Positions 1-40,611 of a stretch of DNA of 40,611 nucleotides are shown here, piece by piece; the stretch's first letter is position 1, and each line of letters opens with the position of its first letter. The notes beneath the pieces were generated by a model. That model did no database searches and was not told the DNA's origin. It saw only the letters and a list, made by a program, of their open reading frames with translations. The stretch covers positions 1 to 40,611 of IMG/VR virus record IMGVR_UViG_3300036715_000791. One strand, given 5' to 3'. The position numbers were made by a program, and so were the translations under genes. The stretch comes from a virus.

Positions 1-127
1 TCTTCTTTCTCATCAGCTTTAGTGCCTTCTTTAGGCTCAATCATGGTTAGCTCCCGAGCCAAGAGTGGCTCATGTTGGCGTTATCAAATAAAAGATCTTC
101 GTATAGGTTACGAGTACCAAATAGATT
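1..127. repeat. Terminal direct repeat, left copy
   Basis: The first 127 bases are identical to bases 40485-40611. An exact 127-base overlap at contig ends is what a de Bruijn assembler with k=127 leaves on a circular or circularly permuted molecule, so it is more likely an assembly overlap than a real terminal repeat. The unique genome is then 40,484 bases and the late operon is continuous across the ends. Raw read coverage would be needed to exclude a genuine short terminal redundancy. Confidence 0.9.
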
Positions 128-1582
128 GTCTGTCTCTTGCTGCTCAAACCCTTTACGGGGGCGAAGTAGGTACCTTCCTGAGCTCATTACAAGGTACCGA
201 AAAGCATCCATGATGTGGTCGTCTTTCTTCACAACGTGGCCTTTGTCGTCCCGACGGTATAGCCTAAACTCTGTAAAGAACTCGCGGCAAGAGCGAAAGA
301 TCTTAATCTTACCTGTGCTTAAGCCTTCCCAGCACTCTAAGAGGCCTGTTTCAACTGCGTTAATAGCAAAATCAAGGTCTAAGCCAAGGCGAACATAGGT
401 CTGGTAGAGCGTCACGCCGTCTGATTGACTACGCCCCCGTGATGCCGGGTCGATATAACCCTTAGCCTTCTTACCCACACGAGTGCTAATTGCATCGGCA
501 TGGATCAGAGGCTCTGCTTGACCACGCTTATACACCATTGTGATGTAGAGAATACCTGTATCAGGGTCACGGCAGCCTTGCGCAGCAGCAGTGTTATTCC
601 AACCGACGTCCATTCCGTAGGCACGAGGCCAGTAGTCAGGGATTTTGAAGTCATCAACGGTAATATCATCCTCGCTTAATGGGTAGATAGCACCAGAGCC
701 TAGCACTGGAATACCCTTAGAACGCGCATCTCGCTGATGGGGAGGAATACGCTTCCACAGCTCGTCTTTAGTAGCCTGATCTAAGTGAGGTGCGTCGTCC
801 CAGGTCATGCTGACGTAGAATTTACCGCGTACCTGCCCATCGTTATGCTCCTCATCAGGTGAGTTACCTAAGAAGCTCATAACGACGTTGGTCATACCAC
901 TCAATGGTGTGAACGTCAACATAACAAGACCGTTAGTGGTCATTGTACGCAGCAAGCACTCGGAATACACGTCCTCAGGTGGCTCCTCATCCAGCCAGAT
1001 AATGTCTTGCTCTGTGCCCTGGAAGCTCTTACGGCCTTGCTCATAAGACTTAAAGGCCAGTGTGTTAGTCCAACCACCTTCATGCTTCACTACGATAGTG
1101 TCTATAGCATCTGCTACGCCGCTGATCCTGCTTATACGATCCATGACGATCTTCTCGCCTGGAATCATCCCTGTGCCCCAGCGATTAGGGGGACCCATTA
1201 ACTTACCCTGGATAATGTCCCGCACTGTCTTAGTGGTATCACCTGCTACCCACACACGGATAGGCTTCTCAAACCGCCGTCCTGTCCACCAGTGAGGGTA
1301 TAAACCAGATAAGTGGCAAGCAATCTCGTACGCACCACCTTCAGACTTACCTACGCGGTTACCGGCCATCAGCAGACGTTCACGCTCTGTGGCACCAGCA
1401 GCAAAGAACTCTAAGATCTTAGGGTACGCTGTGTAAGCTAGAGACCCTGTGTCAGGGAACATCAAGAAGAATTTGCGCTGGTCTTCCTTCTCTTGAAGCC
1501 GCTGCGTTAGCAGTAATGCCTCGGTGAGTAGCTCCTGATGCGTCTTAGCGCCTTGGTCAGGGCTTGGGCTAGGCTCAGACAT
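47..1582 (-). CDS. terL: Terminase large subunit (TerL)
   Basis: ATP-dependent DNA packaging motor and nuclease, 511 residues, a usual length for TerL. The Walker A motif is MAGNRVGKSEGG near residue 72. A Walker-B-like segment, DIIWLDEEPP, lies near residue 195. The C-terminal half carries the acidic nuclease-type pattern, starting with YGMDVGWNN near residue 325 and ending with KKDDHIMDAFRYL. The gene overlaps the upstream terS by 8 bases, which suggests translational coupling. Its stop codon overlaps the leader of the portal gene across the contig junction. It is a late gene, transcribed leftwards. Motifs show TerL clearly; the packaging type (headful or cos) cannot be read from the sequence. 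Confidence 0.95.
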   Translation of the reverse strand: MSEPSPSPDQGAKTHQELLTEALLLTQRLQEKEDQRKFFLMFPDTGSLAYTAYPKILEFFAAGATERERLLMAGNRVGKSEGGAYEIACHLSGLYPHWWTGRRFEKPIRVWVAGDTTKTVRDIIQGKLMGPPNRWGTGMIPGEKIVMDRISRISGVADAIDTIVVKHEGGWTNTLAFKSYEQGRKSFQGTEQDIIWLDEEPPEDVYSECLLRTMTTNGLVMLTFTPLSGMTNVVMSFLGNSPDEEHNDGQVRGKFYVSMTWDDAPHLDQATKDELWKRIPPHQRDARSKGIPVLGSGAIYPLSEDDITVDDFKIPDYWPRAYGMDVGWNNTAAAQGCRDPDTGILYITMVYKRGQAEPLIHADAISTRVGKKAKGYIDPASRGRSQSDGVTLYQTYVRLGLDLDFAINAVETGLLECWEGLSTGKIKIFRSCREFFTEFRLYRRDDKGHVVKKDDHIMDAFRYLVMSSGRYLLRPRKGFEQQETDNLFGTRNLYEDLLFDNANMSHSWLGS

Positions 1583-1955
1583 GGTTCACCACCTTAGCTT
1601 CGTGCACTAAGAACTCTGTCGTCTGGTTAGTTTGAAGGCGTGCCAGCGTCAGTTGTAGCCTACGCTTAAGCTCATCCACAGAAAGGTGCTCTAAGTCTGC
1701 ACTTGCACTCATATCTACCTGCTGTACACTCAACTTGGGGGCGAAGAATGGAGCGGCGGCCTTAGCTGCATCAATTCTCATGCCAATGTCAGGGTAGACT
1801 TCACGTTCTTGTAGTACACCGTATTCATCCACGTACTTCTCTATCACGACTTCACCGCGGCATATGTTAAGTAGAAACTCATGCGGTAAGATGCCTGATA
1901 GGCGAGCCATTTGGCGAATATTCTTATTTAAGGTCTTATCGGATAGGGTAGCCAT
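1575..1955 (-). CDS. terS: Terminase small subunit (TerS)
   Basis: A 126-residue protein just upstream of terL and overlapping it by 8 bases, the usual place for the DNA-recognition subunit of the packaging motor. Residues about 55-80 contain YPDIGMRIDAAKAAAPFFAP, a segment I recognise from a class of phage small terminases (AAKAAAPyxxPKL). The N-terminal third is helical and basic (TLNKNIRQMARLSG), fitting DNA binding. A CTGGAGC ribosome site precedes the ATG. It is the first gene of the late operon, about 55 bases downstream of the predicted late promoter start site. The call rests on motif and position. Confidence 0.8.
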   Translation of the reverse strand: MATLSDKTLNKNIRQMARLSGILPHEFLLNICRGEVVIEKYVDEYGVLQEREVYPDIGMRIDAAKAAAPFFAPKLSVQQVDMSASADLEHLSVDELKRRLQLTLARLQTNQTTEFLVHEAKVVNHV

Positions 1956-2016
1956 AGTTAGCTGCTCCAGATAGCGTGTAGATTGTTAAGGACAGGGTTT
2001 GCACCCTTAAACCTTG

Positions 2017-2045
2017 ATTATAGCCAGTGCATAGCGCTTTGTACA
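2017..2045 (-). promoter_or_regulatory. Predicted promoter of the late operon
   Basis: Read on the minus strand there is TGTACA, a 17-base spacer and TATAAT, matching the consensus seen at the other promoters of this phage. Transcription would start near 2010, about 55 bases before terS. The leader contains a compact hairpin, AGGGT-GCAA-ACCCT, with a GNRA tetraloop. I found no other comparable leftward promoter before terS, so this may drive terS through the lysis genes. That is inference; internal late promoters cannot be excluded. Confidence 0.7.
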
Positions 2046-2283
2046 CCAGGCTTCTAGCTTTAGGGGGAAGATAGGCGGCAGCCGTTGCCTAGGCCCTAAG
2101 CCCTCTATTCAGGTATCCGATATACAACACTACTTTTAAAATTGTATGAAAATATATATTATACAGACTGTACGCTCCACGTCTCATGCCTCTATAGAAA
2201 AGTTTCTAATGTTGCTTCCGTGTACCGGTCCGGTGGATTTTCCCGGATAAATCACGCCCCCCTGACGCGTGGGAATGGAGTCT

Positions 2284-2309
2284 GAGCTCCTGTGACGTCC
2301 ACCACGACC
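2284..2309. repeat. GTCCACCAC element, copy 1
   Basis: The sequence GAGCTCCTGTGACGTCCACC is followed by ACGACC. It closely matches the 5' half of the elements at 4308, 9316 and 9409 (inverted). Unlike copies 2, 4 and 5, I find no well-matched inverted arm nearby, so this may be a half-element. Confidence 0.6.
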
Positions 2310-2372
2310 ACGAAACTGTTCAGGCTTAGAAACGTAAGCCGACCAGATCGGACGTGACTGTGGAGGTTAGGA

Positions 2373-2501
2373 GGTAGTGTCCCGAAGCTGATGCTACGTA
2401 CCGTAATATGACTGTGTCCCGGAGCTGATGCTACGTACCGTAGTATGGTAGTGTCCCGGAGCTGATGCTACGTACCGTAGTATGGTAGTGTCCCGGAGCT
2501 G
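2373..2501. repeat. 37-bp iterons, 3.4 copies
   Basis: Copies start at 2377, 2414, 2451 and 2488 with an exact period of 37 bases; the fourth is cut short after GTGTCCCGGAGCTG. Copies 2 and 3 are identical and copy 1 differs at a few bases. Each full unit holds the dyad CTACG-TAC-CGTAG (CGTAA in copy 1), which recurs in a perfect hairpin at 11661-11698. Iterons of this kind are typical binding sites for an initiator or transcription regulator. They lie about 330 bases upstream of the late promoter. Direct adjacent tandem repetition without unique spacers argues against a CRISPR array. Confidence 0.85.
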
Positions 2502-2821
2502 GGGATGGTGGAGAGGGCGGCGTAGGGGCAGAAGCTGTATAGTGGGGCGCCCCCGGGCGGCACACTTGTCGTAACTCTCACACCAACTGACTCAGCCACG
2601 CCTTCAGGCTGGCAAGCTAGGAGCGCAGCGACTACGCTACCGAGCGCAGCGAGACCCACGCCTTCAGGCTGGGTGCCCGTACGACCGAAGGGAGTGCCTA
2701 TCTAACGCTGCTATTAAGCTGCACAAAAGCCATGCTCAACGCGCGTGTAGCTCCCGGCAGGGCTCCCAGCGGGCACGCGACAAAGCCCAGCCGAAGCTGA
2801 GCAATGCCGATTGAAGGCTGA

Positions 2822-3223
2822 TTAGGATTGTTTGGCGCGCGATTTGCGACCAGGTTTAGGTTGAAGGGGGCCGACGAAAGCGATTGGTGCGATGGGTGCG
2901 ATGGGCTCGATTGGTGCGATGGGTGCGATGGGCTCGATTGGTTGTGGTTGGTTGAAGGTTGATAGTGTAGAGATAGCGGCCTCAAGGGTAAGGTAGTCGA
3001 AGAGACCGCAATTGAGGTTGGTTATATAGTCGGCAACGCTCCCGGCTGATGTTTTGGAGTTAGGAATATTTGAGCGAGTTAACTTGGCAATTTGTTTATT
3101 GGTGAGTTTAAGGCTATTGTGTTTGGCGTAGCTCAAGGTAGCGATAATAAAGCGTTTGACGGCACCGCGATCGCTAGTAGAGTTAGAAGCGGCGGCGGAA
3201 GTGATTTGAGATAAGATAGTCAT
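2822..3223 (-). CDS. Early protein with Pro-rich tail, paralogue of the 5518-5952 product
   Basis: A 133-residue protein of unknown function. Residues 1-91 align without gaps to the product of 5518-5952 on the opposite strand, at about 60% identity by hand count; conserved stretches include KLTRSN(I)PN and AGSVADY. The compact helical pattern could be a small helix-turn-helix, but that is inference. Residues 92-115 are a repeated PIEPIAPIAPIE segment encoded by a short tandem DNA repeat, and the end is basic (PKPGRKSRAK). A GGA-containing ribosome site precedes the ATG and a separate promoter lies at 3255-3283. It is the last of three leftward early genes. Confidence 0.8.
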   Translation of the reverse strand: MTILSQITSAAASNSTSDRGAVKRFIIATLSYAKHNSLKLTNKQIAKLTRSNIPNSKTSAGSVADYITNLNCGLFDYLTLEAAISTLSTFNQPQPIEPIAPIAPIEPIAPIAPIAFVGPLQPKPGRKSRAKQS

Positions 3224-3254
3224 GATAATGGTCCTTGTGTTTAAGTGATAAGTA

Positions 3255-3283
3255 ATTATAAGCTATGAGAGTGTAAAAGTAAA
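3255..3283 (-). promoter_or_regulatory. Predicted leftward early promoter
   Basis: On the minus strand TTTACT, 17 bases and TATAAT. The start site would lie about 25 bases upstream of the ATG at 3223, giving a short leader with an AAGGA ribosome site. It matches the spacing of the other predicted promoters and lies in the 63-base gap between two genes. Confidence 0.55.
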
Positions 3284-3286
3284 GGA

Positions 3287-3484
3287 TTATTTAGAGATAA
3301 TTGGTAAATATTGAAGGTTGGCGAGGACGTGCAGCCCAGAGATTTTACGCCCGCCGACGGGGATAATATACTCGACGTAATAGCCAATAGGGCAAGCGTC
3401 GAAGAAGGCTTGAATAGCTAGGTCGACGGCTTTATCAACCGCGCTGGATGTTTGGTAAGGTACGCGAGTAGTTGGAGTTTGCAT
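3287..3484 (-). CDS. Small early protein, unknown function
   Basis: A 65-residue protein I do not recognise. The N-terminal half is polar and then helical (AVDKAVDLAIQAFFDACP). The C-terminal half has alternating hydrophobic residues suggesting beta strands (YYVEYIIPVGGRKISGLHVLANLQYL). There is no signal peptide or membrane segment. A GGGAG ribosome site lies nine bases before the ATG. It has its own hairpin promoter at 3515-3551. Small early phage proteins of this kind often take over host functions, but nothing in the sequence shows a target. Confidence 0.7.
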   Translation of the reverse strand: MQTPTTRVPYQTSSAVDKAVDLAIQAFFDACPIGYYVEYIIPVGGRKISGLHVLANLQYLPIISK

Positions 3485-3514
3485 GGTATGTGCTCCCTGG
3501 TAAGTGATGTGTGT

Positions 3515-3551
3515 AGTATACCAGGCTAGAGACCGAAAGTAAATAGCCTGG
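3515..3551 (-). promoter_or_regulatory. Predicted hairpin-embedded leftward promoter
   Basis: On the minus strand the -35 is TTTACT (3543-3538), the spacer 17 bases and the -10 TATACT (3520-3515). The arms CCAGGCTA and TAGCCTGG (3521-3528 and 3544-3551) form a perfect 8-bp stem with a 15-base loop. The -35 lies in the loop and one arm directly abuts the -10. The same design is seen at 19050, 20920 and 23641. Confidence 0.6.
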
Positions 3552-3561
3552 TAGTAAATAA

Positions 3562-3825
3562 TTAAAGATAATATGTAATGTAGACGTAAGTCTCGCTAAC
3601 GTTGTTAGTGTCGCCGAAGTGGTTAAGAATTAGGCTAGTGAGTTGGTTGTGTAATGTAGTGAATTGAGTATTGTTATTTGTATACCAGCCGTCGCTCTCA
3701 ATGAATGTAGGGTCCAGAAGCCAAGGATTAGAGTAGATAATGGCTTGAGGAAGGAATTTAGCTAGTAAAGGATTAGCAAGCCCAGAAGCAAAGTAAGATG
3801 ACTCTATAGAGAGTGTGTGTTTCAT
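3562..3825 (-). CDS. Small early protein, unknown function
   Basis: An 87-residue protein I do not recognise. It is rich in aromatic residues and Asn/Thr (DGWYTNNNTQFTTLHNQL) and ends with ETYVYITYYL. It has no cysteines and no clear membrane segment. An AAAGGA ribosome site lies ten bases before the ATG. It is the first gene of the leftward early group, served by the promoter at 3880-3907. The gene is AT-rich, like its leftward neighbours and unlike most of the genome. Confidence 0.65.
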   Translation of the reverse strand: MKHTLSIESSYFASGLANPLLAKFLPQAIIYSNPWLLDPTFIESDGWYTNNNTQFTTLHNQLTSLILNHFGDTNNVSETYVYITYYL

Positions 3826-3879
3826 GATGTAATGTCCTTTTGGTTAATTGAAAAATGGTGTTTTGGTGTTGATGTGTTA

Positions 3880-3907
3880 ATTATAGACTATTGGTAGAGG
3901 ATGTAAA
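3880..3907 (-). promoter_or_regulatory. Predicted leftward early promoter
   Basis: On the minus strand TTTACA, 16 bases and TATAAT. The leader downstream starts with ACACATCAACACC, like the CACATCAACAAGC leaders of the rightward promoters at 13079 and 19064. It serves the gene starting at 3825. Confidence 0.6.
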
Positions 3908-4307
3908 GTGTTATTTTAGGTTTTTGAGAAGAAAGTTTTTGTCCCTGGTAAAGAGGTTGAGGAGGTGTAAAGATAAGGAACGGGCGCGCGCGAATAGCAT
4001 AGTTTGTAAGGAAAGTAAAGGGTTATTTGAGTGTACACCCACTAAGAGATATAGGTATTGACAAGTGGTGTGGAATGTGGTAGGGCCCCAAAGCCAAATA
4101 GCTCGCTGGCTAGCCAAGTTGAAAACTGGCTTTGGCGCAGCAAACTCTCTGTGCGGTGACAAACCAAGTTAGTGTAGTCATGCCCGGTAAACTCTCTGGT
4201 CACGGGTAAGCTAAGTTACTGCGTGGATGGGGGCGCAGATAACTTCGGTGGCCGCCGAGCCGAGCCGTCCGAGTTGCACGGATCCGGGGACCTTGGAAGC
4301 GCGTCCT

Positions 4308-4390
4308 GGGCTCCTGTGACGTCCACCACCGCGTCCGGAGGCCTGGGCCCTTGTACTTAGCTAGGTTGGACTCCGGACGCGGTGGTGGAC
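4308..4390. repeat. GTCCACCAC palindrome, copy 2 (perfect 20-bp stem)
   Basis: GTCCACCACCGCGTCCGGAG at 4321-4340 is the exact reverse complement of 4371-4390, with a 30-base loop. The 5' flank GGGCTCCTGTGAC matches the flank of copy 1. Loop bases 4355-4369 (ACTTAGCTAGGTTGG) are found as the exact reverse complement at 9349-9363 in copy 4. No T-run follows, so this is not an ordinary intrinsic terminator. Confidence 0.85.
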
Positions 4391-4833
4391 AAAGCAATAG
4401 CGAGTCTTGGTGCGCAGTGAGTCTTGGTGCAGCGTGGTACGCAGTAAGCTATGCAGCGACGCACCGTGAAATAACAGTGTACAATTTTTTGTTTTGCGCC
4501 ACCGAAGAGGACTGGGTTTCTAGGGCCTTGTTTCTGGGGGCGTGATCTATAGTCGGGTCCGACGTTAACCTAATATCGTTTAAAAAACGGAGAAACGCCA
4601 CTTCAGAAACTATTTATACTACGACGGTACGTACTATACACTGGTGTTACGTAAGTATTTAAATATATATTATATATTATATTATTATATCGGATATATG
4701 TATTAAAGGATTATAGCTAAGAAAAGCAAGCACTTATGTCACCAGCTCGCTAGCAAACCGCTCCTGAATCACGCCCCCTATAATACGTTTTTTAGTAATT
4801 AAGTTTTCGAGTTAATCACTGGGGCGTATCATG

Positions 4834-4863
4834 TGTACAATCTCCCCCGTTTAACGGTATAAT
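4834..4863 (+). promoter_or_regulatory. Predicted first rightward early promoter
   Basis: TGTACA (4834-4839), 18 bases, TATAAT (4858-4863). Transcription would begin near 4870, which is downstream of the ATG at 4865 and therefore favours the in-frame ATG at 4892 as the start of the next gene. Confidence 0.7.
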
Positions 4864-4891
4864 AATGTTTTTAAACGAACCGGACAATGAC

Positions 4892-5422
4892 ATGACACAT
4901 CGTACTATTTTAGCTTCACTGCTTACCTCTAATCCCTGTTCTGTAGGTGAATTATGCCCTGTGTGTAACACAGACAACTGGGCTCTAGCTCAACCTAGCT
5001 TTCAAAGTAGGTGCGCTGCTGGTAAGAAGGTAATGTACTGCTATACCTGTAATCAAAAAACTGTGCTAAATCAAACAGGATCTATCTTTAACGAAAGCTT
5101 TAACCTAGATAGCTTATCCAGCTTAGACGGCTTAGAGCTGCACGATTTAGCCTACAAGATGTATATTCGCGTACTGCGTTATAAACGTGAGCTAGCTTTG
5201 ACTACCGACAATGCCACTCGCCAGCGTAAGCTTAAGCGTCTGGCTAAAACAGAGTCGGTGATCACCGCAATTAAAAGTCTCCCCCTTTACAAAGCTCTTG
5301 AGCACCGTACCAGTGTTGATTCTGAGGCTGCGTCGTATGCTGCCATCAAAGCTAAGCTTGCTGCTGCTACCGACCCTAGGTTAAAAGCCTTCTACGAGAA
5401 AGTTTTAAAAAACTCAAAATAG
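4892..5422 (+). CDS. Early zinc-ribbon protein, unknown function
   Basis: First rightward gene, 176 residues from the ATG at 4892. I prefer that start to the ATG at 4865 because the -10 at 4858-4863 would place the transcript start after 4865. The N-terminal part has two Cys pairs, CPVC (about residue 21) and CYTC (about residue 50), a likely zinc ribbon. The middle and C-terminus are basic, helical and Ala/Lys-rich, suggesting nucleic-acid binding or a coiled coil. No catalytic motif is visible. Its place at the head of the early region fits a regulator or host-takeover protein, but that is inference. Confidence 0.75.
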   Translation: MTHRTILASLLTSNPCSVGELCPVCNTDNWALAQPSFQSRCAAGKKVMYCYTCNQKTVLNQTGSIFNESFNLDSLSSLDGLELHDLAYKMYIRVLRYKRELALTTDNATRQRKLKRLAKTESVITAIKSLPLYKALEHRTSVDSEAASYAAIKAKLAAATDPRLKAFYEKVLKNSK

Positions 5423-5425
5423 TTG

Positions 5426-5482
5426 TTTACAAGCCTTGAGAGCTACGACATAATGGTCTTCATGGTGTGAGTATCTCACACC
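5426..5482 (+). promoter_or_regulatory. Predicted promoter and leader hairpin
   Basis: TTTACA (5426-5431), 17 bases, CATAAT (5449-5454). The region TTACAAGCCTTGA resembles the promoter at 13079. The leader begins with a perfect hairpin, GGTGTGAG-TAT-CTCACACC (5464-5482), then a CACC-rich stretch and a GGAG ribosome site before the ATG at 5518. A hairpin near the 5' end may stabilise the mRNA. Confidence 0.65.
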
Positions 5483-5517
5483 ACCACCACCCAACCACCC
5501 ACACCCTGGAGATTAAA

Positions 5518-5952
5518 ATGAACGTACTCGCACAAATCACTGCCACTGCTCAAGCAACTACTACTAACGACCGCGGCTCAGTCAAGAAATTTGTCATCGC
5601 TACTTTGAGCTTCGCTAAGCATAACGGCTTGAAACTAAGCAACGCACAGGTCGCAGAGCTTACTCGCTCTAACGTACCTAATGCCAAGACTACCGCTGGT
5701 TCTGTTGCCGACTATGTGCACAAACTGAACACTAACCTGTACGACTACTTGACTTTGGACCAAGCTTCTGAAGCCCTGGCCGCCTTCGACAAAGGCCAAG
5801 ACTTCACACTGGCCCCCACAGTAGTACCTGAGCCTACCTTAGAGATTACTCCAGAGCCTGAAGCCACTGACTCATGCCTTAGCCAGAGCCAAGCTCTGGC
5901 TCGTCTTAATCGTGTACGTAAGAGTCGTGGCGCTCTTCCAAAGAACGTCTAA
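5518..5952 (+). CDS. Early protein, paralogue of the 2822-3223 product
   Basis: A 144-residue protein starting at the ATG that follows CTGGAGATTAAA; an upstream in-frame start lies inside the leader hairpin and is unlikely. The first 91 residues match the leftward early protein of 2822-3223 at about 60% identity without gaps. Conserved parts include DRG-VK-F-IATLS-AKHN, LTRSN-PN-KT and AGSVADY. The C-terminal third differs: it is acidic and Pro-rich, then ends in a basic ARLNRVRKSRG segment. A strong promoter and structured leader suggest high expression. The function is unknown; a small DNA-binding or capping protein is possible but unproven. Confidence 0.8.
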   Translation: MNVLAQITATAQATTTNDRGSVKKFVIATLSFAKHNGLKLSNAQVAELTRSNVPNAKTTAGSVADYVHKLNTNLYDYLTLDQASEALAAFDKGQDFTLAPTVVPEPTLEITPEPEATDSCLSQSQALARLNRVRKSRGALPKNV

Positions 5953-5955
5953 TAA

Positions 5956-6018
5956 GACGTCCACGGTCTCCACCACCGCTTCCGAGGGTGGGGGCCCTGA
6001 TAAGTAGCTATCCGACCA
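5956..6018. repeat. GTCCACCAC element, copy 3
   Basis: GACGTCCACGGTCTCCACCA just after the stop codon matches the left arm of copy 5 at 24041 with few changes. It continues with CCGCTTCCGAG, like the CCGCGTCCGGAG of copy 2, and then GGGCCCTGATAAGTAGCTA, which resembles the loop of copy 2. A full-length inverted arm is absent; only CCACC/GGTGG can pair. It fills the gap before the gene at 6065. Confidence 0.6.
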
Positions 6019-6064
6019 ACTCAACTCGACAGGGGCTCACACGAGCGCCCAAGGCCAACCTAGA

Positions 6065-7106
<1,042 letters not shown>

Positions 7107-7116
<10 letters not shown>

Positions 7117-7135
7117 CAAGAAGATAACGCATAAT
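7107..7135 (+). promoter_or_regulatory. Predicted promoter
   Basis: TTTACA (7107-7112), 17 bases, CATAAT (7130-7135). The -35 overlaps the 3' end of the upstream gene. The leader runs about 70 bases to the ATG at 7211 with a CGGAGA ribosome site. Confidence 0.6.
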
Positions 7136-7210
7136 GCATACATACTTTGAAGACAAGCACTGTCACAAAGTTCCTTGAATTTTTTAAACACGTTTTTCGG
7201 AGATTATACC

Positions 7211-7825
7211 ATGAACCAAGATACTACCACTGTTGTTGACGCGCCTTTTGACCTGCCTACTCCTGAAGTTGCACCTGAAGTTGCACCTAAGGCCACTAAG
7301 GCCACCAAGGAAGAGAAAGCAGCGGCTAAGGCAGCGAAGGACGCTGCGAAAGTGGTTAAAGAAAAGCCAGTGCCTAAACTGACGGTGAAGGAAGTAGTTT
7401 TAGCAGGCCTTGCTCTGCAGGCTGACAGTGAAGCTGCCTCTAATGGCAAGGTTCCTAGCGATAAGGATATTGTCGCCCAGGTAAATGTGCTGATCCCAGA
7501 CAATAACTGCCAAAGCATTGCATGGTACAAGAACGCTCTGAAGCCTGCTAAAGGTTCTTCTGAAGCTAAGATTCATTTCTTGGACGAAGACGGTACCACC
7601 ACACAGGCTAAAGAAACTTACTTTAAAGGCGTTATCCCACCTAAAGTCGCTCGTAAGAACGCCCCCAAAACTAAGATTGCAGCGTCTCTGGCTGCCGATG
7701 CTGATTATACTACTAAGATGGATGCTTGGTGTGAAGCCCAAGGCATGGTAGCTCCTTTCGAAATGACGCCTGACATGCTGGCCCAGTTCGAAGATACCTT
7801 GGTTGCAGCAGCCGCTGCAGAGTAA
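7211..7825 (+). CDS. Unknown early protein, Ala/Lys-rich with SIAWYKN domain
   Basis: A 204-residue protein starting at the ATG after CGGAGATTATACC. The first 60 residues are a low-complexity, charged Ala/Lys/Pro linker. Residues about 60-115 contain DKDIVAQVNVLIPDNNCQSIAWYKNALK. Short phage proteins with S-(I/V)-A-W-Y-K after a small helical domain are common, and the pattern is like the KLTRSN-AGSVADY part of the two paralogues at 2822 and 5518, so all three may share a fold. Its own promoter lies at 7107 and a strong terminator follows, so it is a monocistronic, probably abundant product. The function is unknown. Confidence 0.75.
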   Translation: MNQDTTTVVDAPFDLPTPEVAPEVAPKATKATKEEKAAAKAAKDAAKVVKEKPVPKLTVKEVVLAGLALQADSEAASNGKVPSDKDIVAQVNVLIPDNNCQSIAWYKNALKPAKGSSEAKIHFLDEDGTTTQAKETYFKGVIPPKVARKNAPKTKIAASLAADADYTTKMDAWCEAQGMVAPFEMTPDMLAQFEDTLVAAAAAE

Positions 7826-7910
7826 GACTTAGGTATTAGAGTCCTATGTCCTAAGATCTGATTGTGATTTGAAGTGGTGTGAAGTGGTGTGAAGTGAAGT
7901 GGGAGATTAA

Positions 7911-7939
7911 CCCGAGCCTAAAAGCCTCGGGTTTTTTTT
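7911..7939 (+). terminator. Intrinsic terminator
   Basis: The stem CCCGAG/CTCGGG is followed by nine or more T. It ends the transcript of the gene at 7211-7825. Just upstream, 7871-7899 is a run of GAAGTGGTGT direct repeats of unknown meaning. Confidence 0.9.
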
Positions 7940-7963
7940 TGCTTGTATACAGTGATAAACCAG

Positions 7964-7992
7964 TGTACAATAACCTCAAAGTATTACATAAT
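7964..7992 (+). promoter_or_regulatory. Predicted promoter of the lipoprotein operon
   Basis: TGTACA (7964-7969), 17 bases, CATAAT (7987-7992), about 85 bases before the ATG at 8077. It lies right after the terminator and would drive the genes from 8077 to 9301. Confidence 0.65.
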
Positions 7993-8076
7993 ACATTCAT
8001 ACCTTAGAGAATGACCTCCCAGGTAAAACAAAGGGCACGTGCCTTGACTTCATCAACCAAGTAGAGGAGTTAACCA

Positions 8077-8286
8077 ATGAAAGCTAGTTCCCACGGTATT
8101 ACACTGAAAACCGTCCAGCAACCAGAGCATAACTGCAATGGTTGCTACTTTGACCAACCTACTTACTGTGCTAAGGCTGACCCACGTGGTCCTGCAGTGG
8201 CTGACCTTGCCGAGGCCGTGCTGACAGCAGAGTTCATTGCCGGAAAGTCTTGCAATACACACCCCCTCATCTGGGTCAAGGAGTAA
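8077..8286 (+). CDS. Small Cys-rich protein
   Basis: A 69-residue protein. It contains four cysteines: CNGC near residue 20, then C at about 31 and C at about 59, which could bind zinc. There is no signal peptide or membrane segment. A GAGGAG ribosome site precedes the ATG. It is the first gene of the block ending at 9301 and lies three bases upstream of the lipoprotein gene. Cys-rich phage proteins of this size are frequent and mostly uncharacterised; I cannot assign a role. Confidence 0.75.
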   Translation: MKASSHGITLKTVQQPEHNCNGCYFDQPTYCAKADPRGPAVADLAEAVLTAEFIAGKSCNTHPLIWVKE

Positions 8287-8289
8287 AAC

Positions 8290-8820
8290 ATGCGCACCAC
8301 ATCAATTCTTTCGACTCTGGCCTTGGCGTTTGCCTTGACCGGTTGCCGCAAACACGACGTTGAGTCTACAGACGACACGACTAAGTACCTGACAAGCTTG
8401 CCTGTGTCTACCAATCAAGCTGAAAACACTAAGCTTTATTTAGTGGGGGCCATCATGGCTGACTGTATTGGTGTGACCCCCTCAGACTACGACTTACGCC
8501 GCGTAGACCTTACCTGGGCAGACACTAAGGACAGTATCTACTTAGGTTTGTTCTACAAGAATCTTGCACTCATCAGCAAGCGTTCAGAGGGTAACGAGTG
8601 CCAGACAGCAAACGTGGTAGCTCACGAGTTGCAGCACGCTAAGCAGCTTAAGGAAGGTTGGGTATGGTCCACCACCAACACCCCCTACTCTGAACGCGTA
8701 GAGGAAGTTGATGCTTATGCTCAACAGGCGCGGTGTATGTTGGAGTACACCGCTAAGGTAGGCTACGACCCTTGTGCAGGTACTACCTGGTCAACTAGGC
8801 CTATCAAGGAGGTTTTATGA
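8290..8820 (+). CDS. Lipoprotein with HELQH metallopeptidase motif
   Basis: A 176-residue protein. The first 19 residues are a signal peptide ending in a lipobox, ALTGC, so the mature protein would be lipid-anchored at Cys19 in the cell envelope. Residues about 112-124 read VVAHELQHAKQLK, a zincin-type HExxH motif. EEVDAYAQQ about 20 residues later supplies a possible third zinc ligand. A phage-made membrane-bound zinc peptidase expressed early is unusual; it might alter surface or envelope proteins, for example in superinfection exclusion, but that is inference. A GGAG ribosome site precedes the ATG, and the stop overlaps the next start. Confidence 0.8.
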   Translation: MRTTSILSTLALAFALTGCRKHDVESTDDTTKYLTSLPVSTNQAENTKLYLVGAIMADCIGVTPSDYDLRRVDLTWADTKDSIYLGLFYKNLALISKRSEGNECQTANVVAHELQHAKQLKEGWVWSTTNTPYSERVEEVDAYAQQARCMLEYTAKVGYDPCAGTTWSTRPIKEVL

Positions 8821-9113
8821 ACGACGAGCAAGGTCCTGTGCCACTCCACGAACGTGGCGCTCGTATGGTCGCACGTGAGGCCAAAGAGCTGGCTGTAGGC
8901 GAAGCTAAGAGCTATCTGTTTTGGAAGCTCTTCGTACCAGTCTTAGGCTTGCTGTGGACTTGGCTGACAGTCAACCCACCTAACAACGGGTACAACAACG
9001 GCCCTCAGAAGGTAGCATACGTCTGTGCTGCTAAGGCCTCTCTACGAAGCATTCAGACTACGAACAAGTCTAAGTGCGCACCTGGATTTGATATTGTCAC
9101 TGTAAGGAAATGA
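8817..9113 (+). CDS. Small membrane protein
   Basis: A 98-residue protein overlapping the lipoprotein gene by ATGA, so co-translated. The N-terminal 35 residues are charged and helical, followed by one hydrophobic segment (FWKLFVPVLGLLWTWLTV) at about residues 35-52. The rest is polar with two cysteines. The likely topology is N-terminus in the cytoplasm and C-terminus outside. Its coupling to the lipoprotein suggests they act together at the envelope. No family recognised. Confidence 0.7.
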   Translation: MNDEQGPVPLHERGARMVAREAKELAVGEAKSYLFWKLFVPVLGLLWTWLTVNPPNNGYNNGPQKVAYVCAAKASLRSIQTTNKSKCAPGFDIVTVRK

Positions 9114-9115
9114 TT

Positions 9116-9301
9116 ATGAACAACCACAACCAACGCCGCCAAGATGAGTACGACGATTACACGCCCCCACAGCGCAACTTCCAGCGTCAACCTACTCGTC
9201 AGTCTGCTGGCATGGACACGCTAACTGTGTTCTTACTGCTAGCACTGGTATTTCTTGTATCTTTGTTCTTCCTGAGCCCTTACTTAGGGGGCCCGAAGTA
9301 G
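9116..9301 (+). CDS. Small single-span membrane protein
   Basis: A 61-residue protein. I start it at 9116 rather than the ATG at 9110 because the AAGGA ribosome site would be only one base from 9110 and seven from 9116. The first 35 residues are very polar (Asn, Gln, Arg, Asp), then one strong membrane span, TVFLLLALVFLVSLFFL, near the C-terminus. This is tail-anchored topology. It is the last gene of the lipoprotein block, followed by an element and a terminator. Confidence 0.65.
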   Translation: MNNHNQRRQDEYDDYTPPQRNFQRQPTRQSAGMDTLTVFLLLALVFLVSLFFLSPYLGGPK

Positions 9302-9303
9302 AG

Positions 9304-9409
9304 GCTGGTTGGTGGAGCTCCTTAAACGTCCACCACGACCTCCGCCAACCAACCTAGCTAAGTACCAGGGCTGATCATTTAAACTGGGTGGTGGAGGCCA
9401 CAGGAGCTC
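9304..9409. repeat. GTCCACCAC element, copy 4 (inverted pair)
   Basis: The left half GAGCTCC...CGTCCACCACGACC (9315-9340) is mirrored by GTGGTGGAGGCCACAGGAGCTC (9388-9409), an imperfect inverted pair. A smaller hairpin, GGTTGGTGGAG (9307-9317) and CTCCGCCAACC (9340-9350), has one mismatch. Bases 9349-9363 are the exact reverse complement of part of the loop of copy 2 (4355-4369). Confidence 0.75.
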
Positions 9410-9414
9410 TGATA

Positions 9415-9444
9415 AGCCGTCCCGTTAACCTGGGACGGCTTTTT
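9415..9444 (+). terminator. Intrinsic terminator
   Basis: The stem AGCCGTCCC/GGGACGGCT is perfect over nine base pairs with an eight-base loop and is followed by five T. It ends the 8077-9301 operon. Confidence 0.9.
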
Positions 9445-9466
9445 AGTTTAGGCGGCGAAACTTTAG

Positions 9467-9495
9467 TATATACATAGCTTTACTTAGACTATAAT
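9467..9495 (+). promoter_or_regulatory. Predicted promoter of the primase-helicase gene
   Basis: TATATA (9467-9472), 17 bases, TATAAT (9490-9495). The -35 is weak but the -10 is perfect. The start near 9502 lies after the ATG at 9498, so the gene probably begins at the ATG at 9531. Confidence 0.5.
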
Positions 9496-9530
9496 GTATG
9501 CACACACAATCACAAGCGCAGGACATTAAT

Positions 9531-11585
9531 ATGGACCAATTGATTAAAGAGAGCTTAGTCTCTTCTGCCATCGTCTTCCCTGACGATAAGGCTGCTGCGA
9601 AAGCAGGCTTCTCTGAGTTTACAGCAGAGGACGTTCTCAACTATGGCTACTATGGGTTAAACCACGGTATGCTGATTAAGTATCCAGCATGGGACGGATC
9701 AATCCCAGCGAAGGGCTTTGTACGTGTACGGTTTACTAACCCACCTATCAGTAAGAAAAGCGGTAAGCAAATGCGTTATGTCCAGCCCCCTAACACAGAA
9801 CCAAAAGTATACCTGCCTAACTGCCATCCACGTAGTTGGCTGGATATTTGCACAGACACAGCGGTGCCTATCATCATCACAGAGGGGGAGAAGAAAGCTT
9901 ATTCAGCCACTTTGAACCTGGGCGTACACACTATGGGCCTTGGTGGTGTAACCTCTTTTGCACAGCGTAAGAAAGACCAGAAGTACCTGCTTAATGAATT
10001 TGAGCACATCACCTGGACTAAGCGCATGGTCTACATCGCCTATGACAGCGACATTAAGGAAAATGCTAACGTAGAGCGTGCCGAGCTTGTACTGGCTTCC
10101 TCACTGGCTGACCTTGGCGCTGATGTGTACCTCGTGCGCTTACCTAGCTTTGACGGTAAGAAGTTAGGCTTAGATGATGCTATCTATCAGTTAGGCGCAA
10201 CCACTACACTAAGCTACGTAGATACTGCTGAGCCTTTTGCTAATGCCAAGGCGCTGGCTAAGTTTGGTGAGACCTGCTGGTATGTGCGCAAGACCCAAGT
10301 GTATATCGACATTTCTACCAACACGCAGCTCGATCCTCGTAAGGCATTAGGTAGTTACTACTCAAATGCCAACTACCTCAAGCGCTCACTCGACACCAAG
10401 GGTAACGTCGTAGTAAAAGAGTCCAACCTGTTTAAGGACTACAATAACTGGTCAGCGCGCACTGAAGTAGAGGACGTAGTGAGTGAGCCAGGTAAACCTA
10501 AGGTAACTGACGATAACGAGTACAACCTGTGGACAGACACATCCGTGGCCCCCACAGAAGGTGACGTTAAAGGCTACATGGACTTGTGCAAGTATTTCTT
10601 CTCTGATGACCCTACTATGGAGACTTACTGGCATGACTGGGTTGCTACCCTAGTACAATCACCAGGAGCTAAAATGCAGACTGCTTGGTTGTTCTACTCG
10701 CGCAACACAGGTACAGGTAAGTCGCTTATGGCGCGGTGCGTAGGCTCTATGTTTGGCAAGTCATTCCACGAGGGTCATGCTGAAGTACTTACTGATGAGC
10801 GTAATGACTGGATTGTAGGTAAGCAGCTTGTACTCGTAGACGATTTGAATGACTACGTTGGACGGAAAGATGGGGCCAAGATTCGTGCCATGATCACGCG
10901 TGTGAATGTGCACCTTAACCCTAAGTATGTTCAAGGGTACGACGTTCAGGACCATACCAATTACATCATTACCACTAACGAAGAGGTGTCAGTTAAGCTT
11001 GAGCAAACAGACCGCCGCTTCTTTGTGGTGAATAGCCCAGAGACCCGTGCTGACGATACCCTGTACAAGGCTGCTTGGTCTCTGTTTTATTCTAACTCGG
11101 GGGCGGCTGCACTGAAGTTCTTCTATCTTAACCACAAGATTAGCGACGACTTCAATTATGCAACACGCCCCCCTGAGACGAGCAAAGCACTAGTAGAAGC
11201 TAAGGCTGCTTCCACCAACCAACAAGATGCTTTCGCTGAACTGTTAGTAGGTGAGTTCTGTGCCTTAATCCCAGAGGGGGTGAGTGTACTGTCTTCCAAG
11301 GACGTTACAGAGTTCTACAATGCTCACGTTCCTCAAAAGGAGCAATACGCTACATTCAAGCGCTGTAAGGTAGTTCGCTGGCTTAAAGCAAACGGTTATC
11401 GTGCCTTGAGCGACTACGATGGTGGCTTTAGGGTGGGCTACACCAATAACGGTACCTTATACTTCGTCGGCACAGGAGCCCAAGCTCTAGTCGCTTCTCG
11501 TCCCTCTCGCCTTGAGTGTCAAGCTATGTATGACGCTCAACTCGTCGCACGGTCTGCCATCTTCCAAGGCGTGTGCAAGTTCTAA
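9531..11585 (+). CDS. Replicative primase-helicase (TOPRIM-like plus D5-type helicase)
   Basis: A 684-residue protein for replication-fork priming and unwinding. The N-terminal third resembles DUF3854/TOPRIM-like domains: PIIITEGEKKAYSA near residue 115, then VYIAYDSDIKENANV and LPSFDGKKLGLDDAI. The C-terminal part is a superfamily 3, D5-type helicase: Walker A NTGTGKS near residue 385, Walker B QLVLVDDL, sensor TNYIITTNEE and Arg finger DRRFF. I use the ATG at 9531 (AGGA site) because the promoter -10 at 9490-9495 rules out the ATG at 9498. It has its own promoter and terminator. The overall call is secure; domain borders are approximate. Confidence 0.88.
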   Translation: MDQLIKESLVSSAIVFPDDKAAAKAGFSEFTAEDVLNYGYYGLNHGMLIKYPAWDGSIPAKGFVRVRFTNPPISKKSGKQMRYVQPPNTEPKVYLPNCHPRSWLDICTDTAVPIIITEGEKKAYSATLNLGVHTMGLGGVTSFAQRKKDQKYLLNEFEHITWTKRMVYIAYDSDIKENANVERAELVLASSLADLGADVYLVRLPSFDGKKLGLDDAIYQLGATTTLSYVDTAEPFANAKALAKFGETCWYVRKTQVYIDISTNTQLDPRKALGSYYSNANYLKRSLDTKGNVVVKESNLFKDYNNWSARTEVEDVVSEPGKPKVTDDNEYNLWTDTSVAPTEGDVKGYMDLCKYFFSDDPTMETYWHDWVATLVQSPGAKMQTAWLFYSRNTGTGKSLMARCVGSMFGKSFHEGHAEVLTDERNDWIVGKQLVLVDDLNDYVGRKDGAKIRAMITRVNVHLNPKYVQGYDVQDHTNYIITTNEEVSVKLEQTDRRFFVVNSPETRADDTLYKAAWSLFYSNSGAAALKFFYLNHKISDDFNYATRPPETSKALVEAKAASTNQQDAFAELLVGEFCALIPEGVSVLSSKDVTEFYNAHVPQKEQYATFKRCKVVRWLKANGYRALSDYDGGFRVGYTNNGTLYFVGTGAQALVASRPSRLECQAMYDAQLVARSAIFQGVCKF

Positions 11586-11613
11586 TTTCTCTCTGTGTTG
11601 TGTGTGACGACTA

Positions 11614-11640
11614 AGGGGCTTTCGAGCCCCTCATTCGTTT
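11614..11640 (+). terminator. Intrinsic terminator
   Basis: AGGGGCT-TTCG-AGCCCCT, a perfect seven-base-pair stem with a stable TTCG tetraloop, followed closely by a T-rich tract. It lies 28 bases after the helicase stop codon. Confidence 0.85.
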
Positions 11641-11655
11641 TTGTGATGAGTGTTG

Positions 11656-11706
11656 TGCTGCGAGCTACGGTACGTAGAGCTCGACGTACCGTAGCTCGTC
11701 CGCAGC
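11656..11706. repeat. Large hairpin with the iteron motif
   Basis: Bases 11661-11675 and 11684-11698 form a perfect 15-bp inverted repeat with an eight-base loop. GCTGCG and CGCAGC extend it outside a small bulge. Both arms contain the ACGTACCGTAG core of the 37-bp iterons at 2373-2501. It is not followed by a T-run, so a protein-binding or cruciform role is more likely than termination. Confidence 0.8.
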
Positions 11707-11875
11707 TCAAGTCTCTCTACCGTATTAACGTAAGTGTATGACAGGTGAGTTATGAAGGCCTAAAGCTATTATAACTTCTGTTTTTCCGGTGTTTTGTCGG
11801 TGTTTTTTACGCGCGCGATCACGTGTAATTTTGTGTAATGGTCGATAATTAGGCGTCATAACAGTAATATAACAG

Positions 11876-11905
11876 TGTTTTTCTATTGGTACAAAGGGCT
11901 ATAAT
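11876..11905 (+). promoter_or_regulatory. Possible promoter
   Basis: TGTTTT, 18 bases, TATAAT (11900-11905). The -10 is perfect but the -35 deviates from the phage consensus. It would serve the gene at 11948. Confidence 0.4.
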
Positions 11906-11947
11906 ATCAAGGTACGTAAGACAAATTTATACCTAAAGGTAACTAAA

Positions 11948-12664
11948 ATGAAGCCAAGTAAGCCACTTCTCTACGAGGATGTCGCTAAATATTATCGCCT
12001 AGTAGGTACAAACCTACTTACGCCTACTTTAGACCAACCTAAAGGTGGGAGTCGGTTGAGCACTCTCGCTAAAAACCCAGCCCTAGTGCGTGTCAACGGT
12101 GAAGCACATGGGCGGCTAAGGGTATTGTATTGCCTTATATATAAGGACAACCTTGAGGCTCATCAGCACGTGCGTGAGCTAACAGATAGCACTCTAGACT
12201 TGTACACAAACGAGCCGGTGCAAGTAGTAGGTAACGATCGTAAGTACCTACCACCTAACTTTACCGGTGAGCCTATGGCAGGAGTTCAATGGCGCTCAAG
12301 GGGGAAGTTAGGTATCCTCTCGAGCGGAGCAGTCGGCACGTGGCTCGTTACCTACAAAGGTGAGTACGGTGGTAGCTTCAAGACCTATCAGGAAGCTTGT
12401 GAAAAACGGCTGGACATGATGGACTATCTCGGCCCCCTTCCTGAGATGAGCACAGGAGCTTATGCCTCACCTTTAGATCACGGCTATACAAGGGCTAAGC
12501 CTTTAGGCACGATTCCTCACAAGTATAAACGTTGGTTAACTTTCTACGAAGATAAGAAACTTTACCGTGTACATAGTTGTGGTAAAACAGTATTATTAAC
12601 TCTTCACGAACACCAAGCCTTTAAACAAGCAAAGGAATTAAGAGATGACGCTAACTTCAATTAA
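11948..12664 (+). CDS. Unknown protein with repeated AP2-like modules
   Basis: A 238-residue protein. Three stretches share a rough pattern of a beta hairpin followed by a helix: RLRVLYCLIYKDNLEAHQHV (about residue 57), GTWLVTYKGEYGGSFKTYQE (about 129) and KRWLTFYEDKKLYRVHSCGK (about 197). This resembles repeated AP2-like DNA-binding modules in phage proteins, but the similarity is weak and judged by eye. There is no membrane segment. The gene follows the iteron-motif hairpin and overlaps the next gene by 20 bases. A DNA-binding protein would fit, but I cannot assign a function. Confidence 0.6.
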   Translation: MKPSKPLLYEDVAKYYRLVGTNLLTPTLDQPKGGSRLSTLAKNPALVRVNGEAHGRLRVLYCLIYKDNLEAHQHVRELTDSTLDLYTNEPVQVVGNDRKYLPPNFTGEPMAGVQWRSRGKLGILSSGAVGTWLVTYKGEYGGSFKTYQEACEKRLDMMDYLGPLPEMSTGAYASPLDHGYTRAKPLGTIPHKYKRWLTFYEDKKLYRVHSCGKTVLLTLHEHQAFKQAKELRDDANFN

Positions 12665-13067
12665 CATCGCTGAAACCATCAACAAGGCCCGTGCGCTGGA
12701 CAAGCAGCGCCTACAGCTTGCCAAGGAAGTACAAGCGCTTGAGTCTCAAGTGTCAGAGTACAAGAAGGCAATCCTTGAGCACATGCGCGAAACTCAACAA
12801 GCGCAGTTCACTACCACGTCTACTGCGTGGGCTAAGGTAACTGACAAGGAAGTGATGAACGTCACTAACTGGACTAAGCTGTATGCCTTCATTGTAGGCT
12901 GCTACGACGCTGAAGATGACCACGAGCAAGATGTAGCTTTTGCTATGCTGCAGCGTCGTCCTACAGACAGCGTTGTTAAGACCTTCATGGAGATCCATGG
13001 GCTAACTGCCGAGCAAGTGGGCGTTGAGTTCACAGAGATTAACGTAGTTAAATTAGGGGGTGCTTAG
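12645..13067 (+). CDS. Coiled-coil replication-region protein, unknown function
   Basis: A 140-residue protein. Residues about 10-48 form a coiled coil (LDKQRLQLAKEVQALESQVS). The second half has a pattern common in phage genes near single-strand-binding proteins: a KVTDKEVMNVTNWTKLYAFI segment, then DVAFAMLQRRP and a terminal EFTEINVVKL strand. I know the pattern only from uncharacterised phage proteins. It overlaps the upstream gene by 20 bases, with an AAAGGA ribosome site. It lies directly before the candidate ssDNA-binding gene. Confidence 0.7.
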   Translation: MTLTSINIAETINKARALDKQRLQLAKEVQALESQVSEYKKAILEHMRETQQAQFTTTSTAWAKVTDKEVMNVTNWTKLYAFIVGCYDAEDDHEQDVAFAMLQRRPTDSVVKTFMEIHGLTAEQVGVEFTEINVVKLGGA

Positions 13068-13078
13068 CAAGAAACCTG

Positions 13079-13138
13079 TGTACAACAAGCCTTGATTTTG
13101 ACATAATTATCACATCAACAAGCAATCCTGCTTCTTGA
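13079..13138 (+). promoter_or_regulatory. Predicted promoter with leader hairpin
   Basis: TGTACA (13079-13084), 17 bases, CATAAT (13102-13107). The leader has a hairpin, TCAACAAGCA-ATCC-TGCTTCTTGA (13115-13138), with one mismatch. Promoter -10, leader and hairpin are nearly identical to those at 19087-19140, so this is a duplicated expression module. Confidence 0.75.
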
Positions 13139-13158
13139 TAACCAAGAGACTAAATATC

Positions 13159-13932
13159 ATGAGTAACGCAATCATTAATTCTACCGCTTCAAATACCGAC
13201 TTAGTTGCACTGCAAGCACTCGCCGACCTCGAGCGTCAACTGGCTGAAGCACAAGGTCAACAGGCTGGTGGCGGTGCTGCTGCTATCACCTTCATGTCTG
13301 CTAAGTCTGGCATGTTGAACATTGAAGGTAACCCAGTTGCTGGTAACAAGCTCGACATTATCATCGTAGACGCTATGTCCACTAACACCTTCTACGCTGA
13401 AGCATACGACTCTGACAACATCACGGCCCCCACATGCTCTGCCTTTGGTCGTAATGCTGGTGCCTTGATTCCTTTGGACTTGAGCACTACTAAGCAAGCC
13501 GCTGCATGCGAAGGTTGCCCACAAAACGAATGGGGTTCAGGTGCTAAGGGTAAAGGCAAAGCTTGTAAGAATGGCCTTGTACTTGTATTCGGCTTGGCTG
13601 ACGCTGTGATGAACGGCTCTACTAATCTGTTTGCTCTGCGCTTGCCTGTGACGTCTGTCAAGAACTTCACGCAGTACAGCACTATGTTGGCTATCACTGG
13701 TATGAACACTATGCGGGTACGTACTGAATTGAGCGTCAAGCCTGATGCAAAAACGCAGTTCAAGATCAACTTCTCTCTGGTTGAGAAACTGCCTGTACAG
13801 TTGAAATTGATGCAAGACATTCTTGCAATGTTCACTAAGAGCTCTATTGAGCTGCCTGCGATGCTGACACCTACACCTTCTGAGGAAGATGCAGCACCTG
13901 CAGCAGTAGTACCGGCTAGCAGCAAGTTCTAA
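13159..13932 (+). CDS. Candidate ssDNA-binding protein with Cys cluster
   Basis: A 257-residue protein starting at the ATG after ACCAAGAGACTAAATATC. It has a conserved-looking Cys cluster at about residues 90-135: CSAFGR, ACEGCPQNEWGS and GKGKACKNG, a probable zinc site that I have seen in phage replication-region proteins. The C-terminus is acidic and Pro-rich then ends in SSKF, like the flexible acidic tails of ssDNA-binding proteins, though without the usual terminal Asp/Phe motif. Its place before the DNA polymerase and its strong promoter with a stabilising leader fit an abundant ssDNA-binding protein. That function is inferred. Confidence 0.6.
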   Translation: MSNAIINSTASNTDLVALQALADLERQLAEAQGQQAGGGAAAITFMSAKSGMLNIEGNPVAGNKLDIIIVDAMSTNTFYAEAYDSDNITAPTCSAFGRNAGALIPLDLSTTKQAAACEGCPQNEWGSGAKGKGKACKNGLVLVFGLADAVMNGSTNLFALRLPVTSVKNFTQYSTMLAITGMNTMRVRTELSVKPDAKTQFKINFSLVEKLPVQLKLMQDILAMFTKSSIELPAMLTPTPSEEDAAPAAVVPASSKF

Positions 13933-13955
13933 TACTCGAGTTCAATCCGTCGCTT

Positions 13956-13990
13956 AGGGGGCCAGTTACGACTAGAGCCCCCTTCTTTTT
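13956..13990 (+). terminator. Intrinsic terminator
   Basis: The stem AGGGGGC/GCCCCCT has a 14-base loop and is followed by TCTTTTT. The T-run also forms part of the leader of the DNA polymerase gene, whose GGAGA ribosome site follows at once, so it may only attenuate. Confidence 0.75.
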
Positions 13991-14000
13991 GGAGATTTTT

Positions 14001-15782
14001 ATGCGCACACTAGACTTTGAAACCAACGCTATCGGCGTAGGCAAAGACCTATTCCCTAAGCCTGTTGGTCTGGCTATCCGCTACGAGAACGGCAAATCTG
14101 AATACCTTGCTTGGGGTCATCCATCTGATAACAACTGCACTGAAGAAGAGGCCAAGCGTGTATGGCTTGACTCTGTTACCAACTACGCCGTATGCTTCCA
14201 TAATGCTAAGTTTGACCTGGGTGTAGCAGCGCGTCACTGGGGTATGAAAGTACCTGCTTGGCACCGCTTCCACGACACGATGTTTCTTGTGTACCTGGCG
14301 GACAACCTTGCTGAATCCTACGGCCTTAAGCAATCGGCTGAACGTTACCTTAACATGCCCCCTGAAGAGCAAGACGAGCTCACTGTGCTTGCTCGTGAGA
14401 TGGGTCTTATCGCGTGGAACTCTACTAAGTCCGGCGCTGTCATTTCGCAGCTTCCAGCAGGTCTTGTAGGTGAGTACGCTATTGGTGACGTTGAGCGTAC
14501 CTTCAAGCTGTTCGAACACCTGCACCCTGAATGGCAAGGTGCAGCCTACGACCGTGAGCGCCAGCTCATGCCTATCTTACTAAAGCGCGAGCTCAATGGG
14601 ATTAACTGTGCCACCACGTCGCTCGAAAGCGATGTGAGCAAGTATAACACCTTGCGCGCTCAAGCAAAAGAGCGTGTTTACCTCAAACTTGGCGATAGCT
14701 CAATAAACATTAATTCCGGTCCTGAGCTCTACAAAGGGCTTGTGGCTAACGGCTTATTTGATGAGACTAAAGCCGTACACACCCCCACCGGCAAGGTAAG
14801 CACAGCCAAGGCCAACCTTGCTGATGCTGTGAAAGACAAGGAGATCATCACAGACCTCAACCTTATCAGCACGTTAGACACCTACGTGGATACCTTTATG
14901 ACACCTTGGCTGCTGGAAGCTCAAGCTAATGGGGGTCGTGTATTTCCCAGCTTTAACCAGGTACGTCAAATGGCTGAAGGCGGTGCTAGCAAAGGCACTA
15001 AGACTGGTCGCTTGTCAGCACCTCGGTTCCTTAACACCCCTAAGAACCCCGAGGCTGGCTTACCAAACGTGCGCGGTTACATCATCCCTGAAGAGGGCCA
15101 CGTTTGGTTGAAGCGTGACTACAGCGCGCAAGAATACCGCGTACTAGGCCACTACATTGGCGGCAAGTTTGCACAGGTATTTATTGATGACCCCCTTGCA
15201 GATGTGCACCAACAGATCGCAAACTGGCTGGGCATTACCCGTAAGTACGCTAAGACTATTGGTTTTGGTTTGCTCTACGGCTTAGGCATGCCTGCACTGG
15301 CTGAAGCACTAGGTGTTAACAGTGTAAAGGCTAAGGAGCTTTATCAAGCTTACCTCAACTTGATGCCTGAGCTTGATACTGTTAAGGAGCAATTGAAGGC
15401 TCGCTACAAGTCTAACCTGCCTATCACTACCATCGGGGGTCGTAAGATTAAGGCTGACCCACCGTCTTACAGCAAGAAGTTCAATCGCCACATGGAGTAC
15501 CACTACAAGCTGCTGAACTACCTCATCCAAGGTGGTAGCTCTGACGTAACTAAGCAGGCTATCATTAACCTAGATGATCTTGTTATGCAGCGTTATGACG
15601 AAGCGGACGTACTCTTCAACATCACTGTGCATGACGAGCTTAACCTGTCAGTCGCTGAACCACTGGCAGCTGAGATCATGCCGCTTATCGCTGATGCAAT
15701 GCACGCCGTTGAGATCGATTGCCCTTTCAGTTCAGACGGCTCAATCGGTACGTCATGGGGGACAATGAAAGCTTATGTCTGA
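14001..15782 (+). CDS. DNA polymerase, family A, with 3'-5' exonuclease
   Basis: The replicative polymerase, 593 residues, related to T7 gp5 and Pol I but shorter than T7 gp5. The exonuclease motifs are LDFETN (residue 4), FHNAKFDLG (about 73) and YAIGDVERTF (about 160). The polymerase motifs are KRDYSAQEYRVLGHYIG (motif A, about 373), RKYAKTIGFGLLYG (motif B, about 415) and NITVHDEL (motif C, about 543). GGRLSAP-type contacts appear as KTGRLSAP. The Phe in motif B (IGFGLLYG) where some enzymes have Tyr affects dideoxy discrimination. The start at 14001 follows GGAGATTTTT. It overlaps the HNH gene by 8 bases. Confidence 0.96.
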   Translation: MRTLDFETNAIGVGKDLFPKPVGLAIRYENGKSEYLAWGHPSDNNCTEEEAKRVWLDSVTNYAVCFHNAKFDLGVAARHWGMKVPAWHRFHDTMFLVYLADNLAESYGLKQSAERYLNMPPEEQDELTVLAREMGLIAWNSTKSGAVISQLPAGLVGEYAIGDVERTFKLFEHLHPEWQGAAYDRERQLMPILLKRELNGINCATTSLESDVSKYNTLRAQAKERVYLKLGDSSININSGPELYKGLVANGLFDETKAVHTPTGKVSTAKANLADAVKDKEIITDLNLISTLDTYVDTFMTPWLLEAQANGGRVFPSFNQVRQMAEGGASKGTKTGRLSAPRFLNTPKNPEAGLPNVRGYIIPEEGHVWLKRDYSAQEYRVLGHYIGGKFAQVFIDDPLADVHQQIANWLGITRKYAKTIGFGLLYGLGMPALAEALGVNSVKAKELYQAYLNLMPELDTVKEQLKARYKSNLPITTIGGRKIKADPPSYSKKFNRHMEYHYKLLNYLIQGGSSDVTKQAIINLDDLVMQRYDEADVLFNITVHDELNLSVAEPLAAEIMPLIADAMHAVEIDCPFSSDGSIGTSWGTMKAYV

Positions 15783-16161
15783 CCGCGACGACCCACAAGT
15801 ACAGGCTAAGTGGTCTAAGACGAGGTTAAAAGCCTTACGTCGTGACAACTTCAAATGCCTTGTTTGTGGCTCACGTGTGCGTCCAGAAGGCCACCATTTA
15901 AATGGGTGGGCTAACCACCCACGTCAACGTTTCGACGTCACAAACGTCGTCACGTTGTGCCATGAATGTCATCTTGGAGAAGGTGGCATTCACGATTGGT
16001 TAGGTGGCCCCCAAGTACCGTGCACACGAGCCCACTTTAACGCGTGGCTTAAGAGCAGGCAGTCTTCAGCAGTTCTCATGCATCTTCTGCTCTTCCGCCG
16101 CGTTATCATTACCCTACTGATTACAGGAGTTATAGTCTATGCGTCCTATGTCGCTCTCTAA
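15775..16161 (+). CDS. HNH endonuclease with hydrophobic C-terminal tail
   Basis: A 128-residue protein. The HNH fold is clear: CLVCGSRVRPEGHHLNGW, then NVVTLCHECH, giving two CxxC-type zinc pairs and the HH...N...H catalytic pattern in the first 75 residues. The last 27 residues are a strong hydrophobic segment (VIITLLITGVIVYASYV) that looks like a membrane span and is not normal for HNH enzymes. It may come from a downstream membrane gene fused in frame. The gene overlaps the polymerase by 8 bases and the next nuclease by 23. It may be a mobile nuclease or a recombination enzyme. Confidence 0.85.
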   Translation: MSDRDDPQVQAKWSKTRLKALRRDNFKCLVCGSRVRPEGHHLNGWANHPRQRFDVTNVVTLCHECHLGEGGIHDWLGGPQVPCTRAHFNAWLKSRQSSAVLMHLLLFRRVIITLLITGVIVYASYVAL

Positions 16162-16858
16162 GTTTAACGTTTACAAAGGCTGCCCTAAGCAGTATTTTTA
16201 CAAACACATTGAACCGCCAGTAGGCACTACTATGCCAGAGTCCAAAGCGATGAGCAGGGGGCTGGTAATCCATCAAGAGCTTGAGGACCGTGTGAACCTG
16301 GCCATCGTAGATGGTATGTCAGCCTTCACCACCCCCTTGAAAAGTGCTAGTAAACTGCAGTGGTATTTTGACGAGCTGGTTGCGCAGCACCCTTACCACA
16401 TGGTGCCAGAGCAAGAGCTTGCAATTAACCCTTACACCGATGAGCTTGTGCCTTGGGACAGTAAGGGTTCTGTTGTACGTGCTAAATTGGACTTCATGTA
16501 TATGCTGCAGGATGACCCTGGTGTGTTGTACGTAGTAGACTGGAAGACTGGCCAGATCTACGATAAGCACACAGAGGAACGTGGCTGGTACGCCGTAGTA
16601 GCTTACATTGTGGCTAAGTCTCATGGCGTAGAGTTCGATAAGGTGAAGGCTGCTTATGCCTACGTTGACACAGGGAGCTTAATCCCTTTTGACTTTCAGA
16701 CGTTTAGCATTGGACAGCTAGAAGCTCTGAAGATCAGTTGGTTCACTGATATGATTAGCGTAGGTACAACCGAGCGGTTTACCTACACACCCGGTAACCC
16801 ACAGTGCAAGTGGTGTGATTATGCCAAGTCTAAGACTGGCGTTTGTATGTTTGGTTAA
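16139..16858 (+). CDS. RecB-like PD-(D/E)XK exonuclease
   Basis: A 239-residue nuclease. It starts with SLSKFNVYKGCPKQYFYKHI, the typical N-terminal Cys-containing motif of the PDDEXK_1/RecB-like group. The nuclease core is AKLDFMYM followed by VLYVVDWKTGQ (about residue 137), with the D...DxK signature, then ERGWYAVVAYIV. The C-terminus has CKWCDYAKSKTGVC, which together with the first Cys could hold an iron-sulfur cluster as in AddB/Cas4-like enzymes. It probably processes DNA ends during replication or recombination. AGGAG lies eight bases before the ATG. Confidence 0.88.
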   Translation: MRPMSLSKFNVYKGCPKQYFYKHIEPPVGTTMPESKAMSRGLVIHQELEDRVNLAIVDGMSAFTTPLKSASKLQWYFDELVAQHPYHMVPEQELAINPYTDELVPWDSKGSVVRAKLDFMYMLQDDPGVLYVVDWKTGQIYDKHTEERGWYAVVAYIVAKSHGVEFDKVKAAYAYVDTGSLIPFDFQTFSIGQLEALKISWFTDMISVGTTERFTYTPGNPQCKWCDYAKSKTGVCMFG

Positions 16859-16868
16859 GGAGGTTGTT

Positions 16869-17006
16869 ATGATTTTCTTTCTTGCAGGCGCAGCTTGCGT
16901 AGTCTACGCACTAGTAAGTACTAATGCTATCTTCGGCGGCTTATCTATGCTAGCTGCTCTTATCTGCTTCTTAACGTCTTACTATGCCCTTCAAGGAGGT
17001 GCCTAG
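16869..17006 (+). CDS. Small membrane protein, two spans
   Basis: A 45-residue protein after a very strong AAGGAGG ribosome site, which fixes the start at 16869. Almost the whole chain is hydrophobic with two probable membrane helices, FFLAGAACVVYALVS and FGGLSMLAALICFLTSYYA. It overlaps the next gene by one base. The function is unknown; its small size and position recall phage inner-membrane effectors, but no family is recognised. Confidence 0.7.
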   Translation: MIFFLAGAACVVYALVSTNAIFGGLSMLAALICFLTSYYALQGGA

Positions 17007-17206
17007 TGATCGAATTTAAACAAGGTGATTTAGTTGGTAAATACGGGGGCGATTATGTCTTCGAAGGCGTAGTTGTGGCAGCCTTCACAAAGCTGTCAGG
17101 CGTACAGCGTTACGTTGTAGAGGACGACCGCGGTATCCTCCACGTTTATTCGGCCCCCAACCTGAAGCTTCAAGAGGTTAAGAGCAAAGATTCAGGAACT
17201 ACATAA
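17006..17206 (+). CDS. Small beta-rich phage protein
   Basis: A 66-residue protein starting at GTG after AAGGAGGTGCCTA; the start overlaps the previous stop (TAGTG). The pattern GDLVGKYGGDYVFEGVVVAA, then RYVVEDDRGILHVYSAPNL, is a small SH3-like beta barrel that I have seen often in phage genomes without a known function. There is no membrane segment. A strong terminator follows at 17246. Confidence 0.75.
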   Translation: MIEFKQGDLVGKYGGDYVFEGVVVAAFTKLSGVQRYVVEDDRGILHVYSAPNLKLQEVKSKDSGTT

Positions 17207-17245
17207 CCAAGAAGGTACAAAGCTAAAACGTACGCGAACCAAATG

Positions 17246-17279
17246 AAAGTAGCAAGGCAAACACCTTGCTACTTTTTTC
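17246..17279 (+). terminator. Intrinsic terminator, duplicated at 24.4 kb
   Basis: AAAGTAGCAAGG-CAAACA-CCTTGCTACTTT is a perfect 12-bp stem followed by more T. The surrounding 75 bases, including an upstream AACGTACGCGAA, recur in reverse orientation at 24428-24500. Both copies lie just before a membrane-protein gene. Confidence 0.9.
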
Positions 17280-17298
17280 ATTTAAGAGGTGTTTTACT

Positions 17299-17415
17299 AT
17301 GAAATTGATTAACGACATGATAGAGGTAGGTTACTGGTTGTACAGCAGCTTCCTTCACTTTGCTTTGTGGTGCATAATTATCTCTGTGATTTACATTCTT
17401 GGGAGTGTTTTATGA
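17299..17415 (+). CDS. Very small membrane protein
   Basis: A 38-residue frame starting at the ATG after AAGAGGTGTTTTACT, shorter than most gene finders accept. It encodes a short charged N-terminus (MKLINDMIEVG) and then one membrane span, FALWCIIISVIYILGSVL. Its stop overlaps the start of the VRR-NUC gene in the ATGA manner, and the ribosome site is sound, so I regard it as real. The function is unknown. Confidence 0.6.
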   Translation: MKLINDMIEVGYWLYSSFLHFALWCIIISVIYILGSVL

Positions 17416-17729
17416 CAGAGCTTGAGTCAGCCATAGAGCGCCGCTTCTTAAAGTGGATTAAAGCTCAGGGCTGGAAAGCGTTGAAAATGCAGGGAGTTGG
17501 TAACAAAGGCTACCCTGACCGCTTAATACTAATGCCTAACGGCCTAGTGGCCTTCATTGAGTTTAAGCGACTAAACGAGACGCCTAGACCTCTACAAGAG
17601 GCTAGGATCAAAGAACTTAAAGCCTTAGGGCACAACGTAGGAGTATTTGACAATGACCGACACGCAACCAACTGGCTTACCCTCTTGTTTAGTGTGGGAG
17701 CCACGGCCCTACCAGACACAAGCATCTAA
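17412..17729 (+). CDS. VRR-NUC domain nuclease
   Basis: A 105-residue stand-alone VRR-NUC nuclease of the PD-(D/E)XK superfamily. The signature runs ALKMQGVGNKGYPDRLILMP (about residue 25), then LVAFIEFKRLNETPRPLQEA (about 50), giving the GxPDR...EFK catalytic pattern, and ends with a helix (ARIKELKALGHNVGVF). Phages often pair this domain with a SNF2-like helicase, as here, where the genes overlap by 77 bases. The likely role is junction or flap cleavage in replication or recombination. The start overlaps the 38-residue membrane protein. Confidence 0.92.
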   Translation: MTELESAIERRFLKWIKAQGWKALKMQGVGNKGYPDRLILMPNGLVAFIEFKRLNETPRPLQEARIKELKALGHNVGVFDNDRHATNWLTLLFSVGATALPDTSI

Positions 17730-19047
17730 CTTCCTACTCACGCAGCGTTTTGGGGGCCTGATCTTGTGGCCAGGCTTTGGTAAGACTACTATCATCTTGC
17801 AGAGCATTAAGCGGCTACGTGACGCCGGGTACAAAGGTAAGTTCCTCATCATCGCCCCCTTGAAGGTGGCTAAGTATGTGTGGCCTGAAGAAGCGGCTAA
17901 GTGGTTTAACTTCTCTGACCTCACAGTTCACGTGCTGCACGGCAAGGGCAAGCGTACCGACGTTGAGGCCGATATTTACGTCACTAACTTCGACACCCTG
18001 CCTTGGCTGCTAGACGCTGCCTACGATCGCCCTACAGAGCTGGGCATTACAGCACTTGTAATCGATGAGCTCTCTAAGTTCAAGCGCCACAGCAGCCAAC
18101 GTTTCAAGCTGCTCAAGCCACACCTTGCACGGTTCCATTACCGCTGGGGTCTCACAGGCTCGCTGATGACTAGGCACTACGTAGACCTGTTCGGCTTAAT
18201 GTACGTGATTGACTGCGGCAAGGCCTTAGGTGGTTTTGTTACTCACTATCGCCGTAAGTACTTCAGCCATGACCCTTATTCACATGCCTACGAAGCGCTG
18301 CCTGGTGCTGAAGATAACATCAAGAAGCGTATTTCACCTAGCCTCTTTGTGCTGCCTGAAGCCGAGTACTTCAAGCTCCCTGAGTTCGTAGAGTCTGACC
18401 TCCGCTTTAAGCTCACGCCCCCCTTAATGAATCAATACAAAATGCTGCACGACGAGCTAGTGATTGAGTTGCAAGACGCTACTATTACTGCTATCGGTGC
18501 ATCAGCCGCTATGAACAAGTGCTTGCAGTTTGTGAGCGGTAATGTGTACGACGAGACTCGTGCCGTTCATGCCCTACATACAGAGAAGCTTGAGCAGCTT
18601 GATGAGTTAATCGAAGAGCTAAATGGTGCGCAGCTTGTTATCTTCTACTGGTACGAGTTTGAGTACCAAATGCTGCTGGCTCACTTTGGGGGTCGTATTG
18701 GCTTCATCAACTCGCAGACACCTGAGAAGTCTGAACAAGCAGCAATCAAGGCTTGGAACAAAGGCGAGCTTGAGCTGCTAGCTATCCAACCTGCTTCAGG
18801 TGGCCACGGTCTGAACCTGCAAGGGAGTAACGCACGCTACGTTGTGTGGTACTCCCTGACTAACGACTACGACCTTTACGACCAGGGGAACCGTCGCGTA
18901 TATCGCTCTGGTAACCAGGCAGAAAAAGTCGTCGTCTTCCGTCTTATTGCTACAGGCACTGTAGATGAAGCACTAGTAAAGATGATGGCACGCAAGAGCT
19001 TTAAACAAGCTGAACTGGTAGCTGACCTTAGCTTACTATCGGCTTAA
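17653..19047 (+). CDS. SNF2-like / DEAD-box helicase
   Basis: A 464-residue superfamily 2 helicase. Motif I is WPGFGKTT (about residue 36), motif II is VIDELSK (about 135), motif III is WGLTGS (about 165). The C-terminal domain has QPASGGHGLNLQGSN and the motif VI QGNRRVYRSGNQ. The SNF2-like pattern in phages is usually tied to replication or recombination together with a VRR-NUC nuclease. The start is at 17653 after AGGAGTATTTGACA. The 77-base overlap with the nuclease gene means the two are strongly coupled. Confidence 0.92.
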   Translation: MTDTQPTGLPSCLVWEPRPYQTQASNFLLTQRFGGLILWPGFGKTTIILQSIKRLRDAGYKGKFLIIAPLKVAKYVWPEEAAKWFNFSDLTVHVLHGKGKRTDVEADIYVTNFDTLPWLLDAAYDRPTELGITALVIDELSKFKRHSSQRFKLLKPHLARFHYRWGLTGSLMTRHYVDLFGLMYVIDCGKALGGFVTHYRRKYFSHDPYSHAYEALPGAEDNIKKRISPSLFVLPEAEYFKLPEFVESDLRFKLTPPLMNQYKMLHDELVIELQDATITAIGASAAMNKCLQFVSGNVYDETRAVHALHTEKLEQLDELIEELNGAQLVIFYWYEFEYQMLLAHFGGRIGFINSQTPEKSEQAAIKAWNKGELELLAIQPASGGHGLNLQGSNARYVVWYSLTNDYDLYDQGNRRVYRSGNQAEKVVVFRLIATGTVDEALVKMMARKSFKQAELVADLSLLSA

Positions 19048-19049
19048 AA

Positions 19050-19092
19050 CATAAAGAGGTTTGTATACATGGCAAACCTCTTTATGTATAAT
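19050..19092 (+). promoter_or_regulatory. Hairpin-embedded promoter
   Basis: CATAAAGAGGTTT (19050-19062) and AAACCTCTTTATG (19074-19086) form a perfect 13-bp stem. The -35 TATACA (19064-19069) is in the 11-base loop, and the 3' arm forms most of the 17-base spacer and abuts the -10 TATAAT (19087-19092). There is no T-run, so it is not a plain terminator. It lies three bases after the helicase stop codon. Confidence 0.7.
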
Positions 19093-19096
19093 GATC

Positions 19097-19140
19097 ACAT
19101 CAACAAGCAATCCTGCTTGTTGAAAACCAAGGAGACTACC
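19097..19140 (+). promoter_or_regulatory. Leader hairpin upstream of the DUF5664 gene
   Basis: TCAACAAGCA-ATCC-TGCTTGTTGA is a perfect 10-bp stem near the 5' end of the transcript, followed by a GGAG ribosome site. It is almost identical to the leader at 13115-13158. It probably protects the mRNA 5' end or shapes translation. Confidence 0.7.
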
Positions 19141-19908
19141 ATGACTGGTAAAAAATTTGACGCCGGCAAACCACGTTACGATCTTATCCCACCTGTTGTA
19201 CTTGAGCAGTTGGCCACAGTGCTTACCTTTGGTGCGGAGAAATATGGTCCTAACAACTGGCAGGCTGTGCCTGACGCTCATAACCGCTACTACGCTGCCT
19301 TGATGCGTCATGTAGAGGCCGATCGTGGGGGCGAAGTCTACGACGAGGAGTCTAATCTCCCCCATCTCACACACGCCTTGGCCTGCGTAACGTTCATGCT
19401 TCATGGCTGTATGGTACAGCCAGAGGTTGAGCAACGTCCAGGTTGTAAGGTACCACCTAAGTTGGAGCTGTTCCTTGGATGGCTCGGCTCTGAAGTCGCA
19501 ACCATGTATTTGGATAACGTGGACGCTGAACACTTGAAAGACTTGGCGGCAACCTGCCTACCAGAGATGTATGTAGCAAGTGCCTTTGTATGGCGCAAAA
19601 CTGAGGAAGGTAATGCCTTTTGGTCTGCAGTCAATAACAAATGGGTGGCACACTTGGAACTTAAATTTAAGCGTGGTGAGTCCGAAGTGGCACCTTGGCT
19701 CGTACAACTTGTTGAGTGGCTTGGTCCTATAAATGCGACAGCGTTTCTTAACAACTTAACTCGTGTAGAAGAGATTAAGCATTACAAACAAGCTAACTTA
19801 CTTACCAGTGCATTTAGTTGGGGTGACACTGACGAAGGTGCAGACTTCTGGGCAGCGTTAGACTCTGATTGGCGTAAGCACCTGAACAGTGTAAAAGGCG
19901 GTATCTAA
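19141..19908 (+). CDS. DUF5664 (dATP/dGTP diphosphohydrolase-like) protein with duplicated C-terminal module
   Basis: A 255-residue protein. The N-terminal 90 residues match the phage family named dATP/dGTP diphosphohydrolase N-terminal domain (DUF5664): KKFDAGKPRYDLIPPVVLEQ, LTFGAEKYGPNNW, RYYAALMRHVEA and NLPHLTHALACVTFM. The His and acidic residues would bind metal for dNTP hydrolysis; the activity of this group is mostly inferred. The rest has two related modules of about 65 residues, each ending in SAF(V/S)W-x-x-T-(E/D)-EG-x-x-FW...HL. This looks like an internal duplication. It is expressed from the hairpin promoter and abuts the next gene by one base. Confidence 0.75.
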   Translation: MTGKKFDAGKPRYDLIPPVVLEQLATVLTFGAEKYGPNNWQAVPDAHNRYYAALMRHVEADRGGEVYDEESNLPHLTHALACVTFMLHGCMVQPEVEQRPGCKVPPKLELFLGWLGSEVATMYLDNVDAEHLKDLAATCLPEMYVASAFVWRKTEEGNAFWSAVNNKWVAHLELKFKRGESEVAPWLVQLVEWLGPINATAFLNNLTRVEEIKHYKQANLLTSAFSWGDTDEGADFWAALDSDWRKHLNSVKGGI

Positions 19909-20732
19909 TGCAAGAATGGCACTCACTGTTAAGTAAGTGCATGAAAGAAGGAACTCCTCGGCGCTCGCCGGGGGTTTCTACTCATGCTTTATTCGACGTT
20001 CAATTCCGTGTGTGGATGGGAGCAGCAACGTTCCCAGCATTCACATCCAAGCAACTTTTCTTTGGTCAAGTGAAAGCAGAGCTAGCAGCATTCCTGCACG
20101 GCGAAACTACGCTTGAAGGATTCCACAAATGGGGGTGCAGGATTTGGGATGCTAACGCAGTTAATCATCGCTCTGGTGAGATTGGCCGCGTCTACGGTGC
20201 ACAATGGCGCTCTTGGCCTCGGGAAGGTTTAGACACCCCCTTGGACCAGCTACAAGCACTAGTAAGTGGCATTGACGCAGAGCCTTTCTCTCGGCGCCAC
20301 ATCCTTCAAAGCTACAACCCAGGGGCTACGTCAGCCTGCTTGCCTGCTTGCCACATGAGTGCGCAGTTCTACGTAGCAAATAACAAGCTTAATTGCACTG
20401 TTACTATGCGCTCGTGTGACCTGTTCCTTGGGCTGCCTTTTGACGTAGCATCGTATGCATTACTGACGCACCTAATCTGTAAAGAGCTTAGCTTCTTACA
20501 GCCTGGTAATCTGACGTTCAATATTTGTGATGCTCACATTTATGGTAACCACCAGAAAGCAGTACGTGAGGTGCTAGAACGTGACGTCCACAAGGCTCCA
20601 CACTTGATTCTGAGCCCTGATGCCTCACTCTTTGACTTCTATCCTAAACACGTTGAATTGGACCACTATGTGCACAGCGGTCCACTATCAGCCCCCATGA
20701 ACGTGCACGAGGAACCTAACCATGGCAGCTAG
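19908..20732 (+). CDS. Thymidylate-synthase-fold enzyme, probable dCMP hydroxymethylase
   Basis: A 274-residue thymidylate synthase homologue. Family motifs: YGAQWRSW, SRRHILQSYN, catalytic Cys in LPACHMSAQFYV (about residue 146), MRSCDLFLGLPFDVASYALL and DAHIYGNH. In thymidylate synthase the motif reads PFNIASY; the Asn contacts the uracil ring. Here it is Asp (PFDVASY). Asp at that place is found in T4 dCMP hydroxymethylase, and the Asn-to-Asp change is known to switch preference to dCMP. The product is therefore likely 5-hydroxymethyl-dCMP or 5-methyl-dCMP, made before incorporation in DNA. MazG and dCMP deaminase lie downstream. Ordinary dTMP synthesis is the alternative. Confidence 0.8.
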   Translation: MQEWHSLLSKCMKEGTPRRSPGVSTHALFDVQFRVWMGAATFPAFTSKQLFFGQVKAELAAFLHGETTLEGFHKWGCRIWDANAVNHRSGEIGRVYGAQWRSWPREGLDTPLDQLQALVSGIDAEPFSRRHILQSYNPGATSACLPACHMSAQFYVANNKLNCTVTMRSCDLFLGLPFDVASYALLTHLICKELSFLQPGNLTFNICDAHIYGNHQKAVREVLERDVHKAPHLILSPDASLFDFYPKHVELDHYVHSGPLSAPMNVHEEPNHGS

Positions 20733-20886
20733 GAAACGGCTTTATGACGCCTACAGCGCAGGTCGCCAATGTTACGAGCAGGGGGGCAAGTTTCACGACA
20801 ACCCCTACGATGACTCTAAACCGCGGTTGAAGTATGCCTGGCTTTCCGGCTACAGCGACGCAACACTAAACAGTATGAACGAGTAA
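20722..20886 (+). CDS. RMF/CrpP-like small protein
   Basis: A 54-residue protein, too short for most gene finders. It follows GAGGAACCTAACC and overlaps the previous gene by 11 bases. The layout AYSAGRQCYEQGG, then NPYDD and finally YAWLSGYSDA resembles ribosome modulation factor (G-x-AG...CPY...W-x-x-GW-x-x-A), a gammaproteobacterial protein that dimerises 70S ribosomes; the plasmid protein CrpP belongs to the same fold. A phage copy might act on host ribosomes or stabilise something else of similar shape. Homology is by eye and needs a profile search. Confidence 0.65.
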   Translation: MAARKRLYDAYSAGRQCYEQGGKFHDNPYDDSKPRLKYAWLSGYSDATLNSMNE

Positions 20887-20919
20887 ACTACCCAGCAAGA
20901 TTACTAGTTAAATTACACT

Positions 20920-20959
20920 AAGAGGCCTGTTTACAACAGGCTTCTTTTTTGAGTATAAT
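20920..20959 (+). promoter_or_regulatory. Composite terminator and hairpin-embedded promoter
   Basis: AAGAGGCCTGT (20920-20930) and ACAGGCTTCTT (20936-20946) pair with one mismatch and are followed by a T-run to 20950: an intrinsic terminator for the dCMP hydroxymethylase transcript. The loop holds the -35 TTTACA (20930-20935); 18 bases later comes the -10 TATAAT (20954-20959). So the same DNA ends one transcript and starts the next. Confidence 0.75.
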
Positions 20960-21008
20960 AAACCCATCAAGACAAAACAACCTTTTCAAACAACCTGAGG
21001 ACAAGACA

Positions 21009-21551
21009 ATGTTACACATTACTGAATTGAAACCTACTATGTCTGCAAGCGAACTGCTTACCGCGGTCAAAGACATTTACGCAGAAGAGATTGCACAAAC
21101 AACCCGCAACCTTGAACGTGGCGTCTACAAGAACACTGACTACTGCCAAGAAGTACTTGCTGGTACAAAGTGTGCTCTTAATGGCTTAGAGCACGCAGAC
21201 ACCATGATGGCTGATGCATTGGTATTCGCTGACACCTACATGTTAGGTGATGGTATGAGCGATAAGTTCCTCTTCGCACGGTTGGCCAAGCTCTCTGAAG
21301 AGGTAGGTGAAATGGCCACAGCGGCAGCCGCAGGTGATGAGTACGAAATTGCGGACGCACTTGTAGACATTGTGTACGTTGCACTGGTCACAGCCGCTAA
21401 ACGTGGCCACCCACTCAGTAAGTTATGGGACGACGTTCACAAGTCTAACATGACTAAGACACCTAAGGGTGAAGGTAAGTTTGGTGCGAGCAAGGGTGAA
21501 GGCTTTATCCCTGCAGACACTAAGGCAATCATGCAAGACGCAGGCTTCTAA
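21009..21551 (+). CDS. MazG-like nucleotide pyrophosphohydrolase
   Basis: A 180-residue all-alpha NTP pyrophosphatase. The MazG signature is LAKLSEEVGEMATAAAAG (about residue 95) with the EExxE metal site, then EIADALVDIVYVALVTA with the two Asp ligands, and KLWDDVHKSNMTK. Such enzymes hydrolyse dNTPs to dNMP and PPi. With a dCMP hydroxymethylase nearby, a dCTPase role as in T4 gp56 is attractive: it would supply dCMP and remove dCTP. The substrate is not shown by the sequence. The start at 21009 follows a CTGAGGA ribosome site; its leader is nearly the same as that of the gene at 23730. Confidence 0.88.
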   Translation: MLHITELKPTMSASELLTAVKDIYAEEIAQTTRNLERGVYKNTDYCQEVLAGTKCALNGLEHADTMMADALVFADTYMLGDGMSDKFLFARLAKLSEEVGEMATAAAAGDEYEIADALVDIVYVALVTAAKRGHPLSKLWDDVHKSNMTKTPKGEGKFGASKGEGFIPADTKAIMQDAGF

Positions 21552-21557
21552 TCAACA

Positions 21558-21585
21558 TGGGGGCTGGTAAGGATACTGGCCCCCT
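21558..21585 (+). terminator. Weak hairpin after the MazG gene
   Basis: GGGGGC and GCCCCC pair around a 14-base loop, followed by TAAAA rather than a T-run. It may be an attenuator or only an mRNA 3' stabiliser. It resembles the G5/C5 stem at 13956-13990. Confidence 0.4.
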
Positions 21586-21612
21586 AAAACCTAGAGAACA
21601 GAGGACATTGAG

Positions 21613-21822
21613 ATGAAGAAAGACATTAAAGCACTTATAGCGCTATTAGTTAGTTTAGGCTACACTGTACTAGAGGGTAAGAACCACTACAAAGCAGTCG
21701 CTACGCAGGGTCAAGTAACATTCGCTAAGACACCCAGTGACGTAAGAGCGCTGCTTAATATCCGCCGTGATATTAAGCACAACCTAGGATTTGATATTCG
21801 TAACTATGGGAGCAACATCTAA
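21613..21822 (+). CDS. HicA-like small protein
   Basis: A 69-residue protein that resembles HicA-type mRNA interferases (dsRBD-like fold). It has the layout KALIALLVSLGYTVLEGKNHYKAV with the key His in GKNHYK, then a beta strand (QVTFAKTPSD) and a helix (VRALLNIRRDIKHNL). No HicB-like antitoxin gene follows; the next gene is dCMP deaminase, which it overlaps by one base. Isolated HicA-like proteins are known in phages and may be inactive or target host RNA. The call is by eye. Confidence 0.65.
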   Translation: MKKDIKALIALLVSLGYTVLEGKNHYKAVATQGQVTFAKTPSDVRALLNIRRDIKHNLGFDIRNYGSNI

Positions 21823-22250
21823 TGACAGGCACAACCAAACAAGTCTACTTCATGCAACTGGCCACCCGAGCGTCAGAGCAGAGCCATTGCTTACGCCGTA
21901 AGGTGGGGGCTGTGATTGTAGACCGTAACCTAAACATCAAAGCACTAACATACAACGGTCCTGCTCGTGGTCGTCCACACTGTGACGAAGGTCATCCGTG
22001 CCATGGTGTGAATCTGGCCCCCGGTCAAGACCGCTGTGAAGGTCTACACGCTGAACAGTCTGCAGTGCTTGCAGCAGGTAACACGCCTGACCTGTTCGCA
22101 ATCTATGTAACAGAGGCACCATGCTTTGCTTGTGCTAAGTTCCTGCTGCATACCAGCATTCAGACCATCTACGTGCCAGCACACGCTGACATGCAAGAGC
22201 ACAGTAAAGAGCTATGGCTAAGCGCAGGCCGTAACTGGCTTAACACCTGA
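21822..22250 (+). CDS. dCMP deaminase
   Basis: A 142-residue zinc deaminase. The active site is HAEQSAVLA (His and catalytic Glu, about residue 79) followed by TEAPCFACAKFL (the two zinc Cys, about 105). The insertion with HCDEGHPCH and a further Cys, between strands, is typical of the dCMP deaminase group, where extra zinc binding and allosteric control occur. It makes dUMP, the precursor of dTMP. Together with MazG and the thymidylate-synthase-like enzyme it balances the pyrimidine pool. The start overlaps the HicA-like gene. Confidence 0.93.
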   Translation: MTGTTKQVYFMQLATRASEQSHCLRRKVGAVIVDRNLNIKALTYNGPARGRPHCDEGHPCHGVNLAPGQDRCEGLHAEQSAVLAAGNTPDLFAIYVTEAPCFACAKFLLHTSIQTIYVPAHADMQEHSKELWLSAGRNWLNT

Positions 22251-22306
22251 ATCATTAAACTGCATTGTTTAGTACAATACGATTTTCATCAACAAGGAAT
22301 ATTATC

Positions 22307-22627
22307 ATGAAAACTACAGACGACCTGAAAACTATGTTAGCTCAATGGCGCATTCAATTCCCTAACCTGTACCTTCGTGCAATTCGTGGAGATTGTTCAG
22401 TGACTATCCTCACGAATGCAAACCCTCTGACACAGGAAGCGGTGTTAAAAGCCGCAGAGGTTGCGGCTGCAGCCTTAGACCTAATCGAGGAGCCTGTGGT
22501 TGAGGAGCCTGTGGTTGTTAAGGCCTCCTACCTGCACGAAATTCAGGTAGACAAGCCTTCTAACAAGGTTAAGAAAGAGCGCAAAGCTGCTAAGCGTAAG
22601 CTTGACCCGTCCAACTTCCCAATGTAA
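22307..22627 (+). CDS. Unknown basic-tailed protein
   Basis: A 106-residue protein starting at the ATG after CAAGGAATATTATC; the leader CATCAACAAGG resembles the other structured leaders. The N-terminal 60 residues contain a short beta-alpha pattern (LYLRAIRGDCSVTILTNA). They are followed by an exact 15-base duplication encoding EEPVVEEPVV, and then a Lys/Arg-rich end (KVKKERKAAKRKLD) that could bind nucleic acid. I do not recognise it. It is 10 bases upstream of the membrane-HTH gene. Confidence 0.65.
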   Translation: MKTTDDLKTMLAQWRIQFPNLYLRAIRGDCSVTILTNANPLTQEAVLKAAEVAAAALDLIEEPVVEEPVVVKASYLHEIQVDKPSNKVKKERKAAKRKLDPSNFPM

Positions 22628-22637
22628 GGACCTTAAA

Positions 22638-23639
22638 ATGATTGACCACCTAGCCGTTGATAACGCTAGGCTCAAAGACGAAGTGACTATGTGGCGGCTG
22701 ATCCAATACGGATCGGCCCCCCTAGCTCTAGGGCTAGGTGTCACAGTCGCCTCTACAGCCTATCCATTCATATCTGCCACGATGCACATGCCCTTGATGG
22801 GGGCGATTGTGGTAGCCGCCGCTATTCCATTTGTATCAGGGTACGCTGGGCATCTAACTGTTGATGCTAAGTCTCCTCTTGTACGGTTAGCGGCAGCCGT
22901 TGCCTTTAGTGGCTGTATTGCTCTAAGTGGTACTACAGTAGTTAATAGCAAGCAGTACGCTAACGAAACTGCTGCTGTCACCGCTACTGCTGAAGCTGCG
23001 GCTATCCAGACAGCTAGCTTAACTACCGCTTCAACGTTACAAGCTAAGCTGCTTGATTTACAACTAGCAGCTCAAACCACGTACAATAGCCAAGTGCGTA
23101 ACTGCACAGGCAAGAAACGTGAAGCTTGTAAGACAGAAGCTAAAGTTGTGTACGACGCTGCACTCAACCATTACACTGCACAGTTTACTACAACTGATGC
23201 TCACATTCCTCTAGCCAAGGTTACAGAAACTAAGGAGCTTAGTATCTATGACTTTGTACTGGCCTGTATTCCTGATCTATTCGCTGGCGTGCTTACTCTT
23301 GGGTTCTTTCATGCGCGTAAGCGGCGGGTTGAGTCTACTCTGCAACTGGTCTCAACGCATCAGCCACTGGTGCAAAAGGAAACCAAACGCGAAGTAGGCC
23401 AATTAGCCGCGACCAAGGGGGCGTTGGAGTCTGACCTGGAAAAGGGTACACTCCCCCTTAATGCAGTAGCCAAGGATGGGCAGATAGTAGCTCTACGGCT
23501 TGCTAAGCACTACGGCTTGCATCCTACTACTGTGCAGCGGGCGCTCAAGACTACTAAGAGCACTTACGTGCAGCAACGCAACGGCAAGAGCTACCTGAAC
23601 TTAGAGCAAAAAGTCGTTAAACTGTTCGGCGTTAAATGA
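22638..23639 (+). CDS. Multi-span membrane protein with C-terminal helix-turn-helix
   Basis: A 333-residue protein. Three hydrophobic segments lie in the N-terminal third (about residues 25-50, 55-75, 85-105), then an Ala/Thr-rich helical domain with two Cys, then another span (YDFVLACIPDLFAGVLTLGFF, about 215). After HARKRRVE the C-terminal 100 residues are soluble. They end in a helix-turn-helix-like segment, ALRLAKHYGLHPTTVQRALKT, with a wing-like KSTYVQQRNGKSYLNL. A DNA-binding domain fixed to the membrane is unusual; it could anchor phage DNA or sense the envelope. The helix-turn-helix assignment is by pattern only. Confidence 0.7.
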   Translation: MIDHLAVDNARLKDEVTMWRLIQYGSAPLALGLGVTVASTAYPFISATMHMPLMGAIVVAAAIPFVSGYAGHLTVDAKSPLVRLAAAVAFSGCIALSGTTVVNSKQYANETAAVTATAEAAAIQTASLTTASTLQAKLLDLQLAAQTTYNSQVRNCTGKKREACKTEAKVVYDAALNHYTAQFTTTDAHIPLAKVTETKELSIYDFVLACIPDLFAGVLTLGFFHARKRRVESTLQLVSTHQPLVQKETKREVGQLAATKGALESDLEKGTLPLNAVAKDGQIVALRLAKHYGLHPTTVQRALKTTKSTYVQQRNGKSYLNLEQKVVKLFGVK

Positions 23640-23640
23640 G

Positions 23641-23680
23641 CCAAAAGACTGTGTACACAAGCACAGTCTTTTGGCATAAT
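23641..23680 (+). promoter_or_regulatory. Hairpin-embedded promoter
   Basis: CCAAAAGACTGTG (23641-23653) and CACAGTCTTTTGG (23662-23674) form a perfect 13-bp stem. The -35 TGTACA (23652-23657) sits at the top of the stem and in the loop, the spacer is 17 bases, and the 3' arm abuts the -10 CATAAT (23675-23680). The following 45-base leader is nearly identical to that of the MazG gene. Confidence 0.75.
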
Positions 23681-23729
23681 AAACCCATCAAGACTAAAAC
23701 ACCTTTCTAAACAACCTGAGGATATGATC

Positions 23730-23957
23730 ATGAACATTGATAAAAAAGTAGATGAGTGGTACGCAGCGAATACAGATGGACTAGACAGTGATATCATGAA
23801 TGCTATATTCACTAACCTCGCCTTCGCTCTTATTGAGGAAGAGATTGTGGATGAGATTCGTGCTGACACAAGCCCAGAACTAGATGACGACTTTGGTGAT
23901 GTGTACTGGAACGGGTACAGGTTTGTAGATAAACCTGGACGCGAATACTCCTGGTAA
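23730..23957 (+). CDS. Small acidic protein, last rightward gene
   Basis: A 75-residue, strongly acidic protein (for example EEEIVDEIRADTSPELDDDFGD). The start at 23730 is seven bases after GAGGA, better placed than the ATG at 23724. It has its own strong promoter and a terminator, so it is probably abundant. Very acidic small phage proteins sometimes act as DNA mimics, but there is no motif to support that here. Unknown. Confidence 0.7.
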   Translation: MNIDKKVDEWYAANTDGLDSDIMNAIFTNLAFALIEEEIVDEIRADTSPELDDDFGDVYWNGYRFVDKPGREYSW

Positions 23958-23975
23958 TACCAGCTAGATACTAAA

Positions 23976-24007
23976 AAGAAAGCCCTCCAAGTGAGGGCTT
24001 TCTTCGT
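23976..24007. terminator. Bidirectional intrinsic terminator
   Basis: The stem GAAAGCCCTC/GAGGGCTTTC (23978-23987 and 23993-24002) has A-runs on the left and T-rich sequence on the right, so it can work on both strands. It separates the rightward early and leftward late operons. Confidence 0.9.
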
Positions 24008-24040
24008 TTTACACCTTCTAATCAGGTCGTCCAAATCAGG

Positions 24041-24131
24041 ACGTCCACAATCTCCACCACTCGATTCAGCTCGTAAGACTAGTGCTTGTAAAGGCCACCT
24101 GGTTTCGTGGCCGTGGTGGAGATCGTGGACG
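24041..24131. repeat. GTCCACCAC palindrome, copy 5
   Basis: GTCCACAATCTCCACCAC (24043-24060) and GTGGTGGAGATCGTGGAC (24113-24130) form an 18-bp stem with one mismatch. Inside lies a second hairpin, GGCCAC/GTGGCC (24093-24098 and 24107-24112). The left arm matches copy 3. It sits between the convergent operons. Confidence 0.85.
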
Positions 24132-24135
24132 CGAT

Positions 24136-24402
24136 TTAGAGGGCTGGCTTCTTTGGTTGCTTGGCTTCGTTAAACATGTGCGCTTCCAATGCCGCTAACC
24201 TTGTATCTACTGTGCGTAGCAACTCTGTCATCTCACCCATTGTTCGTGACGTAGCTTCCCCCCACGATACTTGTGCCTTCACGTAGAGCTCTACGATGGG
24301 GGCCAGCCAGCTAAAGAAGCGACTGAGGAAGATGAACACGATGAGAATCACAGTGCCTTGAGGCCACTGTTCAGCGAGAGTTTTGAGTAGGTCAGCTTCC
24401 AC
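24136..24402 (-). CDS. Small membrane protein of the lysis region (spanin- or holin-like)
   Basis: An 88-residue protein that starts with GTG after AGGGGTATAAC. It has one membrane span (TVILIVFIFLSRFFSWLAPIV) at about residues 17-37 and then a helical, probably coiled-coil region (ATSRTMGEMTELLRTVDTRLAALEAH) with a basic end. One span and a coiled coil fit an inner-membrane spanin or a small pinholin-type protein, but no partner outer-membrane lipoprotein is visible. It is the last late gene, separated from the endolysin by a terminator-like hairpin. Confidence 0.65.
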   Translation of the reverse strand: MEADLLKTLAEQWPQGTVILIVFIFLSRFFSWLAPIVELYVKAQVSWGEATSRTMGEMTELLRTVDTRLAALEAHMFNEAKQPKKPAL

Positions 24403-24427
24403 GTTATACCCCTGTTTCTTAGTAAAA

Positions 24428-24500
24428 CTTAGTTATTTAAATGAAAGTAGCAGGGTGTTTGCCTTGCTAACTTCTGAAGATTCGCGTACGTTTAGACGTT
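24428..24500 (-). terminator. Hairpin after endolysin, duplicate of the 17.2-kb terminator
   Basis: Read leftwards it has AAACGTACGCGAA, then AAGTTAGCAAGG-CAAACA-CCCTGCTACTTT, an imperfect version of the perfect stem at 17246-17275 with the same loop and flanks. It lacks a strong T-run, so it may only attenuate expression of the 88-residue gene. Confidence 0.7.
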
Positions 24501-24983
24501 ACGCATGAAGAAAAGAACACCTTTAGCTACACGGCGAGACCAGCCACGACCAAACTGTGTGAAGGTCTTAAGGTCTGTGAAGAATAGCAGGCGGCGCATA
24601 GCAAACGCAGTAGCTACGTACAAGTCACCATACTTAGCTAGCTGATCAGCCAAAGCAGCTAGCGTCTGGGGGCCAATCTGTCCATCCACCCCCACGCCCA
24701 GAGCTTCTTGCAGTAGTCTCTCTGCGCGCTCGGCACCAGAGTTGAACGCAGTGTCGGCAGCTAAGCACTTAAGCATTGAGTCCTGAAGGTAATGGAACTT
24801 ATCCCAGTAGTCGTGCTTAGCTATATCAGCAGCCTGCTCAAGTGTAACATCGCAGATAATAAGGTTAGGGTAAGCATTCTTGCTTACCCCATATTTCGTC
24901 TCACCACCTGGGTCCTGGGGGTCATTAACATAACCACCCTCGTCCTCCATTAGGCGTTTAAACCAAGTATTGAAGTCATTCAT
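24492..24983 (-). CDS. Endolysin, GH108-type N-acetylmuramidase
   Basis: A 163-residue cell-wall hydrolase. The glycosyl hydrolase 108 signature is EDEGGYVNDPQDPGGETKYG at residues 13-32, with the catalytic Glu in EGGYV. The second half, ALGVGVDGQIGPQTLAAL (about residue 93), is the peptidoglycan-binding domain that goes with this family. There is no signal peptide, so release needs the holin. The gene overlaps the holin gene by 8 bases. Confidence 0.93.
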   Translation of the reverse strand: MNDFNTWFKRLMEDEGGYVNDPQDPGGETKYGVSKNAYPNLIICDVTLEQAADIAKHDYWDKFHYLQDSMLKCLAADTAFNSGAERAERLLQEALGVGVDGQIGPQTLAALADQLAKYGDLYVATAFAMRRLLFFTDLKTFTQFGRGWSRRVAKGVLFFMRNV

Positions 24984-25248
24984 TCTTCACGTCCTGAGGT
25001 GGTGCGTAACCTACACGGTTGTCGGAGGGGGAAGTGATTTGTCCACGTTCAATGGTGGCCTTGAGGTCTGTGATAGACGCACGGCCCATCAAGCCCATGA
25101 CGCCCATGATTAGCACAGCACCCCCAGCTTGAGGCTCACCGCTATAGGCTAAAAAGAAACCATAAGCGATAGCTAACAAGGCTGCGACGTAGGTACGTGA
25201 ACCTTGGCCAGGGATTTGGTCTAATAAGTACTCAATAACATAATTCAT
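24976..25248 (-). CDS. Holin
   Basis: A 90-residue protein with two membrane spans: YVAALLAIAYGFFLAYS (about residues 20-36) and GGAVLIMGVMGLMGRAS (about 42-58), then a charged cytoplasmic tail. The size, topology and the position just before the endolysin fit a class II holin that times lysis. An AGGATA ribosome site precedes the ATG at 25248. Confidence 0.82.
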   Translation of the reverse strand: MNYVIEYLLDQIPGQGSRTYVAALLAIAYGFFLAYSGEPQAGGAVLIMGVMGLMGRASITDLKATIERGQITSPSDNRVGYAPPQDVKNE

Positions 25249-25308
25249 ACATGTATCCTATTTTAGTAAGAAGATTGGTGATAGTACAGCTTTATTTAGG
25301 CTATACGG

Positions 25309-26265
25309 CTAACGACGCAGCACAAACCGTACAGTAGCAGAGTGAGCCTCTAAGGCACCTACACTGTTACCGCTGAAGTGATTGCATTTGAACTTCAGAA
25401 TTGTACCTGCTGAGAGTGTTACCCCTATAGACACAATATGAACATAAATACCAATACGCCCATTCACAGGTAAGTTAGCCTCTCCTTGAGCGACAACCAC
25501 GTCAGCAGCAGTGGTGATTGTGTACGTAGCAATACCGTAAATGCCGCCGCTATTATTGTCTAGCACCGGCCTGCCTTCTGCCCAAATGTCATAGACACCT
25601 GTAGTAGGACATACCCAGTAGCCTGAGCCGTTAACTGTGGCACCTAGCGTATTATTAGACGTAAGTACCATAGTATGCGTAGTCTCAGTAGCTAGCCCGT
25701 TCTTCAAAGGCACAGCTACAGTGCATTCAGAAAACATAGCACTTTGCCAATCTAGACCACCTACAGCGTTTTTTACCATTAGTTGGCCCGTTGATCCCCC
25801 AGCTGGAATACCAGTGCCAGTAGCACCTGTAGCGCCAGTAGCACCTGTAGCACCTGTAGCGCCAACATCCCCGGATAGCCCAACAGACCACCCGCTTAAC
25901 GTACCAGTGCCAACGGCCCTATCAACTGCAACAACAAGTGATGTGCTAGTGTAAGAGCTAATCGTGCCTTCCATGTAGTGTGTGGCATCAAACGATGCCC
26001 TTACCCGTGTGCCGATAGACCATTGCAGATTGGTTTGAGCAGTAAAGGCAAATGTTTTGTTTACAGGGAAAGTTGTGGGTATTGCTTGAGAGCCTGTTGA
26101 AGATACTTGTAACTGCGCCGTAGATCCTAGCACCCTCACTGGTACGTTAGTGTTGTTCCCAACATACATGGCTGCCGTATTGCCGCCAGTGTCAGCAAGG
26201 CTAATCACCCCCTTCGCCAACGTTGTTGGCGCAGTGGAGTCCCTATTGAATACAACTTGCGTCAT
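25309..26265 (-). CDS. Tail fibre protein with collagen-like segment
   Basis: A 318-residue protein. The start at 26265 follows GGTGATTTT; longer starts would overlap the gene upstream. Residues about 138-158 are a short collagen-like stretch (GATGATGATGATGTG), followed by a beta-rich C-terminal domain ending in RFVLRR. This layout is usual for the outer part of trimeric tail fibres, which bind the host surface. It is the third fibre gene of the cluster and the last before the holin. Confidence 0.75.
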   Translation of the reverse strand: MTQVVFNRDSTAPTTLAKGVISLADTGGNTAAMYVGNNTNVPVRVLGSTAQLQVSSTGSQAIPTTFPVNKTFAFTAQTNLQWSIGTRVRASFDATHYMEGTISSYTSTSLVVAVDRAVGTGTLSGWSVGLSGDVGATGATGATGATGATGTGIPAGGSTGQLMVKNAVGGLDWQSAMFSECTVAVPLKNGLATETTHTMVLTSNNTLGATVNGSGYWVCPTTGVYDIWAEGRPVLDNNSGGIYGIATYTITTAADVVVAQGEANLPVNGRIGIYVHIVSIGVTLSAGTILKFKCNHFSGNSVGALEAHSATVRFVLRR

Positions 26266-26269
26266 AAAA

Positions 26270-26752
26270 TCACCACGCCTCTGTTGCCCATACTGCACCT
26301 GCAGCACCTACTGCTGCCGTGACGAATGCGGTAGTAGCAAGCTGTGTTGTATTTGTGCCTACTGAGGCTGTAGGGGCTGCAGGCACGCCTGTGAACGTTG
26401 GGCTCGCAATGTTGGCTTTTAGGTTTGCCGCTGCCGTGACAAACGCCGTGGTTGCTACCAGTGTACTACTATCACCAGCCGCCTGCGTAGTTGCTGTAGT
26501 TGTAGCAGGTATAGCAGCTAGCCCGTGTGAGTGGTCAGCGCGGGCGCGAACGTCTGATGCTCCTGCCGTGCTGGTTGTTGCCGTTGTTAATGGGGGCGCT
26601 ACAGAACTAACTGGGGCTACTTGCCGCGTCGCGCCAGTAGTTGACGTAACGAACTCCTCAACTACCCCCGGCGAAGTAGCCAAATAATAGATTGAGCTAT
26701 TTGCTAGCGTTACAGGCAGGGCCGTTACTTTGTTAAAACTTACTGATGTCAT
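26270..26752 (-). CDS. Tail fibre repeat protein
   Basis: A 160-residue protein made largely of phage-fibre repeats: STLVATTAFVTAAANLKANI and TTQLATTAFVTAAV, separated by ASPTFTGVPAAPTASVGTN. TAFV repeats like these form the shaft of many phage fibres. The C-terminus is AGAVWATEAW, similar to the SWTFEQW end of the next upstream gene product. It probably joins with the neighbouring gene products into one fibre. Confidence 0.75.
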   Translation of the reverse strand: MTSVSFNKVTALPVTLANSSIYYLATSPGVVEEFVTSTTGATRQVAPVSSVAPPLTTATTSTAGASDVRARADHSHGLAAIPATTTATTQAAGDSSTLVATTAFVTAAANLKANIASPTFTGVPAAPTASVGTNTTQLATTAFVTAAVGAAGAVWATEAW

Positions 26753-26759
26753 ATCTTAA

Positions 26760-27221
26760 TTACCATTGTTCGAAAGTCCATGATGCCCCGACGCCGCCTG
26801 TTAAAGCGATAACGGGTCTATGAGGGTCTGAGTTGTCTACTGTTATGTTAGTGCTACCAATGATTTGCTGTACTACTCCGTCAGCTCCTGGAGCTCCTGG
26901 AGCTCCTGTTAGCCCTGTTGGCCCAATTGCGGATGATGCGCGGTCAGCTACAAGACCTTCCTGTACGTAGACCTGTACGTTGTTAGAATCGCGCAGCTCA
27001 AACCGGTAGACGTATTGAAGGTCTAACCACACATCTGCTTCACCCGCAGCATTTAAGATAACAGGGTTAGTATTTAATGTTACCTTGTCCTTATCTTTGT
27101 ATGTAGCTAACGCAACGTTAGTACCTGAATAATAAGTGTATAGTTTACCTCCCGCCAGTGCCTTACCATTAGCATCATAGCCTCTGAACTTCAAGGGGGG
27201 AAATAAACTAGCTAACGCCAT
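26760..27221 (-). CDS. Tail fibre N-terminal adaptor protein
   Basis: A 153-residue protein. Its first 95 residues, with FRGYDANGKALAGGKLYTYY, NPVILNAAGEADVWLD and VYRFELRDSNN, have the pattern of N-terminal, virion-binding domains of podoviral fibres and tailspikes. A short collagen-like stretch (GPTGLTGAPGAPGADG) follows. It ends in SWTFEQW. It probably links the fibre to the tail. It overlaps the upstream gene by 10 bases. Confidence 0.8.
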   Translation of the reverse strand: MALASLFPPLKFRGYDANGKALAGGKLYTYYSGTNVALATYKDKDKVTLNTNPVILNAAGEADVWLDLQYVYRFELRDSNNVQVYVQEGLVADRASSAIGPTGLTGAPGAPGADGVVQQIIGSTNITVDNSDPHRPVIALTGGVGASWTFEQW

Positions 27222-27430
27222 TTTTCTAACCCCTCCAATTCCGCCGCGATTAAATCAGCGTTATGCGCTAAATACCCGTTAATTACATCAGCATCAGCCT
27301 CCCATGAAAAACCACGAGTAATTTTGCTCTTATCAAAATACTTATCAACTAATGTTACCTTGCCGTCGATAACTGTCCAAAATGCTTCGCAAATAGTCCA
27401 GCTTGTATCTTCGTTTTGTTTACACCACAT
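27212..27430 (-). CDS. Small protein of the fibre cluster, unknown
   Basis: A 72-residue protein with GGAG six bases before the ATG. It is rich in Trp and acidic residues (DTSWTICEAFWTVIDGKVTLVDKY, in shorter pieces) and has a helical C-terminus (IAAELEGLEKW). There is no membrane segment. It could be a fibre assembly chaperone, given its size and place, but that is inference. Confidence 0.65.
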   Translation of the reverse strand: MWCKQNEDTSWTICEAFWTVIDGKVTLVDKYFDKSKITRGFSWEADADVINGYLAHNADLIAAELEGLEKWR

Positions 27431-27440
27431 ATTAAACTCC

Positions 27441-28535
27441 TTATAAGGTTACTGTTGCATTGGGAAACTTAGCCAAAATAGCAGGTGCTACCAGCGCTGA
27501 TGTGCTGAATGGATTGTTACGTAAATCAAAAGTGATAGTATTTGCACTACTACCAAGGCTTGATACCCATGCTAACGCCTCTGGCTCTTGAATTGCTGTG
27601 TAACGTAAGGTGAAGGTTGTTGCAGCTGCGAAAGCTGACCCTAAACCAATTGTGATTAACTTTCGCAGCGATCTACAGCAAGTCGATTCGTCTGTGGTGC
27701 CGAACATACCTGTACATGTAACAAGTGCAGACAACCCGCCAAAATAGCATGATTGTAATGAAATGTTGTAGACGTGCATATTAATGGCATTAGACAGCGC
27801 TGGGTAATTTCCATGAGTAACTGATTGTAATGCACTATTAGAATAATGCATATTAGTGGCATCAGTCAGCGCTGGGTAATTGCCATGCGTCACAGATTGT
27901 AAGGCAGTGTTGTAGATGTGCATATTAATGGCATTAGACAGCGCTGGGTAATTTCCATGAGTAACTGATTGTAATGAAATGTTGTAATAATGCATATTAA
28001 TGGCATTAACCAGCGCTGGGTAATTTCCATGAGTAACTGATTGTAATGCAGTGTTGTAGACGTGCATATTTGTGGCGTTAGTCAGCGCTGGTAGTCTATA
28101 AAACAAGCCAGCAATGTATGCGGAGCTATTTGTATTGGTTTCCGCTGGGTTATCAGTGTTAAATAGCAAAGATGTAAGAGATTGTCCTGCTTGTGGAGTA
28201 ATCTCTGTATATGCTTGACGTGTGTTAACGTCGACATTGTGCGTACAAGCAGACCAATCTATCTGCCAATTGCACTGGATATTCGCTGCTATATTTTGTC
28301 TGCTGATCAACGTTCCGCCAACTGACGTGTACACACTAACAGTATAAGCACCAGAGGCTCTGCAGCTAAAATAATTACGATCACCTATGTCCAGCACGTT
28401 GCAAAACATGCCGCAAGCATCTGTTAGGCCATTCATAGTGGTGTCGGTCAGGATAGGGGGCGTTAACCAGCCATTTGATGGAGGAGACACGCCGCCACTA
28501 TTACTGTACAAACCAATAGTACCAAAAGGATGCAT
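27441..28535 (-). CDS. Leucine-rich-repeat tail protein, probable receptor-binding protein
   Basis: A 364-residue protein. The middle (about residues 145-270) consists of five to six repeats of exactly 24 residues, each with L-x-N-A-x-N-M-H-x-Y-N-x-x-L-QSVTHGNYPA. The spacing of hydrophobic residues and Asn is that of a leucine-rich repeat, a common ligand-binding fold. The C-terminus has a degenerate repeat (TITFDLRNNPFS). The start at 28535 follows GGGGGTG. The gene lies among fibre genes, so a role at the tail tip or as adhesin is likely but inferred. Confidence 0.75.
   Translation of the reverse strand: MHPFGTIGLYSNSGGVSPPSNGWLTPPILTDTTMNGLTDACGMFCNVLDIGDRNYFSCRASGAYTVSVYTSVGGTLISRQNIAANIQCNWQIDWSACTHNVDVNTRQAYTEITPQAGQSLTSLLFNTDNPAETNTNSSAYIAGLFYRLPALTNATNMHVYNTALQSVTHGNYPALVNAINMHYYNISLQSVTHGNYPALSNAINMHIYNTALQSVTHGNYPALTDATNMHYSNSALQSVTHGNYPALSNAINMHVYNISLQSCYFGGLSALVTCTGMFGTTDESTCCRSLRKLITIGLGSAFAAATTFTLRYTAIQEPEALAWVSSLGSSANTITFDLRNNPFSTSALVAPAILAKFPNATVTL
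27735..28106 (-). repeat. 72-bp tandem repeats in the LRR gene
   Basis: The landmark CAGCGCTGGGTAAT (or its last variant) recurs at 27795, 27867, 27939, 28011 and 28083, exactly 72 bases apart, on the plus strand. The copies are very similar even at silent positions, so they are young or kept alike by recombination. Repeat-number change would lengthen the protein in frame. Confidence 0.92.
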
Positions 28536-28536
28536 A

Positions 28537-28809
28537 TTACACCCCCACGCTAGGGCTTACTTTAGCCCGCTCATTAATAGAGCGACCCCAAATAGTGCTC
28601 GTGACAGAGCTAGCAAAGTAGTCGCGCCGCCCGTCGGCGTCAAGCTTAAACCCTTTTTCTGTTGCGTTTAAGCTGCTATCAGGTTTAGTATCGCTTAAGA
28701 TAACGCCTAAAGCGCCCTCTAAAACAACTACGCACCATACTGCGCCTGTTGCTAACTGGACCCAATCAGTGTTTGTTACAATTACTGTGCTTTGTGTTTG
28801 CAATGTCAT
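28537..28809 (-). CDS. Small virion-region protein, unknown
   Basis: A 90-residue protein. It begins with a beta-strand-rich segment (STVIVTNTDWVQLATGAVWC) and continues with VVVLEGALGVILSDTKP. There is no signal peptide. Its stop is one base from the LRR gene start and it is coupled to it. It might be a small tail or fibre-connector protein. I do not recognise it. Confidence 0.65.
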   Translation of the reverse strand: MTLQTQSTVIVTNTDWVQLATGAVWCVVVLEGALGVILSDTKPDSSLNATEKGFKLDADGRRDYFASSVTSTIWGRSINERAKVSPSVGV

Positions 28810-28819
28810 AGTTAAATCC

Positions 28820-31657
28820 TTATTGAGGTTGTGCTGTAGTAGTCACGGCAGCTTTTTCAGCCATCTTGCCAAGCTGACCTATTAGCTGGTTAGCACGCTC
28901 AGAACCAATAGGAGTCTTACTAGAAGCCAGCAGCAAGCGCTTACCAGCTTCAGACCTAAAGAGTAGAGACATACCAGCTGCTGAAGCAAGGAATTTGGGG
29001 GTGAGCATGGCAGCCGATGAATAGAGTCCAGCCCCCAGAGCGCCGCCTACTATAGGCGTTGAGCCTAAGGTCATCTTGTTGTCATGGCTCTTGATGTTCA
29101 TGTGCTGTAGTAGCCGTTTGTAGCCCTCTACTTGGCGCGTGTAGTCAGGACCACCAAGCTTGCCAATTGTAGGCATGTTCTTGTTCAAGAACGTAGCCAT
29201 AGTCTTTGAGTTGAACTCACCTGTGCCGTTAGCATGAGCCATTTGCACACCGTGATTCATCATCGACGCGAGGAGAGCTTGCTTACCTTTCTGATCAAGC
29301 AAACTAGCTGACTTAGCAGCACGATCAACCAAATGAGGCCGCATGATAAGATTAGCCACTTCATCAAAATCACCTGTTTCCTTAGCAGCAGCCAGCGCTG
29401 TGGTGAGCTTAGCGCCGTCACGGCCCTTAACCACTACACGTTCAAACTCATCAGCTTGCGCTAAAGCTTTTGCTAGTTTAGTTCTAGGACCGCCTGTAAT
29501 AGCAGCAATATCAGTGTCTAAGCCGCTCTTGACAGCGGTGAGTGCCTTCACAGCCTGGGGGCCGTGTGTGAATAAGGTAGAGTCGTTAGCTTTGTCGAGG
29601 AGTGTTTTGATCGTGGTACGTGTCTCTAGTACGTCATCCACCCCCATTGCAGAGCCGCGCTTAATCTTGCTAGAGGCAATCTTAAGGGCCTCGATTAGTG
29701 TATCGTCTCGGAACTTAGACTGCTCAAGCTTAGTTACCTGCTCATCAAGCGACTTCCCAAGATTGTCGTAGGTAGTAGAGGCACCAGTCTTATTGCCAAG
29801 ATCGCGGAACTTACCGTACAGCTTGTCTGCATGGCGTGCCTCTTTGACTGTCATCAAGTCAGCTGACGCACCAATGATTTTACCTAAGTCATTACCAGCA
29901 TCATCTTGGATAGCTTTGCTTGTTGCTTCACGAGAGCCTTTAACCTTAGCCGCTGTAGCCATACCTTTTACAGCTTCGTATGGCGTAGCTTTAGCATTTG
30001 TTGTAGCTTCATCCGCAAAGCTAGCAGCACGCTTAGCAAGCGCCTCTGTTTGACTTTTACGAATAGTGCCCGTACCTACAACTGGCAGCACATCCATCAC
30101 AGCAGCTAAGGTATCATTAACCTTACCGCTAGGCAGTGCATCACTAGCCAGCATACGCATACCAGCGTCGTCTGATAGTTGCTGAAGGCTAGTAGCCTCA
30201 TCAGTCATTTTGCCTGTAATAGCATTATAGACTTTAGAGCCTACCTTACCTGCAGCAGCTAAGCCACCACCTACGATACCACCACCAGCGGCCCCCAGCG
30301 CAGTACCCTTAAGTTTCTCAGACCAATAGTCGTCAGAGGCTACGTTAGCATCGCCATACATTAAGCCTGCTGAGCCACCTGCTAAGGCTGCTGCACCAGC
30401 TTTGCCTAATACCCCTATACCCTTCAGCTTGCTTAGTGGTACAGGTGCGGCCATACTACCAGCTAAGGCGTAGGGGTCAAAAGATTCAGGATCAGCACCG
30501 TCTTTTGTACGAGCAGCTTTATATTCAGCCTCTAGCAAATCTTGCTGAAACTTATTATTCATAAGCTCTTCAGGCTTAGTATTGCCAATAAGAGAATCGG
30601 TAGCTTTTGCTGCTAAGTCGCGTAAGTTCAAAGCACTCTTAGAGAAGCCGTAGCCAACACGACCAAGCTTGCCTTCGTAGTTACCTGCTGGTAGTCCTTC
30701 ACTACGTGCGTTATGCACAGGCTGATCTAAATCAGCACCACCTTTGGCTAGTTGCTCTGGGTCGTAGCCCATTGAAATAGCTGCATCACGTAATGACCCA
30801 CTAAGGTTAACGCTAGGTTTCGGTGGAGTTGGCTGGGCGTTTGTACTAGCCACTTCAGTTCCGGGAGCCGACGTTTCAGCGTTATCCGTCAAGCTAAGGT
30901 CGTCCAAACCGTCTTTCGGGGGCGCGTTATCGGCCCCCGCGCCAGCGTTAGGAGCTCCAGTGGCTGCAGGTGCATCATCCCAAGAGTCTAAGCCTGCGTA
31001 TGGGTCTTCCTCTGAATTGTCAGGTTTCTTTTGATTGTCAGCGCCTGTGGAGTCCAGGTTAAGGGACGCCATTGCATCAGCGTCTTCGGCCTCACTTGCT
31101 TGAGCAGCAGGAAATGCAGCGTTTACTGCACTTTCTGCTAGGCTGACGTTCTCCTTAGGTAGCTGCGTATTATCTTTAGTTGTGTCATCCCAAGAGTCTA
31201 AGCCTGCGTAAGGGTCTTCGTCCTCAACAGGTTGGTCGGCTGCAGAGCTAGCACTACCAGACTTTAAGTTCTTGAAGTGCTTTGTGATCTTCTTAACATA
31301 GTCCTGGGTTTCTTTTATAGGTACCTTAGCGCCATATTTATCAGCTGTTCCAGGTCCAGCATTATACGCAGCAAGCGCTACGTTGACATTGCCATTGTAG
31401 CGCTTTAGCATAGAGCCGAGATAGTCCACACCCACACGAGCCAACTCTTCAGGTGCATCAGATTGAGCAGGCTTAACGCCAAAACCAGGGTCATGCAGCG
31501 TTGCTGGCATAGTCTGCATAAGGCCTTTAGCACCCTTAGGTGATACAGCCCCCGCCTTGCCACGCGACTCTTGGTGTAGCACTGCCTCTGCTAAATCTGG
31601 ATCTACTCCACGTTTAACCGCAATGTCACGAATCAAATTGTAAGCACCTCTACTCAT
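28820..31657 (-). CDS. Ejection protein with lytic transglycosylase domain
   Basis: A 945-residue internal virion protein. The N-terminal 130 residues are an SLT-type lytic transglycosylase: EAVLHQESRGKAGAVSPKGA with the catalytic Glu in QES, GLMQTMPAT, and NVALAAYNAGPGT. Then come a long disordered, acidic region with two copies of DPYAGLDSWDD, a glycine/alanine-rich membrane-like stretch (about residues 410-475) and a long helical region. It fits a podoviral ejection protein that opens the peptidoglycan and forms the DNA channel, comparable to P22 gp16 or T7 gp16. It overlaps the next upstream gene by 4 bases. Confidence 0.85.
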   Translation of the reverse strand: MSRGAYNLIRDIAVKRGVDPDLAEAVLHQESRGKAGAVSPKGAKGLMQTMPATLHDPGFGVKPAQSDAPEELARVGVDYLGSMLKRYNGNVNVALAAYNAGPGTADKYGAKVPIKETQDYVKKITKHFKNLKSGSASSAADQPVEDEDPYAGLDSWDDTTKDNTQLPKENVSLAESAVNAAFPAAQASEAEDADAMASLNLDSTGADNQKKPDNSEEDPYAGLDSWDDAPAATGAPNAGAGADNAPPKDGLDDLSLTDNAETSAPGTEVASTNAQPTPPKPSVNLSGSLRDAAISMGYDPEQLAKGGADLDQPVHNARSEGLPAGNYEGKLGRVGYGFSKSALNLRDLAAKATDSLIGNTKPEELMNNKFQQDLLEAEYKAARTKDGADPESFDPYALAGSMAAPVPLSKLKGIGVLGKAGAAALAGGSAGLMYGDANVASDDYWSEKLKGTALGAAGGGIVGGGLAAAGKVGSKVYNAITGKMTDEATSLQQLSDDAGMRMLASDALPSGKVNDTLAAVMDVLPVVGTGTIRKSQTEALAKRAASFADEATTNAKATPYEAVKGMATAAKVKGSREATSKAIQDDAGNDLGKIIGASADLMTVKEARHADKLYGKFRDLGNKTGASTTYDNLGKSLDEQVTKLEQSKFRDDTLIEALKIASSKIKRGSAMGVDDVLETRTTIKTLLDKANDSTLFTHGPQAVKALTAVKSGLDTDIAAITGGPRTKLAKALAQADEFERVVVKGRDGAKLTTALAAAKETGDFDEVANLIMRPHLVDRAAKSASLLDQKGKQALLASMMNHGVQMAHANGTGEFNSKTMATFLNKNMPTIGKLGGPDYTRQVEGYKRLLQHMNIKSHDNKMTLGSTPIVGGALGAGLYSSAAMLTPKFLASAAGMSLLFRSEAGKRLLLASSKTPIGSERANQLIGQLGKMAEKAAVTTTAQPQ

Positions 31658-32814
31658 TTGTTTAGGTCCTTATACTTACGCAGTATACCTACGATAGAGC
31701 TGAATGCTGCACGACGTTCTTCTAGTGTGCGCTCTTCGTCTCCTACCATACCAGCCATTTCTGAGTATTGCTTAACGTCTTTGTCAGACTGCGGCCCCTC
31801 CATACGAGGTGTGTTAGAGGTCAGCCAACCAGACAAGTTCTTCAGCTTAGCTGCGTCCTTCATGCCGTCTGTGGTAATGTTAGCAAACCGCGCAACACCA
31901 GCAATAGTATTTTGGAGACCGCCTGAGGTAGCTTTACCAGCTTTAAGCAATTCTTTAGCTTGGCCTAGCACAGTAAGCATCTGCTTAGACTGCATTGCTT
32001 GCTTACGTTGCGAGGGGGTGCGATAGTCTTGACCGTCAGCCGTTTTCCCTTCAGACACGACGTTAGTTTCAGGGTCCACTATGTAAATAGCGCCGTCACG
32101 CTCAATCACGCGCTTGCTTGATGACTTACCTACAGCACCAGCCTTATCTTCCATGGCTTGGTTGTGGCGGCTCATCTCAGACAGCCTGGAGTTACCCATC
32201 GCCCCCGTCTGGTCTAGTTGAGCTTGGCGCATATCCAAGTCACCTTTAATACGCGACTGGCCTTGGTCTAACAAACCTTGCTGGTAGTCTGCCTGGTTGC
32301 CAATTTGTAGCTCGCGCAGCTGTAAAGCAATCTTGTCCTTAGCGTCAAGGGCCATAGCAGCCTTTGACTTCACCAGCTCAGGGTCGTAGTTAGCCGGTAA
32401 GTCTGTCACATCAACACCTTGTTGGCGTAGATAGCCCATGGCGCTGGTATACGTAGCTTGGTCAGTGATACCGCTTGCTACCTTACCAATCAAGTCGACT
32501 TGCTGGCTAGACTGCTTTAACTGCTCTACATGTGCTTTTTGGTTGTCTAGGCTTGCCGATGCACCATACTTAGCAGCTTGAGCATCGGCAATAACACTTT
32601 GTGAGTTAGCTTTAGCAGCGGCTTCAGGGTCAAAACGAGCTAAGAAGCTAAGCGTCTGCTTTTTGTCATAGCCATTGGCACCGAGTTCAGCTTGTGCTTT
32701 TTGCTTTGCAATAGCATCCTGCATAGCCATAAGCGACTTGTGCTGCTCAAAAGGAGACTGCACTTGAGCTGTAGACTCTGCAGCTTTGTAGATGAGGCTT
32801 GGGTCGAGTTGCAT
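31654..32814 (-). CDS. Ejection (DNA transfer) protein, helical
   Basis: A 386-residue, strongly helical, Gln/Ala-rich protein (for example SLDNQKAHVEQLKQSSQQVD) with coiled-coil regions and no signal peptide. The size and position between two other ejection proteins match P22 gp20. It overlaps the upstream gene by one base (TAATG), so it is coupled. The assignment is by position and composition, not by catalytic motif. Confidence 0.65.
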   Translation of the reverse strand: MQLDPSLIYKAAESTAQVQSPFEQHKSLMAMQDAIAKQKAQAELGANGYDKKQTLSFLARFDPEAAAKANSQSVIADAQAAKYGASASLDNQKAHVEQLKQSSQQVDLIGKVASGITDQATYTSAMGYLRQQGVDVTDLPANYDPELVKSKAAMALDAKDKIALQLRELQIGNQADYQQGLLDQGQSRIKGDLDMRQAQLDQTGAMGNSRLSEMSRHNQAMEDKAGAVGKSSSKRVIERDGAIYIVDPETNVVSEGKTADGQDYRTPSQRKQAMQSKQMLTVLGQAKELLKAGKATSGGLQNTIAGVARFANITTDGMKDAAKLKNLSGWLTSNTPRMEGPQSDKDVKQYSEMAGMVGDEERTLEERRAAFSSIVGILRKYKDLNK

Positions 32815-33440
32815 TATTTATACGCCCCCATCGAGTAAAGGCTGGCCATTTGGTTCATGTTGTTAATAGCACCGTTCCACATATTGGCTTGAGCGCCGTA
32901 ACCAGCAGCTTGAGCATTGGCTTTCTGGCCCATAATGTCACCTGAGTTATTAGCGTAGTTCTGACCAGCGCTACCTAAATTAGTAGTAGCTGTCTGACCA
33001 ACACCTGCAAGTGATGATAAGCGGTTTAAGCGATCAGTGTGAGCTCCATAGGCACGTTGATAAGCATTGCCGTACTCTTGGCTAGCCATGTCCTGGTTTA
33101 AGGTAGTTAGGGATTGGCCTGTAGCACCTGAAAACAAGCCGCCCTTAGCAGCTGCACTATGCTCAAGTGCTTTATTCGCTTGCTGCTGCCGAAAAGCATA
33201 ACCAGGATCAGCTGTCATAGCATTGTAGTCAAAGCTAAAAGGCTTCTGATTCTCTGCGTTCAGTTGAGCAAGCGACTGGTACCCTTGTTGTAGGTAGGGG
33301 GCCATATCAGCGCGTTGTTGATCGAACTGTTGTTGCTGTAAGGCAAGGGCTTTATCAGCCGAGGCTGTCTGTGCCTGGGCTGCTTTTTTAGTGGCATTGC
33401 GGCCGATTACTGCACCAGCTACTGAAGCTAAAATACTCAT
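32814..33440 (-). CDS. Ejection protein, P22 gp7-like
   Basis: A 208-residue protein. The N-terminus ASVAGAVIGRNATKKAAQAQ and the Gln-rich QQQQFDQQRADMAPYLQQGY segment are typical of podoviral DNA transfer proteins of the gp7 type. The C-terminal half is Gly/Ala/Asn-rich with many small residues (AQAAGYGAQANMWNGAINNM), fitting an extended channel protein. It would be packed in the capsid and ejected with the DNA. It is coupled to the neighbouring genes by short overlaps. Confidence 0.75.
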   Translation of the reverse strand: MSILASVAGAVIGRNATKKAAQAQTASADKALALQQQQFDQQRADMAPYLQQGYQSLAQLNAENQKPFSFDYNAMTADPGYAFRQQQANKALEHSAAAKGGLFSGATGQSLTTLNQDMASQEYGNAYQRAYGAHTDRLNRLSSLAGVGQTATTNLGSAGQNYANNSGDIMGQKANAQAAGYGAQANMWNGAINNMNQMASLYSMGAYK

Positions 33441-33865
33441 GTTAAATCCTCGATGAAGGTCTGCTCGATAGCGTGCATTGTACCTAACTCGCCCCCGCTG
33501 AAAGGTAAGGCAAGAGCTAGTTTGGTTGCTCCCTGCGACTTAGCCCAGCGCTTGGCTAGGTGTAGCAGCTTGACAGCTGATTTTTTTGTTGAGGCAAACC
33601 AAAAGAGCTTAGTCGCTAGGATTGCAGAAGAGTAATAGTGTGGAGCTAGGATAAGACCAATAACACCTGTTATATCGCCAGACTCTGATTTTTCAATTAT
33701 AACCCTTGAAGTCCGCTGTGTAATCAAGAATTTTAACGTAGAGCTGAAAATAACGGCATTGAACTCAAACAGTTTGAACTGGTCATACTGTGTGGCTGCT
33801 AGCTCACAGGCGTCTAGCAGCTTTGGAATATCGTCTAGTGTAGCGATTGAAAATAGGTAAGCCAT
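33437..33865 (-). CDS. GNAT-like acetyltransferase
   Basis: A 142-residue protein that resembles the GNAT fold: a first beta-alpha unit (FSIATLDDIPKLLDACEL), a strand with a bulge (DITGVIGLILAP), and a last part with AVKLLHLAKRWAKSQGATKL. The usual Q/RxxGxG/A acetyl-CoA loop is poorly conserved. GNAT-like genes at this point of the virion operon are common in podoviruses; the role is unknown, perhaps modifying a virion or host protein. It overlaps both neighbours. Confidence 0.65.
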   Translation of the reverse strand: MAYLFSIATLDDIPKLLDACELAATQYDQFKLFEFNAVIFSSTLKFLITQRTSRVIIEKSESGDITGVIGLILAPHYYSSAILATKLFWFASTKKSAVKLLHLAKRWAKSQGATKLALALPFSGGELGTMHAIEQTFIEDLT

Positions 33866-34089
33866 GTTTTGTTAACCATTCCATCTAAACCTACAACTAC
33901 TACACGCAGTGGAGGATTAGCCCGTAGCGCTAAGTAAGCACGCCATGTAGGACTAATCAACCTGGATTTTACGTCGTAGAGCGGTTGAATAATAGGAGCG
34001 CTACCAGGTAACGCGCTAAAGTAAGAGGCCCAAGGGACCGAGCTCATTACAAGCTCTGGCAAGGGGGCCAAATATGGTACGTTACGCAT
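33835..34089 (-). CDS. Small virion-region protein, unknown
   Basis: An 84-residue protein rich in Pro and Leu (NVPYLAPLPELVMSSVPWAS). There is no obvious membrane span. It overlaps the gp10-like gene upstream and the GNAT-like gene downstream by 31 bases. Its start is within the last codons of the upstream gene, so translation is coupled. It may be a small structural or assembly factor. Not recognised. Confidence 0.6.
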   Translation of the reverse strand: MRNVPYLAPLPELVMSSVPWASYFSALPGSAPIIQPLYDVKSRLISPTWRAYLALRANPPLRVVVVGLDGMVNKTWLTYFQSLH

Positions 34090-35671
34090 TCAGTGTCTCC
34101 GCGTCTAGTGTCACAGACCGCAGACTCAAGTGACTAGCGGTAGTGAAACTTAGCTTGTATAGACGGGCCCTGGACGTCCCCAGACGCCTCCAAATGAAGC
34201 GCTCGTTATACTCACCTACGTCAGCTGGTTGTAACGTGCGACCGGCTACAAAGTCACGTCCGCTATTATCAGACCACTGCAATGTGTAAGCTGGCTGGCT
34301 GGCTATACCTGAAGCTGAATCTAATTGTACCTTATGCTGGCGAACATACTTATTACTAGCGTCTGCCACAATAGGAAAGCTACGCTCGCAGTACATATCC
34401 TGACCAGTAGGTTCGGTGATAGTAGCAAGCTTAGTCTCTGTGTAGTCTAAGACAAACAAGCCTGGTTCACCTGGCCTGTAGACAAGTTTTTCAGTTGTGA
34501 GACCAGGTGAGCTGTGAGCGTAACCAATAGCAGTTAACGCCCCAGAAAACCTGTCATAGCCGCGACGTTCGTGCCACAGCTTTGTGTGTAGATCATACAC
34601 AAAGGTGGTACCAAGAGCAGGGATGTTTAGCCCATAGAAATAATGGCCATTCATGCTATACGTAAACGACGTTGCATAAGTCAACCAAGCTGCGTCAATG
34701 GAAGCTAAGGCTGAATCAATAGGCAACGTTGAGATTTTAGCAGGCGTATAGCCTTCAGTCATAGCAATAAAAGGCCGGCCGCCACTGGTACACGCTAACC
34801 ATATAAAGGCGTCCGACAACTGTTGCAAGCTAGCCAGGGCTAAGCAACCTACATCACTAGTAGCTCCCTGAATACGCTCGAATGGAAAGTTTACGGCCCC
34901 CGTATTAGCCCACACCTCTAAACTGCGTGAGCCAAACAACCATAATGAGCTGCTCATACCACCCACAGCAACAAGCTGGTCAGCTTTATACTCTGCAGAG
35001 GCAATGTCAATGGGGTCATAATCTGGATTATATAACTGCGACACGTAGAACTGTCCATAGTTGGACGTTGTTGCGTCGTATGTTGGGTCTTTGGCATACA
35101 CGTGGTAGCCGCCGATGAAGGCAACATCTACTGCTCTAAACGGCTCAGGTGTGTTGTTGGTACTATTACGTACGAACGTCCAGCAAGGAGTTACATTAGC
35201 AGGCTTCAAGCTGCCTATGTTTACCTTAACTGTGTATCTGTTGTCTACAATCACAAGGTCTGAACCGTTGTGTGCCAAGCGAATAGGCCAACGCTCAAAG
35301 TACACATTTGACACTGACCAGCCGTACGTGTAGATAGGATTGTCAGGCGTATATGTAGGGTATGAGCCTGTTAGCGGAATTGGTGTAAGTGTGTAGTCAG
35401 CATTGACAACGTAAGGCATTGTACGCTGTACAGCTGTGTTCTGAATCACAGCAATCGTTTGACCTGTGCTTAGCGTAGCTAGCGCACGGATGGACATATC
35501 AGGTGTGGCGTTAACTAGCTTTACGCCAGGCGCTGTAACTGCGCGAACATTAACCCCAGACTTTGCATCGCTAGACTCGTCAATCTCAGGGATTAAGTTT
35601 ATAATACGCTGCGCATCCCAACCTAAGTCATTTGTGGCGTAAGTTGGCCCCCCAAGTTTAAGTACCTGCAT
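34082..35671 (-). CDS. Packaged-DNA stabilisation / tail needle-support protein, P22 gp10-like
   Basis: A 529-residue protein starting at the ATG after TGGGGTTTAATATTT (35671), not at the longer rare-codon start. The N-terminus QVLKLGGPTYATNDLGWDAQ, then INLIPEIDE and VRAVTAPGVKLV, is typical of P22 gp10-like proteins, as are SSLWLFGSRSLEVWANTG and the beta-propeller-like repeats that follow. In P22, gp10 forms the tail plug with gp4 and gp26. It lies directly downstream of the gp4-like gene and overlaps it by 14 bases. The needle protein gene (gp26) was not recognised. Confidence 0.85.
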   Translation of the reverse strand: MQVLKLGGPTYATNDLGWDAQRIINLIPEIDESSDAKSGVNVRAVTAPGVKLVNATPDMSIRALATLSTGQTIAVIQNTAVQRTMPYVVNADYTLTPIPLTGSYPTYTPDNPIYTYGWSVSNVYFERWPIRLAHNGSDLVIVDNRYTVKVNIGSLKPANVTPCWTFVRNSTNNTPEPFRAVDVAFIGGYHVYAKDPTYDATTSNYGQFYVSQLYNPDYDPIDIASAEYKADQLVAVGGMSSSLWLFGSRSLEVWANTGAVNFPFERIQGATSDVGCLALASLQQLSDAFIWLACTSGGRPFIAMTEGYTPAKISTLPIDSALASIDAAWLTYATSFTYSMNGHYFYGLNIPALGTTFVYDLHTKLWHERRGYDRFSGALTAIGYAHSSPGLTTEKLVYRPGEPGLFVLDYTETKLATITEPTGQDMYCERSFPIVADASNKYVRQHKVQLDSASGIASQPAYTLQWSDNSGRDFVAGRTLQPADVGEYNERFIWRRLGTSRARLYKLSFTTASHLSLRSVTLDAETLNA

Positions 35672-36320
35672 AAATATTAAACCCCATAGTTTTATTAATG
35701 TCAGGCACAGCATTTACCACGGTACCACTAGAAGCCATATTTGTGCGCTTTAGTGCGGTAACATAACCATTCATTAGTGTTTCATTAGCAGCTGTGAACT
35801 GCACACCGTAATGCGTAGCGAGCTCTTTAGCTAAGCTATAGACGATAGCTTGCTGGTAACCACTTGGTAGTAGCAATACATCATCTAAGGACGAGTACTG
35901 CGCTAATGGGGGCCGATAATAGATGCCGGCCACTGACCCTGCGACTTGAGGCACCGTGAAGCCTAGCTTTGCAATCGGGCGGCTATTTTGAATGTAGTAC
36001 TTATTTGGGATTTTTTGAATGCGGTCCTGAGTACCAGCAAAGGTAAATTCAGTTGAGCCTACAGCTACAGTCTCAATGTAGCTATCGACAGGAATATTTA
36101 GTGTCTGACCAGTACCTAAGTTTAGCTCTGTTGTGTCAGAAGGTAGGGTGTAAGATAAGACGTTGTTGTCGTATAGGTAATTTCTGTCACCTGACCATCC
36201 ATCTAAGATACGGTTTAAGGCTGATAAGCCGTCTACGCTCTCTTGGCCTGATGGGACTTCACCTGATGCAACCACAGCGATGAGTTGAAGGGCTGATGTA
36301 ATGGCTTCACGAACAACCAT
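35658..36320 (-). CDS. Tail accessory factor, P22 gp4-like
   Basis: A 220-residue head-completion protein. The pattern at the N-terminus (ITSALQLIAVVASGEVPSGQ, LNRILDGWSGDRNYLY) and the middle IYYRPPLAQYSSLDDVLLLP with LAKELATHYGVQFTAA is that of P22 gp4-like proteins, which bind under the portal and start the tail. A GGAG ribosome site precedes the ATG. The gp10-like gene follows at once. Confidence 0.88.
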   Translation of the reverse strand: MVVREAITSALQLIAVVASGEVPSGQESVDGLSALNRILDGWSGDRNYLYDNNVLSYTLPSDTTELNLGTGQTLNIPVDSYIETVAVGSTEFTFAGTQDRIQKIPNKYYIQNSRPIAKLGFTVPQVAGSVAGIYYRPPLAQYSSLDDVLLLPSGYQQAIVYSLAKELATHYGVQFTAANETLMNGYVTALKRTNMASSGTVVNAVPDINKTMGFNIYAGT

Positions 36321-36361
36321 AACTAACTCCGAGGGTTTTTATAGAAACGTGGGCTCCTGTA

Positions 36362-36400
36362 AAAAAGCTGGACAAGGTGTATACCCTGACCAGCTAACCG
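36362..36400 (-). terminator. Terminator after the coat gene
   Basis: On the minus strand AGCTGG...CCAGCT with inner imperfect pairs, followed by six T. It would reduce transcription into the tail genes and so help keep the coat protein in excess. Confidence 0.8.
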
Positions 36401-36417
36401 AGGAGACGGTTTAAACC

Positions 36418-36525
36418 CTAATTGAATACTTTGAGCGGTACAAATAGAGCTTCAGGCGTTAACCTATCACAGCTAGAGCATTGGCGTGCTACTAGCTGCT
36501 TTTTGCCAAAACAGGTGGCTATCAC
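36418..36525 (-). CDS. Possible very small Cys-pair protein after coat gene
   Basis: A frame that can start at GTG 10 bases after the coat stop codon encodes 35 residues (VIATCFGKKQLVARQCSSCD, then RLTPEALFVPLKVFN). The Cys-x(12)-Cys-x-x-Cys pattern would suit a zinc knuckle. There is no ribosome site, so it would need reinitiation after the coat gene or a frameshift from it. It is listed because the codon use looks normal and it ends just before the terminator. Weak. Confidence 0.3.
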   Translation of the reverse strand: MIATCFGKKQLVARQCSSCDRLTPEALFVPLKVFN

Positions 36526-36535
36526 ACCACAAGTC

Positions 36536-37753
36536 TTAGTTCATGATACGGGCAGCAAGCTCTGCATACAGAGTTTTCCAACCGTATAACACGTCGATAC
36601 GTGTAGGGTTCAGGTCATTGGTAATGTCATAACCTTTGATGATACGAACGCTTAAGCCAGTACGGCTGTCAGCCATACGAGTAGCACCTTTACCGACAGA
36701 CTCAGGCAACGGCAAGTCTACGCAGCCCAATGCAAATGCATCTTTGTGGTAAGCCAGGCCAAGAGCAGAGTTGATGTTAGCAGCCCCCAACACAGTGATA
36801 GTTGCATTGTCAGCAGGCACTGCGGTTACGTTCTGCCATGCAGAGGTGTTAGAGCCGTCAATAGCAGGGTAGATAGGCACTGACATATTACCAGCTGCGT
36901 CAGAAGATGCATCAGCCGTAGCCACAAACATACGCAGCTGACCTGTAGTCAAGCGGCTTTGAGGGTTTACAGCGTAGACACCAGCAATTGTAAACACATC
37001 ACCTTTGCGCAAACGTAAAGCAGCAGCAGCAGTCCAACCGTCAGTAACCAACGTGCCACCTGATTGGTTAGCACCATTAACTACAGGCGTGCCGCCTAGG
37101 GGGCCGACTACGTGCACAGGCATGTTTTGTGACATGTTCCACTTGAAGCCAACTGCTGAACCCATATTACCAGAGCGGTATTGCTCTGAAATATCAGTGT
37201 TAGGGTTGAACAGGTTTTTGTTGGCATTGATAACACCAGCTTGTACGCGCGGTGTAACGATCAAAGAGCGCAGACCGTCCTGAGGTGCAGCTTCCTCATC
37301 CATCAGTGCACCAGCGTTCAGGTAGGTACCCAAGTCAGTCTGCATAGTGCCTGGTACGCCAACAGTGTTAGCAATGTCAGCATACAATTTCAAACCGTCA
37401 AGGTCGATCTTGTTAGCGATAGTAGCCATAGCTGGTTGAATGAATTCAGCTGAGAACTCGCCTAAAGACAAAGCCAGATCTTGTGAGGTGAATACAACGT
37501 CAACACCAAACTGTGTGTCCAGCTTCAAGCTGGTCGTTTTGTGTTTTACGTCTTCTACAGCCATCACGCGGCCAGTACGACCTTTGAAGCGGTTAGGGTA
37601 GCGGATAGTGATGCTGTCGCCGATTTGCGCAGACTTATCACCAAAGTAGCTATCATAGTTACGGCGTACGCCTTTAGCGAAAACCAGTTGGTTCTCCAAA
37701 GAGCGCAAGGATTCACGTGCAATCTGCCCGATTGTCACATACGTATTAGCCAT
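36536..37753 (-). CDS. Major capsid (coat) protein, P22 gp5-like
   Basis: A 405-residue protein of the P22 coat family, with the HK97 fold. The N-terminus TIGQIARESLRSLENQLVFA and DSITIRYPNRFKGRTGR, then AVEDVKHKTTSLKLD, fit that group, as does AMATIANKIDLDGLKLYADI. The C-terminal region (AELAARIMN) is typical too. AGGAG before the ATG, and a TAATG overlap with the scaffold gene. A terminator follows. Confidence 0.93.
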   Translation of the reverse strand: MANTYVTIGQIARESLRSLENQLVFAKGVRRNYDSYFGDKSAQIGDSITIRYPNRFKGRTGRVMAVEDVKHKTTSLKLDTQFGVDVVFTSQDLALSLGEFSAEFIQPAMATIANKIDLDGLKLYADIANTVGVPGTMQTDLGTYLNAGALMDEEAAPQDGLRSLIVTPRVQAGVINANKNLFNPNTDISEQYRSGNMGSAVGFKWNMSQNMPVHVVGPLGGTPVVNGANQSGGTLVTDGWTAAAALRLRKGDVFTIAGVYAVNPQSRLTTGQLRMFVATADASSDAAGNMSVPIYPAIDGSNTSAWQNVTAVPADNATITVLGAANINSALGLAYHKDAFALGCVDLPLPESVGKGATRMADSRTGLSVRIIKGYDITNDLNPTRIDVLYGWKTLYAELAARIMN

Positions 37754-38607
37754 TAGCGATTACTCCTGATGTTTTTAGACGCCCATGCTTTGTACTCGTC
37801 ATAGCTCATGTCGTCTACAGATTTAGCCGCCGCGTTACCAGAGCGTTCAGCTGTCCTAATAGGAGGCTTAGCTTGCGTAACTTTGGGGGCCGATGGTTTT
37901 GATTTGGACTTAGAAAGCTCTGCACTTAACGCCCCGATACGAAGAGCCGCTTTAAGCGGGTTCATAGCAGCGAGTTCAGCTAGCGTGTCGCGATCTTTAG
38001 CCAAGGCATACATCAGTGCAGGACTGTTATCCACCGCCAACAAAGCTTGCTGCACAGCAGGAGGAACCGCAATATCGTCCACTGATTGAAGGACTTCGTT
38101 ATAGTCAGGCGTTACCTTAGCAAAGGCATCACGCTGAGCAGTGAACTCTTGGGCACGTAATTGTTCTTGTGCCCGTACGGTGTGTTCACGCACCTCTGTT
38201 TGCCGCGTCCGCATTGCATTATCTGCATGCCAAGCTGACGCAGCTTCTAAGTAAGAGTCGTAATCCTCAAAATCGTCTGCTGTAGGCTTAGGTGCCTGTT
38301 CAGGGATTTTGTCGTGTAAACCTGTCAGAGCTTGCAGCTGTGCTTTAAGCAGAGCGTTCTCTTGGTTTACACGTTCAAGCTTACGCTGGAAGCCACCTTT
38401 CTTATTGCCTACTGTATCAGCGTCGGTATCGTCTTCCTCAATATCAACACCGTCGTCAGGCTCGTGGCTAGGTTCTTCCTGCTCTTCCTGCTCAACCTGC
38501 TCTTCCTGCTCAACCTGAGTCGAGTCATCAGACTCTGCTTCGATTTGCTCAATGTCGACCCCTGCAGTCTCTACTGCTGTGTCGAGGACTTCGTCATCAA
38601 TTGCCAT
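37753..38607 (-). CDS. Scaffolding protein
   Basis: A 284-residue protein between portal and coat, the usual place of the scaffold. The start at 38607 after GGTGATCAAA is better than the rare upstream start. It has a very acidic N-terminus (Glu/Gln/Asp repeats such as VEQEEQVEQEEQEEP), a central coiled coil (RKLERVNQENALLKAQLQAL) and a basic helical end that would bind the coat protein. It overlaps the portal gene by 11 bases and the coat gene by 1. Confidence 0.85.
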   Translation of the reverse strand: MAIDDEVLDTAVETAGVDIEQIEAESDDSTQVEQEEQVEQEEQEEPSHEPDDGVDIEEDDTDADTVGNKKGGFQRKLERVNQENALLKAQLQALTGLHDKIPEQAPKPTADDFEDYDSYLEAASAWHADNAMRTRQTEVREHTVRAQEQLRAQEFTAQRDAFAKVTPDYNEVLQSVDDIAVPPAVQQALLAVDNSPALMYALAKDRDTLAELAAMNPLKAALRIGALSAELSKSKSKPSAPKVTQAKPPIRTAERSGNAAAKSVDDMSYDEYKAWASKNIRSNR

Positions 38608-40528
38608 TTTGATCACCGCTGCGTGTTTGTAAATCGGTTTCTGCTTTAAGCTGTGCAACCTCAAGCCGCGTATGGTTATCCATCAAAGCAATCTTTTCAG
38701 AGGAAGCCAGCTTCATTTGTACTTCTTGTAGCGTGGCAAGCTGAGCTTTTAGCTGCTCGTTCTCTTGCATTAGCTGCTGTGGATTAATATTATCACCGTT
38801 AACGCCCGGAGGTAACATCTTTTTAAGCCGCGAGGCCAATTCACGAGCACCAGGCCAGTCCATAGCTGCAGCGATAATATCACCACCCACTTCAGACAGT
38901 TGTGGGAAGCTTTGGTTCCACTGCATCATAGCGTCTACAGTCTCACGACGACGAGTAGCAAATGCTGGACCAGAGTCAATGATAATGTCGTAGCGGCCAA
39001 CAGTAAGGTCGAATAGCTTTTCGACCTCGTTCTCCTGGTACTTCTGGTTAACCTGCACTTCTGTAGATTCACCTACGTCATTGATGATGCGCAGCACGCG
39101 AGCTGTGTCATAGACAAAAGGTGTAGCACTTAAGAGGATACGACCTAAGTGACGGTAAGCAACACTTAGGTTGTCGTTATAATGAGCGTTGTTAAGCTGT
39201 GATTGTCCTACCCGCGCATTGATAGCGCGACCTGTCTGCTCTGCAGAGGGGGCCCCTAATGCAGCGGTGTAAATACCTGTCGCCGCTTTCATGTCCTCAA
39301 CTGCTCCCATACGCGCTTGTGTAATAGCTTGGATGTTAGCTTCATTGTTCAGACGGTACGGTGGAGGCAAGAGCGTGCCGTTCAGCGTCTGTGGCGTGTA
39401 GGTAATGTAGCCGAAGTTACGCTTAGTAACAGAGTCCCACTTCTTCTTATCGCCGTCAAACTGACCCTCTGCACCAAGGATGGGGGCCTTTGGTGCCGCC
39501 ATGATTGTCTCGGTCTCTGCGCTAAGCCAGAAGTTATACATGCGCTGGGAGTCTTTTGCATTACGGATGAGACCTTCATAGATAATCTCGCCGTTCAGGT
39601 CAAGCTCACTGCCGTACACAGGCACTACTGGAATATACTCACCAGGAAACTCGGTCTTCTCAAGCACTTCGTAGCCGTTCAAGCTGTACCACTCAATGAC
39701 AGGTACTTTTGACTGGCGAGTCTTAACTACCTCTACCCCCAGCTTGTCGGCAATCTCTTTGAACACTGTCTTACCGTCAGCTAACAAGCACAGTGTCTTA
39801 GTCTTCATTACCTTGCGGAAATACTCTACAACCTTAACCTGGTCGCCTGTGAACCAGCTAGTCATGTAAGATGCAGGCATGCCTGAACTCCACATTGACG
39901 AGCCGCAGAGTTCAGCGTCAGGGTATTCAGCCTCAAATTCAGCTTTAGGCATTAACTCCTCGATAAAGCACCACTTAGCATCTGAACCGTCAAGCTCTTG
40001 AGCATTAGGGTCTAGTGTTACAGTGAAGATGTTACGTACCCGCTTAACACGTAGCACCATGTTAAAGCTCTGCGAAGACTCATATTCAGTGACTACGCGC
40101 ATGTAGCCTACGCCAGTATTGACAGCGGACTCAATAGCAGTTACATACGCAGTATCGGCATTGGAGTTGTACTCGATAGCACGGAACAAGCCTTGTACTA
40201 CTTCAGCTGTATCTTGGCTAGCACCATCACCTGCAGGGCTTACCCGCAAGGCCATTTTGTTCTGGCGAAACTCATTTGTCACCTGACGAGTGAACTGCGG
40301 CAGGCGATTATTGGTAAGACAAGGGCGCATCTCTGCTTCGCGTTGCTGCTTCAGTTGTGCTGGCCACTGGTCACCAGCACGGAACTGCAGATCCTCTAGT
40401 GCATTACGACGAATGTGATTGTAGAAGACAGTCCCTTCATCATAGCGAGTACGAGCTTCTTGCAGCAGCGCCTCCTCTTCACGGTCTTCTTTCTCATCAG
40501 CTTTAGTGCCTTCTTTAGGCTCAATCAT
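38597..40528 (-). CDS. Portal protein, P22 gp1-like
   Basis: A 643-residue portal. I start it at the ATG at 40528, six bases after CGGGAG, rather than at the TTG at 40546. The N-terminal region (FYNHIRRNALEDLQFRAGDQ, RPCLTNNRLPQFTRQVTNEF) and the stretch GVGYMRVVTEY, then FWLSAETETIMAAPKAPIL, are typical of P22-like portals. The C-terminal 60 residues are a coiled coil (LMQENEQLKAQLATLQEVQ), like the P22 barrel. The gene follows terL across the contig ends. Confidence 0.93.
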   Translation of the reverse strand: MIEPKEGTKADEKEDREEEALLQEARTRYDEGTVFYNHIRRNALEDLQFRAGDQWPAQLKQQREAEMRPCLTNNRLPQFTRQVTNEFRQNKMALRVSPAGDGASQDTAEVVQGLFRAIEYNSNADTAYVTAIESAVNTGVGYMRVVTEYESSQSFNMVLRVKRVRNIFTVTLDPNAQELDGSDAKWCFIEELMPKAEFEAEYPDAELCGSSMWSSGMPASYMTSWFTGDQVKVVEYFRKVMKTKTLCLLADGKTVFKEIADKLGVEVVKTRQSKVPVIEWYSLNGYEVLEKTEFPGEYIPVVPVYGSELDLNGEIIYEGLIRNAKDSQRMYNFWLSAETETIMAAPKAPILGAEGQFDGDKKKWDSVTKRNFGYITYTPQTLNGTLLPPPYRLNNEANIQAITQARMGAVEDMKAATGIYTAALGAPSAEQTGRAINARVGQSQLNNAHYNDNLSVAYRHLGRILLSATPFVYDTARVLRIINDVGESTEVQVNQKYQENEVEKLFDLTVGRYDIIIDSGPAFATRRRETVDAMMQWNQSFPQLSEVGGDIIAAAMDWPGARELASRLKKMLPPGVNGDNINPQQLMQENEQLKAQLATLQEVQMKLASSEKIALMDNHTRLEVAQLKAETDLQTRSGDQNGN

Positions 40529-40611
40529 GGTTAGCTCCCGAGCCAAGAGTGGCTCATGTTGGCGTTATCAAATAAAAGATCTTCGTATAGGTTACGAGTA
40601 CCAAATAGATT
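40485..40611. repeat. Terminal direct repeat, right copy
   Basis: This is the exact second copy of bases 1-127. It contains the 5' end of the portal gene and the 3' end of the large terminase gene, which proves that terL and the portal gene are adjacent and overlap at the junction. Confidence 0.9.

Follow-up and report, generated by a model that had tools for sequence, protein, structure and literature searches.

A thymidylate synthase-fold enzyme with Asp at the substrate-determining position, a predicted dCMP C5-methylase of a phage modified-cytosine cassette

A viral genome sequence of 40,611 nucleotides (IMG/VR record IMGVR_UViG_3300036715_000791; hereafter the window) encodes a thymidylate synthase (TS)-like protein in which the Asn that canonical enzymes have at the substrate-determining position is replaced by Asp. 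We propose that this protein is a dCMP C5-methylase which, together with a MazG pyrophosphohydrolase and a deaminase encoded beside it, probably gives rise to DNA containing 5-methylcytosine (5mC) and so shields the phage against bacterial defences.

The window is bounded by an exact 127-base direct terminal repeat and because of this probably represents a complete, small phage genome, which lends weight to the absence of genes from it. When the window's open reading frames were scanned, no dNMP kinase, glycosyltransferase, dihydrofolate reductase (DHFR), PurZ or second TS was found; the earlier note had likewise recognized neither a glucosyltransferase nor a dNMP kinase. A search of phage records with the first 12 kb of the window returned no near DNA relatives. 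The cassette lies within a replication module whose order, including a TS with Asp at position 177 (E. coli ThyA numbering; D177), is orthologous in three other viral loci (L134, L115 and L113).

Features of the replication module and cassette (positions in the window)
Feature	Position	Strand	Basis or remark
Replication module: family A polymerase, HNH, PD-(D/E)XK, VRR-type nuclease, SNF2 helicase	13989..19047	+	houses the cassette
Protein with N-terminal dATP/dGTP diphosphohydrolase domain	19069..19908	+	PF18909 (5e-31); upstream of TS
TS-fold enzyme, 274 aa, predicted dCMP C5-methylase	19908..20732	+	profile matches, alignment, model
Codons P177-F-D-V-A-S-Y183, substrate-determining motif (D179, 20442-20444)	20436..20456	+	sequence and alignment
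MazG/PRA-PH all-alpha NTP pyrophosphohydrolase, predicted dCTPase	20949..21551	+	profile match (3e-13), D177 co-occurrence
Small protein, 69 aa, between MazG and deaminase	21613..21822	+	PHROG match (phrog_2053)
Zinc deaminase, dCMP deaminase family	21822..22250	+	Pfam 4e-16; PHROG dCMP deaminase 7e-27

Active site of the thymidylate synthase-like protein

The protein matches Pfam Thymidylat_synt over its full length (8e-69) and PHROG thymidylate synthase with an E-value of 5.5e-80. As the earlier note had read it, the motif is RSCDLFLGLPFDVASY (PFDVASY); its Asp, D179 of the query, aligns with Asn177 of E. coli ThyA, the residue expected of a canonical TS. Further active-site residues are intact: Cys148 (catalytic), Glu58, Tyr96, Arg129/Arg130, Arg168, Ser169, Asp171, His210 and Tyr212 of the query correspond to the catalytic Cys, Glu58, Tyr94, Arg126/127, Arg166, Ser167, Asp169, His207 and Tyr209 of the E. 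coli enzyme. Other positions of interest are M167 (165 in E. coli numbering), N83, L145 (143) and H149 (147); the C-terminus consists of an LSAPMNV tail and 8 extra residues, and the alignment shows no counterpart of Arg21, a conserved residue of the RTG phosphate loop. A structure model (pLDDT 89) found its best PDB matches among canonical TS, and the matches included 1njc, the complex of engineered L. casei N229D with dCMP.

At position 177, Asp is shared by the query, T4 gp42 dCMP hydroxymethylase and all Xp12-type enzymes, while E. coli, T2 and two other phage TS have Asn. An Asn-to-Asp change at this position turns TS to dCMP (PMC8670742), and the role of Asp177 as a cytosine determinant, claimed beforehand, is supported. 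Methylation of dCMP has been demonstrated for the laboratory enzymes N229D of L. casei and N177D of E. coli, which have the TS architecture and the same substitution as the query; the query differs from them in being natural, in carrying M165 and N83, and in the accompanying MazG and deaminase genes. From D179, M167 and the gene context, we strongly infer that the substrate is dCMP.

D177 homologues and their neighbouring genes

A plain homology search gave no D177 enzyme among the ∼80 nearest viral TS. A D-specific codon pattern, by comparison, retrieved 41 stretches; nearly all proved to be genuine TS homologues, and their gene context is conserved, which speaks against a chance substitution. 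Judged by its residues, the query is not an isolated case and is a member of a group of viral TS with D177, mostly accompanied by Asn83 and Met165. Across 159 non-redundant viral TS loci (30 with D177, 129 others), a deaminase was encoded nearby in 18/30 D177 loci versus 5/129 others (p 8e-12), and a MazG in 10/30 versus 1/129 (p 1e-7). Met165 accompanied D177 in 19/26 versus 3/101; it is also present in T4 gp42 and in the enzyme of Stenotrophomonas phage AXL3, and Xp12-type enzymes have Leu. An independent-pairs test of positions 177 and 165 pointed in the same direction, with too few pairs for significance. The gene order TS-MazG-deaminase recurs in L115, L130, L134 and L338, and a gene resembling a dATP/dGTP pyrophosphohydrolase lies beside D177 enzymes in L111, L103 (fused to MazG) and L337 (SNF2-DUF5664-TS-MazG). 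Because L103 pairs its D177 enzyme with a separate T4-like hydroxymethylase, different D177 enzymes may serve different roles.

These helper genes had been reported as MazG, dCMP deaminase and a DUF5664-type dNTP hydrolase, and Pfam and PHROG matches agree. The nearest phage matches of MazG include Xp12-type, Achromobacter, AXL3 and Microbacterium phages, and its co-occurrence with D177 is in keeping with the earlier suggestion of a dCTPase; this likely activity would supply dCMP and remove dCTP. The deaminase has HAE and PCxxC motifs and a Trp that lines up with one in the enzyme of the Xp12 group; it is predicted to act on dCMP, possibly also on 5-methyl-dC nucleotides. According to PMC12088426, the XP-12 deaminase converts 5-methyl-dCTP to dTTP, and with this precedent for thymidylate made from 5-methyl-dC nucleotides, the window's deaminase is probably part of a modified-cytosine pathway. 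The stop codon of the PF18909 gene overlaps the TS start, and its product may serve the cassette as a second dNTP hydrolase. A 2-aminoadenine (Z-genome) reading of this gene was rejected, as the scanned open reading frames contained no match to PurZ or adenylosuccinate synthetase.

The closest parallel is the cassette of Xp12 and the Bosavirus-Pamexvirus phages, represented here by AXL1, A1432 and PaMx28. Cytosine in Xp12 DNA is 100% 5mC (PMC7653180), and DNA of the cultured Xp12-group phage AXL1 was cut by 5/31 enzymes. These cassettes also combine a D177 TS homologue, a MazG-type pyrophosphohydrolase and a deaminase (in AXL1 in the order MazG-TS(D177)-deaminase), adjoin PolA and an SNF2 helicase, and, over the stretches read, include neither a recognized dCMP kinase nor a glucosyltransferase. 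This resemblance, with the D177 gene context, favors the modified-cytosine pathway suggested before, and the three genes are not the “unusually small set” they had been taken for. The Xp12-type enzymes differ from the query in having N143, P147, A93 and L165 and in ending in a shorter tail. The MazG of these phages is extended at its C-terminus, and in AXL1 and PaMx28 there is an adjacent DHFR; the window has a separate PF18909 gene instead. Since the Xp12-type enzyme has Pro147 and is without the full tail, the query stands closer to canonical TS than to the proven 5mC enzyme type. The best tree separates the two, but an approximately unbiased (AU) test of a single clade gave p = 0.51, by which one clade is neither supported nor rejected, and we no longer claim that the query arose independently of the Xp12 enzyme. 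Restriction palindromes in the window occur at 0.91 observed/expected, inside the range of the comparison phages, so their avoidance is uninformative as a sign of modified DNA.

Nature of the product and alternative explanations

Hydroxymethylases are recognized by an Asp or Glu at -3 from the catalytic Cys and a Ser or Thr two residues before the active-site Tyr, and the T4 substitution D145N abolished activity (PMC6400193). In the alignment, the query has Leu145 in place of the acid and reads GRVYG at the Tyr. It keeps the TS tail that gp42-type enzymes lack; TS requires its C-terminal tail for methylation. Because the hydroxymethylase residues are missing and the tail is kept, we predict that the query makes 5-methyl-dCMP. 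The comparison with hydroxymethylases and Xp12-type enzymes that the earlier note had called for thus bore out the common Asp177, but neither the hydroxymethylase signature nor the N143/P147 of the Xp12 type. Hydroxymethylation, the first choice of that note, which would yield 5-hydroxymethyl-dCMP and 5hmC in phage DNA, now appears improbable. T4 gp42 does share the TS fold, D177 and Met165 with the query, but has Asp145 (position 143), Ser94, Thr147 and no tail where the query has Leu, Arg/Val, His and a tail. The Asn in place of W83 would fit a hydroxymethylase, yet N83 occurs in T2 td, a true TS. The lack of DHFR in the window would also fit, since hydroxymethylation consumes no tetrahydrofolate, and so would the MazG and deaminase genes, which likewise accompany the D177 enzyme of AXL3 with its T4-like acid at 143. 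The replication modules of AXL3 and of the Manatee Spring phage MW202621 have a related polymerase (36–37%), a helicase, nucleases, an NTP-PPase, a D177 enzyme and a deaminase. Both D177 enzymes differ from the query in the hydroxymethylase-type Asp143 and Thr147, and AXL3 has a kinase-annotated gene and ThyX as well. DNA of cultured AXL3 was cut by 2/37 enzymes, at A/T-only sites, and the DNA of both AXL1 and AXL3 resists the majority of enzymes whose sites contain G/C; because of the T4-like acid at 143, the resistance of AXL3 may come from hydroxymethyl-type chemistry.

Two further explanations are each unlikely in our estimation. One is a dUMP-free thymidylate route in which the enzyme makes 5-methyl-dCMP, the deaminase converts this to dTMP and the DNA stays ordinary. 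It would account for the tight coupling of D177 and deaminase, for the lack of another TS in the window and for the D177 TS that L103 has besides its hydroxymethylase, and dCMP deaminases accept 5-methyl-dCMP (PMC12088426). Yet the similar cassette of Xp12 goes with DNA whose cytosine is 100% 5mC, AXL3 has ThyX in addition to its D177 enzyme, and in viromes D177 correlates with modified DNA (PMC8670742). The other is an ordinary or relaxed TS that tolerates D177 and still uses dUMP in vivo. In fold and in sequence as a whole the protein most resembles canonical TS, H147 and L143 are as in TS, and TS is the name that Pfam and PHROG give; but Q165M and different neighbours come with D177, and engineered Asn-to-Asp enzymes prefer dCMP (PMC8670742).

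Proposed pathway and its implications

In the 5mC pathway that we favor, MazG would hydrolyze dCTP to dCMP, and the D179 enzyme would convert dCMP and methylene-tetrahydrofolate to 5-methyl-dCMP and dihydrofolate, Leu145 (no water-activating acid) and the TS tail pointing to methyl rather than hydroxymethyl transfer. Host kinases would raise the product to 5-methyl-dCTP, which the phage polymerase would put in cytosine's place, making the DNA restriction-resistant by analogy with Xp12. The deaminase would drain unmethylated dCMP to dUMP and, following the Xp12 precedent, may also convert part of the 5-methyl-dC nucleotide to thymidylate. Several points count against the 5mC model: the missing Arg21, the closer resemblance of the query to canonical TS than to the Xp12 type, the T4-like acid in AXL3, the two enzymes of L103, and the lack of a phage DHFR to recycle dihydrofolate in the window, although most N177 loci are also without one nearby.

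We also raise, as a speculation more doubtful than probable, that a second, sequence-distinct natural family of dCMP methylases arose in phages apart from the Xp12 and T4 enzymes, from a nearly unchanged TS (L143, H147 and tail kept; N177D and Q165M acquired) with MazG and a 5-methyl-dC-nucleotide deaminase, a single methylation step thereby supplying 5-methylcytosine as well as thymine for the DNA.

Under the database name thymidylate synthase, such proteins let phages with modified cytosine go unnoticed; D177 and M165, with MazG and deaminase, offer a rule for re-annotation. If our proposal is true, the enzyme would be a natural counterpart of the N229D/N177D engineering experiment, more phages would be known as possible carriers of 5mC in their DNA, and the generality of Xp12's unusual thymidylate route could be tested.

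Aspartate at position 177 of a thymidylate synthase homologue

The window is probably a complete phage genome (40,611 bases), because its first 127 bases recur exactly, in direct orientation, at its end and it encodes a terminase large subunit, a portal and a major head protein. One of its ORFs, the query, is a thymidylate synthase (TS) homologue over its full length. The earlier note had described a TS-like ORF with Asp instead of Asn, and alignment with E. coli ThyA, T2 TS, T4 gp42 (dCMP hydroxymethylase) and phage relatives bears this out: query D179 falls at ThyA position 177 (ThyA numbering is used below), and the remaining catalytic residues are kept. The phosphate-loop Arg (RTG), present in the other aligned sequences, is missing from the query, which has SPG there (about residues 15–24). 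The TS neighbours also match those listed earlier, to which we add that the stop codon of a dATP/dGTP-diphosphohydrolase-like PF18909 gene overlaps the TS start.

Positions of features in the window and in other TS loci
Sequence	Positions	Strand	Feature
Window	1-127 = 40485-40611		direct repeat
Window	6712-7116	+	HNH-like protein; ~20-threonine run (simple repeat) at reading-frame start
Window	19908-20732		TS homologue (query)
Window	20949-21551		MazG
Window	21822-22250		deaminase
Window	27441-28535	-	near tail genes; repeated blocks NATNMH-YN-ALQSVTHGNYPAL..., like leucine-rich surface repeats; no PHROG match
L103 (same contig as L292)	1736-2557 and 5303-6034		canonical-type D177 TS and T4 gp42-like hydroxymethylase together
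L113	533-1894	-	D177 TS with mid-frame ~170-aa HNH-like insertion

Distribution and co-variation of Asp177

Asp177 was found in none of the ~80 nearest viral TSs from a plain homology search. A D-specific codon pattern (G-x-P-F-D-[VIM]-A-S-Y) matched 41 IMG/VR stretches, 39 of them inside an ORF matching the TS model (L124 lacked such an ORF, and in L110 the TS lay elsewhere); the Asn version matched at least 120. Among 84,980 cellular species, one genome each, the D177 pattern marked only five TS loci, all in metagenome-assembled genomes and three on contigs shorter than ~15 kb; judged from these sequences, the trait is therefore largely viral. One of the five, L337, has the window's order of SNF2 helicase, PF18909, TS (47% identity) and MazG.

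When 26 D177 and 101 N177 sequences of canonical type were compared, the strongest differences lay at 177 itself and 163, followed by 165, which is Gln in 95/101 N177 and Met in 19/26 D177 sequences. Met165 also occurs in T4 gp42 and the Stenotrophomonas phage AXL3, and Leu165 in Xp12-type phage enzymes. Because position 165 co-varies with 177, the comparison argues for a functional switch and not a stray change. In a tree computed without column 177, the query's group comprised 18 D177 sequences (SH-aLRT 94, not starred) and was separate from both T4 gp42 and the Xp12-type enzymes; D177 needed six changes, at least two of them forced by well-supported branches. An AU test did not reject a single clade made up of the Xp12 type and the 15 rows of the query group (p = 0.51), and a separate origin is thus a possibility only.

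D177 also occurs in canonical backgrounds (W83 or D83) at loci L101, L104, L114, L121, L120, L315, L320 and L334, mostly without MazG or deaminase in the available flanks; these are possibly separate switches or tolerated changes. The insertion in L113 is a possible homing insert.

Gene neighbourhood and deaminase

Neighbours within 6 kb were counted for TS loci thinned to <70% identity, using MazG and deaminase profile models whose seeds came from the window, from the Xp12 group and from other phages. A deaminase accompanied 18/30 D177 versus 5/129 N177 loci (p 8e-12) and MazG 10/30 versus 1/129 (p 1e-7), counts in which the window was among the seeds, flanks varied, D177 loci were partly motif-gathered and related modules were partly non-independent. 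The TS-MazG-deaminase order is kept in the near-query loci L115, L130 and L134 and, among genomes, in L338; the window, L134 and L115 also share the order of polymerase, PD-(D/E)XK and SNF2 genes. PF18909 stands alone in L111 and L337 and is fused to MazG in L103, whose contig also carries a deaminase besides both TS-fold enzymes. Its place in L134 is filled by a small gene whose match to 'nucleotide modification associated domain 1' is weak and misses the cut-off (E 0.005).

According to PMC12088426, dCMP deaminases accept 5-methyl-dCMP, and 1982 work cited there reported conversion of 5-methyl-dCTP to dTTP by the XP-12 deaminase. Zinc motifs are present in the window deaminase, and one of its Trp residues aligns with a Trp of the Xp12-group enzyme that would correspond to XP-12 W128. 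The link between D177 and deaminase may be strong because the deaminase drains dCMP, makes thymidylate from 5-methyl-dC nucleotides, or both.

Methylation or hydroxymethylation

Modified viral DNA was most associated, in the MetaGPA survey, with positions 177 (Asn versus Asp) and 147 (PMC8670742). Xp12 DNA carries 100% 5-methylcytosine (PMC7653180). Its close relative AXL1 has a D177 TS in the row MazG-TS-deaminase-DHFR, and 5/31 enzymes cut its DNA (PMC9206674). The AXL3 polymerase is one of the nearest to the window's in named phages, and AXL3 resembles the window in having MazG, D177 TS and deaminase; only 2/37 enzymes cut its DNA, both at A/T-only sites (PMC7504290). With ThyX also present in AXL3, dTMP production need not fall to its D177 enzyme.

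By a published signature (PMC6400193), hydroxymethylases have an acidic residue at -3 from the catalytic Cys and Ser/Thr at -2 from the active Tyr, and they lack the TS tail. T4 gp42 and the enzymes of AXL3 and the Manatee Spring phage carry this acid, whereas in the query Leu takes its place, the Ser/Thr is missing, position 147 is His and the tail is complete. Its AlphaFold model (pLDDT 89) best matched canonical TSs, the top matches including 1njc, the L. casei N229D-dCMP complex. Because of these residues, the tail and the model, methylation by the query enzyme is favoured. The observation in the earlier note thus holds and its interpretation is supported in part: D177 and its links to modified DNA fit a cytosine-modifying enzyme, but hydroxymethylation, which it named first, is less favoured given the absent signature residues and the tail. 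We predict that the query is most likely a 5-methyl-dCMP synthase of an Xp12-like pathway, belonging to a TS subfamily that departs less from canonical TS than do the characterised cytosine-modifying enzymes in this comparison.
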